A stretch of DNA of 64,000 nt from Fibrobacter sp. (GTDB lineage: Bacteria > Fibrobacterota > Fibrobacteria > Fibrobacterales > Fibrobacteraceae), in contig JAKSIG010000010.1 of the NCBI GenBank assembly GCA_024398955.1, positions 1 to 64,000 of the forward strand, read 5' to 3'. The notes below the pieces were generated by a model, which saw only the letters and a program-made list of their open reading frames with translations, was not told the origin of the DNA and did not search any database. This document shows, piece by piece, positions 1 to 64,000 of this stretch. A program made the translations under genes and the position numbers. Every line of letters starts with the position of its first letter. Positions within the stretch are counted from its first letter, which is position 1.

Positions 1-2
1 AG

Positions 3-3000
3 ACTCAGATGAAGCTTACCGTGAAGTCCATCAACGATCCTCCCGTTATGAAGGATATCCCGGAACAGACCATCAAGGAAAAGCAGGAATTCAAGCCTGT
101 CGAACTCGACAAGTTTGTTGAAGACCTTGACCACGATAAGGCTAAGCTGAAGTGGAGCATTACCGGCAATCGCGAACTTAAGGTTGCTGTGGATGGCAAT
201 CGTGTGATGAAGGTGACTCCGCCGTCTCCGCAGTGGAACGGTTCCGAAACTCTTACCATCAAGGTTACTGACCCTGAAGGCGCTACCGACGAACGCTCTG
301 TCGCATACACTGTTGAATCTGTGAACGATGTTCCTGAATTCGTAAAGCAGGTTGCACCTCAGACCATCAAGGAAAAGGCTCAGTTCCAGCCCATCAAGCT
401 TGGTGAAATGGTTCGCGATCTGGACCACAAGTTGAGCGATCTTACCTTTGCCGTAGATGTCAAGTCTACCATTAAGGGTAAGGAAGCTGGTCTTACTGTT
501 GAAATTGATGCTCAGCAGGTTGCCAAGATCGTTATTCCTAACAAGTTGTGGAATGGTGCCGACGAAATCACCTTTACTGTGACCGACCCCGAAGGCGCAA
601 AGGCTACTTCTAAGGCTCTGTTCACTGTACAGTCTGTGAATGACGTTCCGGAACTGAAGAAGATTCCTGACCAGATGATCGATGAAAAGATGGAATTCGC
701 TTCCGTCAACCTTGCTGAACTTGTTTCTGATGCAGACCACTCCTTTGACCAGTTGAAGTGGACTGTTGCCGGAAATAAGGCTCTGAAGGTTAATATCGAC
801 AAGGCTGGCGTTGCTACTATCAAGGCTCCGTCTCCGCTGTGGAACGGTTCCGAAAAGATTTCCTTCACCGTAACTGACCCCGAAGGCGCTACCGCAAAGA
901 GCGACGCCGTGTTTACCGTAAAGTCTATCAATGATCCTCCTGTCATGAAGGATATTGCTAACCAGACCATTAAGGAAAAGGGTGAATTCAAGACTATTGA
1001 CTTGAATAGCTTCGTTGAAGATCAGGACCATGCCAAGGATAAGCTGAAGTGGACTGTTTCTGGCAATAAGGACCTGAAGGTAGTAGTTGATGCCAAGAAG
1101 GTTGCTACAATCACTACTCCCAACAAGTACTGGAATGGTTCTGAAGCAATCACCTTTACCGTAACTGACCCGGAAGGCGCATCTGATAAGCGCACGGTTA
1201 ACTTTACTGTTGAATCTGTAAATGACTTGCCGGTATTCACCAAGCCCATTAAGGATCAGACCATTCCTGAAAAGCGTGAATTCGCAATTATTAACCTGAA
1301 CGATATCGTGAACGATCCGGACCATAAGTCTGAACAGCTCTCCTGGTCTTTTGACGTTAAGTCTAAGGCCAAGGGTGGCACTGCTGCTCTGAAGGTGACT
1401 GTAGATGACCAGCGTATGGCAAAGATTGTTATTCCTGACAAGTACTGGAACGGTTCTGAAGAAATTACCTTCAAGGTCGAAGACCCTGATGGCGGCAAGG
1501 CTTCTTGCTCTGCAGTCTTTACCGTATCCTCTGTAAATGATGCCCCGACCATTGGTCAGATTAAGGATCAGTCCATTGACGAAAAGCAGCAGTTTGCAGA
1601 ATTTGATCTGGCAGCCCTCGTTAAGGACCCGGATCACGCCTTTGATAAGTTGAAGATTGAAGTTTCCGGTAATAAGGAACTTAAGGTGAATGTTGCCAAG
1701 GACGGTAAGGTTTCTGTGAAGACTCCTAACGCTCTCTGGAATGGCACCGAAAAGCTGACCTTTACGGTTACTGACCCTGAAGGCGCTTCTGCAAAGACTA
1801 TGGCAACCTTTGCCGTGAAGTCTATCAATGACGCCCCTGTCATGAAGGATATTGCAGATCAGACCATCAAGGAAAAGGGTTCCTTCAAGTCCTTCAACCT
1901 GGATAGCTTTGTTGATGACCTTGACCACCCGAAGAACAAGCTGAAGTGGAAGATTGAAGGTGCTAAGGAACTGAAGGTTGCAATGGATGCAAGCCACAAT
2001 GTTTCTATCACTCAGCCCAACCCGTTCTGGCATGGTTCTGAAAAGGTCAAGTTCACTGTTGTTGACCCTGAAGGTGCATCCGATAGTCGTGAAGTGACCT
2101 TCACTGTTGAATCTGTGAACGACGCTCCTGCTTTTGTCAAGGAACTGAAGGATCAGTCCATTGACGAAAAGAAGCAGTTCCAGACCATTAAGCTGGACGA
2201 ACTGGTTAAGGACCCCGACCACAAGAATTCCGAACTGAAGTGGTCCTTCGACGTGAAGCCGGTCAAGGCCGGTGCTTCTGCAGCCAAGGGCAAGAAGGGC
2301 AAGGCTGCCGAAGACGCCGCTCCTGCTCAGGATGGTCTGAAGGTTAAGGTTGATGCTCAGCATGTTGCAACCATCGTCATTCCGAACAAGTACTGGAATG
2401 GTGCTGCAGACATTGCCTTCACTGTTACTGACCCTGAAGGAGCAAAGGTTACTAAGACCGCTCGTTACGAAGTCCGTTCCATTAACGATCCTCCGAAGAT
2501 TTCTGAAAAGGCTCCGAAGGGTGAAACCATCAAGGAAAATGGCGTATTCAAGACCATCGACCTTTCTACTCTCGCATCTGACCCGGATCATAAGGCTACT
2601 CAGCTGAAATGGACCGTTTCTGGCAACAAGGGCCTGAAGGTTGATCTCCGTAAGGACAATACCGCAATCGTATCTGTACCTAACGATCAGTGGAATGGCA
2701 AGGAAGTAATTTCCTTCACCGTAACTGACCCCGAAGGCGCTTCTGCAACTCACAAGATGAACTTCGAAGTGACTCGCGTAAATGACGCTCCGGTGTTCAT
2801 TAAGAAGATTGCTGACCAGACCATCAAGGAAAAGCAGCAGTTCAAGCAGATTAAGCTGGATGAATTCGTTAAGGATCCGGATAATAAGCCTAATGAACTG
2901 AAGTGGACCGTTTCTGGTAACAAGAAGCTGAAGGCTGAAATCAATGGCAGCCGCGTGCTTACCGTTTCTGCTCCGGATCAGTACTTCTGGTGCAAGCCGG

Positions 3001-5444
3001 AAATGCTGGTTATTCAGGTTACCGACCCGGATGGTGCAACAACCTCTACTACTGCAACCTTTGAAATTACCTCTGTGAACGATGCTCCTGTCATGAAGGA
3101 CATTCCTGCTCAGAAGATTAAGGAAAAGGCTCAGTTCAAGGAAATTGACCTTAACAAGTTCGTTAAGGATCCGGACCATAAGCTTGAAGAATTGACCTGG
3201 ACCGCTAAGGTTTCCAAGGCTTCTGCTGCGGCTCCTGCAAAGAAGCCCGCCAAGAAGCCGGCTAAGAAGCCCGCCAAGAAGGGTGCTAAGGTTGAAGAAG
3301 AAGCTCCGGCACCGGAACCTGTTGATGAATTCCAGGTGGAAATCGATAGCAAGAACATTGCTCGCATTAAGCTTTCTGACAAGTACTGGAATGGTGAACG
3401 AAACGTGACCTTCACCGTGAAGGACCCCGAAGGCGCAACCGATTCCAAGACTGTTAACTTCGTTGTTGAATCTGTGAACGACGCTCCTGTCATTAAGCAG
3501 ATTCCTATCCAGACTATCGAAGAAAAGAAGGCCTTTGCACCTATTGAACTGTCTCAGTTTGTTTCTGATCCGGATCACAAGTTTGAACAGCTGAAGTTTG
3601 AACTGGCTCCTACTCGCGCGCTGAAGGCTTCCATCAATGCCAAGAAGCAGCTGGTTGTTTCTACTCCGGATAAGTTCTGGAACGGTTCCGAAAAGATTAA
3701 GCTGGACGTCTTTGACCCGGAAGGAGCTAAGGCTTCTCAGCAGATCACCTTTGAAGTGACTCCGGTGAACGATCCTCCTGTAATTGGTAAGATTGCTGGT
3801 CAGAAGATTAAGGAAAAGGAAAAGTTCGAAGTTGTTGATCTTTCTAAGTCTGCAACTGACCCGGATAACAAGCCCAACGAACTTCACTGGACTGTTTCTG
3901 GCAACAAGGAACTGAAGGTTGATATCAAGGGTAATCGTGCTCAGATTCTGACTCCGAACCCCAACTGGTTCGGTAAGGAAACCTTGACCTTTACCGTTAA
4001 GGATATCGCAGGCGCCTCTGCTTCTGCTAAGGCTACCTTCGAAGTGACTCCGGTGAACGATCCTCCTGTTCTGAAGCCAGTGCAGCCTTTCACCATCGAC
4101 GAAAAGAAGCAGTTTGCTCCCTTCGACTTTAGCAAGGTTGTAAGCGATCCTGATAACAAGCTGGATGAACTTGTATGGACTCTGGATAACGAAACTCCGG
4201 CTTCTAAGAATGCCAAGAATGCTCCTGCAAAGAAGGGCAAGAAGGCTGCCAAGGGTGCCGCTGTTGAAGCTGTCAAGCATGAACTGATCTTCAATATTGA
4301 CGAAAAGGGTGTGCTGACTGTTGAAATCCCCGACAAGTACTGGAACGGTACCGAAACCGTGAATGTGAATGTCTTTGACCCGGCTGGCGAAAAGGCTACT
4401 ATTCCTGTTAAGTTCACCGTACGTCCTGTAAACGATCCTCCTGTTGTTAAGGAAATTCCGGGCCAGGAAACTCTGGAAGGTAAGTCCTTCAAGCCCATTA
4501 AGCTGGACAGCTATGTTACCGACCCTGACCACAAGGTTCATGAAATCAAGTGGAAGGTTACTGGTGCAAAGAACCTTGCTGTTGAAATCTCTGGCGGTCG
4601 CGAAGCTGTAATCCGCCCGAAGAAGCAGGATTGGTTTGGCGAAGAAACTCTGGTCTTTACTGCTCAGGACCCTGCAGGTGGCACTGACAAGACTGTTGCC
4701 AAGTTCGTTGTTAAGCATGTAAATGCTGCTCCGATTATGCGCGACATTCCTGACTTTACCATTAAGGAAAACGATAACAAGGGCGTTGTTGCAAAGATCA
4801 AGCTTGACCAGTATGCCCGCGACAAGGATCATCGCTTTGATGAATTGAAGTGGACCTTTACCGGCAACAAGTTCTTGACCGTCAAGTACGACAAGAATTC
4901 TAAGACCGCTATTGTGGCTATGCCCCATGAACACTGGAAGGGTAAGCCGGAACGCATTACCTTCACTGTTACCGACCCTGAAGGTGCCAAGGCTTCTAGG
5001 TCTGCTTTGTTCACTGTGATTCCTGTGAACAATCCTCCTGAAGCAAATGCTCAGACTTACATGACCCAGGAAGGTGATGAACTTAAGGTTTCCGCTTCTG
5101 AAGGTTTGATGTCTGGTGTGGTTGACCCCGATGGTGAAAAGCCTGTGGCCGTTCAGCTGGTCCAGAAGCCCCGTAATGGTAAGATTACCCTGAACGAAAA
5201 GGATGGTTCCTTCACTTACGTTCCGAATAAGGGCTTCTCTGGCCTGGATGAATTCACCTTCAAGGTGAAGGACCCGGGTGGACTCTATTCCAAGGTTACT
5301 ACTGCTGAAATCAATGTCAGCTTTAAGATGAAGGATCTTCGCGGCGGTACCGCCAAGAAGGCCGAACCGAAGAAGGAAGAACCTAAGGAAGAACCCAAGG
5401 CAGAAAAGCCTGCCAAGGGCAAGAAGAAGGGTAAGAAGAAGTAA
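3..5444 (+). CDS. Giant tandem Ig/cadherin-like repeat surface protein (5' partial)
   Basis: The frame is open from the window edge, so the true start lies upstream; the ATG at 9 is internal to a repeat. About 16 complete repeats of 96-131 residues follow, each opening with an [S/P]-[V/I]-N-D-x-P motif and containing a DxDH/DPDH box, an LKW strand, a WNG turn and an FTVxDPEGA strand. These are typical of extracellular Ig/cadherin-like stacks in the VCBS and tandem-95 classes. The last repeat is a Big_9-like domain (GSFTYVPNKGFSG). The protein ends in a lysine-rich tail (KGKKKGKKK) with no recognisable T9SS sorting domain. Repeats 2, 5, 8, 11 and 14 carry a longer hairpin loop, in three cases lysine/alanine-rich. 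Signal peptide and export route are outside the window. An adhesive or structural surface role is inferred from family architecture only. Confidence 0.85.
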   Translation, partial: TQMKLTVKSINDPPVMKDIPEQTIKEKQEFKPVELDKFVEDLDHDKAKLKWSITGNRELKVAVDGNRVMKVTPPSPQWNGSETLTIKVTDPEGATDERSVAYTVESVNDVPEFVKQVAPQTIKEKAQFQPIKLGEMVRDLDHKLSDLTFAVDVKSTIKGKEAGLTVEIDAQQVAKIVIPNKLWNGADEITFTVTDPEGAKATSKALFTVQSVNDVPELKKIPDQMIDEKMEFASVNLAELVSDADHSFDQLKWTVAGNKALKVNIDKAGVATIKAPSPLWNGSEKISFTVTDPEGATAKSDAVFTVKSINDPPVMKDIANQTIKEKGEFKTIDLNSFVEDQDHAKDKLKWTVSGNKDLKVVVDAKKVATITTPNKYWNGSEAITFTVTDPEGASDKRTVNFTVESVNDLPVFTKPIKDQTIPEKREFAIINLNDIVNDPDHKSEQLSWSFDVKSKAKGGTAALKVTVDDQRMAKIVIPDKYWNGSEEITFKVEDPDGGKASCSAVFTVSSVNDAPTIGQIKDQSIDEKQQFAEFDLAALVKDPDHAFDKLKIEVSGNKELKVNVAKDGKVSVKTPNALWNGTEKLTFTVTDPEGASAKTMATFAVKSINDAPVMKDIADQTIKEKGSFKSFNLDSFVDDLDHPKNKLKWKIEGAKELKVAMDASHNVSITQPNPFWHGSEKVKFTVVDPEGASDSREVTFTVESVNDAPAFVKELKDQSIDEKKQFQTIKLDELVKDPDHKNSELKWSFDVKPVKAGASAAKGKKGKAAEDAAPAQDGLKVKVDAQHVATIVIPNKYWNGAADIAFTVTDPEGAKVTKTARYEVRSINDPPKISEKAPKGETIKENGVFKTIDLSTLASDPDHKATQLKWTVSGNKGLKVDLRKDNTAIVSVPNDQWNGKEVISFTVTDPEGASATHKMNFEVTRVNDAPVFIKKIADQTIKEKQQFKQIKLDEFVKDPDNKPNELKWTVSGNKKLKAEINGSRVLTVSAPDQYFWCKPEMLVIQVTDPDGATTSTTATFEITSVNDAPVMKDIPAQKIKEKAQFKEIDLNKFVKDPDHKLEELTWTAKVSKASAAAPAKKPAKKPAKKPAKKGAKVEEEAPAPEPVDEFQVEIDSKNIARIKLSDKYWNGERNVTFTVKDPEGATDSKTVNFVVESVNDAPVIKQIPIQTIEEKKAFAPIELSQFVSDPDHKFEQLKFELAPTRALKASINAKKQLVVSTPDKFWNGSEKIKLDVFDPEGAKASQQITFEVTPVNDPPVIGKIAGQKIKEKEKFEVVDLSKSATDPDNKPNELHWTVSGNKELKVDIKGNRAQILTPNPNWFGKETLTFTVKDIAGASASAKATFEVTPVNDPPVLKPVQPFTIDEKKQFAPFDFSKVVSDPDNKLDELVWTLDNETPASKNAKNAPAKKGKKAAKGAAVEAVKHELIFNIDEKGVLTVEIPDKYWNGTETVNVNVFDPAGEKATIPVKFTVRPVNDPPVVKEIPGQETLEGKSFKPIKLDSYVTDPDHKVHEIKWKVTGAKNLAVEISGGREAVIRPKKQDWFGEETLVFTAQDPAGGTDKTVAKFVVKHVNAAPIMRDIPDFTIKENDNKGVVAKIKLDQYARDKDHRFDELKWTFTGNKFLTVKYDKNSKTAIVAMPHEHWKGKPERITFTVTDPEGAKASRSALFTVIPVNNPPEANAQTYMTQEGDELKVSASEGLMSGVVDPDGEKPVAVQLVQKPRNGKITLNEKDGSFTYVPNKGFSGLDEFTFKVKDPGGLYSKVTTAEINVSFKMKDLRGGTAKKAEPKKEEPKEEPKAEKPAKGKKKGKKK

Positions 5445-5466
5445 TTGACTTCTTGAATTATTCCTT

Positions 5467-5503
5467 AAAAAGTCCTGCGACGAAGAGTCGTGGGACTTTT
5501 TTT
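5467..5503 (+). terminator. Rho-independent terminator
   Basis: Stem AAAGTCC-tg-CGAC / GTCG-tg-GGACTTT with loop gaaga, followed by a T run, 20 nt after the repeat-protein stop codon. Confidence 0.85.
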
Positions 5504-5697
5504 AGGGGTGGTGTAGCCTTTTTATTCACTGGCTGGCAGAAATTTACGCGCGGTGTTGTAAATATCTCAAGGGAAATGCCTATAAGAATTTTTTTTGTTG
5601 ACTTTTTATTGAATCATTAGGTAGATTGCTTTAGAATACTCCGAAAGCAGAGGTGTTTTGGTTTTCGGCTTCTGGACTCTATGTCCGAGGGATGTTT

Positions 5698-8535
5698 ATG
5701 GAAAAAGGGATGTTTTGGGCTTCTGGCCTAGTTTTCGGGTTGTCTGTTCTTGCAGGTGGTTCTTTTGTGAAAGCTGCAGAAACTGTTAAAACTCCTTCTG
5801 AGTATGGCTGGAGCAATATTTGCATGGGCGGTGGCGGCTTTGTAAGTGCCGTGGTGCCTTCCTTGGTCGAAAAGAACGTTTTTTACGCCCGTACAGACGT
5901 GGGTGGCGCTTACCGCTGGAACGAAGAAGGCAAGCGTTGGGAATCAATGATGGACTGGGTGGATTTCTCTGAATTGGGCTTGTTGGGTGTAGAAGCCATT
6001 GCGGTAGACCCTTCGACTGAAGGTGTTGTATACATGATGGCTGGTACCAGCTATTTTAGTAATGGACGTTCTGCCTTTTTACGTTCTAAGGATTATGGAA
6101 AATCTTGGGAAGTTCTCTATACCAAGGATACCGATGGCACAAAGGGCCATGTGGTAAATAATTTCGGCATGCATGGTAACGGCATGGGCCGCGGAAACGG
6201 TGAAGCCCTGGCTGTAGACCCGAACAATTCTGACAACATGTTCTACGGAACTCGTAGTGCTGGCTTGTGGAAGTCTACGGATAATGGTGCTTCATGGACT
6301 CATCAGGATGCATGGACCAAGGCTGCTGGCAGCGATACGACCTGGAATGGCTCCGGTTTTAGCTTTGTGCAGTACGCACCTGGTGACTCTAAAACGATTT
6401 TTGCAGGTTTCCTCCGTGAAGGGACTACCAAGAACGGAACCTTTGAAAACGTGTTCAAGTCTGAAGATGGCGGCGCATCCTGGAAGCCGCTGCCAATTCC
6501 CGATGCCCTCCGTAAGACCGCGGGCGGTGCCGTTGTGCGCCTGATGCCCCAGCGTGCTGTTGTGGCTAAGGACGGCTCCTTTATGGTGGTGACATTCTCC
6601 GATGGTGCAGGCCCTCATTCCATGGGTTGGGATGAAGGCTGGGGCCCCATTTGGGATGGCTTTGGTCGTGGTGCCGTGCTGAAGTGCGATTTGAAGACAG
6701 GCTCTTGGACGGATGTTTCTCCCGAAGACAATATCGATGGAAGCAAGGGGGATGCCAAGTACGATAACGCGGACTACTCCAAGCCCGACGAATACGAATA
6801 TATCGCACCTTACGGTGGCATTTCCATGAATCCCAACGACCCCAACGAAATGGTGGTGACGACGGAAGGCTATACGGGTCCGCAATTCTGGTACACGGCT
6901 ACCAGCGATACCAGCGGAACCTGGTCTGACCAGTGGGGTTCCAACATCTACCGCACAACAGACGGCGGCGAAACTTGGATTGCTAGCTTCAAGTATTACT
7001 GGATGGAAGGTGGCTTCTATCCGACTACCCAGCAGATGGATGCCAATGGCGTTCCCTGGATGCATAATGGTTCTATTCACTGGGCTGGTAGCGTGGCCAT
7101 AGACCCGTTCAATAGTGAACGCGTCTTTGTAACCTCCGGTAACGGTATTTTCCGTACTGACAACATGTCTGATTATATCTACAAGGAACCGGAGAATTCC
7201 TGGAGCGATCCGGAATTGACGATGAATCAGGTTTGGCACTTTAATGCCCACGGCATTGAAGAAACGGTGCCTTATGAAGTGGTCAGCATTCCGGGCGGTC
7301 CTGTAATTACGGTGACTGCAGACTATGACGGCTTCCGTCATGACGATATTTCCAAGTATCCAGCTCATCGACATTTGACTAACGTGGGCGGTAGCAATGT
7401 ATCCCTGGGTTCTACCTGGGGCATGGCTTACGCTCCCAAGGTGGGCAAGCTGGTGAAGGTGACAGATACCCGTGCCTATTCCGGTAAGTATAACGACATT
7501 CCTATCGATCCGGTGCAGTTCTCTACGGACTCCGGCAAGACCTGGACTGTTGCAACCTACGGCAGCCTGGATGAAACTCTGAAGGGCGGTACTGCTGCAA
7601 TTTCTGCAGATGGTGCTGTGACCGTGTGGGTGCCTGGAAATGCTGGTGCTGCAGTTTATCGCACGTCCAATTCCGCCTGGACCAAGGTAACTGGCATCGA
7701 TAACAATTCCTTCGTGGTGGGCGATCCGGAAAATGCCGACGTGTTCTACGCCTATAACAGAAGCACCGGTGACTTCTATAAGAGTACTGATGCAGGCGCT
7801 AGCTTTGCCAAGGTAAGCTCTCCGGGAGAAAGCAACGACAAGAAGTTCCGTGCCATCCCTGGTGTGGAAGGGGACTTGTGGTTGCCGGTTGCAATTCGTG
7901 ATGAAAAGGGCAATCCCAAGAGCGGCTCCCTGAAGCACTCTACTGATGGTGGCAAGACCTGGACAGATGCTGCTGGAATCACCTACTGTGAAGCGGTGGG
8001 TTACGGTGTCTCCAAGACTGGAACGGGTTACCCGGCTATTTATGCCTTTGGTATTGTGGATGGCGTACTTGGCGTGTTTGGTTCTGATGACCAGGGCAAA
8101 ATCTGGAATCGAGTCAATGACGATGGTCATGAATACGGTGGCCTAGCCAACGGCGAATTTGTGGTTGGCGACATGAACACCTACGGCGTTGTGTACATGA
8201 GTACTGCGGGTCGTGGTGTTGCCGCTCGTGTTCCCACGGACTGGAAGATGGGTATGACGGAGTCTGAAGGGACGACCAAGGTTGTTTCGTCGGCTGCTGT
8301 TATTTCCGACGCGCGGGCTGTATACACCCACGGCAATCTTGAATTGATGTTAAAAAATGTCGGTGCAAAGGTTAGTGTGTTCAATATGCAGGGGCAGAAA
8401 CTGTTCAGCCGCTACTTTGGTTCTTCTGTAAGTGTCCCCTTGAGGGAACTGGTTGGAGCGAAGGGGAGCTATCTTGTTCGTGTAGAAAGCGGAAAACAGG
8501 TGCTGTTCAGCAATAAAGTGATCATTGCTCGATAA
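5698..8535 (+). CDS. Secreted GH74 xyloglucanase-like glycoside hydrolase with T9SS-like C-terminal domain
   Basis: Endo-acting beta-glucanase of family GH74, most members of which cut xyloglucan outside the cell. The N-terminus has a signal peptide (MEKGMFWASGLVFGLSVLAG), then the family's ARTDVGGAYRW motif and repeated SxDxGxSW / TDGGxTW blades of the two seven-bladed propellers. Asp67 in TDVGG and Asp469 in AIDPFNS align by motif with the two catalytic aspartates of GH74. The last 80 residues (VFNMQGQKL, GSYLVRVESGK, KVIIAR) look like a type IX secretion sorting domain. The ATG at 5698 is chosen because GAGG lies 7 nt upstream and the signal peptide starts there; GTG 5653 and ATG 5692 are less likely. 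The gene stands alone between two terminators. Exact substrate is inferred. Confidence 0.88.
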   Translation: MEKGMFWASGLVFGLSVLAGGSFVKAAETVKTPSEYGWSNICMGGGGFVSAVVPSLVEKNVFYARTDVGGAYRWNEEGKRWESMMDWVDFSELGLLGVEAIAVDPSTEGVVYMMAGTSYFSNGRSAFLRSKDYGKSWEVLYTKDTDGTKGHVVNNFGMHGNGMGRGNGEALAVDPNNSDNMFYGTRSAGLWKSTDNGASWTHQDAWTKAAGSDTTWNGSGFSFVQYAPGDSKTIFAGFLREGTTKNGTFENVFKSEDGGASWKPLPIPDALRKTAGGAVVRLMPQRAVVAKDGSFMVVTFSDGAGPHSMGWDEGWGPIWDGFGRGAVLKCDLKTGSWTDVSPEDNIDGSKGDAKYDNADYSKPDEYEYIAPYGGISMNPNDPNEMVVTTEGYTGPQFWYTATSDTSGTWSDQWGSNIYRTTDGGETWIASFKYYWMEGGFYPTTQQMDANGVPWMHNGSIHWAGSVAIDPFNSERVFVTSGNGIFRTDNMSDYIYKEPENSWSDPELTMNQVWHFNAHGIEETVPYEVVSIPGGPVITVTADYDGFRHDDISKYPAHRHLTNVGGSNVSLGSTWGMAYAPKVGKLVKVTDTRAYSGKYNDIPIDPVQFSTDSGKTWTVATYGSLDETLKGGTAAISADGAVTVWVPGNAGAAVYRTSNSAWTKVTGIDNNSFVVGDPENADVFYAYNRSTGDFYKSTDAGASFAKVSSPGESNDKKFRAIPGVEGDLWLPVAIRDEKGNPKSGSLKHSTDGGKTWTDAAGITYCEAVGYGVSKTGTGYPAIYAFGIVDGVLGVFGSDDQGKIWNRVNDDGHEYGGLANGEFVVGDMNTYGVVYMSTAGRGVAARVPTDWKMGMTESEGTTKVVSSAAVISDARAVYTHGNLELMLKNVGAKVSVFNMQGQKLFSRYFGSSVSVPLRELVGAKGSYLVRVESGKQVLFSNKVIIAR

Positions 8536-8586
8536 AAGGTCTGTTAAAAAATAGCAGTTTAACAGAGAGTTTTGTACAAATTAATA

Positions 8587-8617
8587 AAAGACGGCTGTGG
8601 ATGGAGCCGCCTTTTTT
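8587..8617 (+). terminator. Rho-independent terminator
   Basis: Stem GACGGCT / AGCCGCC (one mismatch) followed by TTTTTT, 50 nt after the GH74 stop. Confidence 0.8.
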
Positions 8618-8690
8618 GCTTTATCACCAATTATCGTGATTTTGTCCAATAAATGGGGCTTAATGTGTTACGAAAATCGAACAATGTTTC

Positions 8691-8698
8691 TAAATTTG
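8691..8698 (+). promoter_or_regulatory. TAAATTTG promoter box of the activase gene
   Basis: TAAATTTG ends 7 nt before the ATG at 8706. If TAAATT is the -10 element, transcription starts about 3 nt before the start codon. No Shine-Dalgarno is present. Confidence 0.55.
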
Positions 8699-8705
8699 GC
8701 GCACT

Positions 8706-11700
8706 ATGAGTACTACTAAGAATGATTTATGGGTCGGTGTCGACGTCGGTTCTACAACCGTTAAGATTGCCGTCGTTGAACCTGAAACCAACAAGCTTTT
8801 ACACTACACATATCAGCGCCATAACGCCATGCAGGCCCAGAAGGTCCATGAGGTGTTGCGCGAAGCCCACGGTTTGTTCCCGGGCAAGAACTTTAGAGTT
8901 GCTTTCTGTGGCAGTGGCGGTCAGCCCTTTGCCGAAGCCACTCATGCATTTTTCGTACAGGAAGTGGTGGCCAACGCTCTCGCCGTTCGCGCTACTTATC
9001 CTGATACCCGTGTTGCCATTGAATTGGGTGGTCAGGACGCCAAGGTGGTGTTCTTCGAGAAGGATCCCACCACAGGCAAGCTGATTGCCAGCGACATGCG
9101 TATGAATGGTGTCTGTGCCGGTGGTACCGGTGCTTTCATCGACCAGGTGGCGGAACTCCTCCGCGTGAAGACCGAGGCCTTTGAAGGTTACGCCAAACGT
9201 GGCCAGAAGGTTTATGAAATCTCCGGCCGTTGCGGTGTGTTCGCCAAGACCGACATTCAGCCCATGCTGAACAACGGTATCGCCAAGGAAGATATCGCCC
9301 TTTCCAGCTTCCATGCCATTGCGAAGCAGACCATCGGTGGTCTTGCCCAGGGTATGGAAATCAAGCCCCCTGTCATTTTCGAAGGTGGCCCGCTGACCTT
9401 TAACCCGACCCTTGTCCGCGCCTTCAAGGAACGTCTGGGAATCACGGATGAACAGGCCATTGTGCCGGAACATTCCGAAGTACTCGTAGCTATGGGCGCC
9501 GCTCTTTCCCTGGGTTCCATGTTTGCTGACCAGGAATGCTATTACCGCGAAGAAGGCTCTCTGGACTCCCTGGTCCACTTCAACGAAATGCGTCAGGCCG
9601 AACATAAGGCCAAGGCTGCAGCCGACCTGTTCTTCAAGAACGACCTGGAATACAAGCAGTTCCTGGAAGACCACAAGATGGCAAGCAACGTCTACCCGCA
9701 GCCTGCCTCTGGTTCTACCATTAACGCTTACTTGGGTATCGACGCCGGTTCTACCACAACGAAGTTCGTTCTTCTGGATGAACAGGATAACGTGATTGAT
9801 GGCTTCTACGCCAGCAACAACGGTGAACCGCTGCAGGTGCTTAAGGACGCCATGAACGAACTTACGGACCGTTACGAAGAATACGGCTGCAAGTTGAACA
9901 TTCTGGGTGTGGGTACTACCGGTTATGGTGAGCAACTCTTTGCTAAGGCTGTGCATGCCGACTACCACACTGTGGAAACTGTAGCTCATGCTAACGCCGC
10001 TCAGCGTATCTGCCCCGACGTTTCCTTCATCCTGGATATCGGTGGCCAGGACATGAAGGCGATTTCTGTTCAGGACGGTGTGGTTACCGGTATTATTCTG
10101 AACGAAGCCTGTTCTTCGGGTTGCGGTTCCTTTATCGAAACTTACGCCCGTTCCCTGGGCATTCCCATGGAAAAGATTGCGGAACTGGCCTTCAACGCCA
10201 AGAGCCCGTCTCAGCTGGGTTCTCGCTGCACCGTGTTCATGAACAGCTCCATCATTACCGAACAGCGTGATGGTAAGCAGCCTGAAGACATTATCGCCGG
10301 TATCTGCCGCTCCATTATTAACAACGTTTTCACCAAGGTGATTCGTATCCGCAACCTCAACACCCTCGGTAAGAAGGTGGTTGTGCAGGGCGGTACCTTC
10401 AAGAACAACGCTGTGCTCCGCGCCTTTGAACAGTACACAGGCCTCAAGCCTATCCGTCCGGAACGCCCGGGTGAAATGGGTGCTATCGGTATTGCGCTCC
10501 TTACCAAGAAGTTCATGGAAGAAAAGCGCAAGGAAAATCCGGATCTGAAGTCCAGCTTTATTGGCCTCGATGCCATGAAGACCTTCAGCTGGCACAACCA
10601 GCCGGGTCAGCTCTGCCAGTACTGCACCAATCACTGCTCTCGTACCATTGTTACCTTTAGCGATGGTCAGAACTTCGTGACCGGCAACCGCTGCGAACGT
10701 GGTGAAGTGACTGCAGATCCCAACGATCCGAAGACCAAGGCCCTCATCGCAGAAATCAACAAGAAGATGATGGCTGTGCCCGACATGATCAAGCGCACCA
10801 ACCAGTTGCTGGTGAAGGACTATGCTCCGGCCAAGTTGGTGGAACCGCAGCTGAAGGCCGATGGAACCCAGAAGACCATCGGTATTCCTCGTGCTCTTGA
10901 ATTCTGGGCTAGCTTGCCTTTCTGGAAGGCTTTCTTCACCAGCCTCGGCTACACGGTTGTGGTAAGCCGTAGCTCCGACTACAAGATGTTTGAAGCTGGC
11001 CTTCACAGCGTGCCCTCTGACACCGTCTGTTTCCCGGCAAAGCTGGTTCACGGCCACGTGCTTTCTTTGATCGAAAAGAAGGTGGACCGTATTTTCTTCC
11101 CCATGATGGTGGCTATTCCCAGTGACCACACCAAGTTTGACGCAACTTCTGTTTGCCCGGTGGTTCAGGCTTACCCCAACATCATTAAGAATACTGACGA
11201 ACCTGAAAAGAACTATGGCGTTCCCATGGATCAGCCTATCTTCCACTGGTTCAATGCAAAGCTTCGTCGTTCCCAGACTATCGACTGGTTTCACGAAAAC
11301 TGGAACCTTGATAAGAAGCTGATTTCCAAGGCTGTGGACGAAGGCGAGAAGGCCCTCAACAACTACCGCACTACCTTGTTGGAAGAAGGCCAGAAGATCC
11401 TGGATGATGTTCGCGCCAAGAATACCTTTGCTGTTGTGATTGCCGGACGTCCGTACCATGTGGACCCGCTGATCAACCACAACATCGCGTCCCACTTTAC
11501 CGCCATGGGCATTCCGGTTCTGACTACCGAATCCCTGCCTGGTGTTTACGATCAGGATATTCCTAGCCATACCCGTATCGAAATCAAGAACACCTTCCAC
11601 CTGCGTATGCTTGGCGCAACTATGATTGCCGCCAAGGATCCTAATGTGGAACTGGCTCAGATCGTGAGCTTCGGTTGCGGCCATGACTCCATCCTGACCG

Positions 11701-13166
11701 ACGAAATGATGCGTATGCTGCACCTGGATTCCAATAAGGAAATGTTGATGCTGAAGCTTGACGAAGGCGACGCTCGCGGTCCTGTTGGCATTCGTATCAA
11801 GAGCTTTATCGAAACGGTGAAGGCTCGTCGTGCTGCAAACTTGCCCGACAAGCCGGCTTCCAATGAACCGCTGTTCCATACGCCTTTCGTTGCCGAAGAC
11901 AAGGAACGTCGCCGTATCTTGACTCCGAACCTTTCTCCTGCATTTACCGTTCTTGCCAGCGAATACATGAAGGCAAACGGCTTCATTGCCGAATACCTGC
12001 CCGTGGCCGACAAGAAGGCTGTGGAACTGGGTAAGAAGTACGTGCATAACGATATTTGCTTCCCCTGCCAGGTGAACATTGGCGAAGGCCTGAAGTGGCT
12101 GGTGGAACACCCCGAAGTAAAGCCGTCCAACGTTTCTATGTGCTTGGCCAAGAACTGCGAAAACTGCCGAGCCGTGCAGTACGCCGTGCTTGCCCGTAAG
12201 GCTTTGGATGAGGCTGGCTTCGAAGACGTTAGCATCATTACTACCGGTGACGACGTGAAGGGAATGCATCCGGGCTTCAAGACTGGTCTTGACTTTAGAC
12301 TCCACATGCTGTGGGGCCTAGTGACCATGGATGCCATCGAAACCATGTACCGCGCCATTCGCCCCTACGAAGTGAATGCTGGCGACACCCAGAAGGTTTA
12401 TGACGTGTGGATGCCTCGCATCATGGAAATCGGCGGTCATCTGAAGAAGACTGAATTGCCGCACCCCACCAAGATGCTGGCTGAATTCACCAAGTGCATC
12501 GAAGCCTTTAACGGTATCGAAATTACCGAAGACCGTAAGAAGGGTATCCGCAAGCCTCGTGTTGCCGTGCTTGGCGAAATTCTCATGAACTATCACCCCA
12601 GCGCCAACGGCTTTGTGGAAAACTACCTGATGAACAACGGCATGGAAGTTTACCTGCCGGGCATGACCGACTTCTTCCGCGTGGACGAAGCCGTACGTGC
12701 CGAAAAGCTGAAGCGTGGTTTCTCTGCAAATCCCATTAGCGATCGCATTGTGGGCGGCATTACCGCCAAGGCCTACACACGTGCCCTGGAAACTGTTCGT
12801 AAGATCATGAAGGAACACTTCCATCTTTATGAACATCATGCAGACTGCTATGAATTGATGGACTATGTCCGCGATATCATTGACCCCACCTACAACACTG
12901 GTGAAGGTTGGCTGATTCCGGGCGAAATCATCTACAATTCTCAGCATGGCATCAACAGCCACATTGTGCTGCAGCCTTTCGCCTGCCTGGCTAACCACAT
13001 TTCTGGCCGCGGCCTTACCAAGGCTGTTAAGGAACGTTGCCCCCATATTCAGGTTCTGTCTCTGGACTACGACCCGGATACCAGCTTTGCAAACATCGAA
13101 AATCGCTTGCAGATGCTGATTATCAACGCTCGCGAACTGGAAAAGGCTAACCAGGGTAAGCATTAA
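8706..13166 (+). CDS. Giant acyl-CoA dehydratase activase-related protein (double BadF/HgdC ATPase + DUF2229)
   Basis: 1486 residues that join four parts. ASKHA ATPase domain 1 starts near residue 11 (GVDVGSTTVK, ELGGQDAK, CAGGTGAF). ASKHA domain 2 starts near residue 344 (GIDAGSTTTKF, DIGGQDMK, ACSSGCGSF). A DUF2229 region starts near residue 726 (IGIPRALEFW). An HgdB-like C-terminal part carries cysteine clusters such as CFPCQ near 1115 and CLAKNCENC near 1145. Family members with one such ATPase use ATP to inject an electron from a 4Fe-4S cluster into 2-hydroxyacyl-CoA dehydratases. The single-chain double-ATPase form occurs in many anaerobes with no proven substrate. Cysteines flanked by glycines in both ATPase domains fit a cluster at a pseudo-dimer interface. 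No separate dehydratase gene lies nearby. It is monocistronic, with its own promoter box and terminator. Confidence 0.85.
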   Translation: MSTTKNDLWVGVDVGSTTVKIAVVEPETNKLLHYTYQRHNAMQAQKVHEVLREAHGLFPGKNFRVAFCGSGGQPFAEATHAFFVQEVVANALAVRATYPDTRVAIELGGQDAKVVFFEKDPTTGKLIASDMRMNGVCAGGTGAFIDQVAELLRVKTEAFEGYAKRGQKVYEISGRCGVFAKTDIQPMLNNGIAKEDIALSSFHAIAKQTIGGLAQGMEIKPPVIFEGGPLTFNPTLVRAFKERLGITDEQAIVPEHSEVLVAMGAALSLGSMFADQECYYREEGSLDSLVHFNEMRQAEHKAKAAADLFFKNDLEYKQFLEDHKMASNVYPQPASGSTINAYLGIDAGSTTTKFVLLDEQDNVIDGFYASNNGEPLQVLKDAMNELTDRYEEYGCKLNILGVGTTGYGEQLFAKAVHADYHTVETVAHANAAQRICPDVSFILDIGGQDMKAISVQDGVVTGIILNEACSSGCGSFIETYARSLGIPMEKIAELAFNAKSPSQLGSRCTVFMNSSIITEQRDGKQPEDIIAGICRSIINNVFTKVIRIRNLNTLGKKVVVQGGTFKNNAVLRAFEQYTGLKPIRPERPGEMGAIGIALLTKKFMEEKRKENPDLKSSFIGLDAMKTFSWHNQPGQLCQYCTNHCSRTIVTFSDGQNFVTGNRCERGEVTADPNDPKTKALIAEINKKMMAVPDMIKRTNQLLVKDYAPAKLVEPQLKADGTQKTIGIPRALEFWASLPFWKAFFTSLGYTVVVSRSSDYKMFEAGLHSVPSDTVCFPAKLVHGHVLSLIEKKVDRIFFPMMVAIPSDHTKFDATSVCPVVQAYPNIIKNTDEPEKNYGVPMDQPIFHWFNAKLRRSQTIDWFHENWNLDKKLISKAVDEGEKALNNYRTTLLEEGQKILDDVRAKNTFAVVIAGRPYHVDPLINHNIASHFTAMGIPVLTTESLPGVYDQDIPSHTRIEIKNTFHLRMLGATMIAAKDPNVELAQIVSFGCGHDSILTDEMMRMLHLDSNKEMLMLKLDEGDARGPVGIRIKSFIETVKARRAANLPDKPASNEPLFHTPFVAEDKERRRILTPNLSPAFTVLASEYMKANGFIAEYLPVADKKAVELGKKYVHNDICFPCQVNIGEGLKWLVEHPEVKPSNVSMCLAKNCENCRAVQYAVLARKALDEAGFEDVSIITTGDDVKGMHPGFKTGLDFRLHMLWGLVTMDAIETMYRAIRPYEVNAGDTQKVYDVWMPRIMEIGGHLKKTELPHPTKMLAEFTKCIEAFNGIEITEDRKKGIRKPRVAVLGEILMNYHPSANGFVENYLMNNGMEVYLPGMTDFFRVDEAVRAEKLKRGFSANPISDRIVGGITAKAYTRALETVRKIMKEHFHLYEHHADCYELMDYVRDIIDPTYNTGEGWLIPGEIIYNSQHGINSHIVLQPFACLANHISGRGLTKAVKERCPHIQVLSLDYDPDTSFANIENRLQMLIINARELEKANQGKH

Positions 13167-13171
13167 TTTTT

Positions 13172-13197
13172 AAAACGGTTTTATCAAAACTGTTTTT
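13172..13197 (+). terminator. AT-rich hairpin after the activase gene (weak terminator)
   Basis: AAAACGGTTTT-atc-AAAACTGTTTT, with one G-T wobble and a short T run, 5 nt after the stop. The stronger hairpin just downstream is the more likely terminator. Confidence 0.4.
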
Positions 13198-13213
13198 ATA
13201 AAAAATGCTTTTA

Positions 13214-13250
13214 GAAAATGTCGGAGTGAATGCTCCGGCATTTTCTTTTT
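13214..13250 (+). terminator. Rho-independent terminator
   Basis: GAAAATG-TCGGAG / CTCCGG-CATTTTC stem with loop tgaatg, followed by TTTTT. Confidence 0.85.
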
Positions 13251-13278
13251 GCGTCCTTGGATAGAGAAGAAATTTTTC

Positions 13279-13286
13279 TAAATTTG
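13279..13286 (+). promoter_or_regulatory. TAAATTTG promoter box of the ABC-F gene
   Basis: TAAATTTG ends 5 nt before the ATG at 13292, predicting a 1-nt leader. No Shine-Dalgarno is present. Confidence 0.55.
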
Positions 13287-13291
13287 GCGCC

Positions 13292-14884
13292 ATGCTGAAT
13301 GTTTCTAATGTAAGTCTTCAATATGGTAGCAGAGTCCTCTTCAAGGATGTGAATCTTTCCTTCAAGCCGGGTAACTGCTATGGCGTTATCGGTGCCAATG
13401 GCGCCGGCAAATCCACTTTCCTCAAGATTTTGAGTGGTGAACTGGAACCTAACACAGGTGAAGTTTCCAAGAATCCTGGCGAACGTATTGCTGTCCTTAA
13501 GCAGGACCACTTCGCCTACGAACAGAATACGGTTCTTGAAACCGTCATGATGGGTTTCCCGGAACTTTATGAACTGGGCAAGAAGCGCGATGAACTGTAC
13601 GCCCTTCCGGAAATGACCGAGGAACAGGGTGTTCAGGCCATGGAAATTGAAACCCGCTTCGGCGAAATCGGTGGCTACGAAGCTGACCATGACGTGGCTG
13701 TGCTCCTGAAGGGGTTGGGCATTCCCGAAGAATTCCACTACAGCCTCATGGCTGATTTGGATGGTAACCAGAAGATCCGCGTGCTTTTGGCTCAGGCTCT
13801 GTTTGGCAACCCCGATATCCTCCTCCTTGACGAACCTACCAACCATTTGGATTTGGATACTGTCGCCTGGCTGGAAGACTACCTGGAACGTTTCGAAAAC
13901 GTGGTGATCGTGGTGAGCCATGACCGTCACTTCCTGAATACGGTTTGTACCCACACTTGCGATATCGACTACGGCAAGATCAATATTTACGGTGGTAACT
14001 ATGAATTCTGGTACGCTGCAAGCCAGCTGGCTCAGAAACAGCGTAAGGACCAGAACCGCCGCGCCGAAGAAAAGATCGAAGAATTGAAGGCCTTTATCCG
14101 TCGCTTCGCATCCAATGCCGCCAAGGCAAAACAGGCTACTTCCCGTAAGAAGTTGCTGGATAAGATGACCGTGGAAGAAATGCCGGCTTCCAGCCGTAAG
14201 TTCCCCTGGGTCAACTTCAAGATGGAACGTGAACCGGGCAAGATTGTTCTTGAAGTGAAGAACATGGACATTGACGGTGGTGACGGCATCGTTTGCAAGG
14301 GCTTGAACTTTAACCTGAACAACGGTGACAAGGTTGCCCTCGTTGGTGAATATGGCACTTTGAAAACTGCATTCTTCCAGATGATTGCTGGTGAAATTCC
14401 TACCGCCGAAGGCGTGGTCAAGTGGGGCAACACCATTACCCAGAACTACTTCCCCAAGAACAACGACGCATATTTCCAGAGCGACCTTTCTCTGGTGGAT
14501 TGGCTGCGCCAGTACAGCAAGGAACAGGATGAAACCTTCATCCGCGGTTTCCTTGGCCGTATGCTCTTCACCGGCGAAGAAGCCCTGAAGTGCTGTAACG
14601 TTCTTTCCGGTGGTGAAAAGGTTCGCTGCATGCTTTCCAAGATGATGCTCTCCAACGCAAACTGCTTGCTGTTGGATGAACCTACCGCTCACCTGGACTT
14701 GGAAGCCATTACCGCTCTGAATAACGGCTTGACCGCCTTCCAGGGCCCCATTATCTTCTGCACCCAGGACCATGAATTTGCTCAGACCGTTGCAAACCGC
14801 GTTCTGGAACTGACTCCGGATGGCGTTGTAGACCGTTCCATTACCTTCGATGAATGGTACGCATCCAAGGGTAAGAAGAAATAA
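13292..14884 (+). CDS. ABC-F family ATPase, YbiT-like
   Basis: 530 residues, the same length as E. coli YbiT, with two ABC domains joined by a basic linker and no membrane segments. ABC-F proteins act on ribosomes in translation or antibiotic protection. NBD1 has an intact Walker A (GANGAGKST, residues 34-42) and Walker B (LLLDEPTNHLD); its signature is LDGNQ instead of LSGGQ, as is usual in the YbiT branch. NBD2 has LSGGEK and LLLDEPTAHLD, but its Walker A reads GEYGTLKT (352-359): the last glycine before the lysine is leucine, though lysine and threonine remain. The first linker helices contain the NAAKAKQATSR stretch conserved in this branch. Alone between two terminators. Confidence 0.9.
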   Translation: MLNVSNVSLQYGSRVLFKDVNLSFKPGNCYGVIGANGAGKSTFLKILSGELEPNTGEVSKNPGERIAVLKQDHFAYEQNTVLETVMMGFPELYELGKKRDELYALPEMTEEQGVQAMEIETRFGEIGGYEADHDVAVLLKGLGIPEEFHYSLMADLDGNQKIRVLLAQALFGNPDILLLDEPTNHLDLDTVAWLEDYLERFENVVIVVSHDRHFLNTVCTHTCDIDYGKINIYGGNYEFWYAASQLAQKQRKDQNRRAEEKIEELKAFIRRFASNAAKAKQATSRKKLLDKMTVEEMPASSRKFPWVNFKMEREPGKIVLEVKNMDIDGGDGIVCKGLNFNLNNGDKVALVGEYGTLKTAFFQMIAGEIPTAEGVVKWGNTITQNYFPKNNDAYFQSDLSLVDWLRQYSKEQDETFIRGFLGRMLFTGEEALKCCNVLSGGEKVRCMLSKMMLSNANCLLLDEPTAHLDLEAITALNNGLTAFQGPIIFCTQDHEFAQTVANRVLELTPDGVVDRSITFDEWYASKGKKK

Positions 14885-14924
14885 TGGAATTGGCACCGGC
14901 ACCTTGTGTGTCGTGTTAGCATTC

Positions 14925-14963
14925 TAAAAAAATCCTCGGTTTAAAGACCGAGGATTTTTTTTT
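14925..14963. terminator. Bidirectional terminator between convergent genes
   Basis: AAAAAAATCCTCGGT-ttaaag-ACCGAGGATTTTTTTTT, a near-perfect stem with A and T runs on the two sides. It can serve the ABC-F gene and the convergent DUF748 gene. Confidence 0.9.
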
Positions 14964-15018
14964 GTGAAATCGATTCAATATGAAATGACGCGGAACTCCT
15001 GACCCGCGCAATTTCGGA

Positions 15019-17388
15019 TTACTGAACGTCTATCTGAACCTTGTAGTTTGCCTTGCCCTTGTGGTTGACCAGTTGAGAACGAGGTGCCGTTGTTACGGTT
15101 ACGTTCTTCTTGGTAACGCCCTTTTGCTGCTGCAGAGTTTTAAGAAGTTCTGCATTTCGCTTGCTTGCCATATCCAGCAGTTCTTTTTCAAGAGTCTTGC
15201 GGTCTAGTTTGGAATCGTTGGCTGCAACGTATGCAACGAAAGCTTCATCCTTGTCAGCGATGGCGATGATTGCCTTTTCATCAAGCTCGTTGAGAGTTGT
15301 CTTGCCTTGGGTAGATTTGTAGAACTCTGTTTTTAGCTTGCGGGTCTTGTAGGCGTCAACAGTTTTTTTCATGTTGAAGGATTGTACAAAATCCATCTTG
15401 AGTTTTGGATCCTTGGCTAGAGCGGAAACCATCTTGATGGCCTTGGCGTATTGCTCGCTTTCAAGGTTGTTGCTTAGGGGGTCAATGATGATTTCGTCGT
15501 TCTTGCCCATATCGATACCGACAGCGTTTGCTCCTGAGGATGCGAGATTTCCTACGACCTTAAGGGGAGACAGAGCAACCTTGATAAGCAAATTCATGAC
15601 GGTTTTCCAGACGATCTTGACGTAAGAAAATTCCGGGTCTTGCAGGTTTCCCTGAACGGGAACGTCGAATTGAATCTTGTCGTCTTTGTCTTTTAGAATG
15701 TACAGGCCCACCTTCATGGGTACTGTAAATTCCGGATCGCTGTCGGGCACCTTGTCGCCAACATCGATGTTGTAGATGTCTATGGTATTCTTGCTGCCAA
15801 GATTGAACTTGTTAATCTTGTTGTCGCTTGCAAATGCCATTGTTCCAGAGATGATGGGGTAGCCAGTAAAATGATAGCTGTAGGGGCTGAAGTGCTTCAG
15901 GGCAAGGTTCTTGACGCTAATATAGGCGTCCATGGTGCTCAGGTCGGATAGTGCGCCTTTATACTTTACGGACAGGGTTCCGCCTTCGGGGAAGTTGGCA
16001 CCCACCGTAACTGTACAGGGGGTGTTGAAATTGATGTTGGATCCGTTAACGCTGATGCCGCTAACCTTGTAGTTAAAGGGCTGTTTGATGGTAAAGTCGT
16101 TGGCAGAAACTGTAGTGTTCTTGACTTGCAGTTTGTTTAGAACGAACTTCAGTGGCTTGGATTTTTCTGCAGGACTCTTGGGTGTTTCTACAGCGACACT
16201 GGAGTCTGCCTTGGCGGAATCGACGGGTGCCTCTGCAATGGTTGCCGCGGCCAGGGCGCTGTCTGTAGCAGTAACCGAAGTGTCTGCGGTAGCTCCCTTG
16301 GGGTTAAGCAGAATGTCAAAGTTTGTTTTGCCTCCCTTAAGAAGGTCAAGGTGGGCGAAGGCTCCGTCTACGACAACTGAATCTACCACGAAATCCATTT
16401 CATTTAGGTTGACTTTTGAAATCCCGACCTGAACGCTGTTGACTCCGATGGTCTTGTCGGAGGTTTCGGTAAGAACGATGTCGTTGAGACCCACGGTTCC
16501 AACGACGTTGCTGCTGAGCACGTCGTTTACGTTGCCGGTAAGATTCAAGTTGACATTCAGGGATCCGCTAAAGTCCTTATAGTTGATAAAGTCTTTTAGA
16601 TAGGGTTTGGCGCAGGCTAGGGCGAATTGCTTAAGACCAAGGGCTACATTGAAGTCCTGGGTCTGCATATTGAAGAGGACTTTTACGCTCAAATCGCCGC
16701 CATCGGCAAATTTAAGGTTTACGCCAATGTCGGTGTTCTTGTTGTTAAAGTAGACTGCTGGGATTTCTACAAAGAAGTCCTGCAAGTGAATTTTAGAACC
16801 GACCTTACGATCCTGGTAAATGATATTGCCCTTTTCAAGAATGATGTTCTCGATGGCGACGTCAAACCCGCCGGTCATTTCAACAGGATCGACGATGGGC
16901 TTGGCAGAATCGCCTGCAGATGCCGCTGCTAGGGCTGCCAAACTGTCTGCCTTTGCCTTTTCGACGGCGATGGAATCAGCGGCAGCACTGTCTAAAGTAG
17001 AGTCTGCCGCTGCGAACTTGTCTAGAATGTCGCTAAAGTTGAATCGTTCGCCATCCTGAACTACCTGGGTATAGAGTCCTTTCAGATAGATTTCACTAAC
17101 ACTGATTTCTTTGTTGATCAGACGGGTGGGATTTACGTTGACGCGAAACTTTTCGAAGGCCACGAAGGGAGTCGTTCCATCTTGCTCGAAAATGGCGAAA
17201 TCGTCTACGGTTACGGTAAAGGTTAGCGGACTGAAGTCTACCGATGCAATTTTCATTTTGCGACCGATGAGTTCTTCGGAGTGCTCTACAACGTAGTCTT
17301 TGGCAATGTCGGGAGCGATCTTTAGAGCGGCGATTACAATTGCAATCAGAACTGCCAGTATAATAAGAGCTATGTAACGTTTCTTCAT
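15019..17388 (-). CDS. DUF748 / AsmA-like envelope protein
   Basis: 789 residues. One N-terminal membrane anchor (IALIILAVLIAIVIAALKIA) is followed by EHSEELIGRKMKIASVDFSP, the start pattern of DUF748/AsmA-like proteins. In related proteins the rest forms a long beta-rich groove in the periplasm that may carry phospholipids to the outer membrane. Two low-complexity linkers rich in ADSA/ADSLA interrupt the fold, near residues 130-165 and 370-410. The C-terminal part is helical and charged and ends in a small beta segment. It lies 58 nt downstream of recQ on the same strand but has its own TATCTTTA box, so it can be transcribed separately. Family assignment is by pattern; the transport role is inferred from the family. 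Confidence 0.7.
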   Translation of the reverse strand: MKKRYIALIILAVLIAIVIAALKIAPDIAKDYVVEHSEELIGRKMKIASVDFSPLTFTVTVDDFAIFEQDGTTPFVAFEKFRVNVNPTRLINKEISVSEIYLKGLYTQVVQDGERFNFSDILDKFAAADSTLDSAAADSIAVEKAKADSLAALAAASAGDSAKPIVDPVEMTGGFDVAIENIILEKGNIIYQDRKVGSKIHLQDFFVEIPAVYFNNKNTDIGVNLKFADGGDLSVKVLFNMQTQDFNVALGLKQFALACAKPYLKDFINYKDFSGSLNVNLNLTGNVNDVLSSNVVGTVGLNDIVLTETSDKTIGVNSVQVGISKVNLNEMDFVVDSVVVDGAFAHLDLLKGGKTNFDILLNPKGATADTSVTATDSALAAATIAEAPVDSAKADSSVAVETPKSPAEKSKPLKFVLNKLQVKNTTVSANDFTIKQPFNYKVSGISVNGSNINFNTPCTVTVGANFPEGGTLSVKYKGALSDLSTMDAYISVKNLALKHFSPYSYHFTGYPIISGTMAFASDNKINKFNLGSKNTIDIYNIDVGDKVPDSDPEFTVPMKVGLYILKDKDDKIQFDVPVQGNLQDPEFSYVKIVWKTVMNLLIKVALSPLKVVGNLASSGANAVGIDMGKNDEIIIDPLSNNLESEQYAKAIKMVSALAKDPKLKMDFVQSFNMKKTVDAYKTRKLKTEFYKSTQGKTTLNELDEKAIIAIADKDEAFVAYVAANDSKLDRKTLEKELLDMASKRNAELLKTLQQQKGVTKKNVTVTTAPRSQLVNHKGKANYKVQIDVQ

Positions 17389-17393
17389 GTTTG

Positions 17394-17401
17394 TAAAGAT
17401 A
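17394..17401 (-). promoter_or_regulatory. TATCTTTA promoter box of the DUF748 gene
   Basis: On the minus strand TATCTTTA ends 5 nt before the start codon at 17388. No Shine-Dalgarno. Confidence 0.5.
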
Positions 17402-17446
17402 AAAATTGTGGTTTAATTTTGCACGTTACATATGTAATACAAAATG

Positions 17447-19300
17447 CTAATCTCCCTTAATTATATCTAGAAAACTCTGGCCATACCGTTGTAGCTTTTG
17501 CACGCCGATTCCAGGAATGTTTGCCATGTCTTTAAGACTCGAAGGGCGTTCTTGAACCATTCCCAGAAGCACTTTGTCGCTGAAAATGACGTAGGGGGGA
17601 ACGTTGGCCGCATCTGCTAGATTGCGACGGTGAATGCGCAGGGCTTCAAATAGCGTGGCGTCGCTCCCTTCAAGGTTGTCTTTGGAGCTAAGACGTACAG
17701 AAACTTTTGGTGTCGCTGTGGATGCCTTGCGGGAGGATGTAACGGCTTGCTCAGTAATAAGGGCTAGCTGGATTTCCTTTTCGCCAAATAGGACTTGCTT
17801 TCCAAATTCTGTAATGCGAAGGGTTTTCTTGTCTGTGTAGCTCATGGTCAGACAGCCAAGATGGATCATTTGCTGGATGTATGCCTGCCATTTATCGGCA
17901 GGAGTTGCAGCGCCAACGCCAAAAGTTTTGATTTTGTCATAACCCTTGGCGAGAATTTCTGCCCGCTGGGAACCTCGGAGAATATCAATAATCATATTGG
18001 CGTTTTCTTGCTCCTTGGTTCGGACTATGGCACTGAGCGCCTTCTGTGCAAGGATTGTTCCGTTGAAACGTCGGGGAGGATGGTTGCAGATGTCGCAGTT
18101 GCCGCAGTCCTTTTCCATAACTTCGCCAAAGTATCCCAGAAGGATGCGTCTGCGGCAAACCAGGCTTGTGGCGTAATGCTGGATTCTGGCAAGTTTTTCT
18201 AGCTGAAGGTGGCGTTGCTGAGGGTCTTTGCTATCTTGTGCGAACTTTGCCAGTTGAACGATGTCGCTGTCGGAGTAGAATAGTAGAGTGTCTGCCGGAA
18301 GTCCATCGCGACCTGCACGTCCGATTTCCTGGTAGAATCCTTCCATATTCTTTGGGGTGTTGTAGTGGATGACAAAACGGATGTTGGATTTGTCGATTCC
18401 CATTCCGAAGGCAATTGTTGCACAGATGACCTTGGTTCGGTCGTAGATGAAGTCTTCCTGGATTTTTGCACGGGCTTCGGATGTCATGCCTGCATGGTAA
18501 GCTGTTGCCTTGATTCCACGCTTGCTTAAATCCTCGGCCACTTTTTCGGTTGAATTTCTGGACAGGCAGTATATAATTCCGCTTTCTCCGCTACGGTCTT
18601 GTATAAATTCTGCAATTTCGTCTAGCTTACTTTGTTTTTTGTAATTGAGACGAACATCTAGAGAAAGATTCTTGCGGTCAAAGCTATCTAGTACTAGATT
18701 TTCTTCGGGGATTCTCAGCTGCTGCAAAATATCTTCACGAGTGATGGCGTCGGCAGTGGCTGTCAAAGCTAGAATTGGAACATGTGGGAAGGTTTCTCGC
18801 AACTTAAAGAGCTGTGTGTACTCTGGCCTAAAATCGTGCCCCCATTGTGAAATGCAGTGGGCTTCGTCAATGGCAAAAAGTGATACATTTCCGCGAGAAA
18901 GCAAATTTTCTATTTCAAAAACTAATCTTTCTGGTGAAATGTAGAGTAATTTCAAGTCTCCTCGGCAGAATGCTTTGCGGATTTCGGTTGCCTCATCTGA
19001 AGGAAGTCCGCTGTTCAGTGCCGCTGCTGCAATTCCGTTTTCGCGTAGGCCATCAACTTGGTCCTTCATGAGGGCGATAAGTGGGGAAACGACTACGGTG
19101 CATCCCTCAAAAACTAGAGCAGGAATCTGATAGCAAATGGACTTGCCACCGCCAGTGGGCATTAGGGCAAGAGAGTCCTTGTGTTCTAGGACTTGTCGGA
19201 TTACTTCAGCCTGTTTGGGTCTAAAGCTGTCGTAGCCAAAGACTTCTTTTAGTTTTCGTTTTGCCTCGTCAAAAAGGGAGGATGGAGTTAGTTTGCTCAT
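17447..19300 (-). CDS. recQ: ATP-dependent DNA helicase RecQ
   Basis: 617 residues with the full RecQ layout. Walker A is TGGGKS (residues 49-54), the DEAH box reads DEAHCISQWGHDFRPEY, and motif VI is QEIGRAGRDG. These are followed by the zinc-binding cysteine set (CRRRILLGYFGE..CGNCDIC), a winged-helix RQC domain, and a C-terminal HRDC domain (DMANIPGIGVQKLQRYGQ). RecQ is a 3'-5' helicase in recombination and replication-fork repair. It starts at ATG 19300, 5 nt from a TATATTTA box, and is divergent from the nucleotidyltransferase gene. Confidence 0.97.
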   Translation of the reverse strand: MSKLTPSSLFDEAKRKLKEVFGYDSFRPKQAEVIRQVLEHKDSLALMPTGGGKSICYQIPALVFEGCTVVVSPLIALMKDQVDGLRENGIAAAALNSGLPSDEATEIRKAFCRGDLKLLYISPERLVFEIENLLSRGNVSLFAIDEAHCISQWGHDFRPEYTQLFKLRETFPHVPILALTATADAITREDILQQLRIPEENLVLDSFDRKNLSLDVRLNYKKQSKLDEIAEFIQDRSGESGIIYCLSRNSTEKVAEDLSKRGIKATAYHAGMTSEARAKIQEDFIYDRTKVICATIAFGMGIDKSNIRFVIHYNTPKNMEGFYQEIGRAGRDGLPADTLLFYSDSDIVQLAKFAQDSKDPQQRHLQLEKLARIQHYATSLVCRRRILLGYFGEVMEKDCGNCDICNHPPRRFNGTILAQKALSAIVRTKEQENANMIIDILRGSQRAEILAKGYDKIKTFGVGAATPADKWQAYIQQMIHLGCLTMSYTDKKTLRITEFGKQVLFGEKEIQLALITEQAVTSSRKASTATPKVSVRLSSKDNLEGSDATLFEALRIHRRNLADAANVPPYVIFSDKVLLGMVQERPSSLKDMANIPGIGVQKLQRYGQSFLDIIKGD

Positions 19301-19305
19301 GGTAA

Positions 19306-19313
19306 TAAATATA
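19306..19313 (-). promoter_or_regulatory. TATATTTA promoter box of recQ
   Basis: On the minus strand TATATTTA ends 5 nt before the recQ ATG. Confidence 0.5.
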
Positions 19314-19432
19314 ATAAAAATAGTGAACAGTTGTTCACTTTACTTTGGCAGCTTGAAAATTTTTTGACAGATATCCTGTTTTTCTAGGGCGGCCTTGAAA
19401 CTTTTAATAAGAGGTTTCCGTTATTGGTTTTC

Positions 19433-19440
19433 TATCTTTA
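19433..19440 (+). promoter_or_regulatory. TATCTTTA promoter box of the nucleotidyltransferase gene
   Basis: TATCTTTA ends 6 nt before the ATG at 19447. No Shine-Dalgarno. Confidence 0.5.
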
Positions 19441-19446
19441 TGATTG

Positions 19447-20343
19447 ATGGAAAGATTGAACGTTTTAATTCTGGCTGCAGGTCTTGGCACTCGTTTGCGT
19501 CCGTTGACTAGTGATATTCCTAAGCCTCTTGTTCCCGTAGTGGACAAGAGTATTTTGGAGCAGCAGGCCATAAAGGCTCGTGCCATTGTTGGCTGCGAGG
19601 GAAACTGGATTCGCCTTCATGCCAATGCCCACTATTTGGCAGATCAGGTTGTGGCCGAAGGAAACCGCCTTGGCTTTGAAAAGGTCTGGGTGGAACCGGA
19701 AATTTTGGGAACTGCAGGCCCGTTGAAGCGGATTTGGCAAGAGGGGTACCGCGGCGGTCTCTTGATTATGAATGGCGACGCCTATTGCAGTTTTGACTTG
19801 AAGAAGTTTGTGGAAAATGCGAAACGTGCATTTGCTGCGGGCGCACAGAATGGTTCTGCCGCCGATTCTCCGGATAGCACTGCGCCGGGAGTAGCCTTGC
19901 TGGCTGTAGATTTCCCGAAGGTGAATACTTTCCGTGTTGATGGGGAAGGTCGCCTGGTTGGTGTGTCTGGCCGCTTTGGAAGCAATTGTGGCACGCCGGC
20001 GACTTTCTCTGGTGTTTCCTATTACAGTGATGAGGCTCTGGCCCGCATTGCCGATGGTGAATTTGATATCCGTGAATTCTGGAAGAGCGAAATTGCCGCA
20101 GGCCGCCCGCCTTTTGTGGACATGAGCCAGATGGACGCCACCTGGATTGACATGGGTTCTCCCGAGGGCTTGTGGAATGCGACCGCCGCCCGCCTGGCTG
20201 AACTGGGCGTTGATTCCTGGCAGGATGATCGTTTGGCTGTAAGCTACAAGAATCGTTCCATCGTGTTCGCAGGCGCAGACCTTGTCGAAGGCGAAGTGGT
20301 TAAAAACGAAATCCGCGGAAAAGATTTTAGCTGGAAGATTTGA
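19447..20343 (+). CDS. Sugar-1-phosphate nucleotidyltransferase
   Basis: 298 residues of the NTP_transferase (GT-A-like) family. The nucleotide-binding motif is LAAGLGTRLRPLTSDIPKP near residue 9, and the metal-binding site is MNGDAY. Such enzymes make NDP-sugars from sugar-1-phosphate and NTP; the sequence resembles mannose-1-phosphate guanylyltransferase and MurNAc-1-phosphate uridylyltransferase (MurU) relatives, but the sugar cannot be decided from sequence. There is no C-terminal left-handed helix. ATG 19447 is preferred to TTG 19444 because of the promoter-box spacing. It is followed by a repeat element, then trmJ. Confidence 0.8.
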   Translation: MERLNVLILAAGLGTRLRPLTSDIPKPLVPVVDKSILEQQAIKARAIVGCEGNWIRLHANAHYLADQVVAEGNRLGFEKVWVEPEILGTAGPLKRIWQEGYRGGLLIMNGDAYCSFDLKKFVENAKRAFAAGAQNGSAADSPDSTAPGVALLAVDFPKVNTFRVDGEGRLVGVSGRFGSNCGTPATFSGVSYYSDEALARIADGEFDIREFWKSEIAAGRPPFVDMSQMDATWIDMGSPEGLWNATAARLAELGVDSWQDDRLAVSYKNRSIVFAGADLVEGEVVKNEIRGKDFSWKI

Positions 20344-20350
20344 CCCCTGT

Positions 20351-20416
20351 GTCATTCTGAGCGAACACATTGTGTCATCTTGAGGAGCGACCCCTCAGCG
20401 TCATCCTGATGAGCGA
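20351..20416 (+). repeat. Three degenerate GTCATYYTGA..GAGCGA repeats
   Basis: GTCATTCTGAGCGA (20351), GTCATCTTGAGGAGCGA (20374) and GTCATCCTGATGAGCGA (20400) fill the gap between the nucleotidyltransferase and trmJ. The third copy continues as AGCGACGAAGGATCTAG, the wording of a short repeat common in intergenic DNA of many bacteria. Confidence 0.65.
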
Positions 20417-20457
20417 AGCGACGAAGGATCTAGAACGTTTAGATTTAAAGGAAGAAA

Positions 20458-21297
20458 ATGCGCAAGTTTAGAGTTGTCTTAGTTGAACCGGAACATCCTC
20501 ACAACGTTGGTTTCGTAGCCCGCGCCATGCATTGCTACGCCTTGGATGAACTGTACATCGTGTACCCCAAGCGCAACAAGGTCATTGAAAATTCCTACCA
20601 CACCGCAGCCAATAGCCACGACATTCTGGACAAGGCTACCATCGTCCATTCCTTCCAGGAAGCCATTGGCGATTGCTCTTGCGCAGTAGCCTTCAGCCGT
20701 CGCATTTTCGGCAGTGCCATCAAGCATTGCATGGTGCCGGACTTGTCTGACATGTTGCCTGATGATGGAACCATCGCCTTGGTGTATGGTCGCGAATCCT
20801 GCGGCCTCGCTCTTGAAGAAGTGAACGCCTGCACCTATCAGTGCGAAATTCCTGTACCGGGCCTCATGAGCTTGAACTTGGGTCAGGCAGTTTCTGTTTC
20901 GCTGTACGAACTTTGCCGTTCGGGAGCGCTTGCCAACGGCGAGGGCCGTGCCAAGCGCGGCTCCAAGGGAGCCTGCGAAACCCAGCCCGCCACCATCGAC
21001 CAGATCAACGGTTTCAAGAAGTTCCTGGACCGTTATTTGACGGGACAGTATCATGACCAGGCCTGGCGCGACAACTTCCTGAATACCTTGCTCCAGCGCC
21101 TGCACCCCACCCGCAACGAACTTTCCGCCTTGTTCGGCTTGCTCCGTAATGTGGCTGGTAAGCCCGCTCGCTTGGAACAGGCCGAAGATCGCGCCAAGGC
21201 TGCTGCTAACGCTGCAAAGGCCACTGCCGAAGCCGCAGAAACTAAGGCTGCTGCCGCTAAAGCCACTGCCGAAGTCGCAGAAACTGAAAAAAAATAG
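20458..21297 (+). CDS. trmJ: SpoU-family tRNA 2'-O-methyltransferase TrmJ with Ala-rich tail
   Basis: 279 residues of the SPOUT class. The first motif is VEPEHPHNVGFVARAM (residues 9-24), then LVYGRESCGL, then MSLNLGQAVSVSLYEL, the knot region that binds S-adenosylmethionine. TrmJ methylates the ribose of nucleotide 32 in tRNA anticodon loops. The C-terminus after residue 240 is an alanine-rich helical tail built from a 42-bp duplication (21213-21242 matches 21255-21284), which is not part of the usual fold. ATG 20458 follows AAAGGAAGAA, a good ribosome binding site. Confidence 0.85.
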   Translation: MRKFRVVLVEPEHPHNVGFVARAMHCYALDELYIVYPKRNKVIENSYHTAANSHDILDKATIVHSFQEAIGDCSCAVAFSRRIFGSAIKHCMVPDLSDMLPDDGTIALVYGRESCGLALEEVNACTYQCEIPVPGLMSLNLGQAVSVSLYELCRSGALANGEGRAKRGSKGACETQPATIDQINGFKKFLDRYLTGQYHDQAWRDNFLNTLLQRLHPTRNELSALFGLLRNVAGKPARLEQAEDRAKAAANAAKATAEAAETKAAAAKATAEVAETEKK

Positions 21298-21312
21298 CGA
21301 AAATTTGAAAAA

Positions 21313-21533
21313 ATGGACTCCAAATAGTGGATTACTGTCATTATGGAGTCCATGATTTTGAGTAAAGTAACTTATTTTCGGCGAAACCCCAAATTTATTG
21401 GGTTCCATAATTGTTGTTTTAATCAATTTGGAGTCCGTTGATTGTTGTTCTAGCTAAAAAATTAGATTGTTGATTTAGAACAAATGAATTTTATGGACTC
21501 CAACAAGACGATTTTGTGCAGAATGGAGTCCCG
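21313..21533 (+). repeat. Three 41-bp inverted-repeat elements upstream of dut
   Basis: Each element is ATGGACTCCA, 20 nt of spacer, then the reverse complement. Copy 1 is 21313-21353 (+), perfect over 10 bp. Copy 2 is 21398-21438 (minus strand: ACGGACTCCA-N20-ATGGAACCCAA). Copy 3 is 21493-21533 (+, second arm ATGGAGTCCCG). Arm-to-arm distance is 30 bp in all three and spacers differ, although copies 1 and 3 share aNNagNNgatt. TTGTTG-rich segments lie between copies (21410, 21441, 21466, and inverted at 21536). They could be operator sites, RNA hairpins or a mobile repeat; the sequence does not decide. Confidence 0.7.
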
Positions 21534-21568
21534 AAAACAACAATTTGCCTTACAGGAGTGTTGTATTA

Positions 21569-21997
21569 ATGAAAATCACCATCCAATATCTTGACGACAC
21601 CATCCCGCGCCTTACGTATGTGGGCGGAAAGTCCGACTGGATTGACTTGAGTGCGGCAGAAACCGTGACCCTCAAGAAGGGCGAGTTCAGGCTGATTCAC
21701 CTGGGTGTTGCCATGAAGTTGCCCGAGGGTTACGAGGCGCACCTTGCTCCCCGCAGTTCCACCTTCAAGAACTTTAAGATCCTGCAGACCAATTCCGTAG
21801 GCGTGGTAGATTCCAGCTACTGCGGCAAGGGCGACTGGTGGAAAATGCCGGTCTATGCCACCGAAGACGTGACCATCGAAAAAGGCTCCCGCATCGCTCA
21901 GTTCCGCATCATGGAAATCCAGCCTACTCTGGAATTTGAAGAAGGCGAATTGGCCGACAAGGACCGCGGCGGCTTCGGCAGCACCGGCGTTAAGTAA
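21569..21997 (+). CDS. dut: dUTP diphosphatase
   Basis: 142 residues. It hydrolyses dUTP to dUMP and pyrophosphate, keeping uracil out of DNA. Conserved motifs are in order: motif II PRSST, motif III GVVDSSYCGKGDWW, motif IV KGSRIAQF, and the C-terminal glycine-rich motif V RGGFGSTG that closes over the site. Motif I is divergent (GGKSDWIDLSA in place of AGxDL), as in some phage and clostridial trimeric enzymes. The ATG at 21569 is chosen because AGGAG lies 10 nt upstream; a TTG at 21545 would precede that site. The promoter region holds the 41-bp inverted elements. Confidence 0.9.
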   Translation: MKITIQYLDDTIPRLTYVGGKSDWIDLSAAETVTLKKGEFRLIHLGVAMKLPEGYEAHLAPRSSTFKNFKILQTNSVGVVDSSYCGKGDWWKMPVYATEDVTIEKGSRIAQFRIMEIQPTLEFEEGELADKDRGGFGSTGVK

Positions 21998-22011
21998 TCT
22001 TGATGCGACGC

Positions 22012-22089
22012 TTGTTAACCAAATCGTTAACTAATGCGCTCGTTTTTGATTGAATTTCTCCATGATTGGTTAACGAAATCGTTAACAAG
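22012..22089 (+). promoter_or_regulatory. Paired GTTAAC palindromes after dut
   Basis: GTTAACCAAATCGTTAAC (22014-22031) and GTTAACGAAATCGTTAAC (22069-22086) are 17/18 identical and start 55 bp apart. In each pair two HpaI-type palindromes sit 12 bp apart. The outer flanks CTTGTTAAC and GTTAACAAG are mutually inverted, so the whole 78-bp block is also a large inverted repeat. This looks like a cooperative operator. The regulator is unknown. Confidence 0.45.
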
Positions 22090-22141
22090 TGCCAAAATTC
22101 ATTTTTTGCGAAAGATGCCTAGAAAACTGTAGATTTTACGG

Positions 22142-22230
22142 TTTACAAAAATTGTAAAATAAAAAGTGTAAAAATGACACTTTTTACATTAATTGTAAAG
22201 AAAATGGTAGAATTCTACAATTTCTGTACA
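22142..22230 (+). promoter_or_regulatory. TTTACA-N5-TGTAAA operator-like palindromes upstream of ddh
   Basis: Two 17-bp palindromes, TTTACAAAAATTGTAAA (22142-22158) and TTTACATTAATTGTAAA (22183-22199), lie 41 bp apart. They flank a hairpin AAAAAGTGT-N7-ACACTTTTT (22161-22185) that could terminate dut transcription. A perfect GTAGAATTCTAC (22207-22218) and TGTACA (22225-22230) follow. Together with the GTTAAC block this accounts for most of the 335-bp gap between dut and ddh. The stretch 22231-22332 is AT-rich and shows nothing further except AAGGACC just before ddh. Confidence 0.45.
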
Positions 22231-22332
22231 AAATTTGGCAAAAAACTTGTAGTTTTGTTTTTCACTCTTTGTTATTTTTCCCACTGGAAAATTTAAAATA
22301 AACTCTCAAAAGCCCCTATAAGGACCTTTATT

Positions 22333-23316
22333 ATGGCAAAAATCGCTATTCTCGGTTATGGTAACTTGGGCCGCGGCATTGAATGCGCAGTCAAGAAGAC
22401 CAAGGACATGGAACTTGTTGCTGTGTTCACTCGTCGTGATCCGGCTACTGTCAAGATTCAGACCCCGAACATTCCCGTTCTCAACGTTTCTGAAATCGAA
22501 AAGTGGGCCGACAAGATCGACATGCTGGTGATCTGCGGCGGTAGCGCTACCGATCTTCCCAAGATGACTCCGGAAATGGCTGCAAAGTTCAACGTGATCG
22601 ATACTTTCGACACTCACGCCAACATTCCTACCCACTTCGCAAACGTTGATGCTGCCGCCAAGGCTGCTGGCAAGATCGCCATGATCTCCGTGGGTTGGGA
22701 TCCGGGTATGTTCTCCCTGAACCGCGTCTATGCAAACGCAATCCTCCCTGATGGCAAGGACTACACCTTCTGGGGCAAGGGCGTTTCTCAGGGTCACTCC
22801 GACGCTGTCCGCCGCATCAAGGGCGTGAAGAATGCCAAGCAGTACACCTGCCCGGTTCCGGAAGCTCTTGAAGCTGTCCGTAGCGGTTCCATGCCTGAAC
22901 TGACCACCCGTCAGAAGCACACCCGCCTTTGCTATGTGGTTCTTGAAGAAGGCGCAGATGCAGCCTACGTCGAAAACGAAATCAAGACCATGAAGAACTA
23001 CTTCGATGAATACGACACCACCGTAAACTTCATCAGCGAAGAAGAATTCAATGCAAACCACAGCGGTCTCGCTCACGGTGGTTTCGTGATCCGTACCGGC
23101 AAGACCGGCATGAACAACGAACACACCCACGTGATCGAATACAGCCTGAAGCTGGACTCCAATCCGGAATTCACTACTGCAGCAGTGATCGCATTTGCCC
23201 GCGCAGCTCTCCGCATGAAGGCTGAAGGCAAGACCGGTTGCTTCACCGTTCTCGATGTTCCTCCTGCATACTTGAGCGAACAGAGCGGCGAAGAACTCCG
23301 CGCTCATCTTTTGTAG
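22333..23316 (+). CDS. ddh: meso-Diaminopimelate D-dehydrogenase
   Basis: 327 residues, the usual length. It makes meso-diaminopimelate in one NADPH-dependent step from tetrahydrodipicolinate and ammonia (EC 1.4.1.16), for lysine and peptidoglycan synthesis. The NADPH motif is GYGNLGRG (residues 8-15). Further family signatures are VFTRRDP, DTFDTHANIPTHF, SVGWDPGMFSLNRVYANA, the substrate-loop GKGVSQGHSDAVRRIKGV, and the conserved NEHTHVIEYSLKLDSNPEFT near the C-terminus. ATG 22333 follows AAGGACC. Monocistronic, with a strong terminator. The palindrome-rich leader suggests regulation. Confidence 0.97.
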   Translation: MAKIAILGYGNLGRGIECAVKKTKDMELVAVFTRRDPATVKIQTPNIPVLNVSEIEKWADKIDMLVICGGSATDLPKMTPEMAAKFNVIDTFDTHANIPTHFANVDAAAKAAGKIAMISVGWDPGMFSLNRVYANAILPDGKDYTFWGKGVSQGHSDAVRRIKGVKNAKQYTCPVPEALEAVRSGSMPELTTRQKHTRLCYVVLEEGADAAYVENEIKTMKNYFDEYDTTVNFISEEEFNANHSGLAHGGFVIRTGKTGMNNEHTHVIEYSLKLDSNPEFTTAAVIAFARAALRMKAEGKTGCFTVLDVPPAYLSEQSGEELRAHLL

Positions 23317-23368
23317 ACCGCACGGGCCGTTCGTCAGCCGCATAACCTGCGTTCACCCTCGCTCTCTC

Positions 23369-23400
23369 AAAAAGGACTGGTTAAATGCCAGTCCTTTTTT
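23369..23400 (+). terminator. Rho-independent terminator of ddh
   Basis: AAAAAGGACTGG-ttaaatg-CCAGTCCTTTTTT, a perfect 12-bp stem. Confidence 0.9.
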
Positions 23401-23526
23401 GCTCACGTAGACCGCACGGCTCTAAACTAAAAGTGGGTGATGAACCTACGACTGAGCCTCGCTACCACCTAAAGGTGGCCATGTCCACATAAGCGCTGAA
23501 GCGCTAAGTGGTCAAAGTTCGCAATC
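23401..23526 (+). other. Hairpin-rich intergenic segment, possible small RNA
   Basis: Between two terminators lie CCACC-taaa-GGTGG (23465-23478) and CCAC-ata-AGCGCT-ga-AGCGCT-aa-GTGG (23485-23511), a second hairpin with coaxial arms. GTAGACCGCACGG at about 23407 repeats the same 13-mer at the ddh stop (about 23314). TTTTTGCTCAC occurs at its left edge and again after the next terminator. No open frame of note is present. A short transcript ending at the 23527 terminator is possible. Confidence 0.35.
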
Positions 23527-23553
23527 GCGACCGATTAATGTCGGTCGCTTTTT
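23527..23553 (+). terminator. Second terminator-like hairpin
   Basis: GCGACCGA-ttaatg-TCGGTCGC followed by TTTTT, 8-bp perfect stem. No gene ends just upstream of it, so it may end an unannotated transcript. The stretch from here to 23610 shows nothing else. Confidence 0.7.
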
Positions 23554-23610
23554 GCTCACAGGCTGTAGTTCGAAAAACGCCTTCGGGTCTGAAAAACTTT
23601 TTGAACCCTC

Positions 23611-23650
23611 AAAAAAATACTCCTCGTCTTCTACGAGGAGTATTTTTTTT
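23611..23650. terminator. Terminator of the collagen-like gene (bidirectional)
   Basis: AAAAAATACTCCTCGT-cttct-ACGAGGAGTATTTTTT, a perfect long stem, 24 nt beyond the minus-strand stop codon. Confidence 0.9.
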
Positions 23651-23673
23651 GCTTATTTAAAAAGGCGTGTTAT

Positions 23674-26400
23674 TTAATATTGAGAACACTTGTATTGTCC
23701 ATTCAAGTAATATTCTACGCCTTGGCTATTTCCATAGCAGTGTTCTCCTAGGTAACCCGTCTTGAGTCCCTTAACAGGAACATGGTCTACTTTGTTATTG
23801 CTATTGACTATGATGGCGACGCCGGAAAGATAATTTGGCCAGTGACGGAACATGTCGTTATTCCAGTTGGGATAATAGTCATGGGCGTTTAAACCAATTT
23901 TTTTATGAGTTACTGCCACTAGGTATGGGGCGACAAATTGATCATGAGATCCCACAACAGTCACTTTATGCATCTTTTCATATCTAAAGTGCTTGTTCTC
24001 TATGTCTTGAATTCGATCGTATACATTGTAAAATACGTTCGGGCATGCATTGGTGTCGGATGCCATTTTTGTGTATTTATACCAGCTATTAACTCCTCCA
24101 CACCAAAGCTGATCTTCTTTAGTTGATTTGTCCTTTATAAACCAGTCTCCCGAAAAATCGGATATTTTTTCGTAGTGCATATCGGAATAACCATCTTCCT
24201 TATCCCTTAGTGCATCGAAATTCATGAATGTTTCGCCTTTTGCTTGGGAAAACTGGACTACAGTATTGATTGTTCGATAAACATCGGTGCTCATGTAATA
24301 AAAGTCTTCCAAAGCTAAAGCCTGAATTTGTCTACCAAGGAATTGTGTTTGGTCAACTCCGTTTCCATTTAAGTCTCCAGCACGGCCGTGATCGGAGCCG
24401 CGTTCGCCGTGTCTAATAACGAAAGCAACCTTTTCATCAGGCAAAAGGCAGCCGAACACATCTGCCATGTCGATAAAATGGTCTTCCGTTGCACGCAGGT
24501 CTTTGCATTCCTGTGATAGTTCCGCAATGCTACTAGAGGAAAGATCGTTACTACTGGAAGAAACTTCTTCACTACTGCTAGATTCCACCACGATGCTTGA
24601 CGAACTTTCTGCGTTGCTGCTGCTGGATTCTGTAGAGCTGGAACTTGTGGGAACAAAATCCTGACCATCCTTGCCGGGTTCGCCCTGCGGTCCAGTTTCG
24701 CCTTGTTCACCCTGAGGACCTTGCTCGCCCTGCGGGCCCTGAGGACCAGTTTCACCCTGGTCTCCCTTTTCTCCGTTTGCTCCATTCCAGATGGAGATGG
24801 TTTCGGACTTGATGTTTCCTTCGGCATCCTTGTAGGTGATGATGATTCTGACACCGCCGTTAGGATGTTCTGGAGTAGCGTCAACATTTTCTGTACGGAT
24901 CGTGGGGGAGAATCCATCCTGACCGTCCTGTCCGTTCTGGCCAGGCTGACCGTCTTGTCCATTCTGCCCGTTTTGACCATCCTTACCCGGCTGGCCGTCC
25001 TGTCCATTCTGACCAGGCTGTCCGTCCTTTCCGTCAACGCCATCCTTGCCGTTTAAACCGTCTTTTCCATCGACACCGTTAATGCCGTCTTTACCGTCGG
25101 TACCATTCCTTAGAACGCCGACTTTTTCAGAGCCACAGTAGACGTCATAGCCATTGATTTCCTGATTTTCTGTCACATAGCAAGAAGTGCCATCGGCTCC
25201 ATCCTTGCCATTTTCGCCATCTTTACCATCAGTACCATTAATGCCGTCCTTCCCGTCAACACCATCCTTGCCGTTGGCGCCATTCCACACGTAAGTGGTG
25301 TCGGACTTGATGTTGCCTTCGGAATCCTTGTACGTAGAGATAATCATGACACCGCCGTTGGGGTGTTCTTCTGAACCTTCTAGAGAGACTGTAATTACAG
25401 AAGGACTGAATCCGTCTATGCCATCCTTACCGTTCTCACCGTCCTTGCCGTCAATTCCATTAATGCCATCTTTACCATCGGCTCCATCCTTGCCATCGGC
25501 TCCATTGAGCAGGACGCCTAGGGAGTCTCCTCCGCAAAGAACCTTATAGCCAGAGCCATTTGCAAGCGGAGCGATGGTGCAAGATTCTCCATCCTTGCCA
25601 TCGATACCGTCTTTCCCGTCGACACCGTTAATGCCGTCTTTCCCGTTGGTGCCGTCTATGCCATCCTTACCGTTCTCGCCGTCCTTGCCGTCAATTCCAT
25701 TAATGCCATCTTTACCATCGGCTCCATCCTTGCCATCGGCTCCATTGAGCAGGACGCCTAGGGAGTCTCCTCCGCAAAGAACCTTATAGCCAGAGCCATT
25801 TGCAAGCGGAGCGATGGAGCAAGATTCTCCATCCTTGCCATCGATACCGTCTTTTCCGTCGACACCGTTAATGCCGTCTTTTCCATTGACTCCATCCTTG
25901 CCGTTGATTCCGTCAATGCCATCTTTCCCATTAAGACCGTTGACGCCGTCCTTTCCGTCAGTTCCGTTGGATCCATTTTGTCCATTCCAGACGTAGGTGG
26001 TGTCGGAGAAAAAATTGCCTTCAACATCGATGTTGGTTGCAATAATCTGGATGCCCCCGTAGGGGTGATCCTTTGACGATTCTATAGGAGATACTTTTAA
26101 AACGGCAGAAGTTCCATCGACTCCATTAACGCCGTCCTTACCATCTGTGCCATTGGAACCGTTGGTTCCCGGTTCTCCCTTGGGGCCTTCAGCGCCGTCG
26201 GCTCCATTTAGCACGTATCCTACAGAGTCTCCGTTGCAAATGATTTTTATGCCTCGATTTTCAGAAAGGCTTTCGGTTTTGCAGCTGATTTCTGCATAGG
26301 CAGAATCTTGCAGGCTGTCAGTAAGTTCTGTAGTTGTTTGATCGCAGGCAACAAAAAGAAGGCCTGTTGATATAGATACAATCAGCTTTGCGATATTCAT
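23674..26400 (-). CDS. Collagen-like lipoprotein with C-terminal histidine phosphatase domain
   Basis: 908 residues. A lipoprotein signal (LLFVAC) is followed by Gly-X-Y stretches dominated by GKDGxNG and interrupted by two kinds of small modules. Type A has two cysteines and ends VGxLxNG. Type B contains HPxGGxxII, DxEGN and WNGxNG. The order is A-B-A-A-B-A-B. Bacterial GXY runs form collagen-like triple helices, so a trimeric stalk is likely. A serine-run linker leads to a C-terminal domain of about 280 residues with IRHGERG (Arg663-His664), a second arginine in STDVYRT, and VVGSHDQF, the catalytic pattern of the histidine phosphatase superfamily. The substrate is unknown. Start ATG 26400 follows GGGTG and a TACATCTG box. 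Not co-directional with close neighbours except the thioesterase pair upstream, from which a terminator separates it. Confidence 0.82.
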   Translation of the reverse strand: MNIAKLIVSISTGLLFVACDQTTTELTDSLQDSAYAEISCKTESLSENRGIKIICNGDSVGYVLNGADGAEGPKGEPGTNGSNGTDGKDGVNGVDGTSAVLKVSPIESSKDHPYGGIQIIATNIDVEGNFFSDTTYVWNGQNGSNGTDGKDGVNGLNGKDGIDGINGKDGVNGKDGINGVDGKDGIDGKDGESCSIAPLANGSGYKVLCGGDSLGVLLNGADGKDGADGKDGINGIDGKDGENGKDGIDGTNGKDGINGVDGKDGIDGKDGESCTIAPLANGSGYKVLCGGDSLGVLLNGADGKDGADGKDGINGIDGKDGENGKDGIDGFSPSVITVSLEGSEEHPNGGVMIISTYKDSEGNIKSDTTYVWNGANGKDGVDGKDGINGTDGKDGENGKDGADGTSCYVTENQEINGYDVYCGSEKVGVLRNGTDGKDGINGVDGKDGLNGKDGVDGKDGQPGQNGQDGQPGKDGQNGQNGQDGQPGQNGQDGQDGFSPTIRTENVDATPEHPNGGVRIIITYKDAEGNIKSETISIWNGANGEKGDQGETGPQGPQGEQGPQGEQGETGPQGEPGKDGQDFVPTSSSSTESSSSNAESSSSIVVESSSSEEVSSSSNDLSSSSIAELSQECKDLRATEDHFIDMADVFGCLLPDEKVAFVIRHGERGSDHGRAGDLNGNGVDQTQFLGRQIQALALEDFYYMSTDVYRTINTVVQFSQAKGETFMNFDALRDKEDGYSDMHYEKISDFSGDWFIKDKSTKEDQLWCGGVNSWYKYTKMASDTNACPNVFYNVYDRIQDIENKHFRYEKMHKVTVVGSHDQFVAPYLVAVTHKKIGLNAHDYYPNWNNDMFRHWPNYLSGVAIIVNSNNKVDHVPVKGLKTGYLGEHCYGNSQGVEYYLNGQYKCSQY
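25412..25891 (-). repeat. 240-bp tandem duplication in the collagen-like gene
   Basis: The segment from 25412 recurs with few differences from 25652, offset exactly 240 bp (80 codons). It encodes one A module plus its collagen stretch. The near-identity indicates recent duplication or ongoing homogenisation. Confidence 0.85.
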
Positions 26401-26534
26401 AGTACACCCAATACGTTCAACAGATGTAAAAATAAATTTGTATCATCTGAAAAACAATATACCTGACAAAAATAGTGTTTACAAAATGTCTATGGAGATT
26501 TTTTTATAGAACGCAAAATGCTTTTCATATTGTG

Positions 26535-26563
26535 AAAAAGGGGGTGTAAAAACATCCCTTTTG
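26535..26563 (-). terminator. Terminator after the thioesterase gene
   Basis: On the minus strand AAAAGGGATGT-tttt-ACACCCCCTTTTT, with one wobble, 28 nt beyond the thioesterase stop. Confidence 0.7.
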
Positions 26564-26590
26564 CAAAAAAATGCGTTAATGATTTATGTG

Positions 26591-26998
26591 CTAGCCGTTA
26601 GGGAATAGTAGCTTGACTTGCTCGGGCAAGTCCATAGTGGGTTTGCCATCTTTTAAAAAGCAGTGTTCCGATGTTCCCGTGGCACAAAGATTGCCTTCAA
26701 CACTCAATTTGTATGTGAACTTGAAGTGAAACTTCCCCTTACGTTCTAGGGTTGTCTCTATATCCACAAATTCCCCGTAGTGTGTGGAATTGCGGTAGCG
26801 TACAGTCAGTTCCAAAACAGGGCAGGCGTAACCTTGGGCTTCGATATCTACATAGCTGGAACCAAGCGACTTGAAAAAATCCAGGCGGGCCTGCTCAAAC
26901 CAGATGGGGTAAACTGCGTGATGGACTACGCCCATCTGGTCTGTTTCCGAATAGCGAACTTCAATGCGACTGGTGTACTTGTGATTGCAAAGTTCCAT
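26591..26998 (-). CDS. YbgC/4-hydroxybenzoyl-CoA-type acyl-CoA thioesterase
   Basis: 135 residues of the hot-dog fold. The family motif YSETDQMGVVHHAVYPIWFEQAR lies near residue 17 and includes the catalytic aspartate. These enzymes cleave short or branched acyl-CoA; YbgC is usually tied to the Tol-Pal system, but no tol genes are present here. The ATG lies 2 nt after the stop codon of the beta-barrel gene, so the two are co-transcribed, and a terminator follows. Substrate not deducible. Confidence 0.88.
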   Translation of the reverse strand: MELCNHKYTSRIEVRYSETDQMGVVHHAVYPIWFEQARLDFFKSLGSSYVDIEAQGYACPVLELTVRYRNSTHYGEFVDIETTLERKGKFHFKFTYKLSVEGNLCATGTSEHCFLKDGKPTMDLPEQVKLLFPNG

Positions 26999-27000
26999 AA

Positions 27001-28092
27001 TTAGAAAGCCTGTCGGAGGTTTAGAGTGACGCCGATGTGGTCAAAATCAACCCAGGAAAGGTCTGCACGGGCAAAAAGCTGCTCGCTCATGTTTAGGCCC
27101 AGCAAGGCCCCAACGCCAACGGACTTATGCCATTTCTCGCGCATGAGATCGCTGAAGTATTCTCCGGCCTTTCCGGATTCGAAAAATACATGGGCGCCAA
27201 CTCTGTGGGCGAAATACCTGCGTACTTCGGATTGAGAAATAATTGCCTGCCTGCCGTTAAAGTACAGACTTTCGACGCCACGGAATCTTCTGGTTCCATC
27301 GGGACCGGCCTGTTTGTCGAAGGGGGCGTCTCCTCCGGATCGTTTCCATAAAAATCCCTGGGCGAAGGAGGCTTTCCACGGAAGCGTTGTGTATCCGCAC
27401 AAATCCAATGATTCCATATCGAAGGTATAGTCTCCGATTCTGTCGCTAAAGAATTTTTGTTTCCATTGAACAAAGAATCCGTGTCTGGACCAGTTGGTTA
27501 TATCCCTTGAATCAAAACTTATCAGGTAGCCAGCACCGTTACGCCATCCAGAATGAGGGTCCGGTAATTCAAGTTCTCCATCTTCACGAAAATCCACGTC
27601 GGTGTGCTCGATATGTATTTCTACGCCGTACTTGAAATATCTCGGTACCCCGAAGGCGGATTCCCAGATATTGCCGAAGTAGAACTTTTCTCTGTCGTAG
27701 TTGGTGTAGGTATCTATGTGAGGATCGTTGCCGCTACCAAAGTAGCTTGCGAACCAGCTTTGATACATTAGGGCGGTCCAGACGCTAATTTTATCATGGA
27801 ACAGATAGAAGTAGGGTTCCAAGTAAAGCTGGAATTGTCCTCGGGTGGTTCCGAAGGCGGAGAGTCCTATTTCGGGAACTTTTCCACCTGGATAACTCGG
27901 CTTCATAAAGAGTATGCCCATGGCTCCGTACTGGAAATGAGTTTCTTCGTTGTAGCCAAGAACGGGAACCAGGGTAAACCACTGGAAGTCATCACTTTTT
28001 TTTTCTGAATTTTCGGCAAAAACGGACGCTGCCATGGCACAAATTAGCACCAGAGTGTTGCAGATAAACTTGAATTGTCGAAAAAAAAACAT
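27001..28092 (-). CDS. Outer-membrane beta-barrel protein, BamA/D15-like without POTRA
   Basis: 363 residues with a signal peptide (LVLICAMAASVFAEN), then alternating aromatic beta strands and a C-terminal phenylalanine (LRQAF). Segments such as GAGYLISFDSRD, FDKQAGPDGTRRFRGVES and GRQAIISQSEVRRYF match the barrel half of bacterial surface antigen (D15/TamA/BamA) proteins, including the conserved RGF-like RFRG loop. No POTRA domains fit in the 40 residues before the barrel, so it is not a full assembly factor. The function is open: patatin-type or lipid-related D15 barrels are known. First gene of a two-gene operon with the thioesterase. Confidence 0.72.
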   Translation of the reverse strand: MFFFRQFKFICNTLVLICAMAASVFAENSEKKSDDFQWFTLVPVLGYNEETHFQYGAMGILFMKPSYPGGKVPEIGLSAFGTTRGQFQLYLEPYFYLFHDKISVWTALMYQSWFASYFGSGNDPHIDTYTNYDREKFYFGNIWESAFGVPRYFKYGVEIHIEHTDVDFREDGELELPDPHSGWRNGAGYLISFDSRDITNWSRHGFFVQWKQKFFSDRIGDYTFDMESLDLCGYTTLPWKASFAQGFLWKRSGGDAPFDKQAGPDGTRRFRGVESLYFNGRQAIISQSEVRRYFAHRVGAHVFFESGKAGEYFSDLMREKWHKSVGVGALLGLNMSEQLFARADLSWVDFDHIGVTLNLRQAF

Positions 28093-28098
28093 CGGGGC

Positions 28099-28106
28099 GA
28101 AATATA
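28099..28106 (-). promoter_or_regulatory. TATATTTC promoter box of the D15 barrel gene
   Basis: On the minus strand TATATTTC ends 6 nt before the ATG at 28092. Confidence 0.5.
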
Positions 28107-28192
28107 GGAATCTGTGGCATTCTTTTAAACCATTTTTTAGACAATTTGTCGGCTTGTTTTAAGGTTTTATCGTGAAAAAAATCTAAAATTTC

Positions 28193-28200
28193 TACATTTG
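28193..28200 (+). promoter_or_regulatory. TACATTTG promoter box of the MCE operon
   Basis: TACATTTG matches TAnnTTTG exactly. It overlaps the TTG at 28198, so that codon cannot be the translation start of a transcript begun here. Confidence 0.5.
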
Positions 28201-28224
28201 TTCTTCCGAAAAATAGGGCTATAC

Positions 28225-29289
28225 TTGAGAAGAACCGAGATTAAATTGCCGCACAACTTAACGGCGGCAAACAGCAAGGAATTGCTGCGTGATTGCAAGA
28301 GGGCGCTCCGGCAGGGAACGCTTTGTCTTGATGGTTCCGACTTGAGCTATATGGACTACAGCGGAGACGCGTTTTTCGCCCTGCTGGCGGAACTTTCCGA
28401 AAAGACGGGGAACCGTCTGGATCTTGCTCACTTCAATGACGACATTAAGCAGCACTTAATGGGTTTGCGCAAATTCTCCATTCCCGAAAGAGAACGCAAG
28501 GAAACTACGAATATCTTTGAGGCCATGGGTGGGGTAGGGTTCAACCTGATACAGGAAGTGGTTCAGGTGTTTATCCTGCTGAACATGTGCATTTACTGGA
28601 CCATCCTGGGGCCGTTCGACAAGGGCAAAATTCGCTTTGGCGGTGTGGCCAAGCAGATGTTCCGACTAGGTAGCGAGGCTACCGGCATTTGCTTTTTGAT
28701 GGTTGCGCTGGTCTGCCTGACCATGGCGTTGCAGAGTTCCGTGATGCTCAATACCATTGGCGCAGGGTCTTACCTGGCGTCTGGCCTTGGCTTTTTGATT
28801 TTTGCAGAAATCGGCCCGCTGCTTACGACGATTATTCTTGCAGGCCGTTCCGGATCTTCTATTGCGGCTGAAATTGCAAACATGTCTGTCTGCGAAGAAG
28901 TCAAGGCCATTAAGACCATGGCTATTCCGCCGGTGCAGTACCTGGTGGTTCCCCGATTCCTGGCTATGAGCATTTGCACGCCTATCCTGAATTTCTGTGC
29001 CTCTATTTTTGGATGCTTTGCCGGTTTCCTGATTGGTTATTTCTGCTGCGACATCACCTTTACCAACTACCTGCAGGGTATTCGTGAAGGTATCGACCCT
29101 ATGGTGTTCTTGAAGAGTACCATCAAGGCTCTTGCCTTTGGATGGCTGGTGACCTTGATTTCTTGCAATAAGGGCCTGAACGCCAAGGGCGGTGCCGAAG
29201 CAGTGGGCTTGGCTACCACATCCAGCGTAGTGACTTCCATTGCAAGTATCGTTATTGCGGATACACTTTTTGCCTTCATTTTCTACTAG
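28225..29289 (+). CDS. mlaE: MlaE-type ABC permease with N-terminal STAS-like domain
   Basis: 354 residues. The first 90 form a STAS-like domain (LDGSDLSYMDYSGDAFF), then five or six membrane segments and the MlaE signature: SSVMLNTIGAGSYLASGLG, EIGPLLTTIILAGRSGSSIAAEIANM and EEVKAIKTM. MlaE dimers with MlaF ATPase and MCE proteins move phospholipids between inner and outer membranes. STAS is normally a separate subunit (MlaB) in Proteobacteria; here it is fused. No ATG is available at the N-terminus. TTG 28225 is chosen because AGGG lies 7 nt upstream and TTG 28198 lies inside the promoter box. First gene of a four-gene transport operon. Confidence 0.85.
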   Translation: MRRTEIKLPHNLTAANSKELLRDCKRALRQGTLCLDGSDLSYMDYSGDAFFALLAELSEKTGNRLDLAHFNDDIKQHLMGLRKFSIPERERKETTNIFEAMGGVGFNLIQEVVQVFILLNMCIYWTILGPFDKGKIRFGGVAKQMFRLGSEATGICFLMVALVCLTMALQSSVMLNTIGAGSYLASGLGFLIFAEIGPLLTTIILAGRSGSSIAAEIANMSVCEEVKAIKTMAIPPVQYLVVPRFLAMSICTPILNFCASIFGCFAGFLIGYFCCDITFTNYLQGIREGIDPMVFLKSTIKALAFGWLVTLISCNKGLNAKGGAEAVGLATTSSVVTSIASIVIADTLFAFIFY

Positions 29290-29297
29290 GAGTGACT

Positions 29298-30080
29298 GTG
29301 GACGAAATTCTAAAAGTAGATCACCTGAAGGCCGGTTATGGTGGACGCACCATTCTTCACGATATTTCCTTCGGCGTAAAGAAGGGGGAAATCCGCATGA
29401 TTCTTGGCAGTTCCGGTTGCGGCAAGTCTACGCTCCTGAACAACATCCTGAAGTTGTACAAGGCGGAAAGCGGAACCATAACCTATTTTGGCAAGACCTT
29501 TGGAGCCAAGGATGGCCTGGATAGCGAAACCCGCATGCGTACCGGAGTGCTGTTCCAGAGCGGGGCTTTGCTTTCGGACCTGACGGTAGCAGAAAATGCC
29601 ATGCTGCCTTTGAAGCGTAGCATGCCCTATATGCCCAAGAGCCAGATGGAAGCGATCGTGGCGGACCGTCTCGAAAAAGTCCATCTGCTTCATGCCTTCC
29701 ATAGGTATCCGTCGGAACTTTCTGGCGGTATGAAGAAGCGCGCTGCCCTTGCCAGAGCTATCGCCCTGAAGCCAGAACTTTTGTTCTGTGATGAACCTTC
29801 CACAGGTCTTGACCCGGTGACGGCTCATTCCCTGGATGAACTTCTACTAGAATTGCGGGATACCTTGGGCGTATCCATGGTTATTGTGAGTCACGAACTT
29901 GAAAGCATCAAGATCGTGTGCGACCGCTTTGTGTACCTGAAGGAAGGGTACGTTCACTTTGACGGTACCCTGCAGCAGGGGCTGGATTCGGAAGACCCCA
30001 TCCTTAAAACATTCTTTAGCCGTAAGAGTACAAAGGAACCAAAATCCGATGACACTTACCCCTTTAATTTTATTGACTGA
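29298..30080 (+). CDS. mlaF: MlaF-type ABC transporter ATPase
   Basis: 260 residues with Walker A GSSGCGKST, signature LSGGMKKRAALARA, Walker B ELLFCDEPSTGLDP and the switch histidine in VIVSHELES. The LSGGMxKR form of the signature is characteristic of MCE-transporter ATPases. GTG 29298 has AGGAG 5 nt upstream and is preferred to GTG 29292, which overlaps it. It lies 8 nt after the permease stop and 13 nt before the MCE gene. Confidence 0.92.
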   Translation: MDEILKVDHLKAGYGGRTILHDISFGVKKGEIRMILGSSGCGKSTLLNNILKLYKAESGTITYFGKTFGAKDGLDSETRMRTGVLFQSGALLSDLTVAENAMLPLKRSMPYMPKSQMEAIVADRLEKVHLLHAFHRYPSELSGGMKKRAALARAIALKPELLFCDEPSTGLDPVTAHSLDELLLELRDTLGVSMVIVSHELESIKIVCDRFVYLKEGYVHFDGTLQQGLDSEDPILKTFFSRKSTKEPKSDDTYPFNFID

Positions 30081-30093
30081 GTCGGAGCTATAG

Positions 30094-31041
30094 ATGGAAA
30101 CCACTCGTTCTGAAAGAATTAAACTCGGCATATTCATGTTCATTTGCCTGGCCCTGATTGTGGCTTTTTTGGGCTATGTGCTGAATCGCTTTATCAGTGC
30201 CGAGTACGACAACTACTATACCGTATTCAAGGGCTCGGTGATTGGCCTTTATAACGAGGCCAAGGTAAAGCTGAATGGTATTGACGTGGGTAACGTGACC
30301 GGCATCCAGATTGATTCCTCTAGCCTGGATCAGGTGGTGGTTTCCTTCAAGGTGAAGCATGGCACTCCCATTAAGCCGGGAACCCGCGCTGGCATGACCA
30401 ACGGTCTTTCGCTTACTGGCGAAAAGCACATCGTGCTTTCTGGCGGAGACTTTAGCGAGCCCAACTTGCAGGAAGGGGGCTTTGTTCCTGCCGAAGCCTC
30501 CTCTTTTGACAAGTTCGCAGACCAGGCTGGCGGTATGGTGGATAAAATTGATACTGTTCTTACCAACGTGAGCAGCGTGTTTACTGCTGAGAATGTGGAG
30601 AATATCCGCATTACTCTTAAGAACATGGCTGATATGAGTGCGAACCTGAATCGTACGACTCGCGATCTGGCGAAGCCTATTGAAAGTGTCTCTAAGACTG
30701 CAGAATCCATGCAGGCTGCTGCCGAATCCATGAAATCAGTTCTGGCAAGTATCGAAGAAGCGAAACTTGCTGCAAAGGCCGGCGAAAATATGGACTTGCT
30801 TAAGGAAAAGCTGGAAGCCATCGATACCAAGAGCATGAACGACAACTTGACTCAGGCTATGGAATCCATTAATAAGCTTGCCCAACGTTTGGATGTAATG
30901 GTCTATAACAATCAGGACCAGGTGGGCGAGGTGCTTACGGAACTGAACAGTGTTCTTGAAAATCTGGATGAGTTCAGCCAGAAAATCAAGAACAATCCCT
31001 CTGCTCTTATCCGTTCCGAAAATAAAAGTCGTAGACAATAA
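30094..31041 (+). CDS. mlaD: MCE domain substrate-binding protein, MlaD-like
   Basis: 315 residues with an N-terminal membrane anchor (LGIFMFICLALIVAFLGYVL). The MCE domain follows: YYTVFKGSVIGLYNEAKVKLNGIDVGNVTGI and KPGTRAGMTNGLSLTGEKHI. A long helical C-terminus (residues 150-300, ETAESMQAAAESMKS) can form a tube or coiled coil across the periplasm. MCE hexamers carry lipids between membranes. ATG 30094 with GGAG upstream. Third gene of the operon. Confidence 0.9.
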   Translation: METTRSERIKLGIFMFICLALIVAFLGYVLNRFISAEYDNYYTVFKGSVIGLYNEAKVKLNGIDVGNVTGIQIDSSSLDQVVVSFKVKHGTPIKPGTRAGMTNGLSLTGEKHIVLSGGDFSEPNLQEGGFVPAEASSFDKFADQAGGMVDKIDTVLTNVSSVFTAENVENIRITLKNMADMSANLNRTTRDLAKPIESVSKTAESMQAAAESMKSVLASIEEAKLAAKAGENMDLLKEKLEAIDTKSMNDNLTQAMESINKLAQRLDVMVYNNQDQVGEVLTELNSVLENLDEFSQKIKNNPSALIRSENKSRRQ

Positions 31042-31097
31042 TTTTTTTATAAAGACTGCGTTTTTACAAAAGCAATTTGTATAAGGATAGTTTAAAA

Positions 31098-31706
31098 ATG
31101 AAGTTTGCAAAGTCATATAAGTTTCTTGGTCTTGTTGCCGCAATTTTTGTGGCTGGACTTTTGACGGGCTGCCTGGGTGGTGGTTCCAGCGAGCCTACCC
31201 GTTACTATGTGGTGGATGTGGAAGATATTAGTGCTTCTGGCGCAGGCAATGCTACTAAGTCTGTTCAAATCCGTAAGTTCACCATCGATCCTGCCTACCA
31301 GCGTAGCAACATCGTGTACCGTGAATCGGCCTACACCTTCATGTTCTATGATCTGGACCTGTGGGCTTCTCGACCGGATCAGATGTTGCTGAAGACTGCA
31401 ACAAAGTACATTGAACAGAGCGGCCTGTTTGCCAAGGGCGGAAAAACCGCAAAGCCTGATTACGAAATTGCGGGGAACATCGATGCTATCGAGGAAATCG
31501 ACGAAGGTAGCAATCGCTTTGCCCATCTCGATATGACCTTGACCTTCCGCAAGACTGAGGGCGAAACTTTGTTCGAAAAGGAATACGACGAGCGCATGTC
31601 TATGGAAGGCTCTGAACCTCAGCATGTGGCTATGGCAATGTCCAAACTTTATGGAAAGTTCATGGAAGACTTTCTGAAAAATGTTTCCCAGAATATAGGC
31701 GAATAA
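31098..31706 (+). CDS. ABC-type transport auxiliary lipoprotein (PqiC/YmbA-like)
   Basis: 202 residues with a lipobox (GLLTGC, then a glycine-rich segment), followed by YYVVDVEDI, RKFTIDPAYQRSNIVYRES and YIEQSGLF, the pattern of the ABC-transport auxiliary component family (PqiC/YmbA). These lipoproteins connect MCE transporters to the outer membrane. Start ATG 31098 with AAGGA 10 nt upstream; a TTG at 31077 in frame would place seven charged residues before the signal and is less likely. Last transport gene of the operon. Confidence 0.82.
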   Translation: MKFAKSYKFLGLVAAIFVAGLLTGCLGGGSSEPTRYYVVDVEDISASGAGNATKSVQIRKFTIDPAYQRSNIVYRESAYTFMFYDLDLWASRPDQMLLKTATKYIEQSGLFAKGGKTAKPDYEIAGNIDAIEEIDEGSNRFAHLDMTLTFRKTEGETLFEKEYDERMSMEGSEPQHVAMAMSKLYGKFMEDFLKNVSQNIGE

Positions 31707-31718
31707 TTTTTTTGCAGA

Positions 31719-32762
31719 ATGGAAACGCATAACTTATATCGAGATGCAATTAAGGCGTTGGACTGGGGGGACGCTCGCTCTTTAGACGGGGCTGATTCCG
31801 TTTTTGTAGTGGGGCACAAGTCGCCTGACGGAGACTCCGTTATGTCGGCGTTGGCTTACGCTCACTTGATGCGTCAGCTTGGATACAATGCCGTTGCAAG
31901 AATGGCGGGCAGGGCGAATAACGAAACTGCTTTTGCGGCGCAGGCCTTTGGCATAGAGTTGCCTCAGGTTCTGGCCGATGTGAAACCCGGCGAACGCCTT
32001 GTTCTTGTGGATCATAGCGATTATTCTCAGGCGGTAGATGGAGCCAAGAATGCCCGCATTTTACAAGTCGTCGATCATCATGGCATTGGCGATATTGCCG
32101 AATCCAAACTGCTTTATGCAAAGTACATGCCAGTGGGCTCTACCTGCAGTATTGTGTACACAAGCTATAAGGAACTTGGGGTTGAAATTTCAGCGGAAAT
32201 CGCGAAGGTCCTTTTTGCGGGAATTCTGTCGGATACCTTGAACCTGAAAAAGGTTACTGTGACCGATGTGGATCGCAGTATTTATGAAGAATTGCTTGGG
32301 GTCTTGGCTGGTGAGTGGGGGATGGATCTTGATTCAGCCCGCCAGAAAGTTACCGAATTTTTTAACGGCATGTCGGAAGCTGCTCACGACTTTAGCTCCA
32401 TGACGGATGAAGAAATCTTCAATTCAGACGCCAAGGACTATGTCCTGGGCTGTGTGAAATTCCGTCTGGGAAGTTTGGATTGTCGGGATGCATCTAAGGT
32501 TGATGAGTTTGCTGATCGACTGTTGAAGGTCATGCCCAAGATTGCTTCTGCGACGGAAAACAGAATGGCCTTTTGCCGTCTTGGTTTTGAGGAAAAGACT
32601 TACATGCTGTATGCTGATGCAGAAGGTATTCTGGTGGGGCTTGCTCAGGAAATTGCGGAACAGGCCTTTGGATCGTCTTTGCGCGATGGTGTCGTTTTTT
32701 GCGAGCGTCGCCTGAGTCGCAAGCTAGATGTAGTGCCTATGCTAACGAAGGCTTTGCAATAA
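31719..32762 (+). CDS. ppaC: Manganese-dependent (family II) inorganic pyrophosphatase
   Basis: 347 residues of the DHH superfamily. Motifs are VVGHKSPDGDSVMSALAYA (residues 30-48), VDHSDYSQAV and the DHH box VVDHHGIGD. The C-terminal DHHA2 domain ends in SRKLDVVPML, close to the SRKKQVVP motif of PpaC that binds pyrophosphate. The lysine in RKLD is retained while the second lysine of RKKQ is changed. It hydrolyses PPi to phosphate in the cytoplasm. It starts 12 nt after the auxiliary lipoprotein gene, so it may be co-transcribed with the MCE operon, with no obvious functional link. An oligoribonuclease-like role is the alternative. Confidence 0.82.
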   Translation: METHNLYRDAIKALDWGDARSLDGADSVFVVGHKSPDGDSVMSALAYAHLMRQLGYNAVARMAGRANNETAFAAQAFGIELPQVLADVKPGERLVLVDHSDYSQAVDGAKNARILQVVDHHGIGDIAESKLLYAKYMPVGSTCSIVYTSYKELGVEISAEIAKVLFAGILSDTLNLKKVTVTDVDRSIYEELLGVLAGEWGMDLDSARQKVTEFFNGMSEAAHDFSSMTDEEIFNSDAKDYVLGCVKFRLGSLDCRDASKVDEFADRLLKVMPKIASATENRMAFCRLGFEEKTYMLYADAEGILVGLAQEIAEQAFGSSLRDGVVFCERRLSRKLDVVPMLTKALQ

Positions 32763-32809
32763 ATCTTTAGAACATACATGAAAAAATTGATTTTTAGGAA
32801 TGGCTTTTT

Positions 32810-34024
32810 ATGTCTGCTAAATTTCTATTTCTTATCAACTGGCAAATTGATGCAAGGTTGAAATCCATACCAAAGAAAGAATTTTCTGTTATTGAAACGC
32901 CATATGGTAAAATATATGGAATGGATGAACCTGCAGGGAATTATCAATCGGGCTGTACCACGGTTGGTATCTTGTGCTGTGAACTTAATGATACCGAGGT
33001 AGATCGCTTTAGAAAGCGAATTGAATTAACAGATTTGCGAATCAATCGAGTTCGTCTGCTATTTGGTCAAAAAGGGTTTTTGACCTTGGAAGCAGAGTGC
33101 GATTATCTTTGTAAGTCATTCAGGGAGTGCCCTGAAAATAGAACTCTTGAACCGGAAACGGATGCGGAAAACCTGTCGCTCTTGTTTTCCAGCTATGAGA
33201 ATCTTGCTTTTTATGAAGAAATCGTGTCCTATGCGAATCCCATGCTGATTCGTAATAAAAATTTCTGGTTTGGCGGACATGTGGTTATCAATAAACTGCT
33301 AGACGAAAAGGAACTGTTCCGTTCAAGCATTGAAGAAAGTATCATTTATAATTATCAAACTTTTGTTGATACAGAGGAAGATGCTCAAAGTTATCTTCAA
33401 AGCTGTCACATTGATAAAGAACCCATCGTTGTTGATGGATGTCCTTCATGGCATGAATTTGCGAACCATGTTTGGCTGACTCCGTCTGACATTTCTATTG
33501 AGAAGATGGAACGTCTTGCTTTTACCTTGATGCCGACTTCATGGGAACTTTTGATTTTTGATGTAGGCGCAATTACTTACAAGAACATTCTTCAGTTGCG
33601 AACGGATGGAATAAAGGTTCCTACAGAAGCGATTCGCCAAGTTATCAATAGAGATAATATGCAGGCTATTGATTTAGGCTTGATGATAAGAAATATGAAT
33701 ACGGCTCAATATAACGTTATCCTAGGCGAAATGGATGAGGGCTTTGCTTCAAGAAAGGAACTTTTTGAAAGCGCTCAGAAAATCTTGACAGAGGCGGCAA
33801 ATGGATTTGATAGTAATGATCAGTCTAAAACGTCAAGGATGATGGAGATGATATTGACCATTTTGACGGCCATGTCTGTCTATTCTGTTGCGTGTGATGC
33901 TTGTTCCTTGCTGCTCATGGAAACCGAGAGCCTTAGTTTCCATTTCTTGTCGTCGATCCTGTTTATCATTGCTACAATCGTTATGCTTGTCATATTCCTG
34001 CTTTCTCGAAAAAAAGAACGGTGA
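32810..34024 (+). CDS. Unknown protein with two C-terminal membrane segments
   Basis: 404 residues, not recognised. The first 330 residues are soluble, acidic and helix-rich. Two hydrophobic segments follow (MMEMILTILTAMSVYSVAC and LSSILFIIATIVMLVIFLLS), ending in a positive RKKER tail. This layout, a large cytoplasmic domain and a two-helix C-terminal hairpin, is like CorA or DUF155/RMD1 proteins, but the CorA GMN motif is absent. Base composition is more AT-rich than the neighbours and codons such as AAT, ATA and TTA are more frequent, suggesting separate origin. ATG 32810 has AGGAA 9 nt upstream. Confidence 0.6.
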   Translation: MSAKFLFLINWQIDARLKSIPKKEFSVIETPYGKIYGMDEPAGNYQSGCTTVGILCCELNDTEVDRFRKRIELTDLRINRVRLLFGQKGFLTLEAECDYLCKSFRECPENRTLEPETDAENLSLLFSSYENLAFYEEIVSYANPMLIRNKNFWFGGHVVINKLLDEKELFRSSIEESIIYNYQTFVDTEEDAQSYLQSCHIDKEPIVVDGCPSWHEFANHVWLTPSDISIEKMERLAFTLMPTSWELLIFDVGAITYKNILQLRTDGIKVPTEAIRQVINRDNMQAIDLGLMIRNMNTAQYNVILGEMDEGFASRKELFESAQKILTEAANGFDSNDQSKTSRMMEMILTILTAMSVYSVACDACSLLLMETESLSFHFLSSILFIIATIVMLVIFLLSRKKER

Positions 34025-34124
34025 TTTTTCAATAGAACGTTGAAATTACCCCGTTTTAATTGTAAATACCCTCTAAAACTTGTTCGTAAACATTTTTTAG
34101 GGGACATCGTCTTTCATATAAATG

Positions 34125-34132
34125 TAAATTCG
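34125..34132 (+). promoter_or_regulatory. TAAATTCG promoter box
   Basis: TAAATTCG ends 4 nt before the ATG at 34137, predicting a leaderless transcript. Confidence 0.5.
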
Positions 34133-34136
34133 GGTC

Positions 34137-35867
34137 ATGAAAATTGGATTTATTCGTTCCATGATTGTTGTAGGCTCTGTCTGGGGCCTGTCTCAAGTTT
34201 TTGCAGCTTCTAATGCAACTCATTTTGAATACTTTGACTGTTGGATGGAAAAGGGCTCTGCCCTTACTTCTGCAGAAAAAACTCGCCTAAAGGCTACAGA
34301 CGACTCTGGTGTTTGCGGCTGTTTTAAGGTCCGCGAAAATGGTGGATATGGCTGGCGAGGCGAAGAACCCAAGCAGATTGTAAAGGTTTACGATCTCCCT
34401 AAGCCTCATGTAACAAACTGTGCCGATGGATCATGCCTTAAGGGCAAGGCGTTGGACCTTTGCATGGACAATATCCGCCAGACTGCTTTTGCATTGTCGG
34501 AATTTGTGGATGGACATCCTCTTGAGGGTGCCGTGCCTCTTGTTTTTGACGAAGGCTGGGACATGACTCCCTTTGGCGAATACTTTAACAAGCGCAAGGA
34601 ACGTGCTCGCGAAATTACCTGCTTCTTTAATGTCCATGCCCGCCCCGACATGCCTAACGAAGATGACTGGAAGAACTCGGGTATTTTCCATTTGAAAGGC
34701 TTGCCTAAAAAGTTGCTCCCCGAAACCATCGCTCGATTTACTGATTACAGTGATGTTCGTTGCCTTGATGGAGACGAATTGACGGGGTATGCCTACAATG
34801 GCTACAAGGAAAACGTACGTCACGTGGATTCCACAGGCCTTCTCCAGGGGCAAGAAGTTGGCTTCCTGAATGATCCCACTTACCCCATCAAGCAGGGGGA
34901 TGAATGGGGCAAGGTGGCCTGGACTGCCCAATACAAGAATGGCATGAAGGATGGTGTCGCCGAATTCTTTAAGTCTAGCCTGCAGGACAAGTCCGAAAAG
35001 CCGTACTATTTTAAACATCTTGAAGTTCCGTACAAGCAGGGCTACGTAGATGGTTCTGTTCGTATGCTAAGCGACAAGGGCTTTGTCATGGCGGAACTTT
35101 CAGCAAAGCGCGGTGGCCTGCATGGCAGAACTACTGTGTTTAACCCCTTCAAGAAGAAGAACCTGGCTATTACCTTCAATGCCAATAATCTGGATGGCTT
35201 TGTTGACTTTGGCGATTTTGGCGGTGTGTTTAAGGATGGCCTGCCTAACGGCATGATAACCTTCTGGTCTGTCAAGGACTCCTGTTATGAATGGATGCCT
35301 GGTGCGTCTGTCTGCTATACGGAACGAGTCCGTAAAAAGCAGTGGGGTGCCTATAACATGGGCATGCCCAAGGGTACCATGGAATGCTGGAACGGCAAGA
35401 AGGGCAAGGTAGATATGGATTGCCCGGATCCTGTGCAGGATTCCTTAAGTCGCGACCCCCAGCAGATTGCCAAGATTGCGCATGAAAAGATTGAGGTTGC
35501 GAAGAAGGCCGCCAAGCGAGCCCATGATATAGCACTCATTGCCGAAGAAGAGGCTGCCAACCGCAAGCGCGATGCCCATGTGGCCGATTCCCTGGTGGCA
35601 GAAGCAGAAAAGGCTGCTGTAATCGCCGACAGCCTGGCAAAAATCGCAGCAGAAGAAGCTCTCAAGACACCGGAACAGAAGGCTGCAGATTCTCTTGCTG
35701 CAGTAAAGGCTGCGCAAGGTGATTCTGCCGATGCCGCTTCCGCGGTAGGCAAAAACGCTGCAGATTCCAAGAACGCCAAGTCCAAGAAGAAGGATAAGAA
35801 GGCTGATAAAAAATCCAAGGAAAAGTCTGCCAAGGATCAAAAGGCCAAAGGCAAGAAGAAAAAGTAA
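34137..35867 (+). CDS. Exported MORN-like repeat protein with Lys-rich tail
   Basis: 576 residues. The signal peptide ends near VFAAS. The middle contains degenerate MORN-like turns of the form YxNGxxxGxxxFF: YKNGMKDGVAEFF, YKQGYVDGSVRML, KRGGLHGRTTVF, FKDGLPNGMITFW and YNMGMPKGTMECW. Several paired cysteines fit a periplasmic or surface location. From residue 440 on it is a helical segment with repeated ADSLA words, then a lysine-rich tail ending KGKKKK, like the tail of the repeat protein at the start of the window. Function unknown; a peptidoglycan- or polyanion-binding tail is a guess. Confidence 0.65.
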   Translation: MKIGFIRSMIVVGSVWGLSQVFAASNATHFEYFDCWMEKGSALTSAEKTRLKATDDSGVCGCFKVRENGGYGWRGEEPKQIVKVYDLPKPHVTNCADGSCLKGKALDLCMDNIRQTAFALSEFVDGHPLEGAVPLVFDEGWDMTPFGEYFNKRKERAREITCFFNVHARPDMPNEDDWKNSGIFHLKGLPKKLLPETIARFTDYSDVRCLDGDELTGYAYNGYKENVRHVDSTGLLQGQEVGFLNDPTYPIKQGDEWGKVAWTAQYKNGMKDGVAEFFKSSLQDKSEKPYYFKHLEVPYKQGYVDGSVRMLSDKGFVMAELSAKRGGLHGRTTVFNPFKKKNLAITFNANNLDGFVDFGDFGGVFKDGLPNGMITFWSVKDSCYEWMPGASVCYTERVRKKQWGAYNMGMPKGTMECWNGKKGKVDMDCPDPVQDSLSRDPQQIAKIAHEKIEVAKKAAKRAHDIALIAEEEAANRKRDAHVADSLVAEAEKAAVIADSLAKIAAEEALKTPEQKAADSLAAVKAAQGDSADAASAVGKNAADSKNAKSKKKDKKADKKSKEKSAKDQKAKGKKKK

Positions 35868-35885
35868 TCCTTATTGCAGGGACAT

Positions 35886-35916
35886 AAAAAAGGCGAGGCT
35901 AAAAACCTCGCTTTTT
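35886..35916. terminator. Bidirectional terminator between the MORN-like gene and dnaA
   Basis: AAAAAGGCGAGG-ctaaaaa-CCTCGCTTTTT, between convergent genes. Confidence 0.85.
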
Positions 35917-35948
35917 CTATTTAAAGACTGCGGTACTTTATTCGCTTT

Positions 35949-37277
35949 TTAGTCGTGAATGGAATTCTTCAGGCTTTCGATAAGACGAGCAAAGCTTGGG
36001 TCTGTTTCCATTTCCTTCTTGATGCTCTTGATGGCATGAACAACGGTGGAGTGGTCCTTGCCGCCAAAGCGTGAACCGATGCTCTGCAGGCTGATGGGGG
36101 AACATTCGCGCATCAGGAACATGGCTACCTGGCGAGCCTTGGAAATTTCCTTGGTGCCGCGGCCTGATTCGATAAGCTTGGATTCGGGAACCTCGTACTG
36201 CTTGGAGACTGCACGAAGAACGGCGTCGAGGCTGACACGGCGGCGGAGGGTGGGGGCGATTTCGGCTACCACCTTCTGGGCAATGTTCATATCGATGTCG
36301 TGGCTCATGAGGCTGGACTGGAGCGTCAGCTTGATGATGGCACTTTCTAGGCAGCGAACGTTGCTTGCGATGTGTTCGGCCAGATAGTGGAGAACTTCGT
36401 CGCTGATTTCGAGATGGCGTTCTTCGGCCTTCTTGTGGAGGATTGCCTCGCGGGTGTCGACGTCGGGGGGTTGGATGTCGACTGTAAGGCCCCAGGCGAA
36501 ACGGCTCACCAGACGGTCGGAAAGGTTCTTGACTTCGGCGGCGGGTGCGTCGGATGTAAGAACAATCTGCTTGCCGGACTGGTGCAGTGCGTTAAATATC
36601 AGGAAGAATTCGTTCTGCAGTTCGTACTTGCCGGTCCAGTTCTGGATATCGTCGATGAGGAGGATGTCTACTTCGTTACGGTAGAAGTCACTCATTTCGG
36701 TAATGCGCTGTTCGCGGAGACACTTCATGTACTGCTGGGAAAAGTCTTCTGAGGTTAGGTAGCAGACACGCTTGTTGGGGTCTTCTTCTAGAATGTAGTT
36801 GCCGATAGCCTGCAGCAAATGGGTTTTGCCAAGGCCACTGGAACCGTAAATGAAAAGCGGGTTGTACTGGGTACCGTCGGGATTGCGGGCTACAGCAAGG
36901 GCTGCGTTGAATGCCAGCTGAGCCTTGTCGCCGGGCACAAAGTTTTCGAAGCGGAAACTGCCGGACAGGGGAACGCTGGGCTTGATGAAATCCTTGAAGG
37001 TATTCTGGCTTGCAGCGGGAGCGGGCTGGGGGATGGCTTCCTGAGTCTGGAATTCAAATTCTACGGAACCTTCTTCGTGGCTCACTTCCTTCCAGGCGAG
37101 GCCAATCAAGGCCTTGTAGGCGTCATATACGCTAACATCCAAACCATTGGGAACAGAAATCACGGCGTGACCAGTGGTCTGGCTAACAAGCTTGGTCTGA
37201 GCAAAATAGGTCTTGTAAACCGTGTCAGAAAGCATACCGCGGAGGTAATTCAAACATCTTTCCCATTCGACTTGCAT
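35949..37277 (-). CDS. dnaA: Chromosomal replication initiator DnaA
   Basis: 442 residues. Domain I is at 1-75 (WERCLNYLRGMLSDTVYKTYF) and a short linker follows. The AAA+ domain has Walker A GSSGLGKT (145-152), Walker B DILLIDDIQ and sensor SDRLVSRFAWG. The C-terminal DNA-binding domain has the DnaA signature RFGGKDHSTVVHAIKSI. DnaA-ATP binds 9-mer boxes at oriC and opens the duplex. dnaN does not follow; the downstream neighbour is convergent. Box-like 9-mers lie in the AT-rich region upstream. Confidence 0.97.
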   Translation of the reverse strand: MQVEWERCLNYLRGMLSDTVYKTYFAQTKLVSQTTGHAVISVPNGLDVSVYDAYKALIGLAWKEVSHEEGSVEFEFQTQEAIPQPAPAASQNTFKDFIKPSVPLSGSFRFENFVPGDKAQLAFNAALAVARNPDGTQYNPLFIYGSSGLGKTHLLQAIGNYILEEDPNKRVCYLTSEDFSQQYMKCLREQRITEMSDFYRNEVDILLIDDIQNWTGKYELQNEFFLIFNALHQSGKQIVLTSDAPAAEVKNLSDRLVSRFAWGLTVDIQPPDVDTREAILHKKAEERHLEISDEVLHYLAEHIASNVRCLESAIIKLTLQSSLMSHDIDMNIAQKVVAEIAPTLRRRVSLDAVLRAVSKQYEVPESKLIESGRGTKEISKARQVAMFLMRECSPISLQSIGSRFGGKDHSTVVHAIKSIKKEMETDPSFARLIESLKNSIHD

Positions 37278-37318
37278 CGTCTTCCTCTTCCTAGATTAGC
37301 TGTGCGCTAAAAACAAAT

Positions 37319-37433
37319 CTATCAACAATTAGGCTATAAAATGTAGTAAATTTTGGTTAGGCTGTTGATAAGTTTGCGAAAAAACGGGTATTTTTTTTGA
37401 AAAATTTTGTTTGTAACTGTTTGATTATCAATA
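37319..37433. other. Candidate DnaA-box cluster upstream of dnaA
   Basis: Three 9-mers near the consensus TTATCCACA: CTATCAACA at 37319 (+), TTATCAACA at 37371-37363 (minus) and TTATCAATA at 37425 (+). They sit in an AT-rich stretch of about 290 bp between divergent genes. This is compatible with oriC or with dnaA autoregulation. The boxes all carry A at position 6, so they would be a lineage variant. Confidence 0.35.
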
Positions 37434-37559
37434 ATTTATGGTCTAAACATCAGTTCCGTTGAGGTTTTTCTTAAAAATAAAACTATATACGGGATTTTTG
37501 CCGGAATTTTCCAACCTGAGTTTGCTGGATTCGATTTGATACAACTCTCGCTTTTTTTC

Positions 37560-37567
37560 TAAATTTT
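37560..37567 (+). promoter_or_regulatory. TAAATTTT promoter box
   Basis: TAAATTTT ends 7 nt before the ATG at 37575. Confidence 0.45.
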
Positions 37568-37574
37568 TCATGTT

Positions 37575-38135
37575 ATGGAAATTCTTGCTAGTTTGGATTA
37601 TTGGTTTTGGATCCCGGTTTTGTTTTGGGTGGGCTTATATTTCTGGTTTTATCGCGTTTCTTACCCCACATATCTCAAGAAACAGATGCGGAAAGGACAA
37701 AAATGGGCATTTATTCCGAAATGGAAGGGCTATTGGTTCGTTTGCGACGTTCTTTTTACCGTTTTGATGTCTTTGGTTTCTGCGCTTCCTGCTATTTGGG
37801 CCATAAACAAGTGGACTGATTATGACTGGTTTTACGGTTTTGCCGTTTCTCCGGTATTTTTGATTTTAGGTGTGGTGTTCTGCCGAATGGCCAAGGTGAA
37901 AACGGCGGGACTGTTCCAGTCTGCCTATTTTTTGGAATATCGCAAGGTTCGTTACAAGTACGAAGTCAAGGGCAATTTCAGGAACGAAACTGACGTGCAG
38001 AACCAGACTATCTGGAGCTTCACTAAAAAGCTGAAAAATGCCGAGACTCATGGCCGCCTTTGGAAATATGTAAACGCCATGGCAAAGACCAAGAAGATAC
38101 CTCCTGATATTTATGCGGAGACCATGTATGTCTAA
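37575..38135 (+). CDS. Unknown integral membrane protein
   Basis: 186 residues with three hydrophobic segments: WFWIPVLFWVGLYFWFY, VCDVLFTVLMSLVSALPAIWAI and FYGFAVSPVFLILGVVF. A basic, soluble C-terminal half follows (KVRYKYEVKGNF). No family is recognised. Its last 8 nt overlap the start of the squalene-synthase-like gene, so the two are translationally coupled, and a role in isoprenoid or membrane lipid metabolism is conceivable but unproven. Confidence 0.7.
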   Translation: MEILASLDYWFWIPVLFWVGLYFWFYRVSYPTYLKKQMRKGQKWAFIPKWKGYWFVCDVLFTVLMSLVSALPAIWAINKWTDYDWFYGFAVSPVFLILGVVFCRMAKVKTAGLFQSAYFLEYRKVRYKYEVKGNFRNETDVQNQTIWSFTKKLKNAETHGRLWKYVNAMAKTKKIPPDIYAETMYV

Positions 38136-39255
38136 TATTCTTGACCAGACTGGAATGGGCGAGGCTGTACTTACAGGAAAGCAGGCGTGGGCCTACTCCG
38201 AAGAAATCCTGCTGAAGGTTTCCAGAACCTTCGCCTTGAACATCAACGTGCTTAAGGGCAAACTTCACAAGAGCATCTTACTTGCGTACCTGTACCTGCG
38301 TATAGCGGATACCGTTGAAGATGATCCGGATATGAACGCTTCTGAAAAGGAAGTTCTGCTGGATAAGTTTGCGGATATTTTCAGAACTGCGGAACTTCGC
38401 GAAGAGGCCGTTGATGCCTTTGAACGTAGCTTGCCGGAAAGCTGGCGCCAGAAGTCCACAGAACCTTATTTTGACTTGAGCCTGCACACCCATGTGGTGG
38501 TGCCTCTGCTTAAGGAACTTCCTGAAGTGTATGCCGCCCCGGTTCGTGATGTGACAATCGAAATGTGCGGCGGCATGGCCAAGTTTGCCAAGCGTCAGGA
38601 AGCCGCCTTAAGTTCAGGCTGGTTCACTCTGGAATCTGTTGGCGACTTGGATGAGTACTGCTACTATGTGGCTGGCATCGTAGGCAAGTTGCTGACGCAC
38701 TTGTTTGCTGCAGACACTTGTTGGATCAACGACGCCCGCAAGGCTGAAATGCAGAAACTTGATGTGAGCTTTGGCTTGGCTCTTCAGATTGCCAACATTG
38801 TAAAGGATTGCCGCGAAGATTCTGAACGTCGCGTATGCTTTGTTCCCGAAGAAATCTGCCGTAAGCATGGATTTGAACACAGCTACGATATGTTTGTTGG
38901 TGAAACTGCCGTAGGTGCTGCTGGTGCCGGCGCTGCCTCTGCTGCTGATTTTGAAAAACGTCGTGCGGCTGTCATGGGCGAACTGGTGCAGAAGGCTTGG
39001 CGCCATCTGGACGATGCCATTGCCTATACCAAACTGATTCCCAATATCAAGATGCGAACCCGCCTGTTCTGCCTGTGGCCGTTGTTTATGGCTGCAGAAA
39101 ATATGAAGCTCATTGGTGATGGTTCTGCAATCTTTGCAAGCGATAGTAAGGTTAAAATTACCCGCGATACCGTCAAGCAAATTGTTAAGTCTACCATGAA
39201 GCACTTCTATAGCGACAAGTGGATTGATAAGACGTATGCCGAGGTTAAAGGTTAG
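38128..39255 (+). CDS. Squalene/phytoene synthase family protein
   Basis: 375 residues of the trans-isoprenyl head-to-head synthase family. The first aspartate motif is LRIADTVEDD and the second is ANIVKDCREDSERR, followed by FVPEE. The flanking CGGMAKFAKRQE and YYVAGIVGKLLTHLF are typical of squalene synthases, which join two farnesyl diphosphates. No shc, hpn or crt genes are in the window, so the product is uncertain. ATG 38128 has GGAG 6 nt upstream and overlaps the previous gene. lspA starts 1 nt after the stop. Confidence 0.85.
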   Translation: MSNILDQTGMGEAVLTGKQAWAYSEEILLKVSRTFALNINVLKGKLHKSILLAYLYLRIADTVEDDPDMNASEKEVLLDKFADIFRTAELREEAVDAFERSLPESWRQKSTEPYFDLSLHTHVVVPLLKELPEVYAAPVRDVTIEMCGGMAKFAKRQEAALSSGWFTLESVGDLDEYCYYVAGIVGKLLTHLFAADTCWINDARKAEMQKLDVSFGLALQIANIVKDCREDSERRVCFVPEEICRKHGFEHSYDMFVGETAVGAAGAGAASAADFEKRRAAVMGELVQKAWRHLDDAIAYTKLIPNIKMRTRLFCLWPLFMAAENMKLIGDGSAIFASDSKVKITRDTVKQIVKSTMKHFYSDKWIDKTYAEVKG

Positions 39256-39256
39256 T

Positions 39257-39823
39257 ATGAAGTTTTATAACAAGTTGCCGTTTCATATTGGCGTAATCAT
39301 TTTTAGCATCGTTGCCGACCAGCTGACAAAGCTGTGGACTCTGGCTCGATTTACCAACGAAACAGGCGCTCCCAACCATGAGCACATTAATGTGATTGGG
39401 GAGTTGGTTCGCTTCCAGCTGGTGTTCAACAAGGGCGCCGCCTTTAGCAGCCGCCCTCAGGACCTGATGCCCTTCTTGCCGCCTTGGCTGTTCTTTTTGC
39501 TGATTTCCATTGTGGCTGCGGGAGTGCTGTTCTGGTTCTATAGGAGTATCGACAAGCGGGATTACCTGAGCCGTCTGGGAGTCGTCATGATTATTGGCGG
39601 TGCTATTGGCAACTTTATTGACCGCATGCGCCTGCAGATGGTGGTGGATTTTATTGACTGCGATTTCCCTGACTTTATCATGACTCGCTTTCCCACGTTC
39701 AATGTGGCAGACTCCTTTGTTACAGTGGGCGTTGCCTTTGTGATTCTTTCTCCTGTCATCTTGCGCAAACTGCACAAACAAATTAAGGAAGAAGAAAAGG
39801 CTGGGAAGGAACAGAAAGGGTAA
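39257..39823 (+). CDS. lspA: Signal peptidase II (lipoprotein signal peptidase)
   Basis: 188 residues, four membrane segments. The two catalytic aspartates are in GGAIGNFIDRM and FNVADSFVTVGV. N-terminal VADQLTKLW and FNKGAAFS are also conserved. It removes signal peptides from diacylated prolipoproteins such as the several seen here. It is a little longer than E. coli LspA, with a charged C-terminal tail (KEEEKAGKEQKG). Start ATG 39257 is 1 nt after the previous stop. The stop lies only 3 bp from the convergent M23 gene. Confidence 0.95.
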   Translation: MKFYNKLPFHIGVIIFSIVADQLTKLWTLARFTNETGAPNHEHINVIGELVRFQLVFNKGAAFSSRPQDLMPFLPPWLFFLLISIVAAGVLFWFYRSIDKRDYLSRLGVVMIIGGAIGNFIDRMRLQMVVDFIDCDFPDFIMTRFPTFNVADSFVTVGVAFVILSPVILRKLHKQIKEEEKAGKEQKG

Positions 39824-39826
39824 CCT

Positions 39827-40936
39827 CTACTGACACCCTTTTAAACGCTGCCCGACACGCAGGGGCTCATCCTTTGCCAGGTGGTTGATGCGGCGAACTG
39901 CATCTTCGGAAATGTAGAAGAATTCTGCTACGTCGGCAATTGTATCACCTTGCCTTACGATGTAGACGTTTTCTAGTTTTAGCTTTGCCTGTATTTTGCG
40001 ATGGGCCTGTATGGCCTTTTTCTTGGAGAACTTTTCGACTCCAGGTTTCAGCTGCCAGTGTGGGAAGTCAATGACTGTGACGGGATCAATGTTTACTTCT
40101 CCATAACGGATTTCAAAGTGGAGATGGGCTCCAGAAGATTTTCCTGTATTGCCCGCAAGGCCGACGATATCTCCCGGGAAAACGTAATCTCCTACTTTGA
40201 CGGTTCGTTCTGCCAGGTGACCGTACAAAGTTTGTAGTCCATTCTCGTGTTCAACAATCACGTAATGGCCATATCCACCCTTGTTGTATCTGGATACGAT
40301 GACCTTGCCTGGGTATGCGGCGACCATGGGTTCTTCTTTGATGACTTGAACGTCTACACCTCGGTGGAGTCGATGATCGCGAATTCCATAGGGGGAGCCT
40401 AAGCGAGCCTCGTGAGTTACCGGGATGAGCATAGTTGAAAAGTCAAAGTAGTCGTCGGGGTTGTCTGAAGTTTCGGAGATTGCCGCCAGTTCGTCTGCAG
40501 CCGCTTTTTTCTTTGCCTCTTCTTTGGCTTCTTCTTTCGCTTTTTTTGCTGCTTCTGCTTTAGCTTGCTTCTGGGCTTTTTTTGTCATGGAATTCAAGTC
40601 GACAAATTCCACTTCTGCACCGTCTATTTCATAAAGAATGGATTTTGTAAATGCCTTTGGATCGTTGGAATTGATGGTTACCTTTTTGGATGTTTTCTTC
40701 TTTTTTGAGTCCTTCTTCTTTTTGCTGCTCTCTTTAGACTTGTCTTTTTCGGTTTTTGAGGCCTTGTCGTTTTTCTTTTTTGCAGTTTTACTCTTTTCGG
40801 TCTTCTGCTTTTCGGATGTCGTGGATGACTTGGCGCATGCGGGGGCGGCAATCATGGTAATTACAAAAAACAGCACCATGAAAAACGGGAGCAGAGCCCT
40901 TGTCCGTTCTTTTGTACTTGTCTTTGAAAAAATCAT
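39827..40936 (-). CDS. M23 family endopeptidase with C-terminal LysM domain
   Basis: 369 residues. A signal peptide (FFMVLFFVITMIAAPACAK) is followed by a very lysine/serine-rich stretch (about 35-85), a helical EEAKKKA segment, then the M23 domain. Zinc ligands are in HRGVDVQV and GAHLHFEIRYGE, and GYGHYVIVEHENGLQTLYGHL is typical. A single LysM (YIVRQGDTIADVAEFFYIS) closes the protein. Such enzymes cut peptidoglycan cross-links or activate amidases (NlpD/EnvC type). Both ligand motifs are intact, so it is probably catalytic. Last gene of the minus-strand cluster. Confidence 0.9.
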   Translation of the reverse strand: MIFSKTSTKERTRALLPFFMVLFFVITMIAAPACAKSSTTSEKQKTEKSKTAKKKNDKASKTEKDKSKESSKKKKDSKKKKTSKKVTINSNDPKAFTKSILYEIDGAEVEFVDLNSMTKKAQKQAKAEAAKKAKEEAKEEAKKKAAADELAAISETSDNPDDYFDFSTMLIPVTHEARLGSPYGIRDHRLHRGVDVQVIKEEPMVAAYPGKVIVSRYNKGGYGHYVIVEHENGLQTLYGHLAERTVKVGDYVFPGDIVGLAGNTGKSSGAHLHFEIRYGEVNIDPVTVIDFPHWQLKPGVEKFSKKKAIQAHRKIQAKLKLENVYIVRQGDTIADVAEFFYISEDAVRRINHLAKDEPLRVGQRLKGCQ

Positions 40937-40988
40937 TTTGTTTAACCTGATTATCGCCTAAAAAAGAATGCAGTTCTTTTCGAAAAAC

Positions 40989-41360
40989 TTATTTAAGGAA
41001 TGCAAAAAATACTGCAGCAATTATGCAGAGAAATGCCACAATATGATTCCATTGCAAGGTTTCGGTATGGAATACTGTTACCGCAATGACTGTAAAGACC
41101 GTGAGTGAAATTGCCTCCTGAATGATTTTTAGTTGCATCAGGCTGAAGGGGCCCCCGTTGATGCGGCTGCCAATGGAATTGGCGGGAACCATAAAGCAGT
41201 ATTCTAGAAGGGCTACGCCCCAGCTGGCGAGAATCACTAGAATTAGGGGCCAGTCGGTGCTGATGTGCATTTCTTTAAGCTTTAGGTTGCCGTACCAGGC
41301 AAAGGTCATAAAGATGTTGGAACAGCAAAGAAGAAGTATGGTAAAAATTCCGGCTTTCAT
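40989..41360 (-). CDS. DUF486 family small membrane protein
   Basis: 123 residues, four membrane helices. The conserved FMTFAWYGNLK near the start, then WGVALLEYCFMVPANSIG and the FSLMQLKIIQE block, define DUF486, a DMT-superfamily relative of unknown function. It starts 4 nt after the DUF4416 stop and is 52 nt from the M23 gene. Confidence 0.85.
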   Translation of the reverse strand: MKAGIFTILLLCCSNIFMTFAWYGNLKLKEMHISTDWPLILVILASWGVALLEYCFMVPANSIGSRINGGPFSLMQLKIIQEAISLTVFTVIAVTVFHTETLQWNHIVAFLCIIAAVFFAFLK

Positions 41361-41364
41361 AATG

Positions 41365-41946
41365 TTAGTGCTTGTTGTTTTGTGCCTGTGCGCGGAGACG
41401 GTAGGGGAGACCAGTAGAGTGCTGGTAGGCTAGGCGAGCGCGAACTTGTTCTAGATATTTTATATAAACTTCGCTTTGGTAATCGCGATAGGTCCAGTCA
41501 AAACTATGGAAATGTCCATCCTGAAAATAGAGGGTCGGTTCCACAAAAATGCCTCGCTGCATATATACACGCTGACGCTGGTCTTTTGTGGTGGCCAAGA
41601 AGAATTGCCCCAGAGTCATGTAGCCTGGATCAAGATTGACAGGGCGAAGTCCCGGGGTGCCGTTCTTTTCTGCAATGGTCAATTCTACATCGTTTGTCCA
41701 GAGCTTGATATCGACGATTTCTGTGCGGTCTACAAGAGTCTCGTAACTGAAGAAGGCTCGAACGGGAATGTCTCCGATTTCATCCTTGTAGTAGTTTGTA
41801 AATGTGAACGGGAATGGCTCTAGATTCAGGTCTTCTTCGCCGAATCTTTCGCGAAGCGTGCTGCGGACAGCTTCGACTGCGGTTGCATCCTTGGCCAAAA
41901 TGCCAACGATAATCTTGACTTTTGCGGGTTCCCTGATTGCTCCCAT
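41365..41946 (-). CDS. DUF4416 family protein
   Basis: 193 residues, cytoplasmic. The REPAKVKIIVGILAK start, FTNYYKDEIG, WTNDVELTIA and LDPGYMTLGQFFLATTKDQRQRVYM blocks match DUF4416, a family of unknown function. ATG 41946 overlaps the upstream stop (TAATG) and has AGGGGG 4 nt away, so it is translationally coupled. A longer frame from 42012 would lie inside the upstream gene. Confidence 0.75.
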   Translation of the reverse strand: MGAIREPAKVKIIVGILAKDATAVEAVRSTLRERFGEEDLNLEPFPFTFTNYYKDEIGDIPVRAFFSYETLVDRTEIVDIKLWTNDVELTIAEKNGTPGLRPVNLDPGYMTLGQFFLATTKDQRQRVYMQRGIFVEPTLYFQDGHFHSFDWTYRDYQSEVYIKYLEQVRARLAYQHSTGLPYRLRAQAQNNKH

Positions 41947-42734
41947 TATAGCCCCCTGGAGTCTTCTGCAGAAAGCTTGTAGATGTAGGGCCAGTTCTTG
42001 CCTGTAATCCACAGGTGCTTGCCGTCGTAGGCGATGCCGTTTAACACGTCAATTTCTGGATACTTGCTGTGCAGTTCGTAGACTTTGCGAGACAGGTCAA
42101 AATACTTCTTGACATGTCCAGAGGGCAATTCGATGATTGCTATGGAACCTGTCTGCCAGATGTTGGCGTATAGCGTGTTGCCTACGACTTCCAGCTCGTT
42201 CAGCATTTTTACAGGGCGGCCTCCATCGGTAACATCGATAACGCCAACGACATAAAATCCACCTAAGGCAAGCTGCAAAAGCTGGCTGGAACCGTTGCTC
42301 ATGAGCAATGCGTCTCTCCAGTAGGTAAGTCCCCATCCTTCGGTAGGAATGTTGAATTCACCCTTCTTTGAAAAGTTCTTGCGATTGTATATGAAGGCTT
42401 TTCTGGATTTCCAGGTCAGGTAGAAAATGTCGTCGCCAACAGCGATAGAACCTTCGCCAAAGTACTTGTCTGCAAGCATTGTAGAGTCAATGACCTTACC
42501 CTGCAGGGATTTTCGGTACAATCCGGACTTGCCGTAAAGTCCTGTAGTCTCGATCAATTCTTGTCCGTCAAAGAAAAGTCCTTGAACAAAATGATTTTTG
42601 TCATGAGGTATAGAATCTATGATGGCGGGAACTACACTTGGTGCTTCTGCAAAGGAATGTGCAAAAATCGTAGCAACCAGCAGTGCGATTATTGCTGTTA
42701 CTGAACTTGCCGATGTTCTTGCAAAAATCTTCAT
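41946..42734 (-). CDS. Glutaminyl-peptide cyclotransferase (glutamine cyclotransferase, beta-propeller type)
   Basis: 262 residues. It forms N-terminal pyroglutamate on peptides or proteins. The five-bladed propeller family pattern is clear: HFVQGLFFDGQELIETTGLYGKS, FGEGSIA, FYLTWKSRKAFIYN, EGWGLTYW, LLMSNGSS, MLNELEVV, LYANIWQT, VLNGIAYDGKHLWITGKNWP. A signal peptide (AIIALLVATIFAHSFA) sends it to the periplasm. ATG 42734 is preferred to 42764 because it begins the signal peptide and follows AGGA/AAGG. It sits 11 nt after the beta-barrel gene and overlaps DUF4416. Confidence 0.88.
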   Translation of the reverse strand: MKIFARTSASSVTAIIALLVATIFAHSFAEAPSVVPAIIDSIPHDKNHFVQGLFFDGQELIETTGLYGKSGLYRKSLQGKVIDSTMLADKYFGEGSIAVGDDIFYLTWKSRKAFIYNRKNFSKKGEFNIPTEGWGLTYWRDALLMSNGSSQLLQLALGGFYVVGVIDVTDGGRPVKMLNELEVVGNTLYANIWQTGSIAIIELPSGHVKKYFDLSRKVYELHSKYPEIDVLNGIAYDGKHLWITGKNWPYIYKLSAEDSRGL

Positions 42735-42745
42735 TGCCTTACGTC

Positions 42746-44752
42746 CTAGTTCCTGAATGTCCATACGATACCGTAGGCGAAGCGGAGTCCTTCGGGAGTG
42801 TAGCCTGATTCCGGCATGTAAATACTGTGGTTGAAGTTTTCGATACGGCTGTAAAGCTCAAATTGCAGAATCTGCATGCGAGCTTCAAAGTCCAGGGCCA
42901 GGTACTTCTTCATGTATTCCAGTTCAAGCTGGTTGTTTTCATTGATGGTGCAGTCGTAATGATCGCCGAACCATTGCCAGTCTACGCGGATGCTTACGCC
43001 CAGACGGTTAAATACAAATCGATTTTGCCAGTGAATGCTTCCCTTGTAGTAAAGTTCCGGAGTGTCTATCAGTTTTACGTCACGGTCTAAAGTCTGTCCT
43101 CGCTCGATATAGAACTTCCAGTTGCCCAGGCGGAAACCGAATCGAAGCATCCAGTCCAGAGAGTTGACTTCGGGAATGTTGGAATAAGTGAAGGCTTCTT
43201 CGATGGTCTTGGTGGTGTCCATCTGCCCCCACTTGACCCAACGGGGCTTAATCAGGTTTGTGGCTGTTTCGCTGCGGAATCCAAGACCGTAAAAACGTTC
43301 TCGCTTCTGCCAGGCTAAATTGATGGTTGACCTGTCTCGTTCTTCGATTTTGAGGTCCTTGCGGTGGAACGCCAGACGGCCGAATTCATCGGTTTTCACT
43401 TGGGCGGCATCTGGGAACTTGTTGTCGTGACGGAGGGTTGCGTTCAGTTTTAGGTGGTAGGGTAGCAGTGCTGTTGCGTCAAGGGAGTAGGCCTTGGCGT
43501 AGTCAATAGAATCCCGCACGGAACTGTTGCGCTGCATGCCGGTTTGCGTTCTAAAGAAGAACCGATGCCACAAGGTGTCGGACAATTCAAGATATCCAAT
43601 TTCACGATCCTGGAATTTGTGTTTTCGGACTTCCCCCAAGTCGTAGTCTACGTTCAAAAATTCGTACTTGAAACGGAGTGCCGGATTTAAAAGGGTATTG
43701 TAGGCTATCCCAAAGTTCCCTAGCATAGATTCGTAATTCAGGTACTTGGTTGTGTCGTAGAAGATGGAATCGGTTTGTGCGATACCATTTGTATCTACGT
43801 ATTCCTTGATGCGGCGAACGTAATGGGGGAGGGAGTCTTCTTCGATGGAGTGGTTTCCATAGGTAAAGTCAGCACTCAAGATTAAATTTTTTACAGGATA
43901 GAGTTCTAGACCTGCACCGTAGGTAGTGGCCTCTACGTCAACGGTGTAGGGGTCGACCTGGAATGTGCGAATGGACTTGTCCAATGTGTCTAGCAAAACT
44001 TTATGATTGGTATTGTCTGCATTTTCTAGACTGAAGAAGTTTATTTTTGCATAGGCCTTACCGACCCCAAAACGTGCGGTAACCATAGGCTGGATATGCA
44101 TGCTGTTCATGGCGATGTTTCGACCGCCAAAGGGAATGTCGCTGGAGTCGCGACCTAGGGAGAAGTAAGGGGAGTGAGTCACATTGGTGTAACTGTATTC
44201 CTTAGAGTCAACGTCGGAGTGGCTTGCCAATCCCAGTTCAAAGGTAACGGAGTCGGTGACCAGTCGCTTGAATTCCAGCCTCAGGGCGTTTCCACTAAAG
44301 GCTGGGCGTTCCCAGTTTAAGTCAGTAATGGGGGTGTCTACAGCAATGCCCTTTCGTTCTTCAACTAGCAAGCCGTTTTCGCCATTGAGGCCAAGGCCGC
44401 TTCCGTCATACATCAGACGTGTGGTGTAAAGTCCGGCAAGCATGCTGGGGTATCGCTGGCTTATGGAACCCATGCCCATGGCGTCGGGGTCCAGTTCCGG
44501 TCGTCCAAGAATTGAAGTCCCAAGAATCCAGTAGGATTTTTGTCCCGAGATGTCGTATGTTCGCTGCATGACTTCGGTCAGTGGCAAAACCCAGCGGCCT
44601 GCGTCGGTTTCTCGAGGAGCGGGGTCAATTCCATTGGGACTCTGGTAGATGGTGTCTTGCGGAGTGGGCTGGGTATAACCCAAAGAGCGTACGGGCTCGG
44701 CAAGGGCCGCAACGGCAAGAAGCAATAAAAGTGTTATTGCGCGAAACACCAT
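42746..44752 (-). CDS. Putative outer-membrane beta-barrel protein
   Basis: 668 residues with a signal peptide (LLLLAVAALAEP). It is rich in alternating aromatic/polar strands with charged loops (for example KYEFLNVDYDLGEV, LNATLRHDNKFP, INLAWQKRERFYGLG, MLRFGFRLGNWKFYIERG). It ends FAYGIVWTFRN, a C-terminal aromatic strand like those read by the BAM complex. No plug or TonB box is seen, so a large porin-like channel of 20 or more strands is likely. No family name can be given. It lies 13 nt after the PHP gene and 11 nt before the cyclotransferase. Confidence 0.7.
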   Translation of the reverse strand: MVFRAITLLLLLAVAALAEPVRSLGYTQPTPQDTIYQSPNGIDPAPRETDAGRWVLPLTEVMQRTYDISGQKSYWILGTSILGRPELDPDAMGMGSISQRYPSMLAGLYTTRLMYDGSGLGLNGENGLLVEERKGIAVDTPITDLNWERPAFSGNALRLEFKRLVTDSVTFELGLASHSDVDSKEYSYTNVTHSPYFSLGRDSSDIPFGGRNIAMNSMHIQPMVTARFGVGKAYAKINFFSLENADNTNHKVLLDTLDKSIRTFQVDPYTVDVEATTYGAGLELYPVKNLILSADFTYGNHSIEEDSLPHYVRRIKEYVDTNGIAQTDSIFYDTTKYLNYESMLGNFGIAYNTLLNPALRFKYEFLNVDYDLGEVRKHKFQDREIGYLELSDTLWHRFFFRTQTGMQRNSSVRDSIDYAKAYSLDATALLPYHLKLNATLRHDNKFPDAAQVKTDEFGRLAFHRKDLKIEERDRSTINLAWQKRERFYGLGFRSETATNLIKPRWVKWGQMDTTKTIEEAFTYSNIPEVNSLDWMLRFGFRLGNWKFYIERGQTLDRDVKLIDTPELYYKGSIHWQNRFVFNRLGVSIRVDWQWFGDHYDCTINENNQLELEYMKKYLALDFEARMQILQFELYSRIENFNHSIYMPESGYTPEGLRFAYGIVWTFRN

Positions 44753-44765
44753 TGGCTAAAACTCG

Positions 44766-45638
44766 TTAGTACCATTCAGCGCGGAGCTTTTCGCGACGCT
44801 CACGAAGGGCTTGAACCACGGTGTAAGGCATTTTCATGCAGTTTGGCGGGTAGGTTCCGCTTTCTGTGTGGAAGTCGCTTCCGCCAGTACCCACAAGCCC
44901 AAAACGCTGGGCCATTTCTTTGTACTTGCGACCTACGGCACCTTTCTGGGCGGGGCTATAGACTTCCATGCCTTGCACGCCCCATTCAACCATCTGTTCG
45001 ATGAATTCGTCGCTGAGACCAGACTTGTAGGGGTGGGCGAGAACCGCGATACCGCCGGCATTTTCGATGAGGCGGATGGTCTGCTGCGGGTTCAGCCCCT
45101 TCTTTTCGACAAAGGCGATACAGCCGTCACCAAGGTATTTGGTAAAGGCTTCAGAAAAACTTCCGATGTATTCTTCGGCTACCAGCGACATGGCTATATG
45201 GGGGCGGCCGATGACCTTGCCCTTGCAGTAGCTCAGTACCTTTTCGAGGGTGATGTCGATGCCTAAGGCGTTCAGCTTCTTGATGATGGCCTTGGCGCGA
45301 GTAACGCGTTGCTTGGCAAAATCCTGAAGTTCCATGTTCAGGGCCAGGTTGGTAGGGTCGCAGTAGTAACCCAGGATGTGAATGTCCTTGCCTTGCCAAA
45401 CGGAAGAAATTTCGATTCCCGGAATAATCTCGAGACCAATAGCCTTGGCAGGCTCTGCTGCCAGGTTGTAGCTGTCTAGATTATCGTGGTCTGTAATGGA
45501 AATGCAGCGTAAACCCTTCCTTTTACATAAAGTCAGCAGTTCTTCTACCTCGAGAGTTCCATCAGATAGCTTTGTATGCAGATGTAAATCTGCATAACCG
45601 CCATTTTCAGTAATGATCGTAGAAAAGCCCTTCTGCAT
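44766..45638 (-). CDS. PHP domain phosphoesterase (RNase AM/YciV-like)
   Basis: 290 residues. Metal-binding PHP motifs: YADLHLHTKLSDG, ITDHDNL, PGIEIS, GRPHIA, VLAHPYKSG and GGSDFHTE. Relatives are 3',5'-nucleotide bisphosphate phosphatases and 5'-3' exonucleases that mature rRNA ends. The ATG overlaps the upstream stop (TAATG at 45638). Confidence 0.85.
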   Translation of the reverse strand: MQKGFSTIITENGGYADLHLHTKLSDGTLEVEELLTLCKRKGLRCISITDHDNLDSYNLAAEPAKAIGLEIIPGIEISSVWQGKDIHILGYYCDPTNLALNMELQDFAKQRVTRAKAIIKKLNALGIDITLEKVLSYCKGKVIGRPHIAMSLVAEEYIGSFSEAFTKYLGDGCIAFVEKKGLNPQQTIRLIENAGGIAVLAHPYKSGLSDEFIEQMVEWGVQGMEVYSPAQKGAVGRKYKEMAQRFGLVGTGGSDFHTESGTYPPNCMKMPYTVVQALRERREKLRAEWY

Positions 45639-46186
45639 TACTTGACTCCGTAATACTGGGCTATGAGAGCCGCCTCGCTAGAAGTGCTGGGCTGCAAACT
45701 CAAATTCAGGAAGGGGTAGCATTTTTCGGTACAGAATCCAATTCTGCACCCGGCCCCGCTGACTTTTGCTAGGTAAAGGCGGGGGAGGAAGACGTCGCCC
45801 AGGAAGATGACCACCTGGGGGGCAAAACCTTTAATTTTGTCGCCAAGTTCCTGAAAAACAGGTTCTCCATAACGGCATTCCAGATCGCTGTAGTAAATGG
45901 CGCTTGCTCGTTTGGCAGAAATCAGTGCATGCAGTGATTCATGGGCTACCAGCAACGTGTTCTGGAAGAACGCCTGAGGCATCTGGTGCATAAAAGGGGC
46001 TGCTCGCTCCATATCACGATGGAGGAAAACCACTGTCTTTGGATTGCCTCTCAATGCCTCGGGAAAGCTGAATGCTCCGGATTCTTCGCCGGCACGTTTC
46101 AAAAACCAGCGGAACAGGGATTCCTGGCTGCTGAATCGCTTAAAAAAGTAGCGGAAACGGTCTGCGAAGTACAGAGATGGTTTCAA
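45638..46186 (-). CDS. Unknown small cytoplasmic protein
   Basis: 182 residues. It has a Rossmann-like pattern (TVVFLHRDMERAAPF, NTLLVAHESLHALI, APQVVIFLGDVFLPRLYLAKVSGAGCRIGFC) and ends LNLSLQPS, resembling a truncated glycosyltransferase-like or DUF6913-like fold. Not recognised with confidence. The start is a TTG at 46186 with GAGGA 4 nt upstream; an in-frame stop lies just before. First gene of a seven-gene minus-strand cluster. Confidence 0.6.
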   Translation of the reverse strand: MKPSLYFADRFRYFFKRFSSQESLFRWFLKRAGEESGAFSFPEALRGNPKTVVFLHRDMERAAPFMHQMPQAFFQNTLLVAHESLHALISAKRASAIYYSDLECRYGEPVFQELGDKIKGFAPQVVIFLGDVFLPRLYLAKVSGAGCRIGFCTEKCYPFLNLSLQPSTSSEAALIAQYYGVK

Positions 46187-46301
46187 AATATCCTCGGAGC
46201 GTTAATGCTGTAAAATATAAAAATTTGCACACGACCTGTACATTTGGCACGTCTCGGTTATAAGAATAAAAGAGTTTATTCCTGCGACATCAGACTTTAA
46301 C

Positions 46302-46309
46302 TAAATTTG
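46302..46309 (+). promoter_or_regulatory. TAAATTTG promoter box of the RNase H gene
   Basis: TAAATTTG ends 4 nt before the ATG at 46314, predicting a leaderless transcript. Confidence 0.55.
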
Positions 46310-46313
46310 AATC

Positions 46314-46904
46314 ATGGCAAAACAAAAGTTCTACGCAATTAAGACCCCAACCGAAAGCAAAATCGTGACAACCTGGGATGAATGTGAAAAACTTACCCAC
46401 GGCGTGAAGGGTGTGCTGTTCAAGTCCTTCGGTTCTATGGCCGAGGCAGAGGCATGGATTTCTGGGATGGCGGCCCCTGCACCGGGTGGAATCCGCGTAT
46501 TTGTTGATGGATCTTTTTCTCCAGGATTTCCCTATTCGGGTTGGGCTTTTGTTGTGACAGAAGATGACAAGGAACTTGCCCGCGGCAACGGCCTTACCGC
46601 CTTTGAGGCCGAGAGCCGCAACATCGACGGTGAGGTGATGGCCAGCTACCAGGCCATGCGCTGGCTGGACGCTCACGATATGAACGGTGTCATTTGCCAC
46701 GACTACGAAGGAATCGCCCGCTGGGCCAAGGGGGAGTGGGCCGCCAAGAGCAACATCGCCAAGCGTTATGTAACCGCCGCCCAACCTTACCTGCACCGCG
46801 TCAAGTTCGAAAAGGTTGCCGCCCACACCGGCGTCAAGTGGAACGAACTGGTGGACCAATTAGCGAAGGAAGCAATAGCCAAGGGAAAATCGTCTCAAAA
46901 GTGA
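46314..46904 (+). CDS. rnhA: Ribonuclease H with N-terminal RNA/DNA hybrid-binding domain
   Basis: 196 residues. The first 55 form a viroplasmin-like hybrid-binding domain (KFYAIKTPTES, GVLFKSFGSMAEAEAWI), as in eukaryotic and some bacterial RNase H1. The catalytic domain has the DEDD residues in VFVDGSF, DGEVMASYQA, CHDYEGI and LVDQLAKEA. It degrades RNA in RNA-DNA hybrids. Monocistronic with a terminator. Confidence 0.92.
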   Translation: MAKQKFYAIKTPTESKIVTTWDECEKLTHGVKGVLFKSFGSMAEAEAWISGMAAPAPGGIRVFVDGSFSPGFPYSGWAFVVTEDDKELARGNGLTAFEAESRNIDGEVMASYQAMRWLDAHDMNGVICHDYEGIARWAKGEWAAKSNIAKRYVTAAQPYLHRVKFEKVAAHTGVKWNELVDQLAKEAIAKGKSSQK

Positions 46905-46940
46905 TTTTGAGTCGAACGAAAAAAACTGTTTTTATAGGAA

Positions 46941-46966
46941 TACCGTGCAGTTCTGCACGGCTTTTC
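46941..46966. terminator. Terminator between convergent RNase H and U32 genes
   Basis: CCGTGCAG-tt-CTGCACGG followed by cTTTTc; A-rich sequence on the other side. The U32 stop lies inside the next 10 nt. Confidence 0.7.
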
Positions 46967-46968
46967 TG

Positions 46969-49629
46969 TTAGTCGCATTTCTTGCGGTTTTGCCAGGTAC
47001 TTTCGTTAAAGAGCTGACCTTCGCTTAAGCCGTACTTTTCCTGAATACCTGCCTGCTTGATGGCGTCTTCGATGGAAATCTTCCCGAGGATAGCCTGGGT
47101 GTAGATCAGCACCTTGCGACGGACTGTTTCGGCGTCTTCGTTCAGCATTTCAAGGCGGAAACGGTTTACGCCTGCGGTGCGGAGCTGCGGCAACAACTTT
47201 AATGCGGATTGCGGGTGGCCTACGAACAAGGTGTTGCGGCATTCCGCATCGGATTGCAGGAAGTGGCGTTCGCCCTTATGGTCCTCGATTTCAACCTTGT
47301 GCTGGGTGCAGATCTTGCCGCATTCCGGGAAGCGACGGCCTGTGGTGAGGCTTCTTGCAAAGGCGCAGTATTCGGAATGGAAGGCGGGCATGTACTGGTG
47401 TAGCGTCAGTTCCAGGCGGCTTCCGTCGATGTTGTTCAGCAGGTCGAAAAGTTGCACGCTGTTCAAGTCCCAGGAAGGGTGCAGGGCGGTGAGGCCCTGG
47501 TCCAAAAGCCACTGGTAGCTGGCGCTGTTGGCTGCGTTCAGGCTGTAGTCGCCAACCAGAGGGATGCCGCTGTCCTTGAGAATGGAGAGGGATCCTAGGT
47601 TACGTACCAGGGCGAAGTCGGGGCAGAGCTCCAGAATCTTTCTCAGGTAATGGTTTTCGCCGGGCTTATGGATGCGAAGGGTGGCCATGCCAGCCTTGAA
47701 TCCAAGGTCGCGAATCTGCTGGAGGGGTTCGTCGTATTTGACGCCCCAGTCAAAGTCCATGATCACGTTGTCGATGGCAAGGCCCTTGAGGGCTGCAATC
47801 TGGTCCGGGTTACGTACCAGGACGCTGATGGTGGGCTTGGCCATGGCGGAGGCGATGCCGAATTGGGCGGGTGCGCTGCTGTTTGCGGCTGCCGCGTTCT
47901 TCTTGTTTTCTACAGCGAACTTGGCGGAAATGTTCTGCAGGAACTTGCGACCTTCGTTAGCGCTGATGTGCATTTCCTTCCACTGAAGCTGAACTTCTTC
48001 AAGCTGCTGCACAGCGGATTGGCGCAGGTTGCGCAGCACCTTTCCTGGAACGAAAGGTGCGCCGTCCACGCGGACCATCAGCGTTCCAAGTTCGTAAGGC
48101 GTGGACGACAATCCGCCCAGCTCCTTGCGGGCTAGAGCCTCAATGGCCGCAGGATCCACTGCGTTCTTCGCGGCTTCCAACGGGCTTTCGCTTTCAACGA
48201 TAGCCGCCTTGTCTACTCCCTGCATCAGGGTTGCGCCAGCAAGCCAAACCTTCAAGGTCAGTTTTTCGCCTACCGCGCCCGTCAATTCCATGTTCACGGG
48301 ACGTTTCGTTTCCTGGTTGCGGTCTGTAAAAGTCTTCCGCAGTTCTTTTTCAAGAGCGGGGGAGTCGTTGCGGAAAACGTCCATGTTCCGTCCAATCTGG
48401 CGCATGTCGAAATCGCGGCTGAAATCCAGTCGTAGCACGGGGCCAATGCCACGCATGCCATCACCGCGCCTGTTGTGGGCGTTCTTCACCATCTCTGCAC
48501 CGTACAAACGGCTGCCAGTACTTATTCCGAAGGTGGCGTCTTCAAACAAGATGCCGTCGCCGGGGCGGGGGAGTGCGGTGTTCCTGTCTGCGCCATCCCT
48601 GCTAACCATGGAAGCAGGCATATTCAGTTCTACATAAACAGATCCGCGGTCCACCTTCACAACCTTGCCTAAATACATTCCGTGATGGTTGCTGAAGGTT
48701 CCGTTCACCAGTTCCTGATGGTTGTCGCCATCTAGCCAGCCGGTGGTTAAACTGCGGGAGAACAGAACTTCCAGCGGCTCCAGGTCGGCGCTTTCCAATC
48801 CCAAGTCCGCGCGGTTCTTCCCGCTTTCACCTAAATTATTCAAGGCCTTCCTATAGGCTCTTGTCACCGCTGCTACATATTCGGGGCTCTTCAGGCGGCC
48901 TTCCACCTTCAAGGATTCCACGCCGATTTCAGCCAGTTCCTTCAGCTTGGGTAGGGCGCACAAGTCCCGGGTGCTGAACAGATACTGGGCATTGGTTTCA
49001 GTATATTCCTTGCCGTCTACAAAAATGCGGTAGGGAAGGCGGCAACTCTGGGCGCATTGGCCGCGGTTTGCGGAACGTCCGCCAAAGTTTTCGCTGGTGA
49101 GGCACTGCCCGGAATAAGAAACGCAAAGGGCTCCGTGGACAAAGACTTCAATTTCAAGGTCGGTGCCAGCCTTGACCGCGGCAATTTGCTTCGCAGAAAG
49201 TTCGCGGCTCAATACTGCGCGGTTGAATCCGATGGGCTTCACCAGGTTTACGCCCTCGGCGCTGGCCAAGGTCATCTGGGTGCTGGCGTGTATTTCCTGC
49301 TCGGGGCAGATGGCGCGAATCAGTCGAGCAAGGCCAATGTCCTGGATAATGAATGCGTCTGGCTTCAGTTCAATGATCTTCGCCAAGAATTCCGGCAAGC
49401 CCTGCAGTTCACGCTCGAACACAAGAACGTTCATCGCCAAAAAACTGCGGACACCATGGGCGCGGGCGTAGCGGATCATAGCCCCAACGTCTTCGAAAGA
49501 AAAGTCCTCGGTGCGGCCGCGGGCATTCCAGTGAGGCACTCCAAAATAAACTGCGTTGGCCCCGTTCTTCACGGCGGCTTCCAGCATATCCCAGGTTCCC
49601 ACAGGCATCAAAAGTTCTTGTTCTTTCAT
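46969..49629 (-). CDS. Peptidase U32 family protein (RlhA/YdcP-like, long form)
   Basis: 886 residues. The U32 signature is intact: EVFVHGALCVSYSGQC, ENFGGRSANRGQCAQSCR, with the cysteines thought to bind iron-sulfur in this family. Related RlhA hydroxylates C2501 of 23S rRNA; others act in tRNA or ubiquinone hydroxylation. After residue 300 comes a DUF3656-like beta domain, then a second U32-like half near residues 610-830 with CAFARSLTTGRRFPECGKIC. Proteolytic activity is unlikely despite the family name. Confidence 0.85.
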   Translation of the reverse strand: MKEQELLMPVGTWDMLEAAVKNGANAVYFGVPHWNARGRTEDFSFEDVGAMIRYARAHGVRSFLAMNVLVFERELQGLPEFLAKIIELKPDAFIIQDIGLARLIRAICPEQEIHASTQMTLASAEGVNLVKPIGFNRAVLSRELSAKQIAAVKAGTDLEIEVFVHGALCVSYSGQCLTSENFGGRSANRGQCAQSCRLPYRIFVDGKEYTETNAQYLFSTRDLCALPKLKELAEIGVESLKVEGRLKSPEYVAAVTRAYRKALNNLGESGKNRADLGLESADLEPLEVLFSRSLTTGWLDGDNHQELVNGTFSNHHGMYLGKVVKVDRGSVYVELNMPASMVSRDGADRNTALPRPGDGILFEDATFGISTGSRLYGAEMVKNAHNRRGDGMRGIGPVLRLDFSRDFDMRQIGRNMDVFRNDSPALEKELRKTFTDRNQETKRPVNMELTGAVGEKLTLKVWLAGATLMQGVDKAAIVESESPLEAAKNAVDPAAIEALARKELGGLSSTPYELGTLMVRVDGAPFVPGKVLRNLRQSAVQQLEEVQLQWKEMHISANEGRKFLQNISAKFAVENKKNAAAANSSAPAQFGIASAMAKPTISVLVRNPDQIAALKGLAIDNVIMDFDWGVKYDEPLQQIRDLGFKAGMATLRIHKPGENHYLRKILELCPDFALVRNLGSLSILKDSGIPLVGDYSLNAANSASYQWLLDQGLTALHPSWDLNSVQLFDLLNNIDGSRLELTLHQYMPAFHSEYCAFARSLTTGRRFPECGKICTQHKVEIEDHKGERHFLQSDAECRNTLFVGHPQSALKLLPQLRTAGVNRFRLEMLNEDAETVRRKVLIYTQAILGKISIEDAIKQAGIQEKYGLSEGQLFNESTWQNRKKCD

Positions 49630-49748
49630 CTTGTCTATACCGATTGCTTTTTTACACCAAAAGATAAAAATAAACCTTGCATGTGTTAATTGGCGACTTA
49701 GGGCGATTATGTCTGCGGCAAACTGTATTTTTTACTAAAATTACGACC

Positions 49749-49982
49749 ATGAAGATGTTGAAGAAAATTTGCGTTTCACTTTCGACTTTGACCTTTATTC
49801 TTTTCGCATTGGCTTTTGCCGGTTGTGCCGACAAGGAAGCTGAAGCAGAAATGGCTCGCTTGACCGAGAAGAACGCTTCGCTCCAGCACACTGCTGATTC
49901 CCTCCAGCATACTTTGGATTCTCTGAATGCTTACAACGATTCGGTAAAGAAATCTTTACAAAGTCTGGATATGGGTATATAA
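49749..49982 (+). CDS. Small coiled-coil lipoprotein
   Basis: 77 residues. The signal ends in a lipobox (ALAFAGC). The mature part is a helix with DSLxxxLDSL heptads (TADSLQHTLDSLNAY), reminiscent of Lpp-like trimers but without a C-terminal lysine for attachment to peptidoglycan. Probably an outer-membrane or periplasmic structural lipoprotein. The box upstream is a weak TAAAATTA. A terminator follows. Confidence 0.75.
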   Translation: MKMLKKICVSLSTLTFILFALAFAGCADKEAEAEMARLTEKNASLQHTADSLQHTLDSLNAYNDSVKKSLQSLDMGI

Positions 49983-50009
49983 GCTGGAGTACATTGCAAT
50001 TTTTTCTCT

Positions 50010-50038
50010 AAAAAGCGGGGTAAACCCGTTTTTTTTAT
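50010..50038 (+). terminator. Rho-independent terminator of the small lipoprotein gene
   Basis: CGGG-gtaaa-CCCG with an upstream A run and a TTTTTTTT tail. Confidence 0.75.
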
Positions 50039-50111
50039 CAAAATCAAAATTTTTCATACTGAACCGCCACCTCTAGTCAAAAAGATTTGGGGATTCGTTG
50101 TGAATATTATG

Positions 50112-50119
50112 TATATTTG
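50112..50119 (+). promoter_or_regulatory. TATATTTG promoter box
   Basis: TATATTTG fits the consensus exactly, with TTTG at 50086-50089 placed like a -33 element 22 nt upstream. It would start transcription near 50124, the 5' end of the structured RNA candidate. Confidence 0.55.
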
Positions 50120-50121
50120 GC

Positions 50122-50331
50122 GCCGTGGCAAAAACACGTCTACAGCTACGGCGTAGACCCTTCTTAAGCTTCGCTGGCCCAATTTGCCCGAAGCCTTATG
50201 GCCAATCAAGCCTCTCCGGAGGCGTTAGTAAGATGGCTTTAAGCATGATCCGAATACGGATCCCATTAACCCAACGCCACACCGCCTGCGGGTTCTTCCA
50301 GCCTGTAGTCGCGGTCAACCCTTATTTATGA
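50122..50331 (+). ncRNA. Candidate structured RNA or leader of about 0.2 kb
   Basis: The 50120-50341 gap is GC-richer than other gaps and folds on inspection. A closing stem GTGGC 50125-50129 / GCCAC 50276-50280 encloses four hairpins: GTCTAC/GTAGAC (50138-50158), GCTTCG-ct-GGC/GCC-CGAAGC (50168-50194), GCCTC-tccg-GAGGC (50210-50223, a UNCG-type tetraloop) and GATCCG-aata-CGGATC (50247-50262). Downstream ACCGC 50281-50285/GCGGT 50311-50315 and GGGTT 50290-50294/AACCC 50317-50321 interleave like a pseudoknot. It ends at GAGG, the ribosome binding site of the next gene. It does not show tmRNA, RNase P, SRP or 6S signatures. Either a cis-regulatory leader or a separate RNA. Confidence 0.5.
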
Positions 50332-50341
50332 GGTGCCCCGA

Positions 50342-51034
50342 ATGGAATACATCGCAATCGCACTCTCACTCGTTGCAGTGATCTTGAGCATCGTTATCCT
50401 GACTAAGGTTAACAAGCTCCTTACTATGCTTCGTACCCCGATTTTCAAGAAGCTCACACCGGACATGAACTTGAAGCCCAACTCCCGCCGCCCGATCAGC
50501 GCTCAGGAAATGGCTCAGCGCGGTGAACGCAACAACAAGGAAAATCGCCAGAAGGAAAATAAGGAACGTCCTGCAAAGGAAAATCGCGAAAACCGCGAAG
50601 CAAAGGCCGCCGCTCCCGCTGCTCAGCAGCCGGCTGGCCGTAACGAACAGCGCTCTGAACGCAATGACCGTGGCAACCGCCGCGATCGTCGTGACCGTCA
50701 GGATCGCCCCCGTCGTGACTTCAATGCAAACGCTGCTGCTCCTGCAGAAGCCGCTGCACCTGCAGTAGAAGCTGCCGCTCCTGCCGCCGCCGAAGCTCCT
50801 GTCGCTGAACAGGCTGCTCGCCGTCCTCTCGCTCCCCGTATCCCGGTTGAAACTCCGGCTGCTCCCGCCGCTGCCCCCGTTGCTGCACCTGCAGCACCTG
50901 CAGTTGCTGCCGCTCCCGCAGTTTCTGACGATGATATCGCTCCGGTCGAGACCACTTTCGATCCGTCCAAGGTTCGCTATGGCCGCCGCAACGTGATCAA
51001 GAAGGCTCCGGAACTCTCTGACGACGAAGCTTAA
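50342..51034 (+). CDS. Membrane-anchored basic/alanine-rich protein
   Basis: 230 residues. One N-terminal membrane helix (IAIALSLVAVILSIVIL) is followed by a low-complexity region: an arginine/asparagine/glutamate stretch (RNDRGNRRDRRDRQDRPRR), then an Ala-Pro-rich linker and a short conserved-looking end (FDPSKVRYGRRNVIKKAPEL). The basic part could bind RNA or acidic polymers. ATG 50342 has GAGG 8 nt upstream, so GTG 50333 is not needed. Function unknown. The structured RNA candidate lies immediately upstream. Confidence 0.75.
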   Translation: MEYIAIALSLVAVILSIVILTKVNKLLTMLRTPIFKKLTPDMNLKPNSRRPISAQEMAQRGERNNKENRQKENKERPAKENRENREAKAAAPAAQQPAGRNEQRSERNDRGNRRDRRDRQDRPRRDFNANAAAPAEAAAPAVEAAAPAAAEAPVAEQAARRPLAPRIPVETPAAPAAAPVAAPAAPAVAAAPAVSDDDIAPVETTFDPSKVRYGRRNVIKKAPELSDDEA

Positions 51035-51065
51035 TTAGCGTTACGCTAAAGCAAAAAGCTTAACG

Positions 51066-51100
51066 AAAAAAATCCCTCGCAGAAATGCGGGGGATTTTTT
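51066..51100. terminator. Bidirectional terminator
   Basis: AAAAAAATCCCTCGCA-gaaa-TGCGGGGGATTTTTT. Confidence 0.85.
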
Positions 51101-51104
51101 CAGT

Positions 51105-51225
51105 TATGAATTACGAGATATGAATTACGAGATATGAATTACGAGATATGAATTACGAGATATGAGTTATGAGATATGAATTACGAGAAGACGTTACTTT
51201 ATAATTCGTAATTCATAATTCATAA
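51105..51225 (+). repeat. 14-bp tandem repeat with inverted partner
   Basis: Six units of TATGAATTACGAGA run from 51105 to 51188; unit 5 is TATGAGTTATGAGA. About 15 bp later the inverted form TTCGTAATTCATAATTCATAAC occurs (51204-51225), so the block can fold into a long AT-rich hairpin. The array lies between a terminator and the end of rpiA. Confidence 0.85.
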
Positions 51226-51245
51226 CTGAATTCTAGGCCGTCGGA

Positions 51246-51935
51246 CTAGAATTCTATGAGGCCCTTTTCTTCATCGGCGAGAATCACCTTGGTAGCCATG
51301 TCTACGAACAGACCGTGGCCAACGATACCAACGATGTGTTCCAGGTCGCGGGCCAGCTTGTCGGCATCGGCGATGGGGGGGAACTTGGCGTCGGCAATGA
51401 GGTTGCCGGAATCACTGATGACCGGACCATCCTTGCCGGGTGCACCCATGCGAACCTTGACTTCGCCGCCAAGCTTCTTGACTCGTTCGGTGACAACAGC
51501 GATTGCGCCCGGGATGATTTCCAGAGGTACGGCGAACTTGGTGCCCAGCTGGCTTACCTTTTTGCCGCTGTCTGCAATAATCACGTAGTTGTCTGTCATG
51601 GAAGCAACGATCTTTTCCAGCAGGTGGGCTGCGCCGCGACCCTTGATCAGGTTGCGGTTGTCGTCAATTTCGTCGGCGCCATCGATAACCATATCCAGGT
51701 GGGAAACTTCGCCCATTTCCTTCAGGGGGATGCCCAATGCACGACATTGCAGAGTGGTGCTCCAGCTAGTAGAAACGCCAACCACCTTGATACCTTCGGT
51801 CTTGATGCGTTCTGCAAGACGGTTCACCATGTGGGCGGCAGTGCTGCCTGTACCAAGGCCAACGGTCATGCCGTCCTTGATCATGTCTGCAGCGCGAACG
51901 CCTGCGGCTTTCTTCAGTTCATCCATGTTGGCCAT
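51246..51935 (-). CDS. rpiA: Ribose-5-phosphate isomerase A
   Basis: 229 residues. It interconverts ribose-5-phosphate and ribulose-5-phosphate in the pentose phosphate pathway. Motifs GLGTGSTAAHMVNRL, DGADEID and KGRGAAHLLEKIVA carry the phosphate-binding and catalytic residues, and KFAVPLEIIP and GNLIADAKF also match. The ATG at 51935 overlaps the stop of the FKBP gene (TAATG) with AGGAG 9 nt upstream, so it is preferred to 51944. Translationally coupled to the FKBP gene. Confidence 0.95.
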   Translation of the reverse strand: MANMDELKKAAGVRAADMIKDGMTVGLGTGSTAAHMVNRLAERIKTEGIKVVGVSTSWSTTLQCRALGIPLKEMGEVSHLDMVIDGADEIDDNRNLIKGRGAAHLLEKIVASMTDNYVIIADSGKKVSQLGTKFAVPLEIIPGAIAVVTERVKKLGGEVKVRMGAPGKDGPVISDSGNLIADAKFPPIADADKLARDLEHIVGIVGHGLFVDMATKVILADEEKGLIEF

Positions 51936-52567
51936 TATCGCCATCTCCTGTTGAAATTATCGGGATTATTAAGATCTTCTTCGTCGAATTCGCCAAAGCC
52001 ACCCTGCTCGTCAAATTCATCCTTGTCGGGGAATCCGCTTTCAAGTTCCGTAAAGCTTGGGGTGTCTACGGCTATAACCTGAACGTCGAATGTCAGGTCC
52101 TTTCCTGCGAAGGGGTGGTTACCGTCTACGACAACAGTTTCCTTACGGATTTCCTTGATGGTGTAGATCCCGTCGGCGTCGTTATCGTCGTCGCCATCCA
52201 GGTTCAGCCCGTCTACAAATTCATCAGCTGTTTCGGGCAGCTGGAATTCACGGATGTCTTCGTCCTGGTACATTTCCAGTTCCATTCCCAGCCAGATTTC
52301 TCCGACTTCCTTCAGCTCCTCCTTGGGAACTTCTAGAATCAAGTCATTGCGGAAAAGTCCGTAACCCATTTCTGCATCGATGTCAATTGAAAACTTTTCG
52401 CCAACGTGGCGGCCACAGAGGGCGTTCTCCAGTCCGGGGATAATGTTGTTGTATCCGTGGATGTACACGAAGGGGTGGGTGGCCGGCACTTCTTCTAGAA
52501 TTTTGCCGGTTCTTTCCATTAATGTGTAGGCAATGCTGACTTTCAGCTTGTCTTGAACTATTTCCAT
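51935..52567 (-). CDS. SlyD-type FKBP peptidyl-prolyl isomerase
   Basis: 210 residues. FKBP core motifs HPFVYIHGYNNIIPGLENALCGRHVGE and GYGLFRNDL flank a chaperone-like insert-in-flap region. VVDGNHPFAGKDLTFDVQVIAV is the SlyD-family C-terminal strand. The tail is acidic (DKDEFDEQGG, EFDEEDLNNPD) rather than histidine-rich, so nickel binding is not expected. ATG 52567 is preceded by a TATCTTTG box; a TTG 9 nt upstream is unlikely. First gene of a two-gene operon with rpiA. Confidence 0.9.
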   Translation of the reverse strand: MEIVQDKLKVSIAYTLMERTGKILEEVPATHPFVYIHGYNNIIPGLENALCGRHVGEKFSIDIDAEMGYGLFRNDLILEVPKEELKEVGEIWLGMELEMYQDEDIREFQLPETADEFVDGLNLDGDDDNDADGIYTIKEIRKETVVVDGNHPFAGKDLTFDVQVIAVDTPSFTELESGFPDKDEFDEQGGFGEFDEEDLNNPDNFNRRWR

Positions 52568-52573
52568 ACAGAA

Positions 52574-52581
52574 CAAAGATA
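52574..52581 (-). promoter_or_regulatory. TATCTTTG promoter box of the FKBP-rpiA operon
   Basis: On the minus strand TATCTTTG ends 6 nt before the ATG at 52567. Confidence 0.55.
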
Positions 52582-52675
52582 GATTTTTAGCCCTGTTTTT
52601 TGGGTTGAAAAGTTTAATTGTCGGTCAAATTAGAGTAAAAAAACAAATAAAACACTAAACAAACTCTAATAATTT

Positions 52676-52697
52676 GTAACTCATATCTCATAATTAT
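52676..52697 (-). repeat. Single inverted copy of the 14-bp repeat family
   Basis: GTAACTCATATCTCATAATTAT is the reverse complement of a GAGATATGAGTTA-containing unit like those at 51155-51175. It abuts the promoter box of the metallophosphoesterase gene. Confidence 0.55.
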
Positions 52698-52698
52698 A

Positions 52699-52706
52699 TA
52701 AATTAG
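52699..52706 (+). promoter_or_regulatory. TAAATTAG promoter box
   Basis: TAAATTAG ends 4 nt before the ATG at 52711, predicting a leaderless transcript. Confidence 0.5.
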
Positions 52707-52710
52707 GCCC

Positions 52711-53439
52711 ATGCTATACGGAATTTGCTCTGATATCCATTCTAACGCTGTTGCCTTTGAGGCTGTACTTCAGTCTATGAAAGACAATGGGGTTGAACGG
52801 AAGGTTTGTCTTGGTGACTTGGTGGGCTATGGCGCAGACCCCAATGAATGCGTACGTCTGGCTCGCGAGAATATGGATATTTGCATTATTGGTAACCATG
52901 ATAGTGTGGCTATCAAGCACGAATCTAGCGAGGGATTTAATCCCTATGCCAAGCAGGCTATTGAATGGACTCAGAACAACTTGTCCAAGGATTCCGTAGA
53001 ATTCATGAGAAGCTTGCCCTATATCAAGGAAGAAAACGACATCTGCTTTGTTCATGCTTCGCCCCTAAGTCCAGCAGACTGGGTGTATGTAACCGAGCTT
53101 GAAGATGCGCTGGACGCCTTCGATCACTTTGTCGGTCGCTACTGCTTTGTGGGCCATACCCACAGTCCTGTGATTGTGGCTAGCCGCCCCATGGCCATTC
53201 CCAAGATTCTGGACGAGTATGAATATACCATCGAGAATACGGAACGCCTGTTGGTGAACGTTGGCAGCGTCGGCCAGCCCCGCGACCGCGACCCCCGCTC
53301 CTGCTGGTGCCTTCTGGATACGGATACCAAGTGCGTCCGCATCATTCGCGTAGATTACGACATCTTTGAGACTCAGGAGCGTATGCGCAAGGCCGACATG
53401 CCAAACTTCCTTATCGACCGCCTAGCGGTAGGCCGCTAG
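52711..53439 (+). CDS. Metallophosphoesterase, YfcE/diadenosine-tetraphosphatase-like
   Basis: 242 residues of the calcineurin-like family. The metal-binding set is complete: SDIHSN, LGDLVGYGADPNE, IGNHD, VHASP and VGHTHSP, then the C-terminal LLVNVGSVGQPRD, typical of the phosphodiesterase/serine-threonine phosphatase-like branch with GSVGQPRDRDPR. The substrate cannot be set from sequence. Monocistronic. Confidence 0.9.
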   Translation: MLYGICSDIHSNAVAFEAVLQSMKDNGVERKVCLGDLVGYGADPNECVRLARENMDICIIGNHDSVAIKHESSEGFNPYAKQAIEWTQNNLSKDSVEFMRSLPYIKEENDICFVHASPLSPADWVYVTELEDALDAFDHFVGRYCFVGHTHSPVIVASRPMAIPKILDEYEYTIENTERLLVNVGSVGQPRDRDPRSCWCLLDTDTKCVRIIRVDYDIFETQERMRKADMPNFLIDRLAVGR

Positions 53440-53454
53440 CGCGACCAATTACAA

Positions 53455-53540
53455 AGTACGAAATATGAATTATGAGATTATAATCGCGGCTTTGCCGCCT
53501 TGCTTTATCTTGTAATTCGTAATTCATAAATCATAATTAT
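53455..53540 (+). repeat. Palindromic repeat related to the 14-bp family, with weak terminator
   Basis: TACGAAATATGAATTATGAGATTATAA on the left and TTGTAATTCGTAATTCATAAATCATAATTA on the right form an imperfect inverted repeat. Between them GCGGC-ttt-GCCGC (53486-53498) is a short GC hairpin followed by cTTGCTTT. It resembles a small mobile palindromic element, and may also terminate the upstream gene. Confidence 0.6.
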
Positions 53541-53548
53541 CGAAGATC

Positions 53549-54010
53549 ATGAAGTGGGTTTTAGCAGTATTTGGTAAGGCAGGTTCGCCTTTTGTTGCCG
53601 ACGAAGTTGATAAGTATGTGAAGCGCCTTCGTGGGGGTGCCATACCTCTGGAGGTCGTCGAACTTAAAGAATCCAAGCTGGATGATCGCCTGCAGTCCCT
53701 TGCTCAGGAAGCAGCCCTGTTCGAAAAGAAATTCCCCAAGAGCGATTTTAAACGCGTTATTTTGTCTGAAGAAGGCAAGCTGATGGATACGGTAAAGCTT
53801 TCCGATACCCTTCGCGACCGCTTTCCCGGAAACGTCGTGTTCCTGATCGGTTCTGCCTACGGTATCGACGAGAACCTGAAGAAAACTGCGGATATGCTGC
53901 TATCTCTGTCTCCGCTGACTTTTACCCATGACCATGCCCGCATTATTTTTGCGGAGCAGCTTTACAGGGCTCAAATGGTGATGCAGAACCATCCTTATCA
54001 CCATCGATAG
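53549..54010 (+). CDS. rlmH: 23S rRNA (pseudouridine1915-N3)-methyltransferase RlmH
   Basis: 153 residues of the SPOUT class. The family-defining end LSPLTFTHDHARIIFAEQLYRAQMVMQNHPYHHR is essentially intact, and VVFLIGSAYGID is the SAM-binding knot region (usual form IGGAxG, here IGSAYG). It methylates pseudouridine 1915 in helix 69 of 23S rRNA. ATG 53549, just after the palindromic repeat. Confidence 0.96.
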   Translation: MKWVLAVFGKAGSPFVADEVDKYVKRLRGGAIPLEVVELKESKLDDRLQSLAQEAALFEKKFPKSDFKRVILSEEGKLMDTVKLSDTLRDRFPGNVVFLIGSAYGIDENLKKTADMLLSLSPLTFTHDHARIIFAEQLYRAQMVMQNHPYHHR

Positions 54011-54075
54011 CCGAAAAGTAATCTTTTTAGAATAACTTTTTTTTCAAGAAAATCGCTTTTTTTTATTGAAACTTT

Positions 54076-54083
54076 TATATTCC
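54076..54083 (+). promoter_or_regulatory. TATATTCC promoter box
   Basis: TATATTCC ends 5 nt before the ATG at 54089. Confidence 0.45.
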
Positions 54084-54088
54084 TGCAT

Positions 54089-55198
54089 ATGGGAAACGAA
54101 ATTTTTGAAAATCACTTCGAGTATTTTATTGCGCATAATGAACGCAAGATGAATGGCGTTTTTTGCCGGATTCTGTGGTACTGCTGTTTTGTAGGTCCTG
54201 CCATTGCTATCGGTGTTCTTTGCGATGCCTTTCCAGATGTTAGTTATGGAGCATGTCTACAGACGCTCTTGGTCTCCTTGACTTTTGCCATTGGCCATAC
54301 CGTTTTATACAAGTTTAAGCCCGAAAGCCCTGTAATCAAGTACATTGGTCTCGTCGGTACCCTCATTACGCTGTATACCATGTGCGTCGACCATATCGGC
54401 ATTTATTTGAGCTACTTCTTTGTTCCCATGACAAGCCTGTTGTACTGCAGCCGCAAAACTTTTATCTCAATGTGTGTCCTGGGTTATGCGATGCTCCTGA
54501 TTAGCAACTGGCAAATTGCGGAATATTCTGCAAACCTTAGGGTTGATATCGAGGCTGTGCCCTGGTTTATTGGTCGTGTCGGTGGCGAAACAATCGAGTT
54601 CCTGGTAATGTTTGCAAGTGGCTTTGTCATTAATACGGTTATGATGCAGCACCTCAGGACCATGTACCTTAGTGAAGTCAGTCTCAACAAGACCGAACGC
54701 GAAGCCTACTCCGATCAGCTTACGGGCCTTTGGAATCGCCGCTATATGGACCGTGCCTTTGACAAGTATGTAGTGGTGCAGCACAATGCGGGAGCACTTC
54801 TTGTGGTGGACATGGATCACATGAAGTTTGTCAATGATTCCTATGGTCATCTGGAAGGAGACCGCGCCCTTAAGTTGTTTGCAAATATCCTTCGTAAAAC
54901 ATTCAGTAAGTCAGAATTGGCAACGGTCTGCCGTTTTGGTGGTGACGAATTCGTTATCCTGCTTCCCAATGTGCAGACTGTTTCTGACCTGAGCCTTTGC
55001 ATTAGCCAGCTGATGGCCTCTACGGATGAAGCATTCTGCAATGATGATAAGCTTAATGCCATTAACATTTCCGTGGGTGCGGCATTCACTAACGAATTTG
55101 ACATGAATTACCAGGCGGTTTTTGATCGGGCGGATAAGGCCTTGTACGACGTGAAAAAGTCTGGTCGAAACAGCTATCAGATTTATACGGAATCTTAG
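54089..55198 (+). CDS. Membrane-bound diguanylate cyclase (GGDEF)
   Basis: 369 residues. Six hydrophobic segments fill the first 200 residues. The GGDEF domain follows: DQLTGLWNRRYMDRAF, VVDMDHMKFVNDSYGHLEGDRAL, and RFGGDEF (near 282-288) with intact active site, then VGAAF and ADKALYDVKKSGRNSY. It makes cyclic di-GMP from two GTP. No RxxD inhibitory site is seen five residues before GGDEF (VCRFGGDEF). The membrane part is of the small 6-TM sensor kind. Signal unknown. Confidence 0.93.
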   Translation: MGNEIFENHFEYFIAHNERKMNGVFCRILWYCCFVGPAIAIGVLCDAFPDVSYGACLQTLLVSLTFAIGHTVLYKFKPESPVIKYIGLVGTLITLYTMCVDHIGIYLSYFFVPMTSLLYCSRKTFISMCVLGYAMLLISNWQIAEYSANLRVDIEAVPWFIGRVGGETIEFLVMFASGFVINTVMMQHLRTMYLSEVSLNKTEREAYSDQLTGLWNRRYMDRAFDKYVVVQHNAGALLVVDMDHMKFVNDSYGHLEGDRALKLFANILRKTFSKSELATVCRFGGDEFVILLPNVQTVSDLSLCISQLMASTDEAFCNDDKLNAINISVGAAFTNEFDMNYQAVFDRADKALYDVKKSGRNSYQIYTES

Positions 55199-55237
55199 TT
55201 TTACGAACTGTGAAAAAATAGCCTTATTGGCCGTAGA

Positions 55238-55268
55238 AAGCTCCCGATTTAAGCGGGAGTTTTTTTGT
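55238..55268 (+). terminator. Rho-independent terminator of the GGDEF gene
   Basis: CTCCCG-atttaag-CGGGAG followed by TTTTTTT. Confidence 0.85.
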
Positions 55269-55295
55269 TTAAAATTACAAATAACTTGCAATTTC

Positions 55296-55303
55296 TAAAT
55301 TTG
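55296..55303 (+). promoter_or_regulatory. TAAATTTG promoter box of the FecR-barrel-GLUG operon
   Basis: TAAATTTG lies 29 nt before the ATG at 55333, giving a leader of about 25 nt that contains AGGG (55323-55326). Confidence 0.5.
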
Positions 55304-55332
55304 TCGCGATTTTTCTTTACCTAGGGCTTTTT

Positions 55333-57177
55333 ATGTCTAAAAGAATTTCGCTTTTTTTAGTGCTTGTTTGCATGCTTGTCTTGCAGTCCTTTGCAGCTAC
55401 TGCGGGAACTGCCGTCGTTCGGTATCGCGAAGGCGATGTAGAACGCACAAAGGGTGGTGAATCCAACTGGAAAATGCTGATGGTGGGCCAGAAGGTAAGC
55501 CCTAAGGATACCGTAAAATCTGCTTTGGAATCCCAGGCGACTTTGGGACTGAAAGATGGTTCCATGATTACCATTACCGAAAACTCCTTCATCGCGCTTT
55601 CCGAAATGATGGAAGAAGATGGCTCCTACCGCACTACGGTGGACGTGATTACGGGGCAGCTTGTTTTCGCTGTTCAGAAACAGGAGCGAAATTCTGAATT
55701 CAAGTTTAAGACAGGAGTCATGGCAGCTGCAATTCGTGGCACCGAAGGTTGTATTTCTGGCAACGTACATGGTCTTGTGGGTTTAAAGAATGGGGCTCTG
55801 CAAATTGACTTGTTCTCTGGGGAAAAGGCTCTGATTCGTGGAGGCCAGGTCGCTTTTAAGTTGGATTCCCTAATTGTCCTGAATCTTCGTTCTGCCGGGG
55901 ATCCTGACTTTCATAAGCGGTTATCGGCAATTCTAGAAGATACGACCTTTGTTCGCGAGGATTTGATTAAGCGTATTCAGGAAGAAGATGCTGCCTACCA
56001 GGAACTCCTGACTGTGGCCCGTAAGGATGCCAAGTGCTTTTTCGAAGCCCTTCCCGATACCGTCCATTCTCAGGAAATCAGAATACATGGCCGCTGTGCC
56101 GCAGGCTCCAAGGTGAACTTCTATGGCGAATGGATCCAGCTGGATGACGAAGGCAAGTTCCTGCAGACCGTAACGCTGGATTCTGTGGCTGTTGGTGAAA
56201 AGCGCTTTAAGTTGACTTGTTCCAACGGACGTGTGAATTTTGACTGTGCCGAGGCAATGACCTACTATAAGCCGGCCGAGGCCTTGTTCCAGAATACCTA
56301 CGTCCTGACATCTCCGGTTCCTGCAACCGTATGCGAAGATGGCCTTGTTGTAGAAGGAACCTATCAGGTGAAGGATTCCCTGGCAACGCTGTTCCTGAAT
56401 GTGGGGGATGTCTACAAGTCTTCTAACTTGATAAAGATTGCCGATGGGGAATCTCATCCCTTTGCCCAGAATGTTACGCTTTCGGATCGCAATGGTCTGT
56501 GGAATGTTAAGACCGCATCCTTGGAATTTGAGGTTGGTGGCATCAAGGACGTACGCGAGATTCCTCTGAAAATAGACCATACATGTCGTGGAGTTAACCA
56601 GAATCCTCCTGCCTTGCAGTTTATCGGATATGATTCCTTAGCCTGTAAGGCGAACATCGCCATTGGCAACAGTCAGGATGATATGGGAATTTTCAAGGTG
56701 GACATTGATAACATGGGAGGAAAGTCTACCATTGTCGAAAAGAATATGACAACCAAGGTCAGCCTTAAACCAGGAATTCACGATTACGAATTCATTGCCG
56801 AAGACCAGGCGGGGAACGTGGCCTCGATTTCTAGAACTTTAGGCTGTTTCCCAAATAAGTTTTTTAGCGTTAAAATTGACGGAGGTAACGGCAATGAGGT
56901 TGTCTGGGGTGGGCTTCAGGCCTATCCGGGCGGAAAGAAGGCCCCCATTCAGAGGACTCTTCGATTTTCTATCGACTTGCCCAACGAAAATGAAGTTTAC
57001 AGCGTTATGGTCCGTCAGAATGGAAGAGTTATCCTGAAGGAAATTTTAACTCAGATTGCTTCTCTGGATTATGAAGTCCCCGTGGAACTTATGCCCAGAA
57101 AGAACAAGCTTGAAATTATTGTAAAGCACAAGAGTGGCTATGTTGCAACCGCAACCAAGATTTATGAGGTTAAGTAA
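55333..57177 (+). CDS. Exported FecR-domain protein
   Basis: 614 residues. Signal peptide (LVLVCMLVLQSFAAT), then a FecR-type domain at about 25-180: AVVRYREGDVERTKGG, VGQKVSPKDTVKS, SQATLGLKDGSMITI, TGVMAAAIRGTEG. In TonB systems FecR is an anti-sigma factor with a cytoplasmic tail; here it is exported without an inner-membrane anchor or sigma-factor partner, so a structural or ligand-binding role is more likely. The remainder holds several Ig-like beta segments with paired cysteines (CRGVNQNPPALQF, AEDQAGNVAS). The stop overlaps the next start (TAATG). Confidence 0.8.
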   Translation: MSKRISLFLVLVCMLVLQSFAATAGTAVVRYREGDVERTKGGESNWKMLMVGQKVSPKDTVKSALESQATLGLKDGSMITITENSFIALSEMMEEDGSYRTTVDVITGQLVFAVQKQERNSEFKFKTGVMAAAIRGTEGCISGNVHGLVGLKNGALQIDLFSGEKALIRGGQVAFKLDSLIVLNLRSAGDPDFHKRLSAILEDTTFVREDLIKRIQEEDAAYQELLTVARKDAKCFFEALPDTVHSQEIRIHGRCAAGSKVNFYGEWIQLDDEGKFLQTVTLDSVAVGEKRFKLTCSNGRVNFDCAEAMTYYKPAEALFQNTYVLTSPVPATVCEDGLVVEGTYQVKDSLATLFLNVGDVYKSSNLIKIADGESHPFAQNVTLSDRNGLWNVKTASLEFEVGGIKDVREIPLKIDHTCRGVNQNPPALQFIGYDSLACKANIAIGNSQDDMGIFKVDIDNMGGKSTIVEKNMTTKVSLKPGIHDYEFIAEDQAGNVASISRTLGCFPNKFFSVKIDGGNGNEVVWGGLQAYPGGKKAPIQRTLRFSIDLPNENEVYSVMVRQNGRVILKEILTQIASLDYEVPVELMPRKNKLEIIVKHKSGYVATATKIYEVK

Positions 57178-60100
57178 TGAATAAGCTTTTGTTTGCCTTG
57201 ACCTGTGTTGTTGTCGGTTCGGCCCTTGCCCAGGACACTACGGCTGTTGTCGCACCGGTTGCTCCCGCTCCTGTCGCTTCTGCAACTGATTCTTTGATTC
57301 CTGTAAGCTCCAGCAGCGAGGATTCGACGATTGTTCCTTCTTCCAGTTCGCAGGATTCCCTTGTCGTTGCTGAATCTTCTAGTTCCGAACAGATCGCTTT
57401 GTCAAGCTCCGAACAGATTGTAGATTCCACTGATTCTCTTTCGGTATCGTCAAGCTCTATTGAACAATCCAGCTCAAGCATAGAAGTCATTGAATCTTCA
57501 AGCTCTGCACTGTCGTCTAGTTCTATAAAGATTGAAGTCTCTTACACTGAAATCGGTGGCGAAATCAATGGATTCCTTACGGCAGCCAAGTCGCCCTATA
57601 AAGTAACATCCTCGCTGGTCGTTTCTGAAAACCAGGCTCTGGTTATCGATGCTGGTGTAGAACTTTATTTTGCCGCAGGCTCTGGCCTTGACATTCGTGG
57701 GGGAGCCTTTGCTGCCATCGGTAACGAGGAACGTCCCGTAAAAATGCTGGCTGCCGATTCCACAAAATTGTGGGAAGGCGTAAGGCTCACTGGCGAAGTC
57801 CGTGGGGATTTCAACAATGTATCCATTGAAGGCGCCAGGACGGCCATCGCCCTGGAAAACGCAGGTGCCGATATACTTCATGCATCTGTTGCAAAATCAC
57901 AGGTCGGCATTTCCCTAAGGAATTCAAATGCCAAACTTCTAAATGTCAAAATCCATGGAAATAAGGCGGGAACCATTATTTCTGAAGGCTGCTTCGTCTC
58001 TATTGACAACGTGGACTTTACCAAAAACGAGACTGCACTTGTCGCTTCAGAAAATACAGAAATCCTGCTTTCCAATGTGAACGTGTCAGACAATAATCTT
58101 GGCATTCTGGATATGGAAAACAACATCATCAAGGATCGTTCCTTGAAGGTGGAAAAGAACGAAGTCGGCATAGCCTCTGTGGATATCCTGCCTGAAAATC
58201 TGAGGGCTGTAACTGCAAACAATTCCCTGGATGTTTCAAATGCGGCAAAGTCCTTGTACTTGAATCTGCCGGAAGTCGCTGAGAATCCCTACGCAATGTC
58301 CTATAGGGCTTCTGCGGTTCCGTCGATTCAGGCGGCGGAATTGCCCAGGACCTGGCTCTTGACGGGTAATGTCAGCACAGAAATTGGCTATCATCTGGTT
58401 TTTACAAATCATAACCACACAAACGGCTCCTACATTTTCGGGACTGATACCGTAGCACCTGGCGAACGCTACGAAAACTACTTTAAGGTTCCGGGACTTT
58501 ATAGCCGCTACAATACCTACATGAAGTTGACTTCTCCCGAAGGCAGAACCTTTGAGTTTTCTACCGATGTTGAAAGCGATCAGTGGAATTCATGGAACGT
58601 TCATAACGTCAACTTGACCTATACCGATGAAACCCGTAAGGTTGTTCTTGGCGATATGTTCCTGAATGGTGGCGACATCTATATGAATGGCTTAAATCTT
58701 TTTGGTGCAGCCTACACGACGGGCTACCTGAAGAAGGACGATGGCCGCCACGTGTTTGAAACCACAGTCTTTGCTGGCGAAACAAACAAGCCTAAGTTGC
58801 TGGGAGATGACAATCCCGACGTGTATAACGATGTTATTCAGGATGGAGAAGCCGAAGTTCAGAATGTTGTTGCCGGTGGTCGAGTTACCTGGAATATGCA
58901 TAAGCGTTTTAGCGGTGCATTAGGCTTTATCGGAAGCGAAAGCTATAAGGAAGACCCCTACTTCCGAGATGGAATGTCTGAACGTGTAAATACCATTGAT
59001 CCCGAGATATCTTCCAGGACTTTCTTTGCCGAAGGTAACTGGCTTTTCTGGCCTGGAGATATTGAGTTAAACGGACAGGTCGCCTTTGGTTCAGCCGACA
59101 CCACCGATGCTCAGGCCCAGCGTGCCATAGACCGTGTGTTTACTGCTGCTGGACTTTCTGTAGAAAACTTCGCCCTGCTTCGTAAGCTGATGAAGGATGA
59201 ACAGCTGGTATCTACCTTAAGCCGAAATGACCTTGAAGAAATTTTTGGCGATAACAGCACCATGACTTTGAGTGAAATGCGTGAACAACTGCGGTCCTTG
59301 TTAAGGAACGCCAGGGAAATCAGCCGCTCTTATGAAAAACGTGATGGAGATCCATCTGAAATTTCTGGCTGGGATGGTCAGAATGTCGCCGCTCGCGCAG
59401 GATTCCGCTGGGGCATAGGCAGAACCACGTTAAGTGGGCATTTTAAGTATGTGGGATCTAAATTCTATAGCGCAGGCTCTCCCGACCAGTTAAGCAATTC
59501 CCGCCAAATCGATTTTGCTGTCGATCAGCGTCTATTTGATTTCTGGAGGCTTTCTCTTGGCTATGAACTGAATGTTGAAAATGCAGCTTCCGGAGAAGAG
59601 TATAATGTGCTGGGCACAAAGGAAGGCTCCGTATCAGGATTGCCTTTTGAATCTACCTCTAGTTGGGAACGGGAACATGTCGATGATGAGGACCGTGCTC
59701 TATTCATTCATGACATTGTTTTCAGGAACTCCTTTAAATTGAGTCTTTTTGATGTCTCGCTCAAGTACAAGTTGAATTTGCGCGACCGCAATCGTGCAAT
59801 CCATCTCTACTCTGACTATCGTGCCGAATCTGGCGTCCTTAAGGATCCGTGGTTTGCTCCTAGCGGAGATAATTCTGTTTATGCCTTCAATAGCAACGGC
59901 GATACAGTCAGGGTGGATTCCGCAAGATTCGACCAGTATTACGACCTTAGGGATGAGCCGTTCCTGGCCTCGGGCTTTGAGGAACGCCTGCTGAAGCATA
60001 GCGTAGAACTGGAACTTTCACTCAAGCTGAACAAGCATATTGTCCGCTTTGGCGGAGTTTGGATTTATCGAGACGATCTGTCTAAGTTCCGCGAAGATGA

Positions 60101-60560
60101 TTTGCTGGAAGATTTTGAATTTAAGAATGAAACTTATGGATACCTCGGATACTATTTCCATGGGGCTGATTTCTTTGAGCAGCGTTATCCGGTTTCATGG
60201 TCTGCCAATTACGAACGCTGGAATAATCATCTGAGCTTTGTTCCGCGATTCAAATCCTACAATCGCGACGACATGACGGAATTTGAATGGTCCCTGAACG
60301 AGTCCTTCGAAATGGTATTGATCAAGAACCGACTTGAAATGTCTATCAATGGGGAAGTTCGTCAGGAATTCGTCAGCCGCGATAGGGGTTCCGATGAATC
60401 CGAAGCCGACCTGAACGCCTCTGGAACGGTAACGGTCCACTACACAAAGGACCTGTCGTCTGACTATACCATTGGCGGTTATTACTGCTATCGTCCTGAT
60501 TCTAGAGCCGATCAGTATAAAGACATCTTTGCGTCCTTCAGCCTGAATTACGCATTCTAA
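57177..60560 (+). CDS. Parallel beta-helix / outer-membrane barrel fusion protein
   Basis: 1127 residues. Signal peptide (LLFALTCVVVGSALAQ), a long serine-run linker (residues 40-120, SSSS words separated by acidic or hydrophobic residues), then a right-handed beta-helix-like region (about 120-350: repeated hydrophobic rungs, VIDAGVELYFAAGSGLDIRGG, GVRLTGEVRGDFNNVSIEGARTAI). It then turns into a long series of amphipathic strands ending SFSLNYAF, an outer-membrane C-terminal strand. Near 640-720 a helical, charged insertion occurs (AREISRSYEKRDGDPSE). A passenger on a barrel recalls autotransporters, but the passenger is N-terminal and no autotransporter linker is recognised. Function unknown. 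Confidence 0.7.
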   Translation: MNKLLFALTCVVVGSALAQDTTAVVAPVAPAPVASATDSLIPVSSSSEDSTIVPSSSSQDSLVVAESSSSEQIALSSSEQIVDSTDSLSVSSSSIEQSSSSIEVIESSSSALSSSSIKIEVSYTEIGGEINGFLTAAKSPYKVTSSLVVSENQALVIDAGVELYFAAGSGLDIRGGAFAAIGNEERPVKMLAADSTKLWEGVRLTGEVRGDFNNVSIEGARTAIALENAGADILHASVAKSQVGISLRNSNAKLLNVKIHGNKAGTIISEGCFVSIDNVDFTKNETALVASENTEILLSNVNVSDNNLGILDMENNIIKDRSLKVEKNEVGIASVDILPENLRAVTANNSLDVSNAAKSLYLNLPEVAENPYAMSYRASAVPSIQAAELPRTWLLTGNVSTEIGYHLVFTNHNHTNGSYIFGTDTVAPGERYENYFKVPGLYSRYNTYMKLTSPEGRTFEFSTDVESDQWNSWNVHNVNLTYTDETRKVVLGDMFLNGGDIYMNGLNLFGAAYTTGYLKKDDGRHVFETTVFAGETNKPKLLGDDNPDVYNDVIQDGEAEVQNVVAGGRVTWNMHKRFSGALGFIGSESYKEDPYFRDGMSERVNTIDPEISSRTFFAEGNWLFWPGDIELNGQVAFGSADTTDAQAQRAIDRVFTAAGLSVENFALLRKLMKDEQLVSTLSRNDLEEIFGDNSTMTLSEMREQLRSLLRNAREISRSYEKRDGDPSEISGWDGQNVAARAGFRWGIGRTTLSGHFKYVGSKFYSAGSPDQLSNSRQIDFAVDQRLFDFWRLSLGYELNVENAASGEEYNVLGTKEGSVSGLPFESTSSWEREHVDDEDRALFIHDIVFRNSFKLSLFDVSLKYKLNLRDRNRAIHLYSDYRAESGVLKDPWFAPSGDNSVYAFNSNGDTVRVDSARFDQYYDLRDEPFLASGFEERLLKHSVELELSLKLNKHIVRFGGVWIYRDDLSKFREDDLLEDFEFKNETYGYLGYYFHGADFFEQRYPVSWSANYERWNNHLSFVPRFKSYNRDDMTEFEWSLNESFEMVLIKNRLEMSINGEVRQEFVSRDRGSDESEADLNASGTVTVHYTKDLSSDYTIGGYYCYRPDSRADQYKDIFASFSLNYAF

Positions 60561-60573
60561 GAGGGGGCTTATC

Positions 60574-63500
60574 ATGAAGAGTATTTTTATGAAAAAAGTT
60601 TACTGCATTTTTTCGCTTGTATTGCTGTTTGCCTTGTCATCCTTTGCCGCGGTGACCGAAGGCGTTGACTACGATGCCAATGGCGGCTGCTCCTTCAGCA
60701 TCAAGACTGCAAATGGCCTCATGAATATTGGGGAAATTCCTGCAGGAGAATGTGCGTCACCAGTTTATGAATTGGAAACGGACGTGGTTCTCGGTTCTTC
60801 AAAGCCTACCGCATCTTGTATCACCAACTGGGATAATACCCATGCCACCTTTAAGGGAACGTTGAATGGAAAGGGACATAAGATTAGCGGCGTTTGCTTG
60901 AACGAAGTGGATGTACAGAAACTGACATTGTTTGATGTGAGTGCAGGTGCGGTAATCTTTAATCTTGATTTTGAAAACATTTACATTCATGGGGAACAGA
61001 ACTCCATGTACGGAGACTTTGTTCCGGCTTTGTTTGCCGGAAATACAAATGTGAATTCCGACTTGATTACCTTTTCATCCCTAAATATCTCTAACGTATC
61101 CATCAGTCTCGCTTCTGGTGGTGCAATTGGCAATATCGGTATGCTTGTTGCCAGGGCAGGGAATCCCATGATTGTGAATCAGGTTAACGTTGAGAATTCT
61201 TCTGTGTCTATCTTGGGGAATTCATCAAGTCAGTATATCGGTGGCTTGTTTGGCAACTTAAATTCCCCAAAACTTATTGTAAGCGGTAGCAACATAAAAA
61301 TGGATATTGAAGGCTCTGCCACTTCAAGCGCTTATTTTTACGTTGGCGGTATTTTGGGCTATACAAGTTCCATTGATACGCTAAACTTTAGCAACGACTC
61401 CGTTGAAGGATCCATAAACATTCTTAGCGGTTCTAGTGTATACTGCGGAGGCTTTATAGGACGTCTTTCAAGAGATAAGGCGGTTTATACGATTTCCCGT
61501 TCAAGTTTTATCGGTGATATGAATTTTAGCGTGTCGAACTATTATAGTTTTGCAGGCGGTATTATCGGTGAAGTTGGTTACAGTTCTGGTTCGACATTGA
61601 CTTTGAATTCTGTTTCTGTAAAAAGTAAGACCGGTTATTCTAGCCCCTTCATTGACATCAAGGGTTGTGGCTACATGTATTATGTTGGTGGCCTTATTGG
61701 TGAAAGTTATTTTGAAACTGATATTACGGATTGTAGTGTTGAAGGATCAATAATAGAATCTATACCAAATGCTAATAATGGCTATATCAGTGGAATGGTT
61801 GGTTATTCAAATAAAAAGCTTACTGTTTCCAATTCTCATTTTATAGGATCATTACCCGTTAGTTACGGCACCTATGGAATTGCCTACAATTATGAATCGA
61901 CGTCTTCATACAGTGATTCCTACGTCATTGATTTTGCAAACAATCAAAAAGGGCTGGTGCCTTCATCCAGTGTAAAGCTACTGCATCTCGTTGGCATTGG
62001 ATCCTCGTTAGATGAACCTTTGATGTTTTATGATGGTGGCAAGGAACTGGGTTATGCCATTTTGAATTCCCCGGCGTATGCTTACATGGCAGGGAAGACC
62101 TTCGATACGGACGGAACGATCAGAAATCCTCTAGAAGGCGAAGAAAAAGTTCATCGTGTGATGGGTATTTTCTCTATAGATACTCTATTTGATCTCTATA
62201 CTGATAAAAATGGTCACATCGCATATTCTGCAGATGGTTCTTCCTTCGGTTCTGCAGAATTGAATAAAATTGTCTGGCCTAGCCAATGGAATGTTAATTG
62301 GCGTCCAAGTCTATCTACAAAGTATACGGCTGATACCACATTCTCTATGGCTGTAGTTGAGGGAATTGATTATGTGGTTGACGGATGTAATGTTTCTTTG
62401 CTGCAATCTCCTGCATTGCTGAATATTGGAAAAATTCCATTAAATGGATGTGAAAATCCGATCTATAATTTGGAAACGGATGTTGTCCTTAGTACAGCGG
62501 CTGTTTCAAGTGGCTGTTCGCCTAACTGGAACCAAGAAGGTAAAACTTTTAAAGGAACCCTAAATGGCAATGGACATGTTATTAAGGGCATTTGTCATAT
62601 AGCTAAGGATTATAGTGATTTCTCCTTGTTCTCCATTTATGGAAATACTACCATCAGCGACTTGACTTTTGAAAATGTCTACATGAATAATGAACACGAA
62701 ATCGGTGGCTCTGATTGGAATGTTGGTATTTTCAATGTTGATTCCGACAAGTCCATGAAGCATGAATTCAAGAATATAACCATAAATAACATCTCGATGT
62801 ATGGCCATAACTCATCAAAATTCACCAGAATTGGAGCATTGATTGGTGCTGCCAATGGTGAAATTTTAATTGATCATGTAAATGTTATCAATGCTTACAT
62901 CAGCTCAAATTCAATGAGAACTTATCTCGGCGGTATTGTGGGCGACATGGAATATGGAACATTGTCAATTGACAGATCCTATGTGAGCGGAACTTTGCTT
63001 GCCACGTCTATTAGTTACGAGGCAAAGGCGGGTGGCCTTGTCGGTCGCATAAATCCGTATACATCTAATGTGTTGTTTACGAATAATGTTGGAAATGCCG
63101 AGGTTTCTGCATCGTCTTCTTTCGGCACTGCGGCTGGTGGCTTGGTTGGCGAATTGATGTCGACCGATGCTAAATTTGCAAAAAACAAATCCATCAAAAC
63201 TGTTTCGGCATCCGCAAGTAATGAACAGCGTGCCGGTGGATTAATTGGTTACATGGGGGGCGTGTCTTCTTTTGAATCCAGGGATGATTCTGTAAGTGCT
63301 AAGATTTCTGCAGGCCGGTATAAAGCCGCTGATCAAGTTCTTGATATGGGTGGATTGATTGGTCAAATTTACTCCTATAACACAAGCGTTAATGACTTTA
63401 TCAATCCTGTATTCAGTGGTCGTGTAAGTAATACGGACTCTTTAAGATCTGCTGGTTATTTAGGCGGAGTGATTGGGCGTATCTACAATAATTCTAGCGG

Positions 63501-64000
63501 CAACATTAGCCAGCTGAATATTTCTGGAGCTACTGTTAGATCGTCCAATGGTAAAATTGACACATTGATTTATGGTACTACAAAGAATTTGCAGAATTGC
63601 TATTTCGGCGGCCTTGTCGGTTATTCCTATGCACATACAAATATTTCCAATAGCTTTGTTTATGGCAGCATCAATATTAGACGAAACACAAAAAATTCCT
63701 ATAAAAATGATTATGTAGCCGGTCTTGTAGGATATGTTCCGACATCGACAATAAACTTGTTTGTACGTAAAAGTGTTTTTGTAGGAAAACTAGATTATGG
63801 TTATGTGATGCAGGGCTTAGCCTATGGTGGCTCTAGTTCTGGACGATCCGTCGAGGATAGTTATGCCATTGACTTGAACGGAAATGCAACCCTTGTATGG
63901 AACTGGACCCCAGATAGAGTCCGTGTCGCAGAAGTTTCTTCGACTCTGGATGGTGACATGACCTTCTATACAGGTTCCAGCCCGCTGGCAACCTATAAAC
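60574..64000 (+). CDS. GLUG-like repeat surface adhesin (3' partial)
   Basis: The frame from ATG 60574 stays open to the window end (at least 1142 codons). AGAGGGGG lies 8 nt upstream. Signal peptide LVLLFALSSFAAV. The mature protein contains many GLUG-like turns of the form G-G-[LI]-[VIFL]-G (VGGILGY, CGGFIGRL, AGGIIGEV, VGGLIGES, GGLVGRI, GGLVGEL, GGLIGY, GGVIGRI, GGLVGYS), typical of cell-surface right-handed helices of adhesin type. A large module is duplicated: EGVDYDANGGC (60658) recurs as EGIDYVVDGC (62359), offset 1701 bp or 567 residues, each with a TFKGTLNGxGHxIxG core. Third gene of the FecR/barrel operon, 13 nt downstream. Confidence 0.82.
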   Translation, partial: MKSIFMKKVYCIFSLVLLFALSSFAAVTEGVDYDANGGCSFSIKTANGLMNIGEIPAGECASPVYELETDVVLGSSKPTASCITNWDNTHATFKGTLNGKGHKISGVCLNEVDVQKLTLFDVSAGAVIFNLDFENIYIHGEQNSMYGDFVPALFAGNTNVNSDLITFSSLNISNVSISLASGGAIGNIGMLVARAGNPMIVNQVNVENSSVSILGNSSSQYIGGLFGNLNSPKLIVSGSNIKMDIEGSATSSAYFYVGGILGYTSSIDTLNFSNDSVEGSINILSGSSVYCGGFIGRLSRDKAVYTISRSSFIGDMNFSVSNYYSFAGGIIGEVGYSSGSTLTLNSVSVKSKTGYSSPFIDIKGCGYMYYVGGLIGESYFETDITDCSVEGSIIESIPNANNGYISGMVGYSNKKLTVSNSHFIGSLPVSYGTYGIAYNYESTSSYSDSYVIDFANNQKGLVPSSSVKLLHLVGIGSSLDEPLMFYDGGKELGYAILNSPAYAYMAGKTFDTDGTIRNPLEGEEKVHRVMGIFSIDTLFDLYTDKNGHIAYSADGSSFGSAELNKIVWPSQWNVNWRPSLSTKYTADTTFSMAVVEGIDYVVDGCNVSLLQSPALLNIGKIPLNGCENPIYNLETDVVLSTAAVSSGCSPNWNQEGKTFKGTLNGNGHVIKGICHIAKDYSDFSLFSIYGNTTISDLTFENVYMNNEHEIGGSDWNVGIFNVDSDKSMKHEFKNITINNISMYGHNSSKFTRIGALIGAANGEILIDHVNVINAYISSNSMRTYLGGIVGDMEYGTLSIDRSYVSGTLLATSISYEAKAGGLVGRINPYTSNVLFTNNVGNAEVSASSSFGTAAGGLVGELMSTDAKFAKNKSIKTVSASASNEQRAGGLIGYMGGVSSFESRDDSVSAKISAGRYKAADQVLDMGGLIGQIYSYNTSVNDFINPVFSGRVSNTDSLRSAGYLGGVIGRIYNNSSGNISQLNISGATVRSSNGKIDTLIYGTTKNLQNCYFGGLVGYSYAHTNISNSFVYGSINIRRNTKNSYKNDYVAGLVGYVPTSTINLFVRKSVFVGKLDYGYVMQGLAYGGSSSGRSVEDSYAIDLNGNATLVWNWTPDRVRVAEVSSTLDGDMTFYTGSSPLATYK

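What the first reader, a model, noticed from the sequence alone, without database searches (positions are those of the whole stretch)
23674..26400. Collagen-like stalk carrying a catalytic-looking histidine phosphatase
A lipoprotein with long GXY repeats, two alternating small module families (A: two cysteines; B: HPxGG/WNGxNG; order A-B-A-A-B-A-B), a serine-run linker and a C-terminal histidine phosphatase domain with RHG, second Arg and SHD all present. Combining a collagen trimer with a surface phosphatase (phytase-like or phospho-glycan-directed) is unusual and would display three active sites at the tip of a rod.
Basis: partly seen in the sequence, partly recalled or inferred. Interest (0 to 1): 0.72.

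Follow-up and report, generated by a model that had tools for sequence, protein, structure and literature searches.

The report
Collagen-stalked surface phosphatase in Fibrobacter
A fibre-degrading gut bacterium of the genus Fibrobacter encodes a membrane-anchored protein made of a long collagen-like stalk with a phosphate-removing enzyme domain at its end. It belongs to an apparently undescribed family that recurs across the genus with interchangeable stalks.

Summary
The 908-aa ORF (23674-26400, minus strand) has a lipoprotein signal, 105 Gly-X-Y triplets in seven runs, interrupting modules in the order A-B-A-A-B-A-B, a Ser-run linker and a C-terminal histidine phosphatase (HP) domain. No Pfam model detects the domain by itself. 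Three things identify it: own-genome paralogs and 52 of 57 relatives hit His_Phos_1; an AlphaFold2 model has pLDDT 95 and pTM 0.93 and matches histidine phosphatases; and R663, H664, R667, R709, H819 and D820 are invariant in 57 sequences. The invariant RHxxR plus HD set resembles the acid-phosphatase/phytase catalytic set, although sequence profiles lie nearer branch 1 (Ais/PmrG, SixA).

It is not a one-off. Every Fibrobacter genome listed carries the HP family (1-11 copies), mostly as lipoproteins. Collagen stalks occur on only one of two deep clades, which also has four extra invariant cysteines. In the same genome, related collagen/A-module stalks end in a different domain (FISUMP), so stalk and cargo are exchangeable.

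Best explanation: an outer-membrane lipoprotein holding an active, broad phosphomonoesterase away from the cell, probably for phosphate release at plant surfaces. Trimer, surface exposure, activity and substrate are untested. Novelty: new variant of a known kind.

The parts
23674..26400 (-). whole ORF, 908 aa collagen-like lipoprotein with histidine phosphatase domain
26344..26400 (-). lipoprotein signal peptide and lipobox cysteine (Cys19, LLFVAC)
   Evidence: sequence
26203..26283 (-). A module 1 (C-X14-C...NG)
26107..26205 (-). collagen-like run 1, 11 GXY triplets
25984..26112 (-). B module 1 (HPYGG ... WNG)
25822..25983 (-). collagen-like run 2, 18 triplets
25741..25821 (-). A module 2
25582..25743 (-). 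collagen-like run 3, 18 triplets
25501..25581 (-). A module 3
25412..25888 (-). 240-bp tandem duplication, 2 copies, 97% identical, covering an A module plus collagen run
25405..25503 (-). collagen-like run 4, 11 triplets
25282..25410 (-). B module 2 (HPNGG ... WNG)
25183..25281 (-). collagen-like run 5, 11 triplets
25102..25182 (-). A module 4
24907..25104 (-). collagen-like run 6, 22 triplets
24784..24912 (-). B module 3
24658..24783 (-). collagen-like run 7, 14 triplets
24517..24651 (-). Ser-run linker (residues 584-628)
23677..24507 (-). histidine phosphatase domain, residues 632-908
   Evidence: AlphaFold2 pLDDT 95.1; PDB fold matches; family profile hits of relatives
24400..24414 (-). 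RHGER motif: R663, H664 (nucleophile), R667
   Evidence: invariant in 57 sequences
24271..24279 (-). YRT motif: R709
   Evidence: R709 invariant in 57 sequences
23941..23949 (-). SHD motif: H819, D820 (candidate proton donor)
   Evidence: H819 and D820 invariant in 57 sequences
23611..23649 (.). 17-bp stem with T tail downstream of the gene, terminator-like (weak: number of such sites found is near chance)

Best explanation
This is an outer-membrane lipoprotein that presents an active histidine phosphatase at the end of a long, interrupted collagen-like stalk. Steps shown: lipobox by sequence; GXY runs; HP fold (predicted); conserved catalytic residues. Steps inferred: Cys19 is lipidated and the protein reaches the cell surface. 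The GXY runs (rich in GKD, Pro-poor) associate as triple helices, with the small beta A/B modules as spacers or nucleating knots and the Ser linker as a flexible tether. H664 attacks the phosphate to give a phosphohistidine; R663, R667, R709 and H819 hold the phosphate; D820 protonates the leaving group. Most likely role: releasing phosphate, and possibly dephosphorylated organic molecules, from phosphomonoesters on or near plant fibre for uptake. The stalk is a general display device of Fibrobacter, since related stalks carry FISUMP domains.
For: HP fold: model pLDDT 95.1, pTM 0.93; the listed Foldseek matches (prob 1.00) and VIA matches (Z up to 12.2) are histidine phosphatases (RosC, PGAM5, SixA, prostatic acid phosphatase, phytase) or proteins with a histidine phosphatase domain. 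Profile A1 hits phosphoglycerate-mutase-fold chains (4.8e-05); 52/57 relatives hit His_Phos_1. Catalytic set R, H, R, R, H, D invariant 57/57; H33 follows strand 26-32, R78 sits at the start of helix 77-89 after strand 70-73, and H188 follows strand 182-187 in the model, the canonical arrangement. RHGXRXP plus HD chemistry is documented for acid phosphatases (PMC3669009). Collagen. Cargo exchange: stalk relatives in the same genome, with a FISUMP end confirmed in an example and FISUMP matches in the same frames of others. Recurrent architecture.
Against: No direct evidence for surface location, trimerisation or activity. The Pro-poor GXY runs may not be stable helices alone. The substrate is unknown: fold neighbours tie in Z, and the most frequent specific profile hit is the LPS heptose-phosphate phosphatase Ais/PmrG (34/57), which points to a periplasmic or envelope substrate as an alternative. 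I saw no linked phosphate-uptake genes next to it.
Confidence: 0.6

Rival explanations
1. The HP domain is an envelope-directed phosphatase, like Ais/PmrG, that trims phosphate from the cell's own LPS or surface glycans; the stalk sets its reach within or just outside the envelope.
For: 34/57 relatives hit LPS core heptose(II)-phosphate phosphatase (best 1.1e-07) and 21/57 hit PmrG; this domain itself has a weak hit there.
Against: Hits are far below the curated cut-offs (25 bits against 142). A stalk of over 100 GXY triplets seems excessive for the periplasm. Many short-linker paralogs exist that could do that job.
Confidence: 0.2
2. The domain is mainly a binding module (a phosphate- or glycan-binding pseudoenzyme) on an adhesin stalk, comparable to Lcl or FISUMP proteins, and catalysis is incidental.
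For: Lcl, a studied collagen-like surface protein, is an adhesin (PMC11162425); related stalks in this genome carry FISUMP domains of unknown function; a pseudoenzyme with this fold is in the PDB (8gdl).
Against: All six catalytic residues are invariant over 57 sequences down to about 23-30% identity, which is unexpected if catalysis were lost.
Confidence: 0.12
3. The GXY regions are a flexible low-complexity tether, not a triple helix, so the enzyme is displayed as a monomer. (This concerns the stalk and is compatible with the enzyme part of the best explanation.)
For: Pro is rare in the runs (5 X and 5 Y positions of about 100), there is no recognised trimerisation domain, and the structure model of the modules is of low confidence.
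Against: Strict glycine periodicity over 105 triplets, recurring in many species; GKD-rich sequences can stabilise bacterial collagens by charge pairs (own knowledge).
Confidence: 0.25

Closest known systems
Lcl, collagen-like adhesin of Legionella (collagen stalk plus DUF1566 tip)
   Same: N-terminal attachment region, collagen-like stalk, globular C-terminal domain; trimeric lollipop shown by experiment (PMC11162425)
   Different: Tip is a glycosaminoglycan-binding DUF1566 domain, not an enzyme; N-terminal helix rather than a lipobox; no A/B interruptions described in the passages read
Collagen/A-module FISUMP proteins of the same genome
   Same: Lipobox, A-type modules and GXY runs (L086, L088, L089)
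   Different: C-terminal FISUMP domain instead of HP, often with an extra middle domain
Ais/PmrG LPS core heptose(II)-phosphate phosphatase
   Same: Most frequent specific profile hit among relatives; extracytoplasmic histidine phosphatase (own knowledge)
   Different: No stalk; hits far below cut-off; the family here has an invariant HD pair
Histidine acid phosphatases/phytases (branch 2, AppA, MINPP)
   Same: RHxxR plus HD catalytic residues; related fold (Z 10.6-11.7)
   Different: Here 277 aa without the large alpha domain; profiles prefer branch 1; no Pro of RHGxRxP
SixA/PhoE/phosphoserine phosphatase (branch 1)
   Same: Size and fold; His_Phos_1 profile
   Different: Lack the HD donor pair and RHxxR (own knowledge); cytoplasmic, no stalk

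Membership tests
Histidine phosphatase superfamily | RH nucleophile motif, second Arg, second His | tested here: met
   R663-H664, R709, H819 invariant in 57/57
Histidine phosphatase superfamily | Phosphoglycerate-mutase-like alpha/beta fold | tested here: met
   pLDDT 95.1 model; Foldseek prob 1.00 and Z up to 12.2 to family members
Histidine phosphatase superfamily | Curated profile match (His_Phos_1) | tested here: inconclusive
   this domain alone has no hit, but 52 of 57 aligned relatives do
Histidine phosphatase superfamily | Phosphatase activity through phosphohistidine | not testable with these tools
   needs an assay
Histidine acid phosphatase/phytase (branch 2) | RHGxRxP and HD motifs | tested here: inconclusive
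   R, H, R and HD are present and invariant, but the Pro is absent (RHGERGS) and Gly varies to Ala
Histidine acid phosphatase/phytase (branch 2) | Curated profile His_Phos_2 | tested here: not met
   no match to this domain; a separate gene on contig C88 of this genome does match
Ais/PmrG | NCBIfam score over cut-off | tested here: not met
   15 bits for this domain against a cut-off of 142
Bacterial collagen-like protein | Long uninterrupted Gly-X-Y runs | tested here: met
   105 triplets in 7 runs; Pfam Collagen 1.4e-49
Bacterial collagen-like protein | Triple helix formation | not testable with these tools
   no multimer prediction available
Scl1/Scl2 or Lcl adhesin | NCBIfam equivalog score over cut-off | tested here: not met
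   183 of 325 bits (Scl2), 77 of 400 (Scl1) and 62 of 500 (Lcl); best stretches lie in the stalk
Bacterial lipoprotein | Lipobox Cys after a signal peptide | tested here: met
   LLFVAC at 14-19 by inspection; most relatives have a lipobox too

The most novel reading that the evidence does not exclude
Fibrobacter has a modular surface-display system in which collagen-like stalks built from interchangeable beta knots hold different end domains, among them a trivalent ecto-phosphatase acting at the plant-fibre surface: an enzyme-bearing bacterial collagen.
Probability: 0.4. Interest if true: 0.72.

Novelty: new variant of a known kind. Interest (0 to 1): 0.52.

Why it matters
Well-studied bacterial collagens end in binding or trimerisation domains. 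A genus-wide family in which the same kind of stalk ends in a conserved, apparently active phosphatase would widen what bacterial collagens do. It would also give a concrete surface enzyme to test in major fibre degraders of herbivore guts, where cell-surface mechanisms remain poorly understood. The modular parts could serve as natural scaffolds for enzyme display.

Tried and rejected
Direct Pfam search of the domain: no hit, resolved with paralogs. Weak hits to bocavirus NS1, NusA-like and MORN models were rejected as chance. Phage origin: no relative in viral contigs. Plasmid origin: none. A/B module structure: model too poor (pLDDT 57.7) to search. Literature: no paper in the library on Fibrobacter collagen-like proteins or histidine phosphatases; two Fibrobacter surface-proteome papers mention neither collagen nor phosphatase in their main text. 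Branch assignment from fold alone rejected because Z values tie.

Full report
WHAT IS THERE. The ORF at 23674-26400 (minus strand) encodes 908 aa exactly as reported. Reading from the N-terminus: signal peptide and lipobox (LLFVAC, Cys19); seven Gly-X-Y runs of 11, 18, 18, 11, 11, 22 and 14 triplets; A modules at 40-66, 194-220, 274-300 and 407-433; B modules at 97-139, 331-373 and 497-539; a Ser-run linker at 584-628; and a C-terminal domain at 632-908. The longest run in 200 shuffles was 6 triplets, so the periodicity is not chance. Runs are dominated by GKD and are poor in proline. A 240-bp unit (A module plus collagen) is duplicated in tandem at 97% identity, so the stalk changes length by recent duplication.

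THE C-TERMINAL DOMAIN. By itself it has no Pfam match. A search of its own genome found four relatives at 34-42% identity, all of which match Pfam His_Phos_1. A profile of 19 relatives hits phosphoglycerate-mutase-fold chains in the PDB, and 52 of 57 relatives match His_Phos_1. AlphaFold2 with 57 sequences gives pLDDT 95.1 and pTM 0.93. The listed Foldseek and VIA-align matches are histidine phosphatases or proteins containing such a domain, with Z up to 12.2. The best Z values are within about 1 of each other across RosC, SixA, PGAM5 and prostatic acid phosphatase, so the subfamily cannot be read from the fold.

CATALYTIC RESIDUES. In 57 sequences R663, H664, R667, R709, H819 and D820 are invariant; E666 is not. 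In the model these fall after strand 1, at the start of the helix after strand 2, and after a later strand, which is the superfamily arrangement (inference from secondary structure, distances not measured). The invariant RHxxR plus HD set is what acid phosphatases and phytases use, with the Asp as proton donor (PMC3669009; PMC3969271). The sequence profiles nevertheless favour branch 1, and the most frequent specific model is Ais/PmrG (34/57 members at E 0.01, well below cut-off where checked). I therefore call it a compact histidine phosphatase with an acid-phosphatase-like catalytic set and leave the branch open.

DISTRIBUTION. All 37 genomes of the genus in the first survey carry the family, and none of 24 genomes outside it at E 1e-3. 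A profile search of the phylum found it in all the genus members listed, in about half of the other genomes of the family, and in no listed genome of other families. Named hits are Fibrobacter from horse faeces, rumen and similar sources, plus rumen and horse-gut Bacteroidales with short signal-peptide versions. The Bacteroidales form one clade nested beside Fibrobacter sequences, which suggests horizontal transfer (inference).

ARCHITECTURE AND EVOLUTION. A 130-row tree splits into two deep groups (99/94). All 20 collagen-stalked proteins lie in one group of 34 rows, mixed with Ser-linker and other short forms; the other 96 rows have none. The label needs about 7 changes on the tree, so stalks have been gained or lost repeatedly within that group. 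Of the sequences in alignment A2, the first 24 rows, which come from the collagen-bearing group, all share four cysteines (C1, C20, C136, C155 of the domain) that are mostly absent elsewhere; these probably form two disulphides (inference). The window protein's nearest relative is a 1015-aa collagen-HP protein from a horse-faecal Fibrobacter MAG at 64-65% identity. B modules are rare: 3 of 61 genus genomes. A-type modules are common, and some relatives have A-like modules ending in WNG as B modules do, so A and B are probably length variants of one beta unit; the low-confidence model shows three strands in each.

STALK SHARED WITH ANOTHER END DOMAIN. In the same genome, A-module/collagen segments occur in several other large proteins. 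One checked example has a FISUMP domain at 1.4e-54, and FISUMP matches lie in the same open frames of others on contigs C55, C19, C29, C82 and C25. The genome has about 100 FISUMP matches. Stalk and end domain are thus separable parts.

MECHANISM. Shown: lipobox sequence, GXY runs, predicted HP fold, conserved catalytic set, genus-wide conservation. Inferred: lipidation, surface exposure, triple helix, catalysis, role. I put 0.6 on an active surface phosphatase on a stalk, with phosphate release from plant-associated or dissolved phosphomonoesters as the likeliest role. Alternatives are an envelope/LPS phosphatase, a binding pseudoenzyme, and a monomeric tether without triple helix.

NOVELTY. 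Collagen-like bacterial proteins and histidine phosphatases are both well known. I found no paper in the library on this combination or on this Fibrobacter family, but the library lacks most subscription papers. I rate it a new variant of a known kind.

Noticed in passing
own genome G000, contig C55:66000-93000 (L086, L087): Array of at least five large lipoproteins with A-module/collagen stalk, a shared middle domain and a FISUMP-type C-terminus; they look like recent duplicates.
   Followed up: partly
own genome G000: About 100 FISUMP (Fib_succ_major) matches in one 3.2-Mb genome, an extreme paralog expansion of unknown function.
   Followed up: no
L117, L120, L131, L135 and similar loci: Three to five histidine-phosphatase proteins, mostly with lipoboxes, lie side by side in tandem clusters, with different N-terminal regions on related HP domains.
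   Followed up: partly
L142, L144, L147, L149, L151, L155, L156, L159, L161, L163, L166: Short secreted HP relatives in rumen and horse-gut Bacteroidales form one clade next to Fibrobacter sequences, suggesting transfer between phyla in the gut.
   Followed up: partly
L100 3800-6000: A relative's stalk also holds AYQIAVDNGFEGTEEEWLASLKG units, a third kind of collagen-interrupting module.
   Followed up: no
L084 2431-6000 (G000:C25): A lipoprotein of over 1190 aa with many A modules followed by a long cysteine-rich repeat region, with a FISUMP match further on in the same frame.
   Followed up: no
window 9-5441 +: 1811-aa protein of tandem bacterial Ig/cadherin-like domains, probably another surface protein.
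   Followed up: no
window 57177-60560 +: 1127-aa ORF without any Pfam match at 1e-5.
   Followed up: no
window 28198-31706 +: Apparent Mla-type lipid-transport gene cluster (permease, ATPase, MCE-like protein, lipoprotein) judged by reading the translations only.
   Followed up: no
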